Positions 1-64,000 of a DNA stretch of 64,000 nucleotides are shown here, piece by piece. Position 1 is the first letter of the stretch. Each line of letters starts with the position of its first letter. The stretch lies in NCBI GenBank assembly GCA_016647705.1, contig CM028328.1, positions 1,794,501-1,858,500 on the forward strand, given 5' to 3'. A program made the position numbers and the translations under genes. The DNA comes from Eucommia ulmoides. Its lineage: Eukaryota > Streptophyta > Magnoliopsida > Garryales > Eucommiaceae. The notes beneath the pieces were generated by a model, which was given only the letters and a program-made list of their open reading frames with translations, was not told the DNA's origin and searched no databases.

Positions 1-3000
1 ACAAGTCCATAGCACTTGTATATGTTTCATTGTCCAATCTCCCACTTTTACCTTCTTTCTTTGCTTTCCCTGATCCCGAGAAGCGGAGTTTTCAATCAAA
101 CATCTCAAGACCTTGTGAAAATAACTTCGGCTAAAGTATAATTATCCATTGAGGCTCTAGAGAATTGGAGAAATATAGCAACAAAACATCACTTACAATT
201 ATTTCAGATGCCAACTCTTTGTCATTTTTCCCAGGGGCCTGCATAAACAAGAAATTTGAGGTCATCTCATAATCAAGGATAGAGCATGTAGTATTAAACA
301 AGTGAAAATTCACCTTAATTCCATTAACATTTGAAGGCAACGGTATACATGCAAATTAAAAACTCCTTCAAAAGGAAATGTTTCCATTGAACAAGGATGT
401 ACACGGTTCAAAATAAGATGCATGCTGAACACATCATGCAAATGTTTAGCACAAGATTTTGGGTAGACTAACTCAGCATAAAAAATACAGTAGGTAAATG
501 AGTAAACACGTGCGCTAAAGCATGATTTCAGAGTAGATTGAATAGTTCCAAGAATAGTCAAAAAAGAATTAGAGAAATTCTCATTAAAATAGATCACCTA
601 GTTTTGTCCCTACTGCGTGAGGATCTCAAAGAGATAGAATGAAAACAAACCTAACATTTGGCAATACTTGCACAAAATGACTGGCTCTCAACATTCGAAT
701 CCACAATCCAAGGTCATAGGGGTGAACCTTTTTCCACTAGACCCCCAGAATTTCCAAGATTACACAAATTCCACATCCACCCGTACAACAATGTCCAAAT
801 TGCTGCAAAATCTTACAGATAATTCCTAATCTTTCCCTAACATTCTTGGATCATTTCGTAAGAATAATAGAATGAGACTTAACGTGCCAACAGACTCACC
901 GGATAGTGTTTTAAGACGTCCAGTTAATGTTTATATCTCATATCACTATATACACCTGGAAAAAGGTACAAGCATACATCCAGAACACCACAATTTCTAT
1001 CAATTCAGAACATAGCACGGTGATAAAAATAACATATAATTTCATTAGCCACAAATAACCACCATAACAATTATAACTGGACAAACTTCTTTCCCTAACA
1101 TTCAGAAGATTAAAGGAATTTTTTAAGTCATATTGTTTGATTGATTTTTTCATTTTTCATTAGATTATTTGTTGTTTTGATTCTTTTCAAAGGTCAGGTA
1201 TCGCCCCCCTCTGAGTTTTGTATCCTTTGGATTTATCAATAAATAAAGCTCTCCTCACACCGCCGAGGTTCCCAAAAAAAAAAAAAGAAAAAAAAAAGAA
1301 CATTACCTTAAGATAATCAAACAAAATTAAGCATTGGACAAGAACATGGCGCCGAAAACTTGGATCTTTTAACTGTCATGGAAGAAAAAACAAAAGAAGT
1401 TAGCTGTCAGCACAAGTGCCATTGCAACTGATATAGAATCTTGTTAGAAATTCTAATTCTTTGCATCATCACGTACCTCTAGACCCATTAGCTTACTGCT
1501 CGTAAGATATTTTATATTGAAGGTTGCCTCCACGTCCTCCAGATTGTTTGCATTGCCCTCTTCATCGCTTAAAGGCTGAGCTTCGAAGGTATCTAAAACC
1601 ACCTATACATCATATACGGTTAGCATCATCACACATTTAAGAGACTACTATGATATAAAGTTTAGACCAAAATATATAAGTAGAGAAAATTAATACCATC
1701 AAGCCGGATACAAACTTATGCCACTTCGTAGGAGCAAGAGTTAAGGAAGAGGGATTAGAAAAATGTTCCTGTTTGCACCCAAACAATGTTAGAAGAGGGA
1801 ACAGAACTACAGCAATCGAAATATATCTCATTTAATCAAGAGAGCACAGATACAAGAAGTTTATTTCTTATGCTAGGAGCTCCCCATATGGTTTTAAAAT
1901 AAATAGATAGACATAGATAAATTGAGAAGACTGATTGACTGACCTGTAAACTCCAAAAGGTTTTGTAGAAGCTGAAATCAACGGAAATGTCTGGAAAAAA
2001 AAAATTAATTCACCCGAACACAAAGAAACAGAACAGAAAGAGTGACTGGCGAGAGTTGAAAGAATGAGTAGCTTAGGTTTACCATCTGGGGCTTCTTTCT
2101 CGTATTTTGTCTCATTTGAGGTGTTGAAAACTCCCTTTATATTTACAGCTGTAAGAAAAGAAAATAAATGAATACACCAATGAAGGATTATCAATATTTA
2201 AGCTACAACATTGATAACGAAGGAGTAACAGATAATACCTGAACGTTCGGACAATGGGAAAAAATGAGCAAGAAACATTATGATTCTTCCACAGAATACC
2301 ACATCATTCGCCTTCATTCCACATTAAAAGATAGTAAGAGTCTAGCATCAAACGTTAACAATTATGCTGATTATAAGTGATAAACTGATTCAACGGACAG
2401 GTGCAATACTATTGAGTTATTGTACCCATTAAAGGAGAAAAAAACTTCAATTATTGGTAAGTGAACTTGAAGGGAAAATCAAAGGAATAATAAAGCAGCA
2501 CGGACAACATGAAAGTGTGTTGGTTTTGCTTCAGCTCAAGACTATGTTTCTCTTGCCGGTGGTGCCTTGGTCTAATCCCCCCCTTCTCTAGAAGTGCTGT
2601 GGTTGATTGGGAAACCCCATGGTTGGTTGATTAATCTTCTACACAATTTGAATTTCAGGGACGGTGAGGAAGATTGTCCATTATAGGGTGACAACAAGGG
2701 TTGTGGACCTTGTGGTTCAGTCAACTCTTGTACTATCAGCAAATTGGTGAGAGAGAGAGACCATGTTTGTGAAGATGCGGATTACCTACATCTAGACAGA
2801 AAGACCTATGAAGCTTCACTGTTCCCTGGAATTGGCTTTGGGTTTTTTTTTTGGGTGACGCCAAATGAAAAGCAGTATCAGAGGAACTTTACATATAAAC
2901 CAGGAAATACAAATCATGTGTGAGTTGATAACTTGTTCTTTCATCATTGTCTTGCTTTTGCTAGTGTCACTAGAGGGACTAGTTCGGGCCTTCACCTCTA

Positions 3001-6000
3001 TTTATTGTCACAAGTTCTTGTCATACGGCCAAGTAGATTATAATTCTGCCATACACTATAATCAGTGCATTGTGAATTACTGAAGACTTGAACCATCTTA
3101 CATCACAAAGAATATTAAGCATTCTTTGGCCCAAGTCCAGTCTCCACACTACTCGACCTTGTATTACCAAAATATGTAAAAATAAAATAGATTTTTTTTA
3201 TTGAAACAAATAAAAAGGAAACAAGCAACACAAACAGAAATTATTGGAACAAATAACAGCCAAAAGGAAACATGCAACACAAACAAAAGTCAAGAGGAAA
3301 AAAACAGCAAAAATTGGGTTTGGGGGGGAAAGAGAGTGTTTCAGGCAAATACCTTTGACAGACGACGAAGCAGTTGATTGCATGTCCTAAGCATCACAAG
3401 CTTTCCTCTTGCAAACAGTTCTGGCTACATATATACGACCATAGTACAGTAACAAAGATGAGCATAGTCAAGTATGAAGAAAATACACATATAAAGGGCT
3501 CAGGTGTGGATACACAGAGTTCCACAGAAAAAGTAGATAAATACATTAAAAAAAAAAAAGGAAAGAAAAAATTGTGTATCAGCTATAACATGGTTGGAAA
3601 AATCAAGCACGGCGCACCTTCCCCAATATGTCTTGTTTACTCTCAATATAGCCAAAGATGTCTTTGCAATTTCTCATTGTTGACATTTCTGTCAAATCTT
3701 CCAATAGCTGAAATATCATACCGCCTTCCACATGCTCATTCTCGCAAAGAAACAGCACAATGTCTATTCCCAAAAAAAAGGGGAAAGGTCATGAAACAAC
3801 TGAGGGCAGGGGAGAGCAAGAGTGCACAACTGACAATGGTGGATGCATCAACCAATAATTTTATAAAATCAACAATCATACAAGTATAATTCAAAAGATA
3901 AAACAAAACATCTTTATGCCAGATCACTGGCGATAAGACGAAACAATAATCCACTATTCTGAATTGAAATTTTTTTCAATGCTATGCCCTATAACTATAA
4001 GCGACATTAAATTATCAATCCTACCCTATTTGTTCTGAAACTTTGCAAACTTATGCTTTTCTAGGAGTTCCAGCGAATCAAATAAGTTTTGTAGAATTTA
4101 CGAGGGCTGCCAACATTTTAAACTGAAGTAAGTTTGTTGAAAGCACCTCTCTCTAAACAATATGTATATATAAGTCAGCTCCTATCACAGATTTACTTTC
4201 CATATTCCCTTTCGCTAGGTAAGATTGTATATAAAAGATGCGATGCTCGTCAAACCATGTCCAGAAAATAGGAAGCCTCCAACTCCTCTAGAACATCGAG
4301 AAGAGAGATACTCCCAAAGGCATAACTACCCTTAGGCCAAAAGAAAGCATAGACAATAAGAACTACTTGGGAAAAGAACTGCAAAGCAAGAATTGTCAAA
4401 GATGTCATTGATAATCTTAGTTGTTAATCACACATCTACTATTCAATGCATGTGCAATCCATATCATTTTTTTCAGATAATTCTACGATATCGATTCTGA
4501 AAGATGCAACATTTTAGAATGGACTCACTAAAATGATATTGCTAGTATATGGACTCACTAAAATGATATTGCTAGTATAAGCAAACACGCACCAAGAAGT
4601 CGCGGAATTTGACCATGTGCAACTTCTTCATCCACAATTGATTGCCCATACTGCATGATTTCCTCGCCTGACTGAACAGAAGCTGACTGCATCAATATAT
4701 AAGCACATCTCAATTATCACACACTTCACTGTGGAACAGTAGAAACAATACAATTGACATTAGACACACTGTTTAAAAGACCAGAAGATTGCATTTGATG
4801 TGAAGCTACCGCAACAGAGATTTCAAAAAGGTAATTTATCTTTGACTCCTACATAGAATTATTTATCATTTGATTTAGTAAACGATACTTATATTGGAGT
4901 ATAAGAAATCTGAAGAAATAAAAAATTGTTATACATATACCATCTAGATTTTGCCCGGCTATGGTTCGCGTTTGTCTAAGGGTGAATATGCTTCATTTTC
5001 CTAATTTTCGAAAAGTGAAAGAAGGTTCTTAATTAGATTTTCTACTTAGAATTTTTTTTATTCTTTTAATTTGTTTGTCTGCCTTCATCCTAACTTATCA
5101 TTTATTGCATTCTGTATAGAGGTCAGATTTAAACCCCCTCTTATTTTTGCATTCTTTTTCTAGTGATCAACAAAGCCTCCCTTCCTCCACCGAAGTTTCA
5201 TTTAAAAAAATGGACCACATTTCATTACTCAAAACATTCCTTGTCGGCATCATAGAAAAATCATAGAGCAGTTATTTGCAGTTTTGCAACAAAAAATAAA
5301 ACAATGACTTCGGTTCAATGCCTGAGCATAACATTAGATTGGCAAACAAATCAAAGAACAAACCACCAACTCCTGTAGTAGTGTCCGTAGAATATTTTCC
5401 AACAGTTGATTCTCATCCTGGACCAGTTTTGTTTGCTTCTGAAAAAATTCAAAAAGAGGTATTAGAATCAAGAAACTTCCAAAGATAGGCATGCATAACT
5501 AACAATATGACAGGTATTTCTGCCTGTTTTTATATGTAAAACATTACGTAGATGGGCGCCTCCATCTTGGGGATTTAAGCAAAAATAAATAACCCAAATC
5601 TATAGACCTATTATGGAATACTCTAATTGCGGATTACTTCTTCAAATAACAAGAGTGGATAAAAAGCAAAACAAACATCGTGCTTAAGGCTTTACTATCA
5701 ATTAATTTGCTATCAATTTATTATTGTATTTCATTTTCGTTCTTACCAAAACTTAGGTGATGGAGACATTAGGTTACGTGATGATGAAGACAACTAATAA
5801 TAAGTGATATGATAATGAAAATTATGATGTTTCAAGAGATTAGATGGATTTGATCATTATAGCCAATGACGATGACGACGAGAATGATCATATTAGACAA
5901 GAAGAAAATGATGATGATGATGACGACTTGGAGTCAAATTAGGATTGCAGAGATGATGATGCCGCCTTGGAGTCAAATGAAGATTTCGGAGATGATGATG

Positions 6001-7303
6001 GTCCAGTTTAAAAAATTGACATATGATATATTCAAACGTATTTGCAGCCGAAAGATGAGCTTTCGATTTCGCATCTTTCATATGCTCTAATGACATGGTG
6101 GTAATTCTTAATAGCAGAAAAAGTCCACTGGCAATTTTATGAAGTTCTTGAAGGATTTTGAGTCGTATTTTGGCTAGATGGTGAATGTGGATAAAAGCCC
6201 ATTTTTTCTTAGCGGACAATTTAGCTCCTTCTCACTGAGACATATTGGTTTCAAGCGAGGAAGCTTTCCGTTTAGTTACCTAGGTTGTCCGGGATATGAA
6301 GGAAGGAAAAAATACGCTATTTTTGAAGATCTGCTAAGGAAGATTAGACAGACCCGCAGAAGGCTGTTGGTTGGCAAGGCACGAGTCACTGTTCAAAAAA
6401 AGGCACGAGGCACTGAGGAGAAAGTGACTGTAGCACATATTTAGGAATCAATTAGGAAAATTGCCTTTAAAATGATCTAAGGGTTTTTGGAACAATTCTG
6501 CTTTCGGTTTCATATGTTCTAAAGTTTTAGGGTTTAGGGCACAAAATTACAGTGCTTCCATTGACAGATGCACTTGAGAATCTATTATGCTCTAATGTCT
6601 ACAAAAATACGGATGTAATGCTGATCATGCACCATGGTTTGTAAGTCTTTCGTTCAGAAGAAATGACATTGGCATCTTCTTCTTCTCAAATTTCTTTTCT
6701 TCTTCATTTACTATTTCAGTTCATAGTATCTCAACACTCCCTTATAATCGCACATAATAAGAACAAAAAATCAATATCAACTATGGTGTTTATGCGGCAA
6801 ATCCCTTATTCTACCTTTAATTTTTAAAAAAATCTCATACGCAATTGCAACTTGTATTTTAGTCCCGCACATTAAAAAAAGTAATAAGACCGCCCAATAC
6901 ACGCGTTGCACTTTCGCAGTTACATGTATCTAACTTATGTGTAAAAGCTATTTATTAGATACATATAACAAATATTACAAAAATACATGTAAGATAGTGG
7001 CCAAGCAAAAATTAATTTAAGGGACTAAATCAAAACTTGTGTTTTAATGGGATTAATAATAGATTACACCCGGTTGAGACTAGTCACCAATTATCCCTGA
7101 GATATATTCACAAAATTAACAACCTGGGGTTTTATGGCTTCTTGCACTGTCTGAAGAGCAAAATCTTCAGGTGGCCCTGATCGCAATATGGCCTCCCTGA
7201 ACAAATCCTGAAGACAATTACATTAAATAGAGCCATCAAATATCCAATCAAAGAAAACAGATAATCTCTTTTCACGTATTACTAAGTATGAAAAGCTTAC
7301 CAT
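1..7303 (-). CDS. HPR1: THO complex subunit 1 (HPR1), 5' part of gene
   Basis: HPR1 is the THO/TREX subunit that couples transcription to nuclear mRNA export. I assembled 13 coding exons on the minus strand with GT-AG sites and continuous phase: 7301-7303, 7124-7207, 5364-5438, 4593-4686, 3618-3763, 3353-3424, 2239-2311, 2083-2148, 1944-1990, 1697-1768, 1477-1602, 1307-1372, 197-238. Together they give 322 codons. The product starts MDLFREAILRSGPPEDF and contains KQTKLVQDENQLLEN, MIFQLLEDLTEMSTM, GVFNTSNETKYEK and APGKNDKELASE. These closely match the remembered N-terminal half of Arabidopsis THO1 (about 600 aa). The start ATG is the last three bases of exon 1. The rest of the gene lies left of the window. 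The acceptor-preceded open stretch at 1-113 does not match HPR1 as I know it, so I treat it as intron. Confidence 0.93.
1191..1298 (+). mobile_element. LINE 3' tail fragment in HPR1 intron 12
   Basis: The segment runs from GGTCAGG through a CCCCCTCTGAGTTTTG-type block and an AATAAA signal to an A-rich tail, like the 3' end of a plant L1-type LINE. A second, diverged copy lies at 5120-5210 in the same orientation and shares the block order. The assignment rests on tail architecture, not on coding sequence. Confidence 0.5.
4520..4579. repeat. Perfect 30-bp tandem duplication in HPR1 intron 4
   Basis: A 30-base unit beginning TGGACTCACTAAAATG occurs twice without a mismatch (4520-4549 and 4550-4579), starting about 100 bases before the exon 4/intron 4 boundary on the genomic left side. 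It looks like a recent local duplication. Confidence 0.9.
5120..5210 (+). mobile_element. LINE 3' tail fragment in HPR1 intron 3
   Basis: This is the second copy of the tail type at 1191-1298: GGTCAGA, a CCCCCTCTTATTTTTGC block, an AACAAAGCCTCCC block, CCACCGAAGTTTC and then an A-run. Two 3'-tail-only copies in one gene fit 5'-truncated LINE insertions. Confidence 0.45.
5845..6012 (+). other. Aspartate-rich duplicated coding-like stretch, origin unknown
   Basis: One plus-strand frame reads as a strongly acidic segment with two related blocks. Each has a run of Asp followed by a Leu-Glu-Ser-Asn motif. An in-frame stop separates the blocks and another ends the second. GAT/GAC triplets dominate. 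It abuts a LINE reverse transcriptase fragment in HPR1 intron 2. I do not recognise a family. It may be the acidic tail of a captured or transposon protein, or simply a GAT microsatellite. Confidence 0.3.
6045..6440 (+). mobile_element. L1-type LINE reverse transcriptase fragment (broken)
   Basis: The translation in changing frames contains ISHLSYA near the position of the YADD catalytic box, then VNVDKSPFFLSG, FKRGSFPFSYLGCP and YEGRKKYAIFEDLLRKI. These are the plant L1 RT block after the active site and its typical SFPF-YLG-P motif. Reading requires at least one frame change just after the SHLSYA codons, and only about 130 codons remain. It sits antisense to HPR1 inside intron 2. Confidence 0.8.
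6793..7105. repeat. R1 repeat family, copy a
   Basis: A roughly 310-bp sequence with TCTCATACGCAATT, a CAATACACGC block, GCACTTTCGCAGTTACAT, and a right end near ACTAGTCACCAATTATCCC. Related copies lie at 27130-27440 and, split by a MITE, at 34860-35830. It is non-coding. The class is unresolved and it may be a MITE. Confidence 0.65.
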
Positions 7304-7830
7304 GTCGAATGTTCAACCAGAGAGCTTCCAAAGTCGATTTCTAGTATGGATTACAGTAGAAAATGCAGAGAATGGAGAATTTGGGGAAACTCTCCGCGTC
7401 CGAGATGAAGACGAGGAGAAATGGGAGTGATGCAGCTTGTAAGGGAGTAGCTTCAGCCGGTTCCGGTTGGCCCAAATTTCATGGAATTGGCTCTAGTGGT
7501 TGAACTTCTCCGATCCTAGAGCTGTGAACAGAGGCCCCGGTTTGTTTAGGGTGCGTTTAGGCCGCGGCGAAAATCGAAGACTGGCGGCGAGAATCAAAGG
7601 CTTTGGCGGCGAAGGAAGAGAAAGAATCGAAAGCGGTAGATGCGACGACGGCGGTAATCGGACGGTAGCGGCAGTAAGGAGGACGGAGACGGAGACGGAG
7701 ACGGAGACGAGCGGCAAGGGCGACGGCGACGCGTGGTGAGCTGGTCGCTGTCGAGAGAGAGAGGGGGGGGAGATAAATTGGAAATTGTCGAGAGAGAGAG
7801 AGAGAGAGGGTGTTTTGGTCATTAACTTTT
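7304..7830 (-). promoter_or_regulatory. Probable HPR1 5' leader and promoter region
   Basis: This is the sequence directly upstream of the HPR1 start. It changes from AT-rich to GC-rich, with a GGAGAC hexamer-like run near 7680-7705 and GAGA tracts near 7755-7808 that read as CT-rich on the gene strand. CT-rich leaders are common in plant genes. I see no convincing TATA box and cannot place the transcription start. Confidence 0.35.
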
Positions 7831-10555
7831 TTTAGGGGGAGATATTGGTAATTTTAATTTAAAAATTAAGAACTTACAAATAATATTTTATTGGAATAAC
7901 TAACCGCCTCTCAATCGCCATAGGCCACCAAACTCCGACCGTCAGATTTCAACCATCACCGATTGCCAGTTGTCAAAACTCTGGTCGTCAATCACCGATT
8001 ATCAAAAAAAAATTTAGTTACATTCAATTAATTTTTTAATAAGTTTTTAAAGAAAAAATTATTATTTGATCCTTATAATATATAATATTGAGAAAATGGT
8101 TCTCCAACTACCTAACTTAAGTTTTCGACCCCTGTAGCATTCTTAAAGTTTAGTCGTTGATATATACCCCCTAGTTATATTGTATTTACAATCCATGTCA
8201 TTTTGCAACAGAGCAACCGTGGTCCCTTTCGAATTGTGACAGTTCTTTTTTTCAAAAAACACCAAATCACTAAAATTATCTCACACGATTCACAATTGAT
8301 AAAAAAAAAATTAAAAAATACATTAAATTAATCTGTGAAAAATCTTCTTTCTGATGATATGAATTTCGATTTTTGGGGGTGAGTTTTTACTAGTTTGGGA
8401 ACAATTAATATGAACATTCATACCAATTCCAGACCTGAAATTTTTTAGATCTGGAAATGGAGAAACAAAAATTTCATGAACATTCATAAATCTTGAATTT
8501 GAACACAAAAATAATCAATAAAAACTTTAGATACACACGTTCACTGCCTGAACATTCACATAGAAAATGCATTTCATATGAATATTCATAGACTAAAAAC
8601 AAAATCAACAAAAAAAAATCATGTGAATAACAAAAACTCCACATAAATCAACAAAAATTTACATAAACATTCATAGATCTTGAATGTGAACACAAAAATA
8701 ATCAACAAAAAATTTCAGATAACACATTCACTATGATCAGAACACTCACATATAACAAAATCACTCACACAAATCACAAAACTGAAAACATTCACATAAT
8801 CTATAAATTTTCAGATTTGAAAAATCTCACCATCGTTTATTCGTCCGTTTATCGTCACCACCTTGTCCGTTCTCTGGCGGATCTGAGGAACTGGAGCACG
8901 GCAACGATGGGGGAGGCTTGCGAGCATGTGTTGAAAAAGATGGAGAGAGAGAGACAGGTTGAGGACGACTGTCCACCATTGACGCCAGCATCAATCGACC
9001 ACCGTCATCAATCGAGAGAAGGCCTGTGGGCGACCGTCCGCCATCGTCAATCGACCACCGCCGTTTGCCCACTGCAAATCGTCCATCGCGAGGTTGTCAT
9101 TCACCCCACAGACCGAGAGCATGGTATTAGTTTTTGCGAGAATGATTGTGACGACGAGAAAATGGGGAAAGGAATGTACTATTAGGGTTAGATTAATTAT
9201 TTTTATACAGGGGTATAAATGTCTACTCATACCTATTTTCGATTGCCAGTTTTTTTTTCTAACAATGTTCTTGAAAAAGGTTTAAAAAATAACCTTTTTA
9301 AAAAAAGATTAATTGAAGAGAGCAAAAGCCGAATAAAGGCTAAATAATAAAAAACCGTTTTTTTAATATATTTTTTAGTTACGTTTGACTACTGTTTCAG
9401 CTGTCAAACGACGAAAAATAACAAAAATAAAACTATAAAATACATTAAAAATATGTTTTAAAAAAATAAAATGTAACTAAAAATAAAGTTAAAATATTTA
9501 ACTAAAAAATACATTAAAAATAGTAAAAAATATATTAAAAATATTTACATGTAACTTTAAAAAAAATCGGCGGTCGGTGGCTAAATTTCGATGGCCGGAA
9601 GGTTGAGTTCCAACAGTGGATAGCAGTGGGGCGGCGGTGGAATTTTAATATTCTGAATTTTAAAAGTCCATCATTTATAAATTATTTATTTAAATTACTT
9701 TTTGAAATAAAATTATTAATGTAATTTTATAATTATATTATTCGGATATACAAATATCTTTTTTTTCTTATACCCACGAGCGTCCCTCTACTCATACAGG
9801 ATGAAAGACTAGCTCGTTCGAGGTGCGTTATTGCCCCTCTATAGTTAATATAAATGAGGCACTTAGCAACCTAAAGAGCTTAATTGAGTGGCAATTTGTA
9901 AATAGTTTTCCAATTTTGTCATTTTTCTAAAAATATTATATTCTTTATTCAAAATTACAAATAAATCCTTAAAAATTTAGGCATATTTATATTTTCTCCC
10001 ATAATTTTCAGTATTTGCATGTTACTCTAATTTTTATTTTATTTTTTTGTTTCTTAAAATTTTCGTATTAATCCAAAATATATTATTTTTAATAAAATCT
10101 AATATTGCAAATTACATGTTCAAAATAAATTTTCAGTAATATATTGAATAATGGAAACTAAATATAAAAATATAATAAAATACCAAAAAATAAGAAATCT
10201 AATATAAAAAATCAGCGGTGATAAATTGAATATAGTAAAGAAAACCCAAAAAACGAAATTTGTATTATTGTTATTTTTTGTGCATATTTATATAATATTT
10301 CATGCGGAATTAAAAAAGATTAAATTAATGCAGTATTTATGATGGGCACGTACAAGTCACGTAACTCATCCTAGTTTAAACAAGAGAATGTCTAAATTAT
10401 CGAAATTATAAAATCCATCAACACCACGCCCGTGTCCCCCACGTCTCCCTCCCTTGCCAAACAACAAAACCATCCCCCTCTCTTTCTATCTCTATCTTCT
10501 TTAATTTTAAAACACCACCACTAGTCCCGTGTCTTTTATAAACCCATCATTCAAA
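7831..10555. other. Gene-free AT-rich spacer
   Basis: No supported gene. A GC-richer island at about 8840-9130 gives open frames on both strands, but none resembles a known protein. The flanks contain A/T homopolymers and repeated ACATTCATA-type words (8400-8800). Parts may be an old non-autonomous transposon. Confidence 0.5.
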
Positions 10556-10870
10556 GGTCCCGTTTGGTTATTGTTTTTGTTCCCGCTCTTAAATTTTGGA
10601 GATTAATGTACAGAAACACATTTATGTTTCCTAGATTTTGGAAGTAATTTTGGCTAGAAATCTGAAAAAAAATAAAATAAATTATTCACTCCCACAAAAC
10701 TATTTCCACCGTCACCGTATCAGCCACCACTATCCGCCGACCAGAACTATCCCGCCGACCACCATACATTTAAAATAGAAAAAAAAAAGACCGAATGTTG
10801 CAACCAAACATGTTACTTGTTTCTATTCTAATAAAATAAAAGAAACGATTTAAGGGTCGAAGCCAAATAT
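10556..10870. mobile_element. Harbinger/Tourist-like MITE remnant
   Basis: It begins GGTCCCGTTTGGTTATTG and resembles the element at 38033-38450 (shared CAGAAACACATTT word and a short GC-rich centre). The right terminus is unclear. Confidence 0.4.
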
Positions 10871-10971
10871 ATTTTTATTTTCAAAATACGTAAGGCACAG
10901 GCAAGACACAAGTGTGGCATCTCAACGTGGGTGAGGCGAGTAATATTGCATGAGTCGCTTATAGGGATGTC

Positions 10972-11415
10972 AATGGTTCGGTTTCGGTCCAATTTCATAT
11001 AAAACCAAAATCAAAATCGTTAGAAATATATAATATACTAAACCAAAACCATAACCAAAACCGTCGATTTTTTTATGCGGTTTTAAAATTGAATCATTTA
11101 AATTTATGATTTTTCAATTTTATAAAAATTCAAAATTACGAAACCGCGGATGTTATTTTTTACATATAAACAAAAACATAACTAACATATAAAACATAAA
11201 TTCCAAAAAATAAAATAAAATCACAAAATTATTAATTATTACATTAAACATTTATGACCATAAGTAAAATACAACGATAATTCAAATAAACAATTATAAC
11301 CATAATTATTACAAAATATATATATATAAATGATTAAATCATAAATATATAAAAATAAATAAAAATATATCTAAAATATAAAAATATATTTAAAATATCA
11401 GTACGCTAAATCTCG
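10972..11415. mobile_element. hAT-type MITE, left end only
   Basis: It starts TAGGGATGTCAATGGTTCGG, the same terminus as the bounded hAT element at 27445-28071, followed by CCAAAACC-rich sequence. No matching right end or target duplication was found, so it looks truncated and the right limit given is nominal. Confidence 0.45.
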
Positions 11416-11541
11416 AAGCGTGAATCACATGGCCGGACTTATTAGTTGACGAGCAATGAAGCTGAGGCGGCCTTGTCATCGCTTATACGACATTCCGACA
11501 TTATTGAAAATTAAATTCTCATTTAATATTAAAAAAATACG

Positions 11542-11544
<3 letters not shown>

Positions 11545-11576
<32 letters not shown>
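11545..11576. repeat. (AT)n microsatellite
   Basis: About 16 alternating TA units in AT-rich spacer. Confidence 0.9.
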
Positions 11577-11579
<3 letters not shown>

Positions 11580-14500
11580 GTTGCGTGTGATATTATGTTG
11601 AGCGACTCAATTTCGTTGCTTCTTTCAACCAATTACTTTATTATTTTATATTATTTTTTTTGTGGAAAAAAAATTAGAAAATAAAATTTTGGTTGAAAAA
11701 AGTGGTGAAAATTATATATTTTGTCTCTAAAATATCTTTATGGACCATATTTTTCAAATTTCATATTTGATCCCTCACAAATTTTACCGCCGCTTTAATT
11801 TTGTTATTGGAATGAAAAATGGGTTGCGCTCCACACTTAGCCTTTTAATGAAAATATTTTTATCATTTTATCACTCTATTATCCCTGAGACGTTTTCCTA
11901 TAATGTTACCTTAATAATAATTTGTTTGAAAAACTAGGGTTCGATTCTTATGTGGAACACTTTATAAATGAAATCTTGAATTAATTTGTTGTGAGAGAGT
12001 GTGCCTGTAAGATCGTCGATGAAAGTGATAAGTTGGTCCGGACACACTTTACCGTATAATAAATAAAAGAAAACACCAGATGCTTATATGCATGAAAGAA
12101 AAAAATAATGGTTATATGTACGAAAAAGAATATTTTTTTGTATGCATGAAAAAATGTCATTATTTTTGGGGTAAATCCGCCGAATTGCAATTTCAAATTT
12201 GGGCGACCAAATACTCCGTAATAACGTTGTCAATTTTCGAGATTGAAATAAATATAAAACTTGAAAGATCAAATATATAATTTGACAAATTTCAGAGTTC
12301 CGGGTACAAAATATAATTTTCTCAAAAATGTGTAATAGCTTTTTCTCACCTTATCTCAACTACACGTCAAACAACTTTTTTCTAATTTCTCCCCCTTGAA
12401 AAAGTGAAATGACCATTGATTCTTGCCGATGTTTCAGTCCTCAACTCTTTTTCTAAAAATCTAAAATTACGTCACTGTAATTTTTTCATATAAAAAATTA
12501 CAGTTATTTTTATGGTGTACAATAATTATTATACACAGTGAATTAGATGACCAGTGAACTGTAAAATCGAGGATTATGACAAAAAAAAAAAAAAAAAAAA
12601 CTCAATATTGGCTAGATATGAAGTTTTGATTTGATATCACAATTAATATTACCAAAGGAATAAAAAATAGAAAATAAAAATTGTAGAATAAATTAAAAAT
12701 AAATTGTAGAATTTTAACTAATGTTAAAATTCTATTTGGTATCATAGTTAACATTAACTAAAATACCGAAAGGTGCAAAAAAAAAAAGTTGATAGAGACA
12801 AAAAAACAAATTTTGTATAAAATAGGTTTTGGTGAACTGTCCACAAACTTAAAATTTTAATCCATGCAGTCTATGCGTTACAAATTATGGTACTACATAA
12901 TATTTTCAGTTAATAAATTACAGTATCTTTTATGGCGTACAATAAATTTGGACTTTTGACAAAATTATTAAATTTTAAAAAAAATTACTGTACAAATTGA
13001 ATTGTAGAGATTATGACAAGAAGAACCTCGATATTGACTAGAGATGGAATTTTGATTTGATATCACAATTAATATCACCAAAGGAATAAAAAATAAAAAT
13101 TGTAGAATAAATTAAAAAAAAAAATTCAAAAAACAACAATTACATATTAAATAATATCACCATAGTCATCAAAAATAATATTTCCCAATATTATATCATA
13201 ATAATTTAATTTTAATATTTAATTAAAAAGTTGAAAAAGTTGAAATAGACATTCCTGTGGGGGTCCCACTTGTAATTATTTAGACAAACTAGCCGTTATT
13301 TATTTTGTCTTCCGTATATTGATTGTCTCCTTAAAGTCTGTCGTCTTTATTCGTCATCCTAGTTAATGATTATGTTTAGGTCATGTTTGGTTTTAATCAG
13401 GTGAAAATCACAGTCAAAATTGTACATCAAGGGTCGAAATTCTGTTAAAATATAATTATTCATATCGTATAACCTACGGTGAAGATATAATTATTAAAAT
13501 TCGGTTAAAATATAATTTTTCATATCGTATAACGTACGGTGAAGATATAATTATTAATTCGAATCACGAAACCGCGACTTATAATAGTGTTATATTTGAA
13601 CTGTTCATCAGAATTCAGTTTGAATCTTACGAAATTTGGCGGCTCTCTAAATGAAAGGGGATTAGGTAAGAATTTTACTTATATGTATGTGTGTCAGTAA
13701 CGTTCCAATGCCATTTGATTCCTAATTAACTAGGAGTACTTAACCGATATTGTACTGGTATCCCAAGTACCAATTGGAGTACTTAAACGATATTGACGAG
13801 TCAGTTGAAAGCTGAGAATATTGCGGATTTTTAATTTCCAGGTAACACGAGGTTTCACACATAATTTTAGGGATTTTTTTTTTGGGGGGGGAGGGGGGGG
13901 GGGGGGAATAGCTGTTTGAACCTGCATGAAGTATCAAACCACCCGCTTAACCCTTTACTTTTAATTTAATTAAATAGACTGACGGAAGTTAAAGATCGAA
14001 CTATTTAATTCTATATTTGAATTCGAGGCGAAAATACTCACTAATTTTCTAGAATTATCAGTTGAATTCAAATCAATAAACCTTTTTTTCGTAATGATTC
14101 AAATCACTAAATTTTCTCTCTCTTCGTTCTTCTTCTTCTCTCTCCTAAGTCTCCCCAACCCCCAAACTCACATATTCGTGTAGTTCGTTGCAAATCCGCT
14201 CGGTGGGAATAGGGGTTTAGGGAAGAGAGAGAAAACAAAATAAAATGTGTATTAAAAAATACTTTAAATGATGTTTCAAATATTATTAATATATAAAAAA
14301 ATATCATTAATATCTATTAATAACTCCAGACGCAAATATATGAAATGTGTATTTTTGTGTCTTCAGACAAATTTTAATTTTTTTTTTTTTTTTTTTTATA
14401 TATACATATTAGAGGAGAAAGTTAAACTCTAGACCTTCCACGAAAGAGAAGAATATATAGCTATATGTAAATAATAGTTTCCCATCTCCTTGCATGATTC

Positions 14501-15559
14501 ATAGTTAGGTCACCAAAAGTTCTTTATGTTGTTGGTTTAGGTCCAAGCCATGATTATGGTTGTTACTTATAGTGTTTGGTATGCGAGATTAGAATGGCCA
14601 CGGAAATGGTTATTTCATTCTTATATTTGGTACATGAGATTAAATCTCATTCCCGTTATTGAGGATTTCTTCATTCCACGAAACATAGGATTAACCAATA
14701 TCAAGATAACTCAGTACTACTTAATCTCAATTACTTGGGATTATTAAGTTTTGATCATTCATCGGCCAAGAAATAAGACCAAATATTTGAATTGGAATGA
14801 AATTTAAAAAATTAACTATTATACTGTTCGAAAATTTAATTAAATTACTATTTTACTCTTTGATGTTATTCTGATATCACATGTAATTCTTTTTGTCACC
14901 AAATATAGGAATGGTAATAACCATTCAATTTCATTATTATATTAATTCCAATTCTATTGTCATTCCGTTCTATTCCAACGTATCAAACGCATTTTAGAAA
15001 TTAAATTAGCGTTGTTTGGTTAATAAAGAAAAATAAAAAATAAAAATTAATTCACTGTACTGTAATTTACTATTTTATACTCACATATTACGAAAATAAA
15101 TTAAAAATTTTATTACCAGTGTAATTTTACTCATTCTCTCTCGTTTTCTTTTATTTTTCTGCCAAATTACTTTGAGAATTGTACATTTATCCTTCCTATT
15201 TTCCATCTATACCAAATAAGTTTTTTTTTTTTTTTCATTTTTTTCTCACCCAATCAAATATACCGTTAAATTTAATCAAATCAATGTGAAAAAATACGCT
15301 TTCAATCGTTATACGCGTAAATTGATTGAAAAACATCTTATCATAAAAAAAATAATAATAATATTCCTTTTCTGTCAAGGAAGATGAACAGCAAGCAAAC
15401 TCCAACGTCCATTGTTGTTGAAAACGACATTACAATTTGCAAAAAAACATTCAACGTACCTGCAAGGAGGAGATGATTATCAATACGGCTTTGAACAAAT
15501 GTTATCATTTAGTTAAATATCAACATCTACCCCCAATCTTTTTCCCATTATCAGCACCT

Positions 15560-16010
15560 TTTTTTAGACAATAAGGTAGGCATATATATATATATATATA
15601 CACACACACCTTCATTTTGTCAAATTGGGTTTTTAATTATTATTTTTTTTGTTAATTTAATTTTTTAATAAATAAAAAATTAATTTCATTCAAATGGGTT
15701 TTTAATTATTATTATTTTTTGTTAATTTAATTTTTTAATAAATAAAAAATTAATTTCTGGATTACTTGACACCTTCATTTTGTCAAATTGGGTTTTTAAT
15801 TAATTTTTTTTTGTTAATTTAATTTTTTAATAAATAAAAAATTAATTTATGGATTACTTGTATATATATATATATATATATACACCTCTTCATTTTGTCA
15901 AATTGGGTTTTTAATTAAAATTATTTTTTTGTTACTTTAATATTTTAATAAATAAAAAATTAATTTCTGGATTACTTGTATTGATTTTTTTTTTAAAAAA
16001 GGCATTGATT
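15560..16010. repeat. AT-rich tandem repeats with TA microsatellites
   Basis: Three to four copies of a roughly 100-150 bp unit (CTTCATTTTGTCAAATTGGG, AT-rich middle, AATTTCTGGATTACTTG) are separated by TA runs. Unit B has two copies at about 26340-26560, so copy number changed after the duplication. Confidence 0.8.
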
Positions 16011-16189
16011 TTCAGTAGCCTGTATTATTTTATTGATATTTATTATTGATAAAGTAAAAAAGTGATATGAAAAAAACGAGAAGGTTTAAACATTGTGTTA
16101 GCCTCTCCCACTATTTATAATAAGAATTAGAAAACCATAAAGAAAACCTTAAGTAATAGAAAAGACATAAATACCCTTTAATACTCCCC

Positions 16190-17403
16190 ATCAAACTGGA
16201 GCATATATATTGTATGCTCCTAACTTATTACAAATGTATTTTATCCTTGAACCCCCAATGGTTTAGTAAATATATCAGTTAACTGATCAATTGAATTTAC
16301 ATGTTTAGTTTCAATCTGCTTTTGCAACAATTTTTCTCGAATGAAGTGACGATCAACTTCAATATGTTTTGTTCTCTCATGGAAGACTAGGCTGGAAGCA
16401 ATATGAAGTACTGCTTGATTATCATATACCAGATTTATTGGTGAAGAGTATCCAAACCCAAGTTCTTCCAACAAGTATTTCAACCAAGTTAACTCACAAG
16501 TGGTATGGGTCATTACCCTGTATTCTGATTCTGCACTTGATCGTGCCACCACAGTCTACTTTTTACTCTTCCAAGAGACAAGGTTACCACCAACGAACTC
16601 ACAATATCCAGTAGTAGACTTTGTATCCGAGGCCGATCCAACCCAATCTGCATCCATGTAGCCCTTTATTTGAGTATGACCAAAGTTTTGATATAAGAGA
16701 CCACAATCAGGAGCACCTTTCAAATATCGGAGAATACAGATCACTGCATCCCAGTGGCAAATCATTGGACGATCTAAGAACTGACTGATAACACTAACAA
16801 CAAATGAGATATCTGATCTGGTAACTGTCAGGTAGTTCAACTTTCCAACTAACCGTCTATATTGTGTTGAATCTGTCAGTGGTACACCTTGATCTGCTAA
16901 CAGTTCCGTGTTTGGATCCATAGGCGAGTCAATCGGTTTAGTTCCTAACATTCCTGTTTCGCTCAATAGGTCAAGGACATATTTTCTCTGAGACAGGTAA
17001 ATGTCTTGACGTGATCAAGCGACTTCAATTCCCAAGAAGTACTTTAAGTGACCCAAATCTTTCGTTTGAAACTTACTATTCAAAAACTGAATACCACCGT
17101 GGTCATCCCCGGTAATCATGATGTCATCCATATACACAATCAACAATATTCTCACGACTTTACTATGCTTGTAGAAGACGGAATGATCGACTCCACATCG
17201 TCGAAGACCAAACTCAGTGACCACTTCACTAAATCTTCCAAACCATACTCGAGGAGACTGCTTGAGGTCATAAATAGATTTCTTCAAGCGACACACCAAT
17301 CCAAACTCCCCCTGAGCAACAAACCCAGGAAGTTGCTCCATAAATACTTCCTCAGTTAAATCGCCATTTAAGAAAGTATTCTTAATATCGAGCTAATGTA
17401 ATG
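16190..17403 (-). mobile_element. Ty1/copia pol fossil (reverse transcriptase and RNase H part)
   Basis: A broken copia element on the minus strand. Recognisable parts in order are the reverse transcriptase (including the YMDD box in VYMDDIMITGDD and KYFLGIEV), the region before RNase H (KLNYLTVTRSDIS, YMDADWVGSASD) and RNase H (SSAESEYR, KHIEVDRHFIREK, DIFTKPL). Gag, protease, integrase and LTRs are absent here. There are a few breaks, so it looks moderately old. It is present in unit A but not unit B and so probably arrived after the duplication, or was lost from B. Confidence 0.93.
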
Positions 17404-17990
17404 TCTTGGTTCCTTTCCTTGCTCCCGCCGTTGTCCGGGCTGAGCTCCTGATTGTCACCTACACAAAGGACGGCCGGATTTTTCCAAGCGTGTCCCCTCC
17501 GGCGTGAAAGTAAGGATCCGGGGGTAAAGATAGGTCGGAGAGTTACTGTTATCTTGACCTGTTTGACCGATCAGAGGTAAAATTTCTCTCTCTAGAATGT
17601 TTTTCTCGTCGTGGTAAAGTTTGGAGGAAGCCAATTTATAGGCGAAAGAGTGATTATCATAAGTAACATTAAGACCTTAAGCTCGGATTACTGATAAGCA
17701 GTCAAGCGCGTGGATGACACGGATGATTAGAGTCATGGGCCTTGAGCCCATCACTGTTGAGGATGAGGTTGGCGACCGACCTCCCGAGATGTTACATGAG
17801 GCCGGCCCACCCACGGAGATTGGTCTGGGCACTCCAACCTTCAGCGGGCTGATGGGCGTTGATCGGGCAAGCCACACGCGAGGAGGTCGGTTTGGGCACA
17901 CCGGGCTCACGCGAGTTGCCTATTCACCAAGGTTGGTACGTAGGTCGGTCAACGGCAGATGCGGCCTTACCGACAACTTTACACATATCA
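17404..17990 (-). mobile_element. Gypsy-type LTR remnant
   Basis: GC-richer than its surroundings. On the minus strand it has a CCTATAAATTGG promoter box and, downstream, a CCGGAGGGGACACGCTTGG-like R/U5 block. It parallels the bounded solo LTR at 50802-51477, which has the same block order, and its right end ACATATCA resembles that LTR's TATATCA end. The left limit against the copia fossil is uncertain. Solo LTR or truncated element; no coding part. Confidence 0.6.
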
Positions 17991-18328
17991 AATATTAAAT
18001 TTGAAAATATAATCCCGGATTGTCAATCCCAAGTTTTATTTAAATTACACTTTCAACTCGAGATTGTCAATCCCAATTTTTATAAATAAAAAAAAATAAA
18101 AAAATTCATCCGTATATCCAAGATTGACAACCCCAGATTTAGAGAATGTTTTTGGAGGTATTATCGGGGCTTGTAACCTTGAGTCGGTTTTAATATTAAG
18201 GTTATAATATAATTATTTTGTAAAAAAAAAAAAAGTAATAAAAAAAATTATTTTTACCTAAACAACTAGAGAGAAGACGGTAGAGAGAGAAAATTGAAGA
18301 GAGGGAGAGAAGGGGGATTGGTTATCTA

Positions 18329-18889
18329 GGCCCCATTTGGTAACCATTTCTATTTCAGAAATTCTCATTCCATTCTCAAATTTTTGGGAATTCTATTTGG
18401 AAATAGCGTTTAGTAATTTTTGTTTCCGTTTCCATTTCATTCTCATTTGAGAATTGTGCCTACTTTTTTCTTAAGAAATGAGAAACAAAAAACAGTTGTT
18501 TCTCATTATTTCCATTCCATTCCCAAAACACATGGTCACTGTTCATCCACCGGGCGACCACCGTCCGCCACCGCTGGCGGTGGCCATCTCCGGCGACGTC
18601 CATTCCCAAAACACATGGTCACTGTTCATCCACCGGCGACCACCGGCCGCCGGCGGTGGCCATCTCCGGCAACCGTTGTCGGTCACCGTCCGGCCGGAAA
18701 TTTTTCGGCCACTGTCACCCACCCGTCATCGTTGTCCGGCCATCGCCGGCGACGTCGCCATTGCCTTCCGGTCGGCGTCGCCGTTGTCGGAGCCACCGCC
18801 GTCAGGCCAAAACAGAACAAAAAAATAAAAAAAAAGATTTTATAATAAAATCGTTATCAAACACAATTCCCTTCTCAAAACAAAATAAA
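18329..18889. mobile_element. Tourist-like element T1 (3' truncated)
   Basis: It starts GGCCCCATTTGGTAACC and follows the family layout: AT-rich arm with GAAATGAGAAAC, a GC-rich core full of CCGGCGACC words, then AAAATCGTTATCAAACACAATT. The last roughly 100 bp seen in T2-T4 are missing, replaced by the stem-loop insert. Its core contains an internal duplication (CAAAACACATGGTCACTG at about 18527 and 18607). Unit B lacks it. Confidence 0.8.
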
Positions 18890-19520
18890 TATCACTTGTC
18901 TGAGTTCATATACTAACCTGTAAATTGAGGAGTAAAAGTCTGAATAAAAGAAGTGTAAATATCAAAATGAAGAACAAATGAGAGAAAGAGCAAATGAAGA
19001 AGTGTGAATTTTAATGAACTCAGACAAGTGATATATATAGGCGAAATATCGTGCAAGTATCCCGTGGCTATTCAAAATTTCAAAATAAGGCTGAGTCTAA
19101 TAGCAAAAGAAGGCAGCCTAAAAGGCTGCCTTCTTTTGCAACTTTGGGCGGTCGTTTGACCGGCCAAAGCAAACGGCGACCAACCGATAACGGCTGGTCG
19201 CCGTTTAGTGTGATCCCGCCCTTTACAAGGGCGGGATCACATAAAAAAAATAAAAATAAATGATCCCGCCCTACACAAGGGCGGGATCATAATATTTTTT
19301 TTTTTTATACGATCCCGCCCGGCGGAATCACATGAAGATTAAAAAAAAAACACTTTTTTTATCCCGGCCTTCAGAAGGGCGGGATTAAAAATAAAAAATA
19401 AAAAAATATGGCGATCCTGCTGTTCGTAACAGCAAATACATCATTGCCGTAAATAAGTTAAAATCTGAATTATTTAAGTAATTTTTATTTTTTTTTAAAT
19501 ATTTATTGCGTAAACAAATC
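18890..19520. other. Stem-loop-rich insert upstream of glucanase copy A
   Basis: A perfect 20-bp inverted repeat (18890-18909 and 19014-19033) encloses about 104 bases. Next to its inner-right arm is a minus-strand TATA-like CTATATATAT (19031-19040). Eight stem-loops follow: 19103-19139 (16-bp perfect stem, 5-base loop), 19142-19169 (12 bp, one mismatch), 19171-19206 (16 bp, one mismatch), 19209-19241 (15 bp perfect), 19260-19290 (13 bp perfect), 19311-19329 (9 bp, one mismatch), 19361-19385 (11 bp, one mismatch) and 19418-19434 (7 bp). Several share the GATCCCGCCC/GGGCGGGATC stem. Absent from unit B. It could be an LTR-like or foldback element read on the minus strand. I do not recognise the family. 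Confidence 0.75.
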
Positions 19521-19618
19521 AAGCCTCAACTCCCTCCCCCACCACACCCACCACCCACCCACCCACCCGCCGCCATTTTTCCCAGTTGCCCCACCACTCT
19601 CTCTCCTCTTTCTCTCTC

Positions 19619-19626
19619 TATAAATA
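19619..19626 (+). promoter_or_regulatory. TATA box of glucanase copy A
   Basis: TATAAATA lies 68 bases before the ATG at 19694, within a CT-rich leader. The same box and spacing occur at copy B (29003-29010). Confidence 0.75.
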
Positions 19627-19693
19627 CTCATCTCCATCTCAAACTCCAACTTCAATTTTCCCTCTCTCTCGAGATATACTGTGTTCAGAAAAC

Positions 19694-20887
19694 ATGGGCA
19701 CCTCCAGTTATCCCCATTGTCTACTGCTCATCTCTCTCTTACTCTCCCTCTCATGGCTCCGTCTCTCTCTCTCCGATTCCGGTTCGGTCGGAATCAACTA
19801 CGGCCGTATCGCCGACAACCTCCCGGACCCAGCAAGGGTCGTTCAGCTCCTCAAATCCGTTAATCTTACCCGAGCGAAGCTCTACGATACCGATTCCTCC
19901 GTCCTCACCGCCTTCGCCGGCTCTGGTATTTCCTTCACCGTCGCGCTCCCCAACGGGCAACTCTCCGCAGCAGCCGCTAACCAGTCGTATACCGACTCGT
20001 GGGTACAATCCAACATCGTCGCTTACCAACCGCAGACTCTGATTGACGCCATCGCCGTCGGGAACGAGGTGTTCGTGGACCCGCAAAACACCATGGAATT
20101 CCTCGTACCCGCCATGACCAACATGTATGCGTCGCTGGTGAAGTACAACATCAATTCATCGATCAAGGTTTCGTCGCCGATAGCGCTGAGCGCTCTGCAG
20201 AGCTCGTATCCGTCGTCCGCCGGCGCGTTCAGACAGGAGTTGATCGAACCGGTGATCTTACCCATGCTGAATTTTCTCCGGCAGACGGGATCGTATCTCA
20301 TGGTTAACGCCTACCCATTTTTCGCTTACACCGCGAACACGGACACAATCTCTCTGGATTATGCTCTGTTCCGGCAAAACAATGGCGTCACCGACCCCAA
20401 CAACGGGCTCGTCTACAATAGCCTGTTCGACGCCCAACTCGACGCCGTTTTCGCCGCCATGAGAGCACTCCAATACGACGACGTAAAGGTCGTTGTCTCC
20501 GAGACGGGCTGGCCATCAAATGGAGACGAAAACGAACCCGGAGCAACCGAGGAAAACGCGGCGGCGTATAACGGCAACCTCGCCCGCCGAGTCCTCACCG
20601 GCGGCGGAACTCCCCTGAGACCCAACGACACTCTCAACGTCTACCTATTCGCCCTCTTCAACGAGAATCAAAAAACCGGCCCCACGTCGGAGAAAAACTA
20701 CGGCCTTTTTTACCCGAACGAAGAGAGAGTCTACGACATACCCTTGACCAGCGCCGCCATCGCGACGGGGACTAACGGAACCACTCGGGTGGTGACGCCG
20801 GATATGGCACTTGCAACTTCCCTACAGGATTTTGAGGGCCAAATTATTTTTATTTTATTTTTATTTTATTTTTGTTTTTTGGGATAA
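19694..20887 (+). CDS. GH17 glucan endo-1,3-beta-glucosidase lacking X8 domain (copy A)
   Basis: GH17 enzymes hydrolyse beta-1,3-glucan (callose) in the cell wall. The 397-aa protein has a signal peptide (hydrophobic about 9-26), SVGINYGR, the acid/base glutamate in VGNEVF (E125) and the nucleophile in VSETGWPS (E270). It is nearly identical to copy B through residue 369 (VVTP). There an internal deletion, relative to copy B, removes the X8 domain, the intron and its splice sites, and joins the last-exon sequence out of frame. This adds a new tail of about 28 residues, DMALATSLQDFEG followed by a hydrophobic stretch rich in Phe, Leu and Ile. I chose the ATG at 19694, which matches copy B; the frame is open upstream to 19586, but that lies before the TATA box. 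The gene may be a functional catalytic-only enzyme or a decaying duplicate. Confidence 0.88.
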   Translation: MGTSSYPHCLLLISLLLSLSWLRLSLSDSGSVGINYGRIADNLPDPARVVQLLKSVNLTRAKLYDTDSSVLTAFAGSGISFTVALPNGQLSAAAANQSYTDSWVQSNIVAYQPQTLIDAIAVGNEVFVDPQNTMEFLVPAMTNMYASLVKYNINSSIKVSSPIALSALQSSYPSSAGAFRQELIEPVILPMLNFLRQTGSYLMVNAYPFFAYTANTDTISLDYALFRQNNGVTDPNNGLVYNSLFDAQLDAVFAAMRALQYDDVKVVVSETGWPSNGDENEPGATEENAAAYNGNLARRVLTGGGTPLRPNDTLNVYLFALFNENQKTGPTSEKNYGLFYPNEERVYDIPLTSAAIATGTNGTTRVVTPDMALATSLQDFEGQIIFILFLFYFCFLG

Positions 20888-21415
20888 ATTAATTTAAAAT
20901 AGGAATTTAGAGGGATTTTATTTTTATTTTTATTTTTATTTAGCAGCTTTGATTATTTTTAATGTAATTAAATAAGATAAGAATCCTATTAAAATTTTAT
21001 TTTTAAAATTTTGTGAAGGGATTAAACCTAAAAAAAATATATTATATTATAATAGGTTTTAATAATTATTTACCAAAAAAAAATTAAAAATTAAAATATT
21101 AATGATTGTTAAAGGGTCAATTTTTTATGACGGTGGGTTAATTATATTTTGTACACGCAAGCCATGTTTGTGAACTTAAAAAATTATTGAAAATTTAATA
21201 TATTAAATATTTTTTATAATAATTTTATAAAAATATATATTAAATTTTTCAACTAACTTCATTAATTAAATAATTTTAATTATATTTATCAAATACACTT
21301 AATTAATTAAATACTTAATCTAATCAATTTTAAGTGCTTAATTTAATTATCAAAAATGTCTCAAGTGTTTTTACCACTTAAGTAGTATACTTGAATTCGT
21401 TTACACTATAAAGAT
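20888..21415. other. 3' flank of glucanase copy A
   Basis: AT-rich, with no gene. It matches the 3' flank of copy B from about 31270 (GATAAATTAATTTAAAATAGG). It should hold the polyadenylation region; several AATAAA-like words occur but none is decisive. Confidence 0.5.
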
Positions 21416-21652
21416 TAGGGGTGTAAGTGAAAATCGTGTACCCGACCTGACCCGCCCGATTCAACCTCTTGTCGGGCGGTTAGAGACTGCCCAAAAAAAT
21501 TCATAATCAAACCCATCCCGCCCGCAAGGAACACCGGCTAGGATCAGATACCCTTGATAGTTGATACCATACCCGCGTTCTCCGAACCCGACCGAAATAA
21601 AAACATAATTCTTCTATTCCCGACCCGCCCGCCCGCCCGTTTTACACCCCTA
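21416..21652. mobile_element. hAT MITE with 8-bp target duplication (unit A)
   Basis: The ends are TAGGGGTGTAA and TTACACCCCTA, flanked by identical ATAAAGAT copies (21408-21415 and 21653-21660). The interior is rich in GACCCGCCC words. The same insertion with the same flanks is in unit B (32094-32319), so it predates the duplication. Confidence 0.92.
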
Positions 21653-22079
21653 ATAAAGATAGAATAGTTGTGCTGAACATGATTAGCTAAAAAGTCAACA
21701 TCTATATTTTTAATTTTATTAATTAAAATTCAAAAAAAAATTAGCAACTAAAAATTTATCATTTAAAATTTAAGATTATCAAATCAATATATTTTTTATT
21801 GTTTTATTAGAAAGTGAAAAATTATTGAAACAAATAATTTGTTAAAGCCCATAATTCACAATTGTTTGAAGCCCAAGCCCAACTACCCTTTCATAATAAT
21901 GTTTTATATTCCACGTGTGAGTGTCGGTGCCCATGCAGTGAAATGAGAATTTGATGAGATGAAAATTTTATTTTTTTTTAGAAATAAAATTGCATTTCAT
22001 AACGACATAATTCTGTTATGATTTGAGAATATAATCATGTTTGGTAACGACAAAATTTATTTTGGTCCTAGAAATAAAT

Positions 22080-22520
22080 AACGAACTCAAAACCACAATC
22101 AATAAATTATCAAGCAATCGAACCCTAAATCCCAATAAAAAAATTATCAAACAATCGAACCCTAAACCACAATAAAAAAAATCACTAAGCAATCGAAATC
22201 GAAATTAAAATTCTAAACCCCAGTCAAAATCCAATTAAAATCGAAATCGAGAATAAAAAATGGAAACCCTAATTGAGATCGACGAAATCGAAATATCCTA
22301 TATCGAAGTCGATTTCGATTTAGGGACGAACAAGGAAATCAGCGAAATCAAAATACCCTAAATCGAAATCGATTTCGAAATCGACGAAATCGAAATCGAT
22401 TTCGATTTAGGGTTGAACAAGGAAATCAACGAAATGGATTTCGATGAATCGAAATCGATTTCGATTTCCACGAAATTGAAATGGAAATCGATTTCGATTT
22501 AGGATATTGATTTCAACAGA
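22080..22520. repeat. AAATCGA/TCGATTT-rich repeat region (unit A)
   Basis: It has many AATCGAAATCGATTTCGATT-like words in both orientations, with interspersed CCCTAAA/TTTAGGG words. Counterpart at 33780-34300 in unit B. Non-coding. Confidence 0.8.
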
Positions 22521-22983
22521 GAATCGAAAATGGAACTCACAGCATATTGGCGTGCTGTATGTCCGCCTCGAGAACCTTGAGAGATTCTTCATACGAAGAC
22601 GACCTCGGAAGCTGATAATAATCCATCATTTCCCTCTCTCTCTTCTGGGTTTGTTACTGAACGAGCAAAACGATGATCAAAAACAAAAACCCAGAATCAA
22701 AACAGCCGATTAATCGCTCAAAATTTCTTGGGTTGTCCAAATTGAACAAGCAGGGGATGTGGGCGGAGAGAAACAAGCATGAATGCAGTCCAGAAGCTGC
22801 AGTGGGTGGTGAAACAGAGTGGTCACTATGACCCTAGAGAGAGAAAGAGGAGAGGGAAACAAGAGAGAGAGAGAGAGAGGGGGGAGAAGAAGAAGAATCG
22901 GTCTTTCCCCTTGCGGTTTTTTGAATTTTTGGGGCGCGTTGAATTTAACAAATATTAAAAAAAAAATTGTTATTTTAAAAACA

Positions 22984-23296
22984 AAAACATAAAATTGTTT
23001 TTAGTTTAATTTGGTATAACAATTCTTAATTTAGTCGAATTAAGCATAAATTAGTCCGAACGTACTTTTTTCTAAAATAAAAAATAAATAAAAACATTCT
23101 AATTTTATGGTACGACAATAGATGTTGCCAAACATAAGATTTGAGAATCGCCTCACAGTAATTGTGGGCAATCTCTTGAAGAAGTTAATCGGCGTCGACG
23201 GCACCCTCTGCCGGAAAATCGGGTGCCTCATCATCTAAAACCCTGCAAAAATCACTATAAATCCGAAAGAAATCTCGAGTTCATGTAGACATACAT
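22984..23296. other. Junction between duplication units A and B
   Basis: No gene. It includes a GC-richer piece at about 23145-23240 and otherwise AT-rich sequence. The matching sequence of unit B begins close to 23297 (CTCCGGGGACAAAATATAAT, compared with 12288 onward). Confidence 0.5.
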
Positions 23297-26200
23297 TTCA
23301 TACTCCGGGGACAAAATATAATTTTCTAAAAAAAGTGTAATTGCTTTTTCACACCTTATCTCAACTACACATCAACTTTTTCTAATTTCTCCCCCTTGAA
23401 AAAGTGAAATGACCATAAAGTGATTGATTCTTGCCAATAATTCAATCCTCAAAAGTCTTTTTTCATATAAAAATTAGTTAATTTACCCATTATTTAAAAA
23501 AAAAAAAACTTTAAATAAATTATTTATAATATTTTATCAATATATTTTTTTTATTTGATATCATAGTTAATATTAACTAAAACACCGATTAAAAAAAAAT
23601 AGGGACTAAAAAATAAATTTTGTAAAAAATAGGAATTAATATTAAGGGGTTTTGGTTAACAGTTCACAAACTTAAAATTTTAGTACATGCAATTCACGAG
23701 TTACAATATTTTTTTCAAAAATCTAAAATTAAATCACTGTAATTTTTTTATGTAAAAAATTACAATTATTTTTATGACGTACAATGATTTTGAATTTTTG
23801 ACAAAAATTATTGTATACAGTAAATTGGATGACTAGTAAATTGTAAAATCGAGAATTATGAAGAAAAAAAAAAACCTCAATATTGACTAAATATGGAATT
23901 TTGATTTGATATCACAACTAATATTACCAAAGTAATAAAAAATAAAAAATGTAGAATAAATTAAAAATAAAAATTCAAAAAACAACAATTACATATTAAA
24001 TAATATCACCATTGTCATCAAAAATAATATTTCCCAATATTATATCATAATAATTTAATTTAAATATTTAATTAAAAAGTTGAAAAAGTTGAAATAGACA
24101 TATGACATTCCTGTGGGGTCCCACTTGTAATTATTTAGACAAACTAGCCGTTACTTTTCCAAATATTTATTGTCGCCTTAAAGTCCAACGTCTTTATTCT
24201 TCATCCTGGTTAATGATTATGTTTAGGCCATGTTTGGTTTTAATTTTGTAAAAATCAGAGTAAAAATTGTACATTAAGGTTTAGTGGATCAATGTCGAAA
24301 TTCGGTTAAAATAGAAATTATTCATATCGTACGGTGAAGATGTAATTATTAATTCGAATCACGAAACTGCGACTTATAATAGTGTTATATTTGAACTGGT
24401 CAATGAATCGAATCTGAACTCGGGTTGAATCTTACAAGGTTTTTAGGTGAGAATTTTACTTATATGCATGTATGTCAGTAACAGTTTAATATCATCTGAT
24501 TTCTGATTGATTTAGAAGGTACTTGGCAGATATTGTACCGATATTGTACTGGACTTTCCAGGTAACATGTGGTTTCACACATAATTTTAGGAAAAAATAT
24601 TTTTTTTTGAGGGGCGAGGAATAGCTGTTTGAACCTGCATAAAGTATCAAACCACCCGCTTATTCGTTTACTTTTAATTTAATTAAATAGTCTGACGGAA
24701 GTTAAAGATCGAACTATTTAATTCTATATTTGAATTCGAGGCGAAAATACTCACTAATTTTCTAGAATTATCAGTTGAATTCAAATTAATAAACGTTTTT
24801 TTCGTAATGATTCAAATCACTAATAGGTCTACGTATATTTGCGTAGTTCGTTGCAAATCCGCGCGGTGGGAGTAGGGGCTTTAGGGAAGAGAGAGAACAA
24901 AATGAAACGTGTATTCAGAAATATTTTAAATTATGTTTCAAATATTATTAATATATAAAAAAAAATTATTAATATCTATTAATAAGTCCAGGCGGAAATA
25001 TATAAAATGTGTATTTTTGTGTCTTCAGACAAAAAAATATTTTTTTTTATATATACATATTAGAGAAGAAAGTTAAACTCTAGACCTTCCAAAAAAAAAA
25101 TAATGGTTATACACGTGTTGTTGACATGAGATAGAATAATACTTTCTATATGTAAATGATAGTTTCCCATCTCCTTACATGATTCATAGGTTAGGTCACC
25201 GAAAGTTCTTTAGGTCTAAGCCATGATTATGGTTTACGTTAAAACCAAAGTGAATTTCGTCCTATTTGTCCCCCCCACCCCACTTTAAAGGGGTTGTTAC
25301 TTATGGTGTTTGGTATGCAGGATTTTAAACGGGATTGTAATGTTCATGAAAATGATTATTTCATTCTTATGTTTTGGTACATGGGATTAAATTTTATTTT
25401 CATTACCAAGAATTTTTTAATCTAAAAAAAATAGGATTAACACCAATTAAACTTGGTACTAGTTAATCTCAATTACATGAGATTAAGTTTTAATAATTCG
25501 TTGGTAAAAAAACGCGATCAAATATTTGAATTGAAATGAAATTTAAAAAATTAACTATTGTACTGTTCGAAAATTTAATTAAATTACTATTTTACTATTT
25601 GATGTCATTCTAATACGACATGTAATCTCTTTTGTCGTCAAACATAAGAATGATAATTACCATTAAATTTTAAGACACATTAATCAACTATCACGAAAAA
25701 TATTCTAGAAATTAAATTTTAAGACACATTTGGTTGGAAAGACAAAAGAAAATTATCGTTGTTCGGTTAGTAAAAAAAAATAAAAAATAAAAATTAATTC
25801 ACTGTAATATAATTTACTATTTTATTATCAATGATATAATTGTAATTTTACTTATTCTCTCTCACTTTTTTTTTCTCCTAAATTATTTCGAAAATTGTTC
25901 ATTTATCCTTCCTATTTTATTTTTTTCTCCCATTTCCCATCTATACCAAATAAGGTCTTTTTTTTTTTTCATTCAATGAAATTAACCGTTAAATTTAATC
26001 GTGAATACACTAAATCAATGTAAAAAAATACGTTTTTAATCGATATACACGTAAATTGATTGAAAAACGTCTTATCATAAAAAAAAAATAATAATAATAA
26101 TATTCCTTTTCTGTCAAGGCAGATGAACAGCAAGCAAAGTCCAACGTTCATATTTGTTGAAAACGACATTACAATTTGTTAAAAACATTCAACGTACCTC

Positions 26201-27129
26201 CAAGGAGGAGATGATTATTTATCACTGGCTTTGAAAAAATGTTGTCCTTGGTTGCATTTTAGTTAAATTTCAACATCTATCCCCAATCTTTTTCCCATTA
26301 TCAGCACTTTTTCTTAGACAATAAGGTAGCCTACCTACACTATATATATATATATATACACACACCCCTTCATTTTGTCAAATTGGGTTTTTAATTATTT
26401 TTTTAATAAATAAAAAATTAATTTCTGGATTACTTGTATATATATATATATATACACACACACCTTCATTTTGTCAAATTGGGTTTTTAATTTTTTTTTT
26501 TTTTTGTTAATTTAATTTTTTAATAAATAAAAAATTCATTTCTGTTTTTTTTTTTTTTTTTTTTTTTAAAAAGCATTGATTTTCAGTAATCTGTGTTATT
26601 TTATTGGTATTTATTATTATAGTAAAATTTTAGTCTATACAATCCACATCCTATAATAACTTTTTATGACGTACAATGATTTTTGAATTTTTGAAAAAAA
26701 GTACTGTAGCATATACTATATATGGACTAAAATTTTAAATTTGTGGATTATTCTCCAAAATCTTTATTACCAAGGTTAGCAAGTAGCACTAGTATTAAGG
26801 ATTTTTTGAAAAACAATTAACGAAATTAAAATATTAGCACGTGCAGTTCACATGTTATAATAATTTTTTTAAATAAAAAATAACTATTAAAAATTCAAAA
26901 GTCACTATATGCTATGAAAATCATTATAATTTTTTATGTGAAAAAAATTATAATAATTTTTATATATTACAATAACTTTAAATTTTTTAATAACATTATT
27001 TTAGGGCATGAATAATGGACTAAAAGTCTAATTTGGTGCCTTGTGGATCAAAATTCCAATTATTAGGATCATTGCATCAAAACAAAAATAAATAAATAAA
27101 ATTAATAATTATTTAAGGAAAAATAAAGG

Positions 27130-27440
27130 GCGTTCTACGTCAACTCCATTATTTTACTCTTAATTTTAACAAAATCTCATACGCAATTACAATTTATATT
27201 TTAGTCCCGTTTATTAAAAAAAGACGCAAGGCCTAATACACGCTCTGCACTTTCGCAGTTACATATAACTAACTCGTGTATAAAATATTTATTAAAAATT
27301 TAATAAATATTACACAAATACGTGTAACTTGTAAAATGTAACTAATACTACACATGAGACTAAATCAAAATTTATATTTTAAATGAGATTAATATTAGAT
27401 TACATCCGTTATTTGGAACTAATCTTTTGGCTATTGGGTT
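27130..27440. repeat. R1 repeat family, copy b
   Basis: Matches 6793-7105 in order: TCTCATACGCAATTACAATT, CAAGGCCTAATACACGC, GCACTTTCGCAGTTACAT, then GATTAATATTAGATTACATC. Specific to unit B. Confidence 0.7.
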
Positions 27441-27444
27441 GGAG

Positions 27445-28071
27445 TAGGGATGTCAACGATCCGGGTTCGGCTCAATTTCAGGCAAAATCAAAACCAAAAT
27501 TGTTTAAGATATATAAAACCAAAATTAAAACCGTCTATTTTTTTAAACGGTTTTAAAACCGGACCGTTTAATTTTAGCCAAAACAAAAACCGTAAAACCA
27601 CGAAACCGTTTAAGATTTTAAACTTTTATAAAAAACTAAAACCGAAAGCAAAAACGCAACCACGAATCGCAATTCACTATTAATTCTAAACATTCTTCAA
27701 ATCATACTTTTTAAAATAACTAAAAACCAATTACATAAAAATATTTTTCAAAATCATACAATCTGCGAAACCAACTACATGAAAACAGTCTTCAATATAA
27801 ACTAAAAATCAACTAAAGTGTAAACTAAAATAGTTAAAAGTGTAAATAAATAAAAACAGGGATGAAATTATATATATATCGATTACGTGTTTTGGTTACG
27901 CGGTTACCATTTCAAAATCAAAATCAGAACTAAAATCGCTTCGGTTTCTAAATCTAAAATCAAAATCACTTAGTCGGTTTCAATTCAAACCATTCAATTC
28001 GGTTTCAATTCGGACTATTCAATTCGATTTCTTTCGGTTATCCGTCAGTTCAGTTTTTTTTGTCATCTCTA
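27445..28071. mobile_element. hAT non-autonomous element with 8-bp target duplication
   Basis: The ends are TAGGGATGTCAACG and TTTTGTCATCTCTA, flanked by GGTTGGAG on both sides (27437-27444 and 28072-28079). The interior repeats CCAAAACC/GGTTTT words and has no transposase. A truncated relative is at 10972. Confidence 0.9.
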
Positions 28072-28079
28072 GGTTGGAG

Positions 28080-28850
28080 TTGTTTTCAGAGAGGAAATAA
28101 TGGTAGAGAGAGAGAGAGTGTAGGAGAGAGAATAGGAAGGATGGTATAGAGAGAGAAGACGAGAGAGAGAAAGAATAGGTGGTAGAGGGAGACTAGGAGA
28201 GAGAGAGAGAAGCTGGTAGAGAGAGACTAGGAGATAGAAGATGAGAGAGAAGACAGTAGAGAGAGAAAACCCGGGTATTAAAACCTGGGATTTCGAACTC
28301 CGAACCCCGATTATACGTAAAAAAATATTCTCTAAACTCGAGATTGTCAAAGAGCGGTAAATTGTCTTTTATCTCTTCTATTTTGTCTAATTATCAATTT
28401 ATATTTCTCAATAAAAAATTATTATAGTTAACTTATTTTTTACAATCGTCCTCAATATCAAAAGGGGTCTTAAATTTTTCATCTTCCCGATTAAGTACAT
28501 TATTATTTAATATTAAATTTGAAAATATAATCCCAGACTATCAATCCCAAATTTTATTTAAATTACACTTTCAACCCGGAATTGTCAAAATAAAACAAAA
28601 AATTTGTCCGCATATCCCGGGTGGACAATCCCGGATTTAGATAATGTTTTTGGACGTATGATCGGGCCTTGTAACGTCGAGTCGGTTTTAATATTAAGGT
28701 TATCAATCTCGAATTATAATTGTTTTGTAAAAAAAAAAAAAAAAAAAAAGTAATAAAAGAAATTATTTTTACCTAAACAGCTAGAGAGAGAAGACGGTAG
28801 AGAGAGAAAATGGTAGAGAGAGAGTGGGGATTGGTTATCTACTAGCTCTT
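28080..28850. repeat. GAGA-rich and CCCGGATTGTCAATCCC-type repeats upstream of copy B
   Basis: GA microsatellite tracts (28090-28270 and 28785-28825) flank sequence with repeated GATTGTCAA/CCCGGATT words. The second part matches 17991-18328 of unit A. No gene. Confidence 0.6.
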
Positions 28851-29002
28851 AGAGAAAGAAAATTGTGCCACCCCCCTGGTAGTACTTTTGTCCACTCTTC
28901 CTCTACGCCTCAACTCCCTCCACCCCCCCTCCCCCACCACACCCACCCACCCACCACCATTTTTCCCACCTGCCCCACCACTCTCTCTCCTCTTTCTCTC
29001 TC

Positions 29003-29010
29003 TATAAATA
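29003..29010 (+). promoter_or_regulatory. TATA box of glucanase copy B
   Basis: TATAAATA lies 68 bases upstream of the ATG at 29078 in a CT-rich leader, conserved with copy A. Confidence 0.75.
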
Positions 29011-29077
29011 CTCATCTCCATCTCAAACTCCATCGTCAATTTTCCCTCTTTCTCGAGATATACTGTGTTCAGACAAC

Positions 29078-31269
29078 ATGGGCACTTCCGGTTATCCCCA
29101 TTGTCTACTGCTCATCTCTCTCTTACTCTCTCTCTCATGGCTCCGTCTCTCTCTCTCCGATTCCGGTTCGGTCGGAATCAACTACGGCCGTATCGCCGAC
29201 AACCTCCCGGACCCATCAAGGGTCGTTCAGCTCCTCAAATCCGTTAATCTTACCCGGGCCAAGCTCTACGATACCGATTCCTCCGTCCTCACCGCCTTCG
29301 CCGGCTCTGGTATTTCCTTCACCGTCGCGCTCCCCAACGAGCAACTCTCCGCCGCCGCCGCTAACCAGTCGTATACCGACTCGTGGGTACAATCCAACAT
29401 CGTCGCTTACCAGCCGCAGACACTGATTGACGCCATCGCCGTCGGGAACGAGGTGTTCGTGGACCCGCACAACACCACGGAATTCCTCGTACCCGCCATG
29501 ACCAACATGTATGCGTCGCTGGTGAAGTACAACATCAATTCTTCGATCAAGGTTTCGTCGCCGATAGCGCTGAGCGCGCTGCAGAGCTCGTATCCGTCGT
29601 CCGCCGGCGCGTTCAAACAGGAGTTGATCGAACCGGTGATCAAACCCATGCTGAATTTTCTCCGGCAAACGGGATCGTATCTCATGGTTAACGCCTATCC
29701 ATTTTTCGCTTACACAGCGAACACCGACACAATCTCTCTGGATTATGCTCTGTTCCGGCGAAACAATGGCGTCACCGACCCCAACAACGGGCTCGTCTAC
29801 AATAGCCTGTTCGACGCCCAACTCGACGCCGTTTTCGCCGCCATGAGAGCACTCCAATACGACGACGTAAAGGTCGTCGTCTCCGAGACGGGCTGGCCAT
29901 CACATGGAGACGAAAACGAAGCCGGAGCAACCGAGGAAAACGCGGCGGCGTATAACGGCAACCTCGTCCGCCGAGTCCTCAACGGCGGCGGAACTCCCCT
30001 AAGACCGAACGACACTCTCAACGTCTACCTATTCGCCCTCTTCAACGAGAATCAAAAAACCGGCCCCACGTCGGAGAAAAACTACGGCCTTTTTTACCCG
30101 AACGAAGAGAGAGTCTACGACATACCCTTGACCAGCAACGCCAACTCGACGGTGGCCAACGGAACCACCACACGGGTGGTGACGCCGGGAACCGGAGACA
30201 GCGGAAATGTGTCGACCAGCCTGGCGGGGCAAACGTGGTGCGTGGCGAACGGGAATGCCGGAGAGGAGAAGCTGAAGGCGGCGATCAACTACGCTTGCGG
30301 GGAAGGAGGAGCTGATTGCCGTCCGATCCAAGAGGGTGCCACGTGTTACAATCCTAACAGCTTGGAGGCACACGCATCGTACGCGTTCAATAGTTACTAT
30401 CAGAAGAATCAGCGCGTGAGTGGGACCTGCTATTTCGGCGGTGCGGCCCACGTGGTCACGCAACCTCCTAGTGAGTACCTTATCATTTCTCTTTCTAATT
30501 TTTCAATATTAATTTTTGACTTTTAAATTAATTAAATTTAGACATTGAAATGAACAATCTACTAAATTTAAATTTATTTTTTTTATACAGTAATTTTTTT
30601 TAAATAAAAAATTATTATAATACATATAACAATTTTGTTGATGCATACTGATTTTTGAATTTTTTACAGTAATTTTAAACGTCTAAAAAAATTTAAAAAA
30701 TTATAGTAACCTCAAAATTGTTAAATTTATTATTATTAATTAAACCATATCACTATTCAATCAATGAAAACTCTTATTAATTAATTATATTTTAATTTCA
30801 AATACAATATAGGCTTTTGAAAATGTAGAATTGGTTTTCAATTTTGAAATTTGTTTTTTTTTATTTTTTATTTTGTGTAATTGTATTTTTTTCCCCCAAT
30901 AAAACTTTATATTTTGGGTAAAGACGCGCATAACCTACCGCACAACGTTCCGACTTCATTAAACTAAAAGCAACCCTTTTTTTAATAAAATGAAACGTAA
31001 TTTTTTTTTCAGTTTCTTGTAAAATTTAGAGATAAAAATTTATTTTCAACGATTTTTAGGCTTATTCGGCTAAATTAAAAAAAAAAAATTATCATAAGCA
31101 AAACCCGGTAAAGTGTAATTTTTTAATGTAGAAAGACAATTGACCCTAATATTTTTATATCCTTTTTAAAAAAAATTAAAATATGGTGCTTAATATATTA
31201 TTTACTAATTTTTATTTTTTTTTTAATTTTTCAGGGTATGGCACTTGCAATTTCCCTACAGGATATTGA
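29078..31269 (+). CDS. GH17 glucan endo-1,3-beta-glucosidase with X8/CBM43 domain (copy B)
   Basis: A secreted beta-1,3-glucanase of the cell wall. Exon 1 is 29078-30470 and exon 2 is 31235-31269. The donor is GTGAGT at 30471 and the acceptor TTTTTCAG ends at 31234. An Arg codon spans the junction, giving 475 aa. The parts are: signal peptide (about 1-27); GH17 domain with SVGINYGR, acid/base E125 (VGNEVF) and nucleophile E270 (VSETGWPS); linker; and X8 domain from about 386 (TWCVANGN) with six cysteines (388, 407, 414, 423, 451, 469), ending QPPRYGTCNFPTGY. No hydrophobic GPI tail follows the X8 domain. It closely resembles the class I remember for Arabidopsis At5g55180/At4g26830, including the tiny last exon product. 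No gene symbol is assigned. Confidence 0.95.
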
Positions 31270-32093
31270 GGACCAAATTATTTTTATTTTATTTTTGTTT
31301 TGAGATAAATTAATTTAAAATAGGAATTTAGCAGCTTTGATTATTTTTAATGTAATTAAATTAAATATGTTTACCACCTACTATTTTTGTATTTATTTTA
31401 TTGTTTGCTTCAATTTTATTCTCACTTGTTGATTAAAAAAAAATATTTTTTTTTTAATTAAATAAGATAAGATTCCTATTAATATTTATTTTTTAAAATT
31501 AGGTGAAGGGATTAAACCTAAAAAAAATATATTATATTATAATACGTTTAAATAATTATTTACCAAAAAAAAAAATTAAAAATTAAAATATTAATGATTG
31601 TTAAACGGTCATTTTTATGGCGGTTCGGTTAATTATATTTTGTACACGCAAGTCATGTTTGTAAACTTAAAAAAGTTATTGAAAATTTAATATATTAAAT
31701 ATTTTTTATAATAAATTTATTTTATAATTATAATTACGAATTTATTTATAATTTTCAATTAAATATTGATTATGTAATAGTCATGCTGAACATAAAACAA
31801 CTTCTTCCTATTATAATACAATATATATTATTTTTAGTTTAATCCCTTCACCAAATTGAATAAATAATTTGAAAAAGCAGCAAAGGGAATTTTGTTGAAT
31901 TTTTAATTTAATTTTCACTTAATTTTTCAACTAACTTCATTAATTAAATAATTTTAATTACACTTATCAAATATACTTAATTAATTAAATAGTTAATCTA
32001 ATCAATTTTAAGTGCTTAATTTAATTATCGAACATGTCTTAAGTTTTTTTACCACTTAAGTAGTATATATGAATTCGTTTACACTATAAAGAT

Positions 32094-32319
32094 TAGGATT
32101 GTAAGTAAAAATCGTGTATCCGCCCCGCCCTGCACGGTCCGCCCACCAGGTCGGGCGGTTAGAGACTGCCCGATAAAATTCATAACCAAACTCGGCCTGC
32201 CTGCAAGGGACACCAACCAGGATTGGATACCCGCGATACCATACCCGCGTTCTTCGAATCCGATCGAAATGAAAACATAATTCTTCTATCCCGACCCGCC
32301 CACCCAATTTACACCCCTA
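32094..32319. mobile_element. hAT MITE with 8-bp target duplication (unit B)
   Basis: Same insertion as 21416-21652: left end TAGGATTGTAAG, right end TTTACACCCCTA, flanked by ATAAAGAT (32086-32093 and 32320-32327). A third, partial copy ends at about 33303 through the local tandem duplication. Confidence 0.88.
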
Positions 32320-33640
32320 ATAAAGATAGAATAGTTGTGCTGAATATGCTTAGCTAAAAGTCAACATCTATATTTTATTAATTAAAATTCAAAAAAAAAA
32401 TAAAATAGCAACTAAAAATTTATCATTTAAAATTTAAAGATTATCAAATCAATATATTTTTTTATTGTTTTATTAAAAAGTGAAAAATTATTGAAACAAA
32501 TAATTTGTTAAAGCCCATAATTCACAATTGTTTGAAGCCCAAGCCCAACTACCCTTTCATAAAATATATAAATAATTTTTGAAAAAAAAAAAACTTTAAA
32601 AACATATGATAATGTTTTGTATTCCACGTGTCAGTCACTAATCATTGACCTCATTTTTTTATTTTTATTTTTTTATATAAACCATCCGGTATCCAATAAT
32701 CACATTAGATTTCGATTAATTCAGATTAAGTTGGGTCGGACCACTCCTCGATATATCTCTTCCTGGAAGTACCCCTGATCTATTTAATAACGTTCATTAT
32801 CAAACTGACTGCCATCTTTTTCTGTCCGTGAAGGTCATTTTTGGGTCCAATGGAATTCATAGGTATAGAAAGAAGCCCTATCAAATAAATATTTTTTCTT
32901 TCGACCATATTTCAATTATTAATACGATATACGAGGAGCGCTACTACAAAGAGTATTACACCCTTGATCATGATATATCGATGGCAGGAAAATTATTAAA
33001 ACAAATAATTTATTAAAGCCCATAATTCACAATTGTTTGAAGCCCAATCCCAACTACCCTTTCATAAAATATATATAGTAAAAAAAACACATATAATAAT
33101 GTTTTATATTCCCCGTGTTTTATATTCCCCGTGTCTGTCACTCAGGGTCATTTGGTAACTATTTCGTGCCCATCCCATTCAGTGAAATAAGAATGTGATG
33201 AGATACCCTTAATAGTTGATACCATACCTACGTTTTCCGAACCTGACCGAAATAAAAACATAATTCTTATATCTCCGACCCGCCCACCCGATTTACACCC
33301 CTAATAAAGATAGAATAGTTGAGCTGAATATGCTTAGCGCTAAAAAGTCAACATCTATATTTTTTTTTAATTTTATTAATTAAAATTCAAAAAAAAAAAA
33401 AAAATAGCAACTAAAAATTTATCATTTAAAATTTAAGATTATCAAATCAAATATTTTTTATGGTTTTATTAAAAAGTGAAAAATTATTGAAACAAATAAT
33501 TTGTTAAAGCCCACATAATTCACAATTGTTTGAAGCCCAAGCCCAACAACCCTTTCATAAAATATATATATATATATATATATGAAAAATATATATATAA
33601 TAATGTTTTATATTCTGCGTGTCAGTCACTAAGGGCCCGT
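32320..33640. repeat. Local tandem duplication in unit B 3' flank
   Basis: A block containing AATAATTTGTTAAAGCCC and CACAATTGTTTGAAGCCCA appears at about 32490, 32996 and 33485, but once in unit A (21827). The hAT right end also recurs (32319 and 33303). A roughly 320-bp piece at 32660-32985 has no counterpart in unit A and looks like a separate insertion of unknown type. Confidence 0.75.
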
Positions 33641-33779
33641 TTGGTAACTGTTTCGTGCCCATCCCATGCATAAGAATGTGATGAGAATTCTGTATCTTTT
33701 TTTGGAGCAGAATTGCATTTGTTAACAACATAATGTTGTTATGATTTGAGAACATAATTGCATTTAGTAATGACATAAC

Positions 33780-34300
33780 TTATTTTGGTCCTAGAAATCA
33801 AGAACAAACTCAAAACCACAATTAATAAATCGTCAAGCAATTGAATCCTAAACCCTAATAAAAAAATTATAAAGCAATCGAATCCTAGACCATAATTAAA
33901 AAATTACCAAGCAATCGAACCTTAAACCCAAATCGAAATCAAAATTCTAAACCACAGTTGAAACCTCAATCGAAATCGAGACTCCAATTAGAATCAAAAT
34001 GGAAACCCTAATTGAGATTGACGAAATCGAAATACCCTAAATCGAAATCAGTTTTGACGAAATCGGCCAAGTCGATTTCGATTTAGGGTCAAACAAGGAA
34101 ATCGGCGAAATCAAAATACCCTAAATCGAAATCGAAAAAATCGAAATACCCTAAATTGCAATCGATTTTGGCAAAATTGAAATCCATGGAATCAAAATCG
34201 ATTTCGATTTAGGGTTGAACTAGGAAAGCGACGAAATTGATTTCGATTTAGGGTCGAACAAGGAAATCGACGACAAACACCACAAACAAGGAAATCGACG
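33780..34300. repeat. AAATCGA/TCGATTT-rich repeat region (unit B)
   Basis: Counterpart of 22080-22520. Upstream is GGGCCCGTTTGGTAACTG (about 33636), the start of a Tourist-like terminus that is deleted in unit A. This suggests the repeat region is the interior of a MITE-like element. The right terminus is not clear. Confidence 0.7.
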
Positions 34301-34599
34301 AAGGAGGAGGAGCAGCAGATCCAGATCTATGCTGAAGAACACGTTGAAAAAGAAGAAAAAAATAAGAGAGAAAAAAGAGACCTACAAAAATCAAAATACA
34401 GACCTCATTAATAATTTCAAAAATACCGAGCGCATCCTTTCTTTTATTTATAGGAATATATGGAAATAATTTTTTTTTGTTTTATATTTTTTTAAAAAAA
34501 ATGGGAATGATTTTAAATTTTAGAATGAAAACGAGAACGGGAACAAATTTAAGAAACGTTATATCGAAACAAAAATTCAAAATATATGAGAATCGCATG

Positions 34600-34800
34600 G
34601 GAATTTTGGAAGAAGGCAAACGGGGGCGTAAATCATTGACGTCATCGATACGACACAACAGCAGCCGTTTGCCGGTGTACCGGCCGAAGGGCCCCACTCC
34701 CCACGACCGCGTTTCCAGCTTTTCGGACCCGTTGTTAGCCCGGTTAAACGTGACCGGTTTAGCCGGTCATCGTTAAGGCGGGAAAAAAAGATTGTCTCGA
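34600..34800. other. Orphan GC-rich island
   Basis: About 180 bases of GC-rich sequence in AT-rich spacer, including the palindrome TGACGTCA (34638-34645), which is a bZIP-type site, and CGGTTTAGCCGG. No gene follows on either strand. It may be a promoter remnant. Confidence 0.35.
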
Positions 34801-34859
34801 GATCATAATCGTGATATGTTTGGCTGACAGATGTCGGACAGTGGACCCATCTCCGATTC

Positions 34860-35830
34860 AAATCCCTTATTTATCCTTAATTTAAAAAAAAAAATTCCTA
34901 TCCAATTACAACTCCTATTTTACTCTCATACGAAGAAAAAAAAAAAAAAAAAAAGAAGAAAGAAAGAAAGAAAAAGACGGAACACCCAATACACACACTG
35001 TACTCTTGCAGTTATACATATATAGTTTGTGTGTGAAATATTGTTACATGTAATTTTTAACTTGTAACTAGTATTACATTGGTACATGTAACTAATATTA
35101 CACAGACGTGAGTATATACGGGATTATTACATAATTTAAGAGACTAAGGCCATGTTTGGTAACTGTTTTCATTCCAGAAATTCTCATCCCATTCCTAAAT
35201 TTTTGGGAATAGCGTTTGGTAATTTTTGTTTCCGTTTCCATTTAATTCCCATTTGAGAATTGTGCCCACTTTTTTCTTAAGAAATGAGAAACAAAAAAAA
35301 GTTATTTTTCATTATTCTCATTCCATTTCCAAAACACACGGTCATTGTTCATCCACCGTCTAACCGCCGTCCACCTCCGCCTGTCGCTGCCGGCCATCTC
35401 CGGCGACCGTCGTCGGTCACCGTCCGGCTACTGTTACCCATCAGCCACAGCCGTCCAGCCGGCGCCGGCGCCGGTGTCATTGTCGTTCGGCCGATGCCGG
35501 AGTACCGTCGTCCTGCCTGCGCCGGCGACGGCGCCACTGCGGTCCGGCCAAAACAGAAAAAAAAAACCAAAAAATAAAAAATTTTAGGATAAAATCGTTA
35601 CCAAACACAATTCTCTTCCTAAAACAAAAAAAAAAATTATTGTTACCAAACGCGATTCTACTCCCAAGAAGAAAACAAAATTCCCATCCCATCTCCATCC
35701 CACTGCTGGAATGAAAACAAAAACGGTTATCAAACGCCACCTAAGTGAAAGCTTATATTTTAAATAAAACTAATAGTAAATTATACCCGCTACTTAAGAC
35801 TAATTACCAATTATCCCTTTAATTTATTTA
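34860..35830. repeat. R1 repeat family, copy c, split by a MITE
   Basis: The left part, 34860-35147, has CAATACACACACTG and GTTACATGTAA words. The right part, 35742-35830, has AACTAATAGTAAATTATACC and CTAATTACCAATTATCCC. Together they match copies at 6793 and 27130. Element T2 interrupts them. Confidence 0.7.
35148..35741. mobile_element. Tourist-like element T2 with TAA target duplication
   Basis: The ends are GGCCATGTTTGGTAACTG and CGGTTATCAAACGCCACC, flanked by TAA (35145-35147 and 35742-35744). It has conserved AT-rich arms and a GC-rich core (about 35345-35550). PIF/Harbinger-type by termini and 3-bp duplication. It is inserted in R1 copy c. Confidence 0.88.
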
Positions 35831-35874
35831 TCAAATGAGATCATTTGTATTTTTAAAAAAACGCCTTTATTGTT

Positions 35875-36354
35875 AGAGGTTTTGACATTTTGCACCCTTT
35901 TTGATAAAATAAAATAAAATTACTTTAGCCTTTATTGTGTCAATTTGAACATATAACACCTTAGAGTTTCCAAATCATCCCGTTAGACCGAGTCATTATC
36001 TCCATTACAATTTTAAACAAATGATAGTCGCTTCTCTAAAAATATGACTATTTTTAAAGGGTTTCGTGAAAATATTTAAAAGTAAAAAATATAGATATAA
36101 CATAATATATATATAGAGAGAGAGACTTTGTATAGAAAAATTGTAAAGGGTAAAGAGAGATAATGAAATTTTCAAAAATTCTTCTTAAAAATAGTTGAGT
36201 ACACAACAGACAACGATTTACCATTTAAAAATGTACGCAATGGACTGAAGTGGGATCAATTACGAAACCTCAGGGTGTCATGTTTTCAAATTAAAACCAA
36301 AGGGATCAAAGTAAGATAATGGTCAAACTTCAGGGGTACAAAGTGTCAAACCCC
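35875..36354. mobile_element. MITE with GGTTTTGACATTTTGCACCC-type inverted ends
   Basis: The left end AGAGGTTTTGACATTTTGCA pairs with the right end, whose complement reads GGGGTTTGACACTTTGTACC. A related copy starts at 63630. The class (Mutator-like or other) was not decided because no clear target duplication was seen. Confidence 0.65.
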
Positions 36355-38032
36355 TTAATGTTATTTACTTAATTTTGTGTGATCACTATTAAATAATAAT
36401 AATAATTAAATGAATGTTAAATTTTATAAGGTGAATAATTTGTAATAATTGTGTATTTTTTTTAGGGAAAATCGTCAATTAGTCCTATTTTTAGTGTCTA
36501 ATTTCGCGATTAGTCTTTTTTTATTATTAAATTTAGAATTAGTCCCTTAAATTAAATTTTGCTTGAATTTTAGTCTCTCATTACAGAGATTGTATAGAGA
36601 ACTTGGTAAGTAAATTCGATTTATAGTAAATATTAGTTATATGTAACGAATATTAATGACAATTTAATAATCGTTTGTATTTTTTGTTACATATACTTAT
36701 ATAATATTAGTTACATATTACAATTACATATATTTGTGTAATATTTGTGATATTTAACAAATATTGGATCCAAAAATTAGTTTAATATTAATTACATCTA
36801 TTTGTGTACAAATTATATGTTACAAAATTTTACATACAAAGTTGTTACATGTTACAAAATACAGTAATATTTATAACATGTAATAAAATTTTACACACAA
36901 AGTTGTTATATGTAACCGTGCGTGTGTAAGATTTTCGTCTTTTCAAAATAAGCAGGACTAAAACAAAAGTTTTTTCCATCTTTGGAACTTTTTTAAAATT
37001 AAAAGTGAAATAAGAGATAATGTACCATTTTTTTTAATTAATTTGTAGTTATTATTTGTGGTAATTGTTAAATTAATTTAACTTGTTTTTAATTTTTAAT
37101 TATTTATTTTAATGTAGAAGAAAAATAATTATTAAAATTATTGTAATCAATTGAACCATTTGAGTACTACTCATAGCAAATAGCTGTAAAGTGTTATATT
37201 TATCCACTTTGTTTTTTTCACATTTTCTTTTTTCTTTTTAACGAAATTATGACGTCTGTTGAATATATATATATTTTAGAATTTACAGTTCACTTGCTAC
37301 AATAATTTTATTTTTTTAACTAAGAGTTTAAGGTACTATGTTAGATGTCATTTTTTTAAAAATGTCTTTTATACTTTGTAGTCCTAAAAGATTTTGAAAA
37401 ATCTAATTTTGACCCTTTCTTTCTTTTTTTTATTTTTTATTTAGACAGAGAAATCTTTCAAGCATAAAAATCGTGTTATATCAGTCCACGTTGATAACTC
37501 CGTTATTTATTATGATGGAATCAACAACATATTAAATATAGAATCACCCACATAGATGAATTCTATAATAAAAATTACGAAATGACAAGCTCAACACAAC
37601 TTAGATTTCAGAGTTTAACGTGTTTCAAATTGAAAGGACAAGAAATAAAGTGATTTTTTTTTTAAACTTCAGCAGTGCAAAATGCAAAAAACTCTGTAAA
37701 AGAATCCAATAATTTTTATGAGGACTTTAACAACATTATTGAACTTTTTAAAAATTATTGTACTCGGTGAAATAGATGAATAATGATTTGTAAACTTTGA
37801 GATTATTTGTAAAACAAAAAATTATTTTATATATATATATATATATGTTATGGAATTATTAGAGGAATAGTTATTGGAAAAAAGTTTGAAAAATTTGTCT
37901 TAGGCTGGACAGAATGATAAAATGAAAAAAATTATTTTATTAGAAGGTTATATGCTGAGTATAACCTATTTTTCATCCCAAAACAATAAGAATTTTAGAA
38001 ATTTGTGGGATTGAAATAGATGTGAAAGTTAA
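36355..38032. other. Gene-free AT-rich spacer
   Basis: Contains repeated TTACATGTAAC/ATATTAGTTACAT words (36640-36920), possibly an R1 relative, a GACCCTTTC-type repeat near 37400, and a TA run near 37830. No supported gene. Confidence 0.5.
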
Positions 38033-38450
38033 GGCCCCGTTTGGTTACTGTTTTGTTCCCCAATTTTTGTCATTAATCTCAAAATTTTGGGATTAATATA
38101 TAGAAACACATTTGGTAAATATGTTTTTGTTTTAAAAATTTGAGAGTATTTTTTGAATTCCTTGAAAATATGAGAAAAAAAAAAAAGTTGATTTCTATTA
38201 ACTTCCACCACCATTCCGTTGACCACTATCACAACGCCGGTTAAGAAATATGTATATTTATTATCATGCATTGTAAGGAAAAAAAAAAACGCTAGCGTAT
38301 TTTTTATTTTTGTTCTCACAAAAAAAAAATTATGATAATAATCGTCACCAAACATATAATTTTTCCCCACATACTCCAAAACAAAATTAGGATTCTCAAC
38401 CTAATTTATTAGAGGTAAAAACAAAAATGGTGAAACACTTACCAAATGTA
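38033..38450. mobile_element. Tourist-like element T6
   Basis: Begins GGCCCCGTTTGGTTACTG and ends near CACTTACCAAATGTA, flanked by TAA (38030-38032 and 38451-38453). It lacks the large GC-rich core of T2-T5. Confidence 0.65.
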
Positions 38451-38471
38451 TAATTTAAGGAGTAAAAATTA

Positions 38472-39060
38472 GTGGCCCCGTTTGGCAACTCTTTCCATTC
38501 CAGAAATTCCCATCTCATTCCCAGATTTTTGGGATTTCTGTTTAGAAATAGTGTTTGATAATTTTTGTTCCCGTTCCTATTTCATTCTCATTTGAGAATT
38601 GTGCCCATTTTTTTTTTAAGAAATGAGAAATAAAAAAAAAATTGTTTCTCATTATTCTTATCCCATTCCCAAAAATCACCACCACTGTTTATCCGCTGTC
38701 CGTTGGCGCTCGCCGCCGCCGACAGTGGCCATTGTCGACCGATCGCCAGTCGCTGCCGGCAGCCATCTCCGACAATTGTCACCGGTCACCTCTGACATCG
38801 CTGGCTGCCCACCGCCAGGCAACTTCCGGCGCCGCCAGCAGCCATCGTTGCCGCCACCGTTCAACAAAAAAAAAAAAAAAATCTCAAAATAATTTTTTTA
38901 TTTTAGGATAAAATCGTTACCAAACGCGATTTTGTTCCCAAAAATAAATAAATTATCGTTACCAAATACGATTATACTTTCAAGAAGGAAACAAAATTTT
39001 CATCTCATCCTATTATCATCCCACTGGTGGGATGAGTATAGGAATAGTTACCAAACTCCA
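38472..39060. mobile_element. Tourist-like element T3 with TTA target duplication
   Basis: The ends are GTGGCCCCGTTTGGCAAC and TAGTTACCAAACTCCA, with TTA on both sides (38469-38471 and 39061-39063). Its GC-rich core at about 38690-38865 differs in order from T2 and T4. Confidence 0.83.
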
Positions 39061-39777
39061 TTAATTTCCTCTTTTGGAAATAGATAGTTTCTAAAAATGA
39101 ATAAAATAAAAAATATCTAAATGCTTTAATAATTACTCATAATTGCAAATCATAAAAAAGTTATATTTTTTTATTTTATTACATTTAACTCCTCTTACTT
39201 TAATTTTATTTCATTTTGTCCCCTTACTTTAAAGACCTACACTTTATCTCTATCCACTTATAATAAAATTGAATTTTTTTTATTTTTTTTTAACATTTAA
39301 TGTATATTAAAAACTCGGTGAAATTAAATATCCCATTTAAATTTATATGAAATTTTTAAATTTTATTTTGTCTTGAATAAAAAAAAAAAAGTGAAAGAGA
39401 GAGACGGTGTAGACATTAAATTTGGAATGATTGATCGTAAAGGACTGTAGGCGGCGAATCGGGTTGGAAGTGAAAATAGCCAAAAAATGACGGAATGCTC
39501 TCGAAACCAAATTCACTTGAGTGAGATAGAGGAGAGTGGAATTTCGCTTGTGGCGGTGAATCCGGAGATCTACGAAGGAACGCCAAAATTAACAAAAAAA
39601 AAAGTAAGTCGTTTTACAATTTTTTTTAATAAAATGCCAGTTTTTCTTTACTTCTTTAGTTGAGCGACGTGTAGATTTTTAAAGTAGATGAATTAAAATA
39701 AGACTAAAATATAAGGGGTAAAAGAAAATTAATCACCAACATGAGCTGATCTAAATGGAAGAGGTTTGGGCTCCTTA

Positions 39778-40403
39778 AGCCCCGTTTGGTTAGTGTTCCC
39801 AACCAAACCAAAAAATTTTGGGTTTGATTTTTAGGAACGCGTTTGGCAAACACAAAACTCAATTCAACCCAATCCAAAAAATAAGAATTGATTCTCAAAA
39901 TCCTAAAAAAACCAGAAACAAAAAAAATTATTTTTTTTTGTGCCCAAAAAATTCAACCAAAACTTCTCAACTTCTGTCTTCATCTGCCGGCCGACCACCA
40001 CCACCCGCCGCCGTCCGCCGTCGCTGGTCACCGTCCGGTGACCATTGCCGACGACCGACCGCCGTCTCCGGCCACCGTCCGGTGACCTTTCGCCGTCTCC
40101 GGCCACCTCCGGCGACCTTCTGCTGCCGCCGACCACCTCCGGCGACCGTCGCCGGTCACCTCCGCAGCCCGTCCGGCCACCGTCTGACACCGCCGCCTAA
40201 CACAAAAAAAAATTAAAAAAATAATAATTAGTTTTAGGATAAAATCGTTACCAAACACATTATGTTCTCAGCACAAAATAAGAATTGTCGTTACCAAACG
40301 CAATTCTGTTCCCAAAATTCTCAACTCAACTCAACCCAATTCAACTCAACCCAACTCATTCTAGTTGGGTTTAAAAAAGTGGAAACACTAATCAAACGCC
40401 ACC
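39778..40403. mobile_element. Tourist-like element T5 with TTA/TAA target duplication
   Basis: The ends are AGCCCCGTTTGGTTAGTG and CACTAATCAAACGCCACC, flanked by TTA (39775-39777 and 40404-40406). The arms differ from T2-T4 (AACTCAACCC words), but the layout with a GC-rich core (about 39985-40200) is the same. Confidence 0.8.
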
Positions 40404-40820
40404 TTAAGCATCCATCCCGAGATCGAATTATGGAGGGTTATATATGGAAAGTGCTCTATTGGGAGAGGTCCCCACTTCTGGCGCCTGACTGTATCTCGAG
40501 GGATTAGTCTCACCCGACCGTGGTCTGGGGATACTCAAGGAAAACCGAAAAAAATAAAAATTAATCCCTTTATTTTTTATTTTATTAAAAAAATAAATAA
40601 AAATGAAGAGGGAAAAAATCATATCCTCTGCTCTGGTTCTCTTACAGTAGAGAGAGAAAAACACAGAGAAGAGAGAGAAGATAGAGAGAGAGAGAGGGAG
40701 GAGAGAGAAGCAGCTTTTTCAGTGTTTATAGCCATTTTTTTGGCCAAAATCCACTGATTCTTCTTCTTCTTCTTCTCTTTCTCTCTCTAGAATAGAAATT
40801 CTTATCCATTGAGGTGGGCT
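40404..40820 (+). promoter_or_regulatory. ERF upstream region and leader
   Basis: 40430-40530 contains CTGACTGTATCTCGAGGGAT and ATTAGTCTCACCCGACC, which resemble words of tRNA-derived plant repeats and may be a SINE remnant (weak). GA tracts (40650-40710) and a TTCTTCTTCTTC run (40760-40790) precede the ATG and fit a plant leader. No clear TATA box. Confidence 0.4.
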
Positions 40821-41522
40821 ATGCGGCGAGCCAGAGCAACCGCAGCGGCCAAGGCCCTGGCGGCGGCGCCTTCGACTGCGGCAGTCGGGGGAGCTGATGG
40901 ATCCGGATCGAAAGAGATTAGATACCGAGGAGTTAGAAAGAGACCGTGGGGACGTTTCGCGGCGGAGATCAGAGACCCGTGGAAGAAAACTAGGGTTTGG
41001 CTTGGGACGTTTGACTCGGCGGAGGACGCCGCTCGAGCTTACGACGATGCCGCCAGAGCGCTGCGTGGTCCAAAAGCCAAGACGAATTTTCCGCCGTTAA
41101 GTTCTATTCCGCCTCCGAACAGTCAATTCCGGCAAAATCACGGCGATCCGTTCGTTGAGCAGAGGTTATACCGCGTGAATCAGTTCCCGGAGCACCAGAT
41201 CGTCGCGCAGAGGCCGACTTCCAGTAGTTTGAGTTCCACCGTGGAGTCCTTCAGTGGACCTCGGCCTCCGCAGGCCGCCATGGCGACAGCTGTCGCCCAA
41301 AGACGACATCCGCGGTCTCCGCCGGTCTTACCGGATGACTGTCGCAGCGACTGCGATTCGTCGTCCTCCGTCGTCGACGACGGCGACGGCGAAGAAGATA
41401 AGTTTATAATCACCTCTTCGTTCCGCAAACCCTTGTCTTTTGATCTCAACTTTCCACCACCGTCTTCCGACGGCGTCTTTGCCGTCGATGATGACCTCCA
41501 TTGCACAGCTCTATGTCTCTGA
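40821..41522 (+). CDS. AP2/ERF transcription factor with EAR repression motif
   Basis: Intronless, 233 aa. One AP2 domain lies at about 34-91 ([35 protein letters not shown]), with the Ala and Asp typical of the ERF rather than the DREB class. It should bind GCC-box promoters in the nucleus. A C-terminal FDLNFPP (about 207-213) is an EAR motif known to recruit TOPLESS-type corepressors, so the protein is probably a repressor of the ERF3/ERF7 (group VIII) type. I chose the ATG at 40821 because family members begin with MRR. The frame is open four codons further up, but only from a TTG. An acidic Ser/Asp-rich stretch lies at about 173-193. Confidence 0.94.
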
Positions 41523-41785
41523 TTCAATCAGAACACTATAAATCTTAACCACTTCAAATTACCCATTTTTTTTGTTGCATTTTTCCACTTTTTATGCGGA
41601 TCAAACTCCAAAAAAAAAAAAAATCTGAAAATCAGAGACGAGATTAAGATCAATATTTAACACGAACCTGTATGAGTATGCTTGTTGTTGTAAGAGAAAT
41701 TTACCCTTTTTTTCTTGTTTTAATTCAAACTTTTTGTTTAAATTATGTCATTATGGATTAAGGTTTTGTAATTCAATCACTTTTT

Positions 41786-43480
41786 TCATATTAGTGTTTG
41801 GTTTGTACAACGTTGAAGGTTTGAAATTCGAACTACAAATGAGAAATGGGTTTATTTCTAAATCGAATTTGAGGCTCGGATTTTGGGCTTCCAAACACTA
41901 CCTTAGGGTTCATGTTTTTTAGGTCTTAGATAATGTTTGGTTGTTCATAATTGCAGGTTTGTATTCATTTCTAAATGGAATTTCGAGGCTCGAATTTTAT
42001 GCTTCCAAACCCTTTATTAGGGTTCATGTTTTTTCGGTGTTAGGTAGTGTTTGGTTGTACAGAATTGGAAGTTTGAAATTTGAATTAGAAATGAGAAATT
42101 GGTTTATTTCTAAATCGAATTTTGAGGCTCGAATTTTATGCTTCCAAACACTACCTTTGGTTCATGGTTTTTGGGTCTTAGATAATGGTTGGTTGTTCAA
42201 AATTGCAGGTTTGTGTTCATTTCTAAATGGAATTTCAAGGCTCGAATTTTGTGCTTCCAAACCCTATCTTAGGGTTCATTTTTCTTGGTGTTAGGTAGTG
42301 TTTGGAAGGTTTGAAATTCGAACTAGAAATGAGAAATTAGTTTATTTCTAAATCGAATTTTGAGGCTTGAATTTTGTGCTTTCAAACACTAGCTTAGGGT
42401 TCATGTATTTTGGGTCTTAGGTAGTGTTTGGTTGTACAAAATTAGATTTTTGAAATTCGAATTAGAAATGAATAATGGGTTGATTTCTAAATCGAATTTC
42501 GAGTGTTGAATTTTGATCTTCCAAATTCTATCTTAGGGTTCATGTTTTTTCAGTGTTAGGTGTTTGGTTGTACATTATTGGAGATTCGAAATTCAAACTA
42601 GAAATGAGAAATTGGTTTATTTCTAAATTCGAATGTTGAGGCTTGAATTTTCTGATTTCAAACACTAGATTAGGGTTCATGTTTTTTGGGTCTTAGGTAG
42701 TGTTTGGTTGTACAGAATTAGAGTTTTGAAATTCGAATTAGAAATGAATAATGGGTTAATTTTTAAATTGAATTTCGAGGCTCGTATTTTGTGCTTCCAA
42801 ACCCTAGCTTAGGGTTCATGTTTTTTCGGTGTTAGGTGTTTGGTTGTATATAATTGGAGGTTCGAAATTCAAATTAGAAATGAGAAATGGGTTTATTTCT
42901 AAATTGAATATTGAGGCTCGAATTTTGTGTTTCCAAACCCTACCTTGGGATTCATGTTTTTTCAGTGTTAGGTAGTGTTTGGTTGTACAAAATTGGAGGT
43001 TTGAGATTCGAATTAGAAATGGGAAATGGGTTTATTTCTACATCATTTCTAATTCGAATTTGGAGGCTCAAATTTTGTGGTTCCAAACACTACCTTATGC
43101 TTCATGGGTTTTTTGGGTCTTGGGTTGTGTTTGGTTGTAGAAATTAGGCGTTTGAAATTTGATTTACAAATGAGAAATGAATTTATTTCTAAATTGAATT
43201 TCAGAGAATTTTGTCCTCTCAAACGCTATCCTAGCACTCATGTTTATCTTTTTAAGGTAGTTTTTGGTTGTACAATGTTGGGGGTTTGAAATTCGAGTTG
43301 AAAATAAAAAATGGGTTTTATTTCTATTTCGAATTTCGAGGCTCCAATGAGTTTAAGGATACATGTTTTTTTTTTTCAGCCTTTTGGTTGTATAGAATTG
43401 AAACTTTGAAATTTGAATTAGAAATGTGTTATCTAAATCCAATTTAAGGCTTGAATTTTGTGCTTCCAAACACTACCTTA
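41786..43480. repeat. Tandem array of about 13 MITE-like units
   Basis: A unit of about 110-145 bp recurs in direct orientation: GTAGTGTTTGGTTGTACA, AAATTCGAATTAGAAATGAG, TTTATTTCTAAATCGAATTT, GAGGCTCGAATTTTGTGCTT, CCAAACACTACCTTAGG. Starts of GTTTGGTTGT-type words are near 41793, 41934, 42049, 42188, 42300, 42427, 42565, 42707, 42839, 42977, 43128, 43265 and 43384. Each unit is roughly palindromic, with TAGTGTTTGG and CCAAACACTA ends like the single MITE at 62237-62372. The array starts about 260 bases after the ERF stop codon. Confidence 0.88.
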
Positions 43481-44104
43481 GGCCCCGTTTGGTAAACATT
43501 TTCATTCCAGAAATTCCCATTCTATTTCTAGATTTTTGGGAATAGCATTTCGTAATTTTTGTTTCCGTTTCCGTTTCCATTTCATTCCCATTTGAGAATT
43601 GCGTCCACTTTTTTCTTAAGAAATGAGAAACAAAAAAAAGTTATTTCTCATTATTCCCATTCCATTCCCAAAACATATGGTCACTATTCACCTACCGGCC
43701 GGCCACCGGCCGCCGGTCATCTCCGGCGACCGTCGCCGGTCAACGTCCGGCCGGAAATTTTCCGGCCACTTCTGGCCGTTGCAGGCGACGGCGCCATTGT
43801 CTTCCGCCCGGTGTCGCCGGTGCCACCGCCATCCGGTCATCGCTGGCGGGGGGCCACCTTCGTCTCCGACGCCGGAGCACCGCCGGCCGGCCGGCGACGG
43901 TGCCACCGCCGTCAGGCCAAAACAGAAGAAAAAAATAAAAATAAAAATTAGGATAAAATCGTTACCAAACACAATTCCCTTCCCAAAACAAAAAAAAAAT
44001 TATCGTTACCAAACGCGATTCTACTCCCAAAAAGAAAACAAAATTCCCATCCCATTCCCATCCCACTACTAGAATGGAAACAGAAACGGTTACCAAACGC
44101 CACC
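43481..44104. mobile_element. Tourist-like element T4 with TTA target duplication
   Basis: The ends are GGCCCCGTTTGGTAAAC and CGGTTACCAAACGCCACC, with TTA at 43478-43480 and 44105-44107. The GC-rich core is at about 43695-43920. It is inserted at the right end of the MITE array and is the most complete copy of the T1-T4 group. Confidence 0.9.
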
Positions 44105-44227
44105 TTAGTGTTTCATGAGTTTTTTATACAAGAATTGTAACATATAAAATCCTTGTTTTGAGATTAATTGCTTGTAGAATTTTGCTTATGGATTATAGAT
44201 TTTGTTCTTGAAGAGTATATTCTGTAA

Positions 44228-44325
44228 GGCAGCGTTTGGTAGCGTGAAATTCGGAATTGAAAAAGAAATGCGTTCATTTCTGATTTCAATTTTAAAAAGT
44301 CAATTTTATACAACCAAACAGAACC
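44228..44325. mobile_element. Short palindromic MITE with TAA target duplication
   Basis: The ends are GGCAGCGTTTGGTAGCGTG and CAACCAAACAGAACC, flanked by TAA (44225-44227 and 44326-44328). At 98 bp it is a relative of the array units. Confidence 0.7.
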
Positions 44326-45643
44326 TAAATATTTTTTTTTCCCTGGATTTCATAGAGGAGTTGAGTTACAACTTACAATTTAAGTATCTCTCCTTCTCTT
44401 TGTAGATAATTCGCATCGACATAATTTTTTTTTTTTTTGAAGTGCCTCATTTGCCGATGTTTTTGGGGGTGATTTCAAGATTATTGGTTTTTTTTTTGAG
44501 ATTTAGAGGTTTGAGGTGTAAAAATGTTGTAGATTTCAAAATCGTTATTTTTTCCGGTCAGAGGGTAAGGTATGTCCAGATCAACTTTATGTACACCTCA
44601 ACCAATCGTTTTCATGGGCGATTTTAAGGATGTTTTTTTTTTCTATTGGTCTGGTGTATTCAAGATTTTACTCCTAGAGTGTTCCCTTTCCCGTGATCCT
44701 GATGATCGAATTCTGATTGATAAAGAAAGAGGTAACTCAACTTACCAACCGGACTAATCCTCTTGGATTCAAAATCATTAACAATGATGAAGTCAAAAAT
44801 TGGTTTGTCAAATATGAGATTTTGGGATTAGGAATACGGTATTTCTCCTAGTTCAGGTTACTCTCCCAGTTCAAGTTCTTGTAAACCATGTCTGGACTTA
44901 TCGACATTACACTTCTGGTGTGAGAATCAGTTGATTGTTTTGAGAAAATTTTCGCATAGTATTGGATAGGAAAAAAATGTGCACACCTAGGCCTTCCTCT
45001 TGAAATTTATAGACGAGAGAAAATTTATTTTGACAACTCTTCCCCAAATCCCGTTTCATTCTCATTAAGGTGGAATTATCAGGATATGGAGTAATGAGCT
45101 TTCATTCGAGAGTGACCACTCTTTTCTTAATAAGTGAGAGCCATTACAGCCGTCCTTGAGTAGAAATGATAGTAATGGCGCGTCTTGAGTTTTATAACCC
45201 AGCTCGGAAAGAAGTATCGAGATTCCAAACCTGCTTTCCCTTGTTGGTTTACTGTCGGGAGCTAATACGCTCAGGGAGTAATCTACTCTGGTCGGCGACC
45301 TATCCCGGGGTTGGTTCGGATAGACATTCACTCCATATTATGGAGACTAAAAATGTAATTTTCTCTATTATCTGCTTTGGAAGTCTTTAAGCCAAACAAC
45401 AAGGTTCTAGACGCTTCTAAAACCATTTAGACTAAAAAGTCCTTCTAAATCTCGATTAGCACTCACATGAAACTCGCAATTAGATAGAAAGTATAGGGTT
45501 ATTTTTGTCATTTCACTTTCTTTATCTGCCCTTTCTTCCTCTCCAAGAACACCATTTTCTTCTCTCTCTCTCTCTCCTTAAACCCTCCTTAACCCCATTT
45601 CTCTCTCTCTCTTTCTGGATCCATTTCTTCTTCGCGTATAGCG
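44326..45643. other. Gene-free spacer before GrpE
   Basis: 44560-44620 has words (GTCCAGATCAACTTTATG, ACACCTCAACCAATCG) reminiscent of dispersed plant retroposons. 45065-45340 is GC-richer, with GGTTATAAAAC on the minus strand, and could be an LTR remnant, but no ends were found. CT-rich tracts at 45510-45620 probably form the GrpE promoter and leader. Confidence 0.4.
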
Positions 45644-48600
45644 ATGCTTGGAGTTCGAGTCACCTCTCGGCTGTCGAGGAATGTCGCGGCACAGTGCCGG
45701 AGCTCGTCGGTTCTATATGCTCGCCGGAATCAGCATCACCTTCCGATACTCTGTAATCAATTTCATGCCGTCTCCCTAATTGAATCTCCAAACAAGGTGC
45801 GAATGCGATCTCTTTCTCGGTTTTTATGTTCTTCCGTTCACTAGGATTTCGTTAGGGTTTTAGCAATGCTCTAAATTCGAATTTATCTGTTTGATGATTT
45901 GCGAATGATCAATGATTAGGGGTGTGTAGCGAGTTGGGTCAACCTGCCAAATCCGCCCAAACCGCAACACCTGCACCGAATCGCAAACCACCCATAGTAA
46001 CCTGCGCATTATTCGGCAGTCTACTGTTCAAATTAGCCCAACTCGCTAAGTATTGGTTTGGTTCGCAGTTTTGTTCCAAACCGCCCGTTGCAAACCCATA
46101 GTGTTTACTAAATTTATTGGTTTAGACTTTATTATTTACTTTTGTAATTTTTTTTTTTGCGATGGTTTACAAATTATATTGTAGTTTTCCTTGTTTTTGG
46201 GTTATTGTAATTTTGTGGTAATTTTTCTTCAAGTTTTAGTATCTGAAAATACTTGGGCAACTCACAGTTCTCATTAGCTCAACCTGCCAAACCCGCCCAA
46301 ACCGCAACACCCGCACCGAATCGCAAACCACCCATAGTAACCTGCGCTTTATCGGCAATCCATGGTTCAAACTAACTCAACTCGCTTAGTATTGGTTTGA
46401 TCCGTAGTTTTGTTCCAAACCGCCCGTTGCCAACCCATAGTGTTTACTAAATTTACTGATTATTGTAATTTTGTGGTAATTTTTCTCCAAATTTTAGTTG
46501 TGTAACGATTTTTCTTCGATTTAAAAATACTTGGACAACCCATGGTTCTTATTAGCTCAACCCGAAAATAGACCCAACTCGTACACTATTGGGTAGTCCT
46601 CGGTTTATACTAGTCAACCCGCGTACTCCAACCTGCCCCAACCTGCACATTATTATTGGGCAGTCCATAGTTCAAACTAGCCTAACTCGCATAATATTGT
46701 TTTGTTAGTGATCCAATTTGAGCTAATATCAAAAGAAGAAGAATTAAAGAACATGCTTAGTATACCTTCCTTTTTGCTGCTGTATCAGATGGCTACAGGC
46801 CAGACGTTCATGTTACATGATTCATTTCTCTGCACTTCTACCTTGCAACGATTTGGATTCTCGTCGACTGCATCTCCACAGCAAACCGAGAAGGAAAACG
46901 ATGATCCAGCTGCGAAAACAAGTGGATTGATGGATCCATCAGAAGAATCTGCTCCCGAAGATGCTAAAACTCTTGAGCAGGAGAAGGAACCAGGTTCTAA
47001 CCCTAACGCATCACAATCCGTGAAAAGGAGAAGAATACCTCATAAACGAACTGCATTTTCTGATTCTGATTCAGATTCGGAGGCTGATCTGAGCAGAGAT
47101 GATCTGGTAAGAATCGCGGCTGAAAAGGAAGAACTATTGAAGGTGAAGCAAAAGGAGATTGAGCAAATGAAGGATAAGGTTCTACGAACTTACGCAGACA
47201 TGGAGAATGTTATGGACAGGACGAGACGCGAAGCTGAAAACTCAAAGAAATTCGCCGTTCAGGTCAGTCTTGGATTAGGCAAAAGCCTTCATCACCGTTC
47301 AACTTGATTCTTAACAGCTTAACTCATCTCTTTGTTCCAATCCTGTGCTGCAGAATTTTGCAAAGAGCTTGTTGGATGTTGCAGATAATCTTGGCAGGGC
47401 TTCATCTGCTGCTAAAAACAGTTATTCGAAAATCGATGCATCTAAAGATACCGTTGGAGCTGTGCCTCTATTGAAGACCCTTTTGGAAGGTGTTGAAATG
47501 ACTGAGAAACAGCTCGGAGAGGTAATGTGTTAAGGCCCCGTTTGGCTGTCTTTCAATTCGTGGTACCGTTTTACAATTAGCCAATTTATGAATTGTGATA
47601 GTTTGGTGTTTAATTTTTGAAACTAAATTAAATTAGCTTGCTAACCCTTTCGGTTCTTGTTTAATTGCTAGAACAAAATATAGATAAAAATCAACTAGAA
47701 CATCATTTATGGTTTAGGGTTGTTAACATTTTTAAGTACTTATGATAAAAAACATTAATTGAACACGAAAGTACTTTTACTTATAAAAGCAAGAGTAAAA
47801 ATAAGAAGTACGTTTTATAACGTAGGAATGATATTTGGTTGAATAATTGAATATTTTTTTTTTTTAAATTACTGTTATTTTAAAAATAATTTTCAAAGCG
47901 TAAAACAAATGCAACTTTTATTTTTATTTAGAGCATGTTTAATGACACAAAAAATTAAGCTCCGAAATACTTTTTTTTACAACGTTTAGGGTTAGTTACA
48001 CTTTGCTTCTGTGACTTGATCAAATTGCACTTTACACCCCTGTGGTATTTCTGCCCGCACTTATTCCCCCGTGGTTCAGATTTTACAACCACCTCGATTT
48101 GTTCCGACGTTGGGGAATAAAAGAAAAGGGAAAAAAAGTGGTAAGCAGATATTATCCGACCCCGACCCTACCCTGGAGTATTAATGTTAGTTAATATTAA
48201 TTGATTTATTAATTTTGATTTTTTGAGGTTTGACTGTTAACTTTAACGGAAAATATGACTGATGCATTTCAGTCTGAACCACGGGGATAAGTACTTACGA
48301 AAATACTATTTGGTTGAACTATTAGGGGGGCAAAGTACTATTTAACCTTGTATTTTAAGTGGTGGTTTCATTTTGTTATCAAATATACTTAATTTGCTAA
48401 TGCTAAGTACTTAAACACACACACACATATATATATGTATGTATGTATGTATCGTTTAATAAATAGGTTAATTTAAACTACCAAAAGTTGATCTTACATG
48501 TTTGGTTTCAGGTATTCAAAAAATTTGGAGTAGAAAAATATGAGCCAACAAATGAACAATTTGATCCACACAGACATAATGCGGTGTTCCAAGTACCCGA

Positions 48601-49423
48601 TCCATCTAAGCCTCCCGGCACCGTTGCTGTCGTTCTTAAGGTATGTATATATATATATGGATGTACATGTTCAAAACGATTTGATATTGTTTGGTTGTAT
48701 GAAATTTGAGTGTTTGAATTGGAATTTATAGTTTCCAATTCCGAATGTTCGATTTCGTGTTCCCAAACACTGCACTATTTGTTGACTGGTTTTATACTGT
48801 CCTCGCTCTAATGGTGGCGTTTGGAAGCGTAGAAACACGTTTAGGTGTTGTTTTATGTGTTCAAAAGCGCAAAATACAATTATTTTTCTTTTAACAACAG
48901 ATCTCGAAAACGCATTTGCTCAATAATTTTTGCATTACTGAATCTATTAAATGGTCTAATTTTAATATTCTATTAAATTTAATTTAATTTTATATATATA
49001 TTTGTATTTTTTTTTATTTTTCTATAACTTGTCTTTACAATATATTTACTCAACAAAAATAGTTATTATTTTTATTTCAGCGTCATATTTCATTCAATCG
49101 CGTCATTTTCACTTTTCAATATCTAATACGTGATTAATAAATAATTTTCTTTTCATAACTATTTTAAAACTAAACCAAACAATTTTCCAAAAATTTCAAT
49201 AATTAATTTCATTTTTTTAAAAATAAAATAAAATTGAACAAGCCCTAAATTTAGAAATTTATATGCTTTCATTTCGAAGGTCCCCAATTTCATACAACCG
49301 AACACGACCTAAATTTGCGCTTTGCTTTTGTTGTTGCAGTCGGGATACATGCTTCACGATCGCATTATCCGACCAGCCGAAGTTGGCGTAACCGACGCTG
49401 TGGAAAATAAGGAGGGCGAGTAA
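45644..49423 (+). CDS. Mitochondrial GrpE co-chaperone (nucleotide exchange factor)
   Basis: GrpE releases ADP from mitochondrial HSP70 during protein import and folding. Five exons with GT-AG borders: 45644-45796, 46789-47262, 47354-47521, 48512-48640, 49340-49423. All junctions are in phase 0, giving 335 aa. The N-terminus is rich in Arg and Ser and lacks acidic residues (MLGVRVTSRLSRNVAAQCR), a mitochondrial presequence. A low-complexity acidic/Ser stretch (DSDSDSEAD) leads into the coiled coil (LVRIAAEKEELLKVKQKEI), then the GrpE core: RTYADMENVMDRTRREAEN, NFAKSLLDVADNLGRA, LLKTLLEGVEMTEKQL, FDPHRHNAVFQVPD, and a C-terminal Gly-Tyr segment ending DRIIRPAEVGV. It matches the plant MGE1/MGE2 family in length and order. 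I cannot say which paralogue. Confidence 0.95.
45912..46690. repeat. Direct repeats of about 335 bp in GrpE intron 1
   Basis: AACCTGCCAAATCCGCCCAA and GCAACACCTGCACCGAATCG at about 45950 recur at about 46284 with the same following words (ATAGTAACCTGCGC, CCAAACCGCCCGTTGC). A third, degenerate piece lies at 46550-46690. It begins near GATTAGGGGTGTGTAGCG, a hAT-like terminus, so the array may have grown from a MITE. Confidence 0.75.
47533..48360. other. Repeat-derived sequence in GrpE intron 3
   Basis: Starts at TTAAGGCCCCGTTTGGCTGTC (Tourist-like left end). Later parts (CACTTTGCTTCTGTGACTTG, TTTACACCCCTGTGG, at about 48000-48065) resemble the low-copy non-coding repeats at 61430 and 35875. 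No reading frame of interest. Confidence 0.5.
48812..49309. mobile_element. Harbinger-like MITE in GrpE intron 4
   Basis: The left end TGGTGGCGTTTGGAAGCG and right end CATACAACCGAACACGACC are flanked by TAA (48809-48811 and 49310-49312). The termini are only partly complementary, so the limits are tentative. A smaller palindromic relative precedes it at about 48677-48775. Confidence 0.55.
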
Positions 49424-50045
49424 AAGATCAATGATTTTTCTTTTCTTTTCATTTTTTTTTTCCTGGAAAAAAATGGTAGATAAGGCATAAGTTTGATGTT
49501 TCTAATTATGAGAATAGGTCAATAATTTTTGTGGGGATTCTCCTCTTAATTTTATTACCATTTATACAACAAGATGTTGTGAATTATTGATGTATGTCAC
49601 CAACAATTTTGGGTTAAAAGATTTCGTTGCATGTTTCATTTGTTGAATTTTTGTGTTTGGGATAATGTTAGAATATTAGTTACATTTAGTATTGATTATT
49701 ATGTGCTGTAAAAGATTAGGCAGTCCGGTGCTACAGAATTCCTGTTATGTGTGTGATCCGAGAAAAGGTTGAACCACTTGGACTTATTGTATGCAGCGTT
49801 AACTGCCGTTGTAAGATGTTTTCACGACTCGAACACGTGATTTTCATGTTACACGGTGATAATTTTTACTGTTATGCCAATACTCTCTTAATTAATTATA
49901 CACACACTATAAGAATATGAAAATTTGTCCGAAGAACAAGACTTGAAAAGTTTGAATTGTTGTTGGGGGGATAACAACTTAGAATTGGTAAGAGTGATGA
50001 AATAACATAAATATTCTCATCAGAAAATACTATTTTAAACTATTA

Positions 50046-51675
50046 GGTTGTGTTTGGGTAAGAGATTTTGGTAGGAATCTGATTTGTTCAGAGGATTTTA
50101 AAATATTTTTTTTGATAAATCCCTTGTTTGGGTATTTATGGAGAGGAATTTGTAAAATTCTTTTATTTTAAAAAAAGAGAAAAATGAGTCATTTTGAAAT
50201 CCATTTGATTTAGGTGTCATTTGCCAAATACATTGAAGGAAGGATTTGAGAAATCGAGCCCTCGTCCATTGTCTTCCTTCTTCTTCTTTTTCTTCTTCTT
50301 CGTCGTCATCGTCCATCGATTTGTGCCGCCGTCTTCCTTCTTTTGCTTATTCGTCATCCATCGTCTTCTTTTTCTTCGTCGTCTACCGTTCTTCGTCGCT
50401 GTCGTCCATCGTTTCTTCGTCGCCATTTCTTCCGTCGCTGTCGCCGTCGTTATTTAAGTTCGTTTTCAATTCAATTTCTGTTTTGCTCATGAATGTGTTC
50501 GTTTTCGATTCAATTTCTTTGTAACCGTTTCTTTTTGCTCCGGTGACGATATTAGGGTTTTAATTCAATTTCTGTTTTGCTCATGAATGTGTTTGTTTTC
50601 GATTCAATTTCTTCGTTGCTGTTTCTTCCTGCTCTGGTGACGTTGTTAGGGTTTCAAATCAATTTCTTTTATGCTCGTGATTGTGTTTGATTTTTGCTGA
50701 TCTCTTTTAATTTAGGATGATGTGTTCTAGTTAGGGTTTTAATTTATGTTGAATTCTTCTATTTTAGAGTTTTAATTTTTTCTGATTATCTCAATCAATG
50801 TTGTTGATGCCAAAAAGTGGTGGCGGGTCAACAGTGTGGTCCGGGAGAATATTTGAGACACAAGACGGCCATTAGCGCTGCAGCTGGTTGAGTTCAGGGG
50901 TGGTGACGATCTCTGAGTTGAGCTCCACTCTTCTGCTCCAAGCACCTGCACAAAGACTTACCGGGGTTATCCTCAGTAAAGTCCCTCCGGTATGAGAGTA
51001 AGTATTCCGAGGTGAAGAGCTGAAAATATATTGAGTTCAGTAGTAGTCACGTACCGTTGGGTAGTGGGTGCCTCGGTGTATTTATAGGCGCTAGTGCTTG
51101 ATTAGCGCCGCGAAATTAGGGGGCCAGCTCAGGTTAATTAACATAATCTGCTGGACAATCAATGAGCAGACATGTTAGCCCTCTAAACGTCTAGGCTGGC
51201 TTTTGAGCCCATAATCAGAGGCCCATGGGCCAGAGCCTCACAACGGCCTGGCGACTCCCAAGTGCTGAGGTGGCGAGCAGAAGGTGCCTCAGACCGTTAG
51301 TTCGGCAGGTCGGATCTCAGCTTGTCGGTCCTAATTTCTTCACTGAAACGACTCTCAGTTCGGCTGGGGGGCACCTCAGCTCGGTATTGAGGGGATTTCA
51401 GCTCTCATCCTGGCCGCTCTTCTATAATTGGGCGTATTTTGACCACGTGGTGCACCTGACGAGATTCTCCTATATCAAATGTATTTGTGAATTTTGTTTA
51501 CAAATAGTTTACCTATTCAAATAAGATAATTATAAAATTACACGATCAAATACTTCAAGTAAAATAGTTATCTAAACAATGAATTTGTAAATGATGAGAT
51601 TTCAAAATTTAGAATTTTAAAATTCTATCAGTTACAAATTCTTAGATTTACCAAATACTTTACCCAAACGCAATC
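50046..51675. mobile_element. Harbinger-like element carrying a nested solo LTR
   Basis: The ends GGTTGTGTTTGGGTAAGAG and CTTTACCCAAACGCAATC are complementary with few mismatches and flanked by TTA (50043-50045 and 51676-51678). Its own interior has a TTCTTC/CGTCGTC-rich region (50260-50455) and TTAGGGTTTTAATTC words. No transposase was seen. A 676-bp gypsy LTR sits inside. Confidence 0.75.
50802..51477 (-). mobile_element. Gypsy solo LTR with 5-bp target duplication
   Basis: It is bounded by TGTTGATGCC and CTATATCA (TG...CA) with AATGT on both sides (50797-50801 and 51478-51482). The minus strand carries CCTATAAATACACCGAGG (TATA region) and then CCGGAGGGACTTTACTGAGG, a block common in plant gypsy R/U5. 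No internal part remains. The matching target duplication suggests a fairly young insertion followed by LTR-LTR recombination. Confidence 0.88.
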
Positions 51676-52066
51676 TTAGTAACGTTTTTAATTTTGCGAA
51701 ATTAAAACAAATGTGGAACTAGAGAATTTAGGGCCATTACCGCTCCCATCGGCATCCACTACCACACCGATCACCATATAATTAAAGAGAAAAAAAAATG
51801 TTATAGCCAAATATATTTTTCGGTTCTGTTTATAAATTAAAAGAAATAATTTTAGAATAATGATCGTTATCAAACTTATTTTTATTTTCAGAATAATGTC
51901 GAACGAAAATAGATTTCTGATCCTAATTTATTGAAAGTAGAAACAAAAATATAACGAGACACCGTCTCTGTTTTTGTGGACTTTGCGAAACGACGTCGCT
52001 TGGGGTCTATCCTAATTCGTCTTCAAAAACACTGGTTCTATCTTCTTCATTCGCTGAAGGTCGAAA

Positions 52067-55000
52067 ATGGAGCTCTGTGGTTCCACATCATCTCCGACGT
52101 TCCTCCAATTCAAGCTCTCTCTCTCCTCTTCTCTCTCTACCCCTAACCCTAACCCGCTTCTTCATCCCACCACCAATAGAAGAATCAACATCAAATCCTT
52201 TACTCCCATTAACATACTGTGTAATAATTCCCGCCAATTCTCTCTCCTCCAACCTCCGTCTTCGAGAATTTTACCTATCGCTGCTGCGGCTTCCTCGGCC
52301 TCCGTTGAGACGGTACATGACCGACTTCCGGCTGATATCGATGTCTCCGTAACGGAAGAACCGAATTCTAGAGTGAGTTCTTCTAATTCTGTATTTGTTA
52401 ATTGCAATTGCTCAATTTTGACTGATCGTAGCTAATCCATCATGATTTTGGTTTCGAAATGAAGATCGTTTGCATTTTCCTTGCCAATTTTGTATTTGTT
52501 AATTATAGTTGCTCAATTTTACTGTCTATATTCTGATCGAGCTCATATGACCTAATTTTCCTGATTTTTGATTTTGTCAATGAGGAATGATTGCATTTTC
52601 CCTGTCATTTTCATGAATTTCTGATTGTGTAATTTTGAAAATGCCGTTTTCTTTGCATCATCTCGCAGTTTAATCTTTTAATTTGTGTTTTTCCCCAATT
52701 CAAACTGTTTGTTCATCGCCGCATGGCGTTTAAACTCTGAATTTTAAGTGCTAAATTTATTAAGTGGTGAATCTATTAAGTATTCAAATTTTTAATACTT
52801 TTAATTTTACAAAAATTATCTTTGTACAAATTTTTGTTCCTAAAATAATTTTTATAACCTTTTTTTTTTTTTAAATATTATTTCTCTTCAAATTTCTCTC
52901 TCTAATTTTATTCAATTTAATATTTTCTTTATCTATAATTTTTTGTATATAACTTTTTTCCTTTTTGTGAGAATTTATTGTTGGGAATTTCGGACTAATT
53001 TTCAAATTCTCCCTCAGGATCCATTGAGCAGAATATCAAGAATAACTGAGAAATTAGAAAATACAACACAAGAATTATAGTGGAAACTCCAAAACCGGAG
53101 AAAAACCACTATTGTTGTCAAAGACAATTCAAGAAAAATTCACTATGTGGAAAATTGTTACAACCACACTCTTAGTAATTTTTCCTCACACTCAAAACCC
53201 ATAGAATACAAAATCTTCAAGAACACACTCCTTACAAATTATACCCATGACCCATATTGGAGAGCCAAATGCTCCCCAATATTTATATGCTTAAGAGCAT
53301 TCTTCCCTTGGGATTTCTCTCTATTTTTGGATACCTCAAACTCTCTGCATATTTTCTTTTGCAGAGAACTTATTTTGCTTTTTGGCTCATCTCCTCTATT
53401 TATAGAAAAGATTTGAGCCCTTTCATCTAATCTGAACAGACCAAGAGAATCTTCAACAATTGTCGGTGAATTTGGTGTAGCCTCACTCTTTTTCTTCTTT
53501 GGTGAGTTACATGTTCCTTCCTCCTTTTTCTTTTGTTTTCTTGGGCTGATTCATTGAATCACTCAATTGATCTTTTGGCCTTTTGTTGATTTTTCTTAAT
53601 ATTAGAAAAGTAATTTTCCCATCCCAAATTGGAAGTGAATATTACCCAACAAATCTCCCCCTCATGACCAATTTGGGGTTAAAGTTAAAACTATAATTTC
53701 CTTGCAAACTCCGTCATCATAACATTGTTTTCATCAACAGTTATAATTCTCGGTACAGAGAATTATCATACTCCACCATAAAGAGTATACACACTTAGAA
53801 TAAATCATTCTAAGAATTTCACCTCGGCTCATGTCGAACAATCCTGCTGAAAAATTATGGTGCAACTCCCATGTTGGCTCTCTTGGAAGTTCATCAGCAA
53901 TCGACATCATTTTACCACACACCTTGCATTAATGCCAACCAATGCTCGTGTGCAAAGAACCCGCTAGTAGTGACACATTCTCTTTTATGACAATTTTAAT
54001 AACTAACGGCATGCTATGAGGATGTACATGCTCTTTTCAAAGAGCATCACCATAGTCTTCGAAAACAGACACACTGTTAGCTTCACCGGCGATATTTGAC
54101 CTTGAGCTGCTTGCCGAATCAGCTCCACTTTTTGGGCAATTTCTTTTGAGGTACCCAGATTGTCCACACCTCCAACAAACCAATTTCTTGTTCATGGAGT
54201 TCTTCTTCCAATTTCCGGTTACCACCAAAGCCGAGTTTTTAGGTGGAGCACTATATCTACCACCTAGCCTTTTCTCTTCGGAGAAAAGTTTGTTGGTGAC
54301 TTCTGAGAACACAACCTTATCTTTCCCATGAATCAAAATGGGCTTCATGTGTTCATAAGAATGTGGAAAAGACCAGATGAGCCTCAACACTTTATCCTCA
54401 TTATCAATCTTCACTCCAATGGCTTCCAGTTTAGAGACGATACCATTTAAGACACTCAGATGGTCAGAAATGGCTGTGCCTTCATTCATATGCAAAGTAT
54501 GAAACTGCTCATTGAGATACACCCGATTAGAGACGCCTTTTGCTTGATATATTTCTTCGAGCTTCTCCCAAAGTTTCTTGGCAGTTTTAATTCCTTGCAC
54601 ATTAGCAAGAACATTTTTTTCCATAGACAAGCGGATCACACTTTCGGCTCTCAAATCGAAGTCTTCCCATTCCTCATCGCTCATACCGGATTTCAAACCT
54701 TCTTTGCTAGTATCCGGGGACGGTCGCCCCTTCAACGCTTTGTGTAACCCAGATTGAATCATCAAATCCCTTGTACTTGCCACAAGCCAAAGTTGATTCT
54801 CCCATTGAATTTCTCTACATCGAATTTTACGCTCAACATGCTCAACATTTTCTTTCAATAACCAAGCTCTGAAACCAATTGTTGAGAATTTCGGACTAAT
54901 TTTCAAATTCCCTCCCAAGATCCATTGAGCAGAATACCAAGAATAACTGAGAAATTAGAAAATACAATATAAAAATTTGTTGGGTAATATTCACTCCTAA

Positions 55001-58000
55001 TTTGGGATGAAAAAATTACTTTTCTAATATCAAGAAAAATCAATAAAAGGCCAAAAGATCAATTGCGTGATTCAATGAATCAACCCAAGAAAACAAAAGA
55101 AAAAGGAGGACAGGGACATGTAGTTCACCAAAGAAGAAAAAGAGTGAGGCTACACCAAATTCACCTACAATTGTTGAAGATTCTCTTGATTTGTTCAGAT
55201 TGGATGAAATGGCTCAAATCTCTTCTATAAATAGAGGAGATGAGCTAAAGAGAAAAATCAAGTTCTCTGCAAAGAAAATACGTAGAGGGTTTGAGAGATC
55301 CCAAAATAGAGAGTGTGTATCAATTCAAGTTAGAGGATTTGTGTGGGAAATTCTCTAGGGTGTAATTATCTTTGTTTTGGGGGGTGAGAAAATTCCTGAG
55401 AGTGTGAGGGTTTGTAATAATATTCTTCACATAGTGAATTTTCTCGGGTTTTCTTTGATAACGACAGTGGTTTTTCTTCGGTTTTGGAGTTTCCACTTAA
55501 ATTCTTGTGTTGTGTGATTGTGTTGATTATTCTCCAATTTTTTTATTTTTCTATATCGTGCGACTCTTATTCAATTGATTCTCCCATTGAATTTCTTTAC
55601 ATCGAATTTTACGCTCGACATGCTCGACATTTTCTTTCAATAGCCAAGCTCTGATACCAATTGTTGGGAATCCCATTGGATTTCTCTACATCGAATTTTA
55701 CGCTCGACATGCTCGACATTTTCTTTCAATAGCCAAGCTTTGATACCAATTGTTGGGAATAAGAGTTGCACAATATAAAAAAATAAGAAAATTGGTGAAT
55801 AATCAACACAAGAATTTTTCCTCACACCCAAAACCCATAGAATACAAAATCTTCAAGAACACACTCCTTACAAATTATACCCATGACCCATATTGGAGAG
55901 CCAAATGCTCCCCAATATTTACATGCTTAAGAGCATTCTTCCCTTGGGATTTCTCTCTATTTTTGGATACCTCAAACTCTCTGCATATTTTCTTTTGCAG
56001 AGAACTTATTTTGCTTTTTGGCTCATCTCCTCTATTTATAGAAAAGATTTGAGCCCTTTCATCTAATCTGAACAGACCAAGAGAATCTTCAACAATTGTA
56101 GGTGAATTTGGTGTAGCCTTACTCTTTTTCTTCTTTGGTGAGCTACATGTCCCTTTCCTCCTTTTTCATTTGTTTTCTTGGGCTGATTCATTGAATCACT
56201 CAATTGATCTTTTGGCCTTTTGTTGACTTTTCTTGATATTAGAAAAGTAATTTTCCCATCCCAAATTGGGAGTGAATATTACCCAACATTTACAGTATTG
56301 TTGTAAAATACTGGTTGTAATAATTCGATATTTTATGATATTAAGTAATGAGTGCTAAAAAATAAAGTAAATCATGCATCACTTGAAATTTTTAATAATT
56401 TTTTAAGGGATACTTATTTTTTAAAGTAATTGTTTAATTATGTTATCAAACGTACATAATTTAATAAGTATTTAATTCATTTAGTTTTAAATGTTTAATT
56501 AGGTTAGCAAACGGGGCCTCAATTTACAAGAACTTGATTCCTATACATACTTGAAGTTTCTTGTTTAAGATGTTTTGATATATGATGAATTTCAATTGAA
56601 ATTTCCATTGATGCTAACAGCTTTGCATGGTTTACATGTGTTCTATCTACAGGTTAGGTTGAGTGTAGAAGTTCCACCAGAAGTATGTGATGATTGTTAT
56701 GGGAGGGCCATCAATGAGTTCATGAAGCAAGCAAAGGTACTGTTTGGTAATGCTCTTTTTAAGTACTTTTTAAAATAATTAAAAAAAATAAATTAAAAAA
56801 AGTTTTTTTTGACGAAAGAACGAAAGTTAAAATTGAAAAGGGCGTCTGATAGTGTAGTGCTATCTGAATGTTATCCCTATAAATGATGTCGATGATTGAA
56901 AAAAGTTAGTGGAAAGGTTCTAGTTCGTTGATCTCCGACAATATAAACATCGAAGAATGGGAAAACAACAATTTTTGTTTTTCGAAAAAAAGTACTCAAA
57001 ATATGTTTTTTTTAACTTTTTTGAGTCAAATCATATGGTACTTTAAAATTAAGTATTTTTTTTTTGCTGAACAATATTTGTAAAAGCAAAAAAGTACCTC
57101 AAGAGAGTAAAAATCAATTGTAGAAAAAAGAACCTTAGCTTAAAATAAAAAAATAAAAATAAAAGCCGTGTTTTATTAAGGATTATATCTTAGTGTTATC
57201 CCTATAAGTGATCTCTTAATTCAAAAAATAAAATAAAAGATAATTGGAAAAATATCGGGTAGAGAGCTCTTGGTCCATTGATCTCCATCAATCTCGCATG
57301 ATATAAAAATCAGAAAAATAAAAAGTAACTATATTTTGTTTTTCGAAAAAAATACTTAAAACAATATTTTTATTTTTTTAATACTTTTGTTTTAAAAGTA
57401 CTTTTCTTAGGTGCAAAAAAAAAGACTACTTTTAAAAATTAAGTACTTTGATAAACCCTAGGCTGATTGGTAAAAAAAATGGACAAGATGAGAATGGATG
57501 TTTTTATTGAAATGAAAAAAAAAAAAACCGACACCCAGGTATTCGAGAGACCGGGTTCTCTCCCAAAGCCGAAGCTCAATACAAATGATTATTTGATATG
57601 CCTACACACTCCCTTCTCTCCCTTTTATAATCTGACTATTACCATATAGGGTTCCTCTCAACAAGATAACTATTAACTAAGGAATCATGGCTAGTTGACC
57701 TTCCTAATATCTTCCCATCGCCTTCCTGAAATATTCTGTGAATTAATTTAGTAACGGTCACTTCCTTTCCTGCGACGCGCATAGGTGAACCTGATTGGTG
57801 GTCTGTCATACTTTTTGCTTAAAAGTACTTTTATAAAATGCTTTAAAAAAAAGGTTTACCAATTGATGCTTTAGTTTTTGTGAACTTATTGTGGACTTAT
57901 TTTCAATTATATGTAGGTCCCTGGATTTCGTCCCGGAAAGAAAGTCCCAGAGAGCATTCTTATCGGTCATGTTGGGAAGCAAAGTGTTCGAAAGGCAACA

Positions 58001-60678
58001 ATCGAATCTATCTTGAAGAGAACACTTTCACATGCAATGTCTTCAGTATGTTTTTCTGCTATTCGATTATGCATTGTTTGTTATAATGGAATTGGAATTA
58101 GAAATGAACACATGTAAATGTAAAAATCTAAACGTTTCACATGCCTTCATCGCCAATTCCAATTCCAAGGCTTGAATTCAGTGCTCCCAAACGCCACCTT
58201 AATTTTCCCTTTGTTGTTATACACTAAGAAAAACGCGACTGAAACACTTCATTTCCTAGGTGGCCGGAAGGGCTTTGAAGGACTCGGTCCGCATTGTAAC
58301 TAAATTTTCTGACATGGAAAAGACGTATTCTTCCATGAACTCAATCAGGTTTGTTAAAAGTTAAAACTTCATCATGATGTTAAATTTAACATTATTTGAG
58401 GGATTCTTATCGTATAGTCTTCTAATTTTGTTTTTTTGTTTTTTTTGTCCTACTTTTAGAGCAAATTATTCTTTAGTCCTTACCATCATTTTAGTTGAAT
58501 TGAACTATGATATCAAATACAAATTCAACAGTTAGCTGATATCCCACTAGATGGATTCAATCTAGTTGTTATTAATCGAAAGACTAAAAACTTCATTTGA
58601 ATGGCTAAAAAATAAAGAGAGAAAAAACAGTGATAAATAAAATTATAAGTGATTTATTTCAAGGATAATATAATATTTTCTAGGTATGAAGTTCTTGTCG
58701 ATGTTGCGCCAGAAGTCAAATGGAATCCTGAAGACGGTTACAAGAATTTGAAGATTGTTGTTGAGATAGAAAGCGACATCGATGCTGAGAAAGCTGCGGA
58801 ACAAGAATTGAGACGTCGGCACAAGTCTCTTGGTTCACTTAGGATTGTTATCGATAGAGGACTTCAGGTAAATCTTCTCTATGTTTAACTTTGAACCAAT
58901 TTGGACTAGCTGACTTGGCCAGTGTTCTTGATTCTCACTAACAAGCCATGTGTTTGTTAGTTCTCTTAGGGTCCATTTGGTTGTCTAAATTATCTTATTC
59001 TATGAATCATCTTATTTTTGACGAATTGATTTGTTTCTCCGCTTACCTTTTGTTTAGTCATATGTACATATTGTTCGTTCAAACAAAGAAACATTCAATT
59101 GTTCTAGTTGAGTCAAACTTTTAAGCTATATTTTGCTCTAGTTACATGAGAAAATAGCATCTAAACTAAAACTAAATTTGTTAGTGTAAAAATCCACTGA
59201 GCCTACCTCACCTTCAAATGACGCCTTGAAATAGGAGGATTTCACTGGACTTGTATATAGTTTAGGATCAGGTAACACACAAGCGATGTGGGATTCAACA
59301 CGCCCCTTCACATGCAGGGTGGACTTTGACAAACCACTGCGAACGGATATCGAGGGCCTAACATCAATGTGGGATTCAACAAGCCCCTTCACGTGCAGGG
59401 TAAACTTTGACAAGCCACCGTGAACATATATCGGGGGGGCCCAACATCAATGTGGAATTCAACATGTTCCCTCACACTCAGGGTGGACTTTGATAAACCA
59501 CCGCGAATGGATATCGAGGGCCCCAATATTGATATAGGATTCGACACGCCCAATATCAAACAGATTGTCTGGCTTTGATACCATGTAAAAATCTAACGGG
59601 GCCGAACTCACTCTCAAAATACGCCTTAAAGAGGAGGATTGCCCTAGACTTTATATATAGCTCAGGATCAGGTAACAAAAGCGATGCAGGATTGAACAGT
59701 TAGCTAACTATTTAAGTGTTTTTATTTCTTGAAACAAAACACTGAGTTATAACAATTCATAAATTGACTGATTGAAAAATAGTACAATTTGCGCATTGAA
59801 GGACAACCAAACGGTCCCTTACTTGATTAGGCTTTATATCGATTGATGTAATTGTTGTTCTCATATCTGGTATCGTCGTTCTAATGATTCTGCAAATTCT
59901 ATTTAATTTATATGAGGTTTCTAATTTAGACAAGCTGAATCAATCCACAGATCGGCGATGTGGCTGTCCTGGATATATCTGCAACAACAATCGAGAGTGA
60001 CGAATCAAATGTAAAAAGGATTCCTTCTGCTGAGAGTAAAGGTTAATTTGCCCATGTATGCCTTTTAAGTTTCTCTAGCCGTTAGTTTATGTTAGTTTAT
60101 ATTAGGGTTTAATTTCTTTTTACCCCTTGTACTCTAATCATGTTTCATTTTAACCCCTCTATTTTAGAAACTCACACATGAATCCCTTCTACTATGAACT
60201 AAAGGGAGAAAATCTAATTTTATTAAACAAAAATATATAAAATGACTTAATTGCCTTTTATTTTTTTATTTAAATTCAATATTAAAAATGGTAATAAAAG
60301 GGGAAACTAACATTTTCCCTTTCTCTGGTTCCCTTCTATTCTTCTTTTCTGTTTTATTAAAGATAAAATAAAATAAAAATAAAAATAAAAATAAATTGTT
60401 GTTTTCCCATTTCATGTAAAATTTAGGTGAGATATTTAATTTCACAAATTGAGTTTTCCAAGTCATTTGGGGGTAAAGCGTAGGTTTTTAAAGTAGAGGG
60501 GACAAAATGAAACAAAATTAAAGTATTAAAAGAGAATTAACCCTTTACATTATTATAGTTCGTCAAGCGTCTTATTTCAGCCATATACGTGTTTAACTCA
60601 GAAATAAATTTTGTTCGTTTTCTCAGAAATAAATTTTGTTTGTTTTTGCTTTGTAAATGTGTTAATAATCTGATCATA

Positions 60679-60709
<31 letters not shown>

Positions 60710-63333
60710 CCCACAGGTTTTCAGTTTGATACAGAAGATGGGGATAAAATAATTCCTGGATTCCTTGATGCGATTATTGGAATGCAACGAGGCAAATCAA
60801 AGTCATTTCCGCTTCTATTTCCCGATTCATGGACACAAGAAGAGCTTTGCGGTGTTCATGCTCAGTTTACTGTGAGTACCCCTTTTTTGTTGTTAAAATT
60901 CCTAAAAAACAAATGAAGAAGATAATGTGTAGTAACATCATGGTTGTTAAAATCCTGATTTTTCGATCGGTATATCCCAATTGAATCTTAGGATCTCGAT
61001 TTAATTTGTGATTTTGGGGCCCGTTTGGTTGTCTAAATTATCTTTAGTTTTTAGAATAATACGATCCGACTTATGATCCTGATTTTTCATGTTATTTCGG
61101 AAGTTCCTTATTTTGGATTCATTTTTTTTTTATTAGGTTGAGTGCAAAGAACTATTCTATAGAGAATTACCAGAGCTAAATGACTCCATAGCCGGGAAGC
61201 TTATTCCCGGGTGCACCACCCTTGAGCAGGTGAAAGACTCGTTGCTGACAAAATGCTTAGAAATCGAACAAACCGCTAAAGAACAAGCAACTGATAACGC
61301 CATTCTTGACCAGCTCCGTAAGGTAAACTTATTAACTCCCTCCTTCCTTGGATGCTCATTCTATGGAATATCATGTTGTGCATTTGGGTGGCAAGTTTTC
61401 TTATAATTGCACTTAAGTCTTAAGCATAGGGGTGTAAGTGATGACGAAAATACCACAAGGGTACAAAATGTAATTAGACCTAACCACAGAGGTGCAAAGT
61501 GAAATTAACCCAATTTTTTTTAGATGGTATGGAGATCATAGTTGATCATTCTCTTCAAATATAAGAATCGAGGAAAAAAACAATTATTTTTCGTTTTTCA
61601 AAAAAATTATTTAAAAAAACGTGTTTTTATTTCTTAATTTTTTTTGGAAAAAAAGGTTATGTGAATACCACATGGGGTAATGTGCAATTCACATAAACAA
61701 CATGGGATAAAATACCATTTACCCTAAAAAATAGAAAGTATTTCTTTTTGGGGTCAAGACGCTATATAATGTGTATATGTGTGTGTATATATTGTGCTTA
61801 AAAATTGAAAAGTATTCAAAAAAATGTTATCAAACGGTGCCTTATTGCCTAACATTTTTCTTATAGATGATCGAAGTTGAAATCCCTCAATTCTTGTTCG
61901 AGGAACAAGGCAGGCAGTTTTATGGATCAAGACTCCTACAAATACAGGTTAATCATTATTTTTATCCAAATAAATGCGTATATCTATGGATCCACGCACT
62001 ATATATATGTATGTATATACACATATTTATACACACACACGCATATACGTATTCTCATTTTAAGTGGCGTTTGGTAGGCAAATATGAAACTAAGCGAACA
62101 GCAATTAGCAACATTGTCAAGTCCAAAAGCAGTAAACGAGTACTTGGAGAGCCAAAGGGAGAATATTATGAATGTGATCAAGCAAAATCTAGCTGTTGGA
62201 GACATTTTTAAACGCGAAAATTTGCAGGTATCTTAAGGTAGTGTTTGGTTGCGTGGATTTGGAGCCTCAAAACATTAAATGTAAATGAACACGTGTAAAA
62301 ATCCATAACTTTACGTGTGTTCATTTCTAATTCCAATTCCGAACCTCCAATCCCATGAAACCAAACACTACCTAATGTATGGGAACGAAACATAATTGTT
62401 CCTATATTTCTATCTTTTTTTATTTCAATTTTTTTTTTTAGAACAAAAACACTAAGAAACACCGCCTCAATAATTTCAATTTTGTTGCAGTTCTCAACAG
62501 ATGACCTTGTCAAAGAAGTTGAAAACTCCATTGCTGAATTCAAACGTCACAAGCAAGAATATGACGAAGAACGTGTGAAGGAACAGGTTCGTATTGGCAA
62601 AATTAGTGTTTCTGTTCCTAGAAAAACTTGGTGCATAAACAAAAAATCAGGAAACAATTCTGATCTTCACCCATAAATTTGTTCCCAAAAAAGGGAAAAT
62701 TGCACTTTTGACCCTGAAAATTTGGGGCGAGTGTCTAATTAGCCCTTATGATTTTAAAAACGACACATTTGACCCTATGAGCTTGATGTCAATTTAGTCT
62801 AATTGTTAATGGTCTGCTAAAATATGGACAAAAATGTCAATTTAGTGTAAATGTACAAAACTAATCTCACAGTAACAATTTAGGCACTTACAATAAATTT
62901 AATTGTACAAAAAAATAATTTTTCTTTTGGCTGGTGACGTCTTAGCTCTACCGCATCTTGCCATTTTTGTTCATACTTTTACATACTGTTAAAAATGGGA
63001 TAAATTGACCCTAAGCTCAAATCTCAGGGTCAAAAATGATGTTTTTCAAACTACAGGGACCAATCAGACACCCATCCCAAACTTCAAGGGTAAAAAAAAT
63101 ACAATTTTGCCTGAAAAAATATGGGAACAGAACAGAAACATAACTTTTTTTGTGTGTTCCCTTAGTTCATGTTGCCATTTTTCTACAAGAAAAACAGAAA
63201 TCCGGGAACAGAAACACGAATATTAATCTTCTAATTATGATATGATAAATAATAGGTTCAGGAGGTACTAGAGGGTGCTAAAGTGCTAGAATGGTTGAGA
63301 GAACATGCAGAGATTCAGTACATAACAAGATGA
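52067..63333 (+). CDS. TIG: Chloroplast trigger factor-type chaperone (TIG)
   Basis: A ribosome-associated chaperone and peptidyl-prolyl isomerase relative of the plastid. Twelve exons: 52067-52372, 56653-56736, 57917-58045, 58260-58348, 58684-58867, 59951-60041, 60717-60871, 61137-61322, 61867-61947, 62078-62227, 62491-62586, 63256-63333. Phases are continuous, giving 542 aa, close to the roughly 547 I recall for Arabidopsis. The Ser/Pro-rich, acid-poor N-terminus is a plastid transit peptide (about 1-70). Next comes the ribosome-binding domain with the signature GFRPGKKVP (133-141), then the FKBP-like domain (GDVAVLDIS, IPGFLDAIIGMQRG) and the helical C-terminal domain (ATDNAILDQLRK, FEEQGRQFYGS, VKEVENSIAEFKRHKQEYD), ending EIQYITR. 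Intron 1 (4.3 kb) holds a copia nest. Exon 7 follows an unusual poly-C tract. Confidence 0.95.
52979..56288 (-). mobile_element. Nested, rearranged copia-type elements in TIG intron 1
   Basis: The outer limits are TGTTGGGAATTTC at the left and TATTACCCAACA at the right, flanked by TTTAT and TTTAC, an imperfect 5-bp duplication. Parts from left to right: LTR on the minus strand (52979-53651), polypurine tract (about 53652-53670), gag (54037-54918), primer-binding site (about 54880-54892), a short LTR piece (54893-54977), an LTR in the opposite orientation (54978-about 55565), a duplicated leader with primer-binding sites (about 55570-55750), and an LTR on the minus strand (55751-56288). Pol is absent, so these are non-autonomous or decayed elements, broken and inserted into one another. 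Moderate age. Confidence 0.85.
54037..54918 (-). mobile_element. copia gag fossil
   Basis: A gag-type (UBN2) reading region of about 290 codons with KLWEKLEEIYQAKG, NRVYLNEQFHTLHM, LRLIWSFPHSYEH and a zinc-knuckle-like segment starting CWRCGQSG. It belongs to the nest at 52979-56288. No protease, integrase or reverse transcriptase follows it. Treated as a fossil. Confidence 0.88.
58969..59818. mobile_element. Harbinger-like element in TIG intron 5 with nested TRIM
   Basis: The ends GGGTCCATTTGGTTGTC and GACAACCAAACGGTCCC are complementary with two mismatches and flanked by TTA (58966-58968 and 59819-59821). A related left end is at 61019 (GGGCCCGTTTGGTTGTC) in intron 7. The TRIM at 59185-59698 interrupts it. 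Confidence 0.85.
59185..59698 (-). mobile_element. TRIM (miniature LTR element) with target duplication
   Basis: Two terminal direct repeats of 116 bp (59185-59300) and 115 bp (59584-59698) begin TGTAAAAATC and end ATTCAACA/ATTGAACA, flanked by GTTAG (59180-59184 and 59699-59703). Next to the right repeat, CTTTGATACCA (about 59573-59583) is the complement of a tRNA-Met-type primer-binding site, so the element reads on the minus strand. A purine-rich tract sits at about 59301-59315. The interior has about three direct repeats of some 85 bp and no coding sequence. LTR divergence is visible, so it is not very recent. Confidence 0.9.
60104..60546. mobile_element. MITE in TIG intron 6
   Basis: The left end AGGGTTTAATTTCTTTTTAC pairs with a right end whose complement reads AGGGTTAATTCTCTTTTAAT. 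The interior has ACCCCTTGTACTC and GTAGAGGGGACAAAATG words typical of dispersed plant intergenic repeats. Target duplication not resolved. Confidence 0.55.
60679..60706 (+). repeat. Poly-C run of 28 forming the exon 7 polypyrimidine tract of TIG
   Basis: Twenty-eight consecutive C, then T, CCCCC and ACAG at the intron 6 acceptor. The minus strand is a G-run able to form quadruplex structure. Length may vary or be inaccurately sequenced. Confidence 0.85.
62237..62372. mobile_element. Palindromic MITE with TAA target duplication in TIG intron 10
   Basis: The ends GGTAGTGTTTGGTTGCGTGG and ATGAAACCAAACACTACC are flanked by TAA (62234-62236 and 62373-62375). At 136 bp it is nearly palindromic and is a single-copy relative of the array units at 41786-43480. 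It starts nine bases after the exon 10 donor. Confidence 0.88.
62693..63112. mobile_element. MITE with long inverted ends in TIG intron 11
   Basis: The left end GGGAAAATTGCACTTTTGAC and the complement of the right end, AGGCAAAATTGTATTTTTTT, continue into matching GGTGTCT-AATT-G-CCC stretches, giving diverged inverted repeats of some 60-70 bp. The long inverted ends suggest a Mutator-like MITE. Target duplication not resolved. Confidence 0.65.
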
Positions 63334-64000
63334 TCTCCGAAAACCCTAAACCCTGAACACGAAACCCTAAATTGCTCCAAGAGAGAGAATGGTGGAATCG
63401 CCGGGATTGTGATTTGAGAGAGAGAGGAGAGAGAAAGAAACCATTTTTCTCTTAATTTGTTTTTGATCTGAAATTGTAATTGAAATGAAATTGATTTTTT
63501 GACATTTTTTGTAACTGAATTTTCTCTTAATATTGTTTTCAAAGAGGATAAAGCCGTCATTTAATGTGATTTTAATTAAGTTGACAAATTTGAAAATTTA
63601 AATTCCATATAATTATATACCAAAATGTTAAGGGTTTTGACACTTTGTACCCCCTAAGTTTAACCAAAATGTCACTTTGGTTGCCATAGTTTCAATTTGA
63701 ACATAGAGATTTTGGCACTTTAGACCCCTAAAGTTTTGGAGAAATTTCACTTTAGCCCCTATATTTTTAATTAAACATATTAAACCCTGAAGTATTCAAA
63801 TCATGTCAAGTCAATCTAAATTGGTAAGCCTATTATATTATATTTAATAATGAAAATCAGTCACGTGTGAGGCACAAAGATTCACGAGGGTGAATTATGT
63901 CACAAAAAAGATAGAATGACTGACTTGACATGATTTGAATAATTTAGGGTTTAATGTGTTCAAATTAAAAGACAAGGGTTAAAGTGAGATTTTTTTAAAA
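63334..64000. other. 3' flank of TIG and a partial MITE at the window edge
   Basis: TIG 3' untranslated sequence is expected in the first few hundred bases. From 63630, AAGGGTTTTGACACTTTGTA matches the terminus of the element at 35875-36354 and continues out of the window. No gene seen. Confidence 0.55.

Follow-up and report, generated by a model that had tools for sequence, protein, structure and literature searches.

A segment of approximately 634 bp (18889-19522), lying in a stretch of 64,000 nucleotides that reads as plant DNA and is here called the window, was found to combine a dense array of stem-loops with a promoter-like order of motifs on the minus strand, and to replace DNA directly upstream of a glucanase-like gene. 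The original prediction of such a segment was confirmed. We read it as a fragment broken from a class II transposon, the CACTA/EnSpm type being the most likely, and this fragment would comprise the subterminal stem-loop array, the promoter and a first exon with the start of an intron, all on the minus strand; the chances of this reading being right appear to us about evenly balanced. If it is right, this is a clear case of a transposon control region grafted into a plant gene promoter, probably during repair, and the graft may bring methylation or silencing to the glucanase copy. The general interest is modest, as neither the mechanism nor the probable class of element is new.

Genomic setting and replacement at the site

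Alignment within the window revealed two diverged duplicate units, A at approximately 12.3-22.4 kb and B at approximately 23.3-34.2 kb, each of which contains a GH17 glucanase gene (Pfam). The gene copy in unit A (19694..20887, plus strand; aligned to unit B, with the GH17 domain found by Pfam on the frame 19514-20887) gave no Pfam match to the X8 domain, which is present beside GH17 in copy B, and no part of A aligned with approximately 1,045 bp of unit B (30189-31233), the break in A falling at 20801. The missing 1 kb or so and the missing X8 domain are consistent with a deletion in A. Copy A has its own TATA-like box at approximately 19619 and an ATG at 19694, both outside the segment; it is a decaying glucanase copy, part of the upstream promoter of which was replaced by the segment.

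On the other side the segment adjoins T1 (18327..18889, plus strand; ends GGCCCCGTTTGGTAAC / GTTACCAAACGCCACC), a MITE defined by alignments and truncated at its right end, which we take to be Tourist-like and of the PIF/Harbinger type. Relatives of T1 were aligned at approximately 35148-35742, 38474-39060 and 43479-44104, with TTA/TAA-type target duplications at two of the three (those at 35 and 43 kb) and no clear one at 38 kb. A long tandem array at 41792-43482, with units of approximately 114-139 bp (CTTCCAAACACTACCTTAGG...), runs right up to the T1 relative at 43479.

It had been claimed that the segment is missing from the sister unit and that it cuts T1, and both claims hold. Positions 18000-18328 of unit A align with 28518-28841 of unit B and the alignment resumes at 19523 with B at 28907, so that B passes from one block to the next without the segment, and T1 stops at approximately 18889. 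Unit B is the state without the insert, and T1 was inserted where the first aligned block ends. Gone from unit A are the last 105 bp or so of T1, which are kept in the copies at 35, 38 and 43 kb, together with approximately 65 bp of B-type promoter. A clean insertion would leave both flanks and a short duplication; here the T1 end and host promoter sequence are missing, and the segment therefore replaces DNA, through either a single repair event or an insertion that was followed by a later deletion. The longest word common to both edges is AAACAAA (18878 and 19512). However, seven or more bases in common were found in 462 of 4,974 pairs of random 35-base stretches, and at a chance rate of approximately 9% this word is no evidence of a target duplication. 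Four three-base words are also common to the AT-rich edges; with the flanks deleted, such words are too many to carry meaning.

The stem-loop array

The original prediction placed eight stem-loops in the segment, of which six proved strong (19101-19385) and two weak, the run ending at 19434. All are given without a strand; the sixth was recognised by direct reading and the others were located by script. The first (19101..19141) has 18 pairs, 17 of them in an unbroken stem, and a loop of 3, and is followed by a second (19142..19169) of 11 pairs with one mismatch and a loop of 4. The third (19171..19206) is built on a AAACGGCGACCAACCG stem of 15 pairs with one mismatch and a loop of 4, the fourth (19209..19241) on a TGTGATCCCGCCCTT stem of 15 pairs with a loop of 3, and the fifth (19260..19290) on a ATGATCCCGCCCT stem of 13 pairs with a loop of 5. 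The weak sixth (19311..19329), a damaged copy of the fifth stem, consists of a GATCCCGCC/GGCGGAATC palindrome that has one mismatch and a one-base centre. The seventh (19361..19385) pairs ATCCCGGCCTT with AAGGGCGGGAT over 10 pairs, with one mismatch and a loop of 3, and the weak eighth (19418..19434) has a 7-bp stem. Beyond it, the AT-rich outer end of the insert (19435..19522, no strand) contains no recognisable terminus.

At least three of the hairpins were expected to share a stem motif; four of the stems are in fact copies of one unit built on GATCCCGCCC. This motif occurs in five exact copies and one with a single mismatch at 19212-19386, and a further copy, again with one mismatch, lies at 21514. 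The units start at 19213, 19263, 19312 and 19361 (the motif of the damaged sixth hairpin lying at 19311), which gives a period of approximately 50 bp, and the spacers between them are A-rich and T-rich, resulting in nested larger palindromes. The stems of hairpins 1, 2, 3 and 8 are unlike the GATCCCGCCC family. When up to two mismatches were allowed, seven of the 12 sites for ATCCCGCCCTT in the window fell at 19213-19385, on both strands. The ratio of observed to expected CpG was 1.28 in the hairpin block vs 1.02 in the window; CpG is thus undepleted in the block and gives no hint of an old methylated repeat. Dense inverted repeats built on ACCCTAAATCGAAATCGATTTCGA were seen in each duplicate unit (22302-22503 and 34034-34254), with perfect arms of up to 24 bp and a tandem-repeat character.

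That the density of stems is far above chance is borne out by stem counts, shuffles and folding. Under a strict rule (at least 10 pairs, at most one mismatch, a loop of 3-12 and an arm GC of at least 0.4), six of the 12 stems in the 64-kb window lie at 19101-19385; relaxing the same rule to at least 8 pairs placed six of 47 window stems in the array. For stems of at least 8 pairs with loops of 3-8, the segment holds six of the 38 in the window, whereas 200 dinucleotide-shuffled versions of 18885-19525 averaged 0.115 and none exceeded 1. Across 99 tiles of 641 bp the mean was 0.37 stems and the top tile, with four, was the left tile of the segment itself (18590), its right tile (19231) having two and the best tile elsewhere three (39743). 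Folded as a single strand, 19095-19440 reached -117.9 kcal/mol vs -40.8 for shuffles (z -17.8), none of 100 shuffles being as good.

Promoter-like order and the inverted repeat

Read along the minus strand, the array gives way to a TATA-like box, then a pyrimidine-rich leader and then a donor-like CAG/GTTAGT. The box, which had been predicted on this strand, is TATATATAT at 19039-19031 (direct reading). The putative leader (18912..19009, minus strand, direct reading) consists mostly of T and C, its pyrimidine-rich composition having been taken over 18917-19030, and ends in CAG/GTTAGT at 18920-18912, which we take to resemble the plant splice donor. Read against such consensus sequences, the stretch would supply a promoter, a transcription start and a splice site.

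The perfect inverted repeat, first described as 20 bp long with a loop of approximately 104 bases, is in fact 21 bp, again perfect, with a loop of 104. Its arms, found by script and given on the plus strand, lie at the T1 junction (18889..18909) and at 19014..19034, where the arm overlaps the TATA-like box, such that the repeat spans 18889-19034 and brackets the leader; some 23 bases beyond the donor-like site the segment thus ends, at T1, in an inverted copy of the sequence adjacent to the TATA-like box. Perfect inverted repeats of at least 16 bp within 1 kb also occur elsewhere in the window, and many of these fall within tandem or simple repeats. A second perfect 21-bp inverted repeat, of similar size and different sequence, was noted at 63793-63941 (loop 107).

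A hairpin in the leader of an RNA was considered as a role for the repeat. When 152 bases were folded as RNA, the structure was closed by the 21-bp stem (z -5.5, none of 200 shuffles folding as well). This result favours structure, yet the folded input takes in the TATA-like box and would not correspond to the expected transcript, and the fold was therefore set aside. Since one arm overlaps the box, upstream of the expected start, such a hairpin is unlikely. For the same reason the two arms would not normally pair in a transcript, and the repeat is probably the scar of a snap-back (template-switch) repair, which would be its simplest origin.

Probable derivation from a CACTA/EnSpm element

The CACTA reading is based on architecture and on published descriptions. 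In En/Spm elements the promoter adjoins the subterminal array; here array, TATA-like box, leader and donor-like site share a single orientation, in favour of this reading. CACTA subterminal repeats are 10-20 bp long and occur in direct and inverted orientation, as given in extracts from two papers (PMC8978399, PMC8195511). For the soybean element Tgmt*, the extract from PMC2613891 gives 12 stem-loops in the right border and two in the left, motifs with one GC-rich and one AT-rich part, and one motif in all 14 main stem-loops; an extract from PMC4219821 describes stem-loop-forming subterminal repeats in TgmR*. These last two sources are one group's account of soybean elements and so are not independent. 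Compared with the soybean elements Tgmt*, Tgm1 and TgmR* (En/Spm) as those extracts present them, the segment is alike in its many subterminal stem-loops, its repeated unit and the use of both orientations, and its GC-rich stems with AT-rich spacers agree with published descriptions of CACTA subterminal regions, including the GC-rich and AT-rich parts of the soybean motifs. It differs in stem sequence (GATCCCGCCC here vs the TTGGCAG motif of Tgmt*) and in carrying several unrelated stems in one array, where Tgmt* has one motif. Unlike the soybean elements, the segment is also without a CACTA terminus, a recognised 3-bp duplication and a transposase.

The sole copy of CACTA/TAGTG in the insert lies at 19206, between hairpins 3 and 4, and none was found in 18700-19100 or 19380-19700. 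At up to one mismatch, CACTACAANAAA matched the window once (44433), against a chance expectation of 2.68, and not near the segment. A second copy of the segment was looked for in the window at E 1e-4, and none was present. No gene for a Tnp2-type transposase or TnpA-like protein was detected in the seven frames given to Pfam (of 26 of at least 120 aa). As CACTA termini and transposase are missing, we regard the segment as one that works like a CACTA element and probably derives from one, and not as a proven member. The fragment is truncated, and the missing ends thus lower the case for its being a CACTA element and not the case for its coming from one.

The recurring GC-rich palindromes would, in the complete element, have lain beside the promoter as binding sites for the element's own TnpA-like protein. 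The fragment may have come to its present site as filler in a double-strand break; alternatively, it may be the remnant of an inserted element that was cut back by deletions, which also took the T1 end and the 65 bp or so of host DNA. Snap-back during repair would probably have produced the 21-bp inverted repeat where the segment meets T1.

Alternative origins

The array evidence applies equally to the terminal fragment of some other or undescribed class II element with a hairpin-array subterminal region (hAT, Mutator, Helitron or a new non-autonomous family), a reading that is possible, if rather unlikely, and is favoured by the several unrelated stem sequences and by the fact that no CACTA end was seen. 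It is possible that such an element entered T1 with a 7-bp AAACAAA duplication, after which a deletion would have taken the right end of T1 and host DNA. This course of events would fit the presence of AAACAAA close to each edge and an AT-rich inverted match of 9 bases that links the two edge regions. However, seven-base edge matches arise in either orientation in approximately 9% of random pairs (462 and 474 of 4,974), the 9-base match was obtained in a shifted frame that had no control of its own, and direct reading found no recognisable family terminus at either edge.

Filler DNA at plant double-strand breaks combines a flanking deletion and an unrelated insert with a short inverted repeat at the junction, and the site resembles it in these respects; a source for the insert was not found. 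An ordinary host gene could have been that source, its promoter and first exon being captured in this way along with a local array of hairpins; this would explain the replacement junctions as well as the succession of TATA-like box, pyrimidine-rich leader and CAG/GTTAGT. A palindrome array with a repeated unit would nevertheless be unusual in a host promoter, and we consider such a capture doubtful. More doubtful still is an undescribed plant mobile element, in which a promoter preceded by head-to-tail near-perfect palindromes of several unrelated sequences would form a multi-protein or cruciform-based control region: the segment is real, and yet it is probably not a new kind of element.

The original prediction also spoke of a mobile insert. 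A mobile-element origin is indeed likely, but the form proposed for it, a solo-LTR-like or foldback element inserted at this site, was not supported, no LTR signature having been found. As in plant solo LTRs, a promoter-like TATA box is followed by a leader, and the order of array, box and leader resembles U3-R-U5 with the hairpins as U3; an inverted repeat, as would suit a foldback element, is also present. Unlike solo LTRs, the segment is not a unit bounded by TG..CA with a convincing target duplication: by eye, the edge words AAACAAA and CTCAA do not lie at the junctions with TG..CA inside, the edge duplication is no better than chance, and the flanks are missing and not intact. The tRNA-Met primer binding site TGGTATCAGAGC, at up to two mismatches, was found only at 12.7, 54.9, 55.6, 55.7 and 59.6 kb and neither in nor near the segment, and the purine-rich flank beside the segment on the minus strand is host promoter, also present in unit B. 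As for a foldback element, the 21-bp arms bound only 18889-19034 and not the whole segment, between the edges of which the only inverted matches are short (7-9 bases) and AT-rich. A literature search requiring all terms together found nothing on an LTR with a hairpin U3. Both forms are accordingly very improbable.

Least probable of all is a fragment from the intergenic region of an endogenous plant pararetrovirus or other DNA virus, which would account for a promoter and palindromes in one integrated piece, but two exact patterns were without a match in IMG/VR (a weak test, as exact matching was required) and, among the matches listed, no paper describes such an array in its title or the start of its abstract.

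A bacterial plasmid origin was rejected, 18880-19530 being without a match to 72,556 plasmid records (blastn in distant mode, E up to 0.01). No known RNA family matched at gathering level in the window, and all 35 sub-threshold rows for the segment fell below the gathering scores and were judged to be chance hairpin look-alikes; a search for a tRNA origin found none. A match of a short piece of the segment to PMC4256440 is, in the extract concerned, to a T7-promoter probe junction and was put down to chance. A scan for bacterial promoters and terminators is uninformative for plant DNA.

Copia-type fragments occur in the window at 17015-17392 (RVT_2) and 54037-54954 (gag), both on the minus strand (Pfam). 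Around the gag gene lie two repeats that are 97.7% identical (53177-53651 and 55813-56288), with inverted copies at 54978-55313, and three consensus sites for the tRNA-Met primer binding site, each with at most one mismatch, lie close by at 54866-55748.
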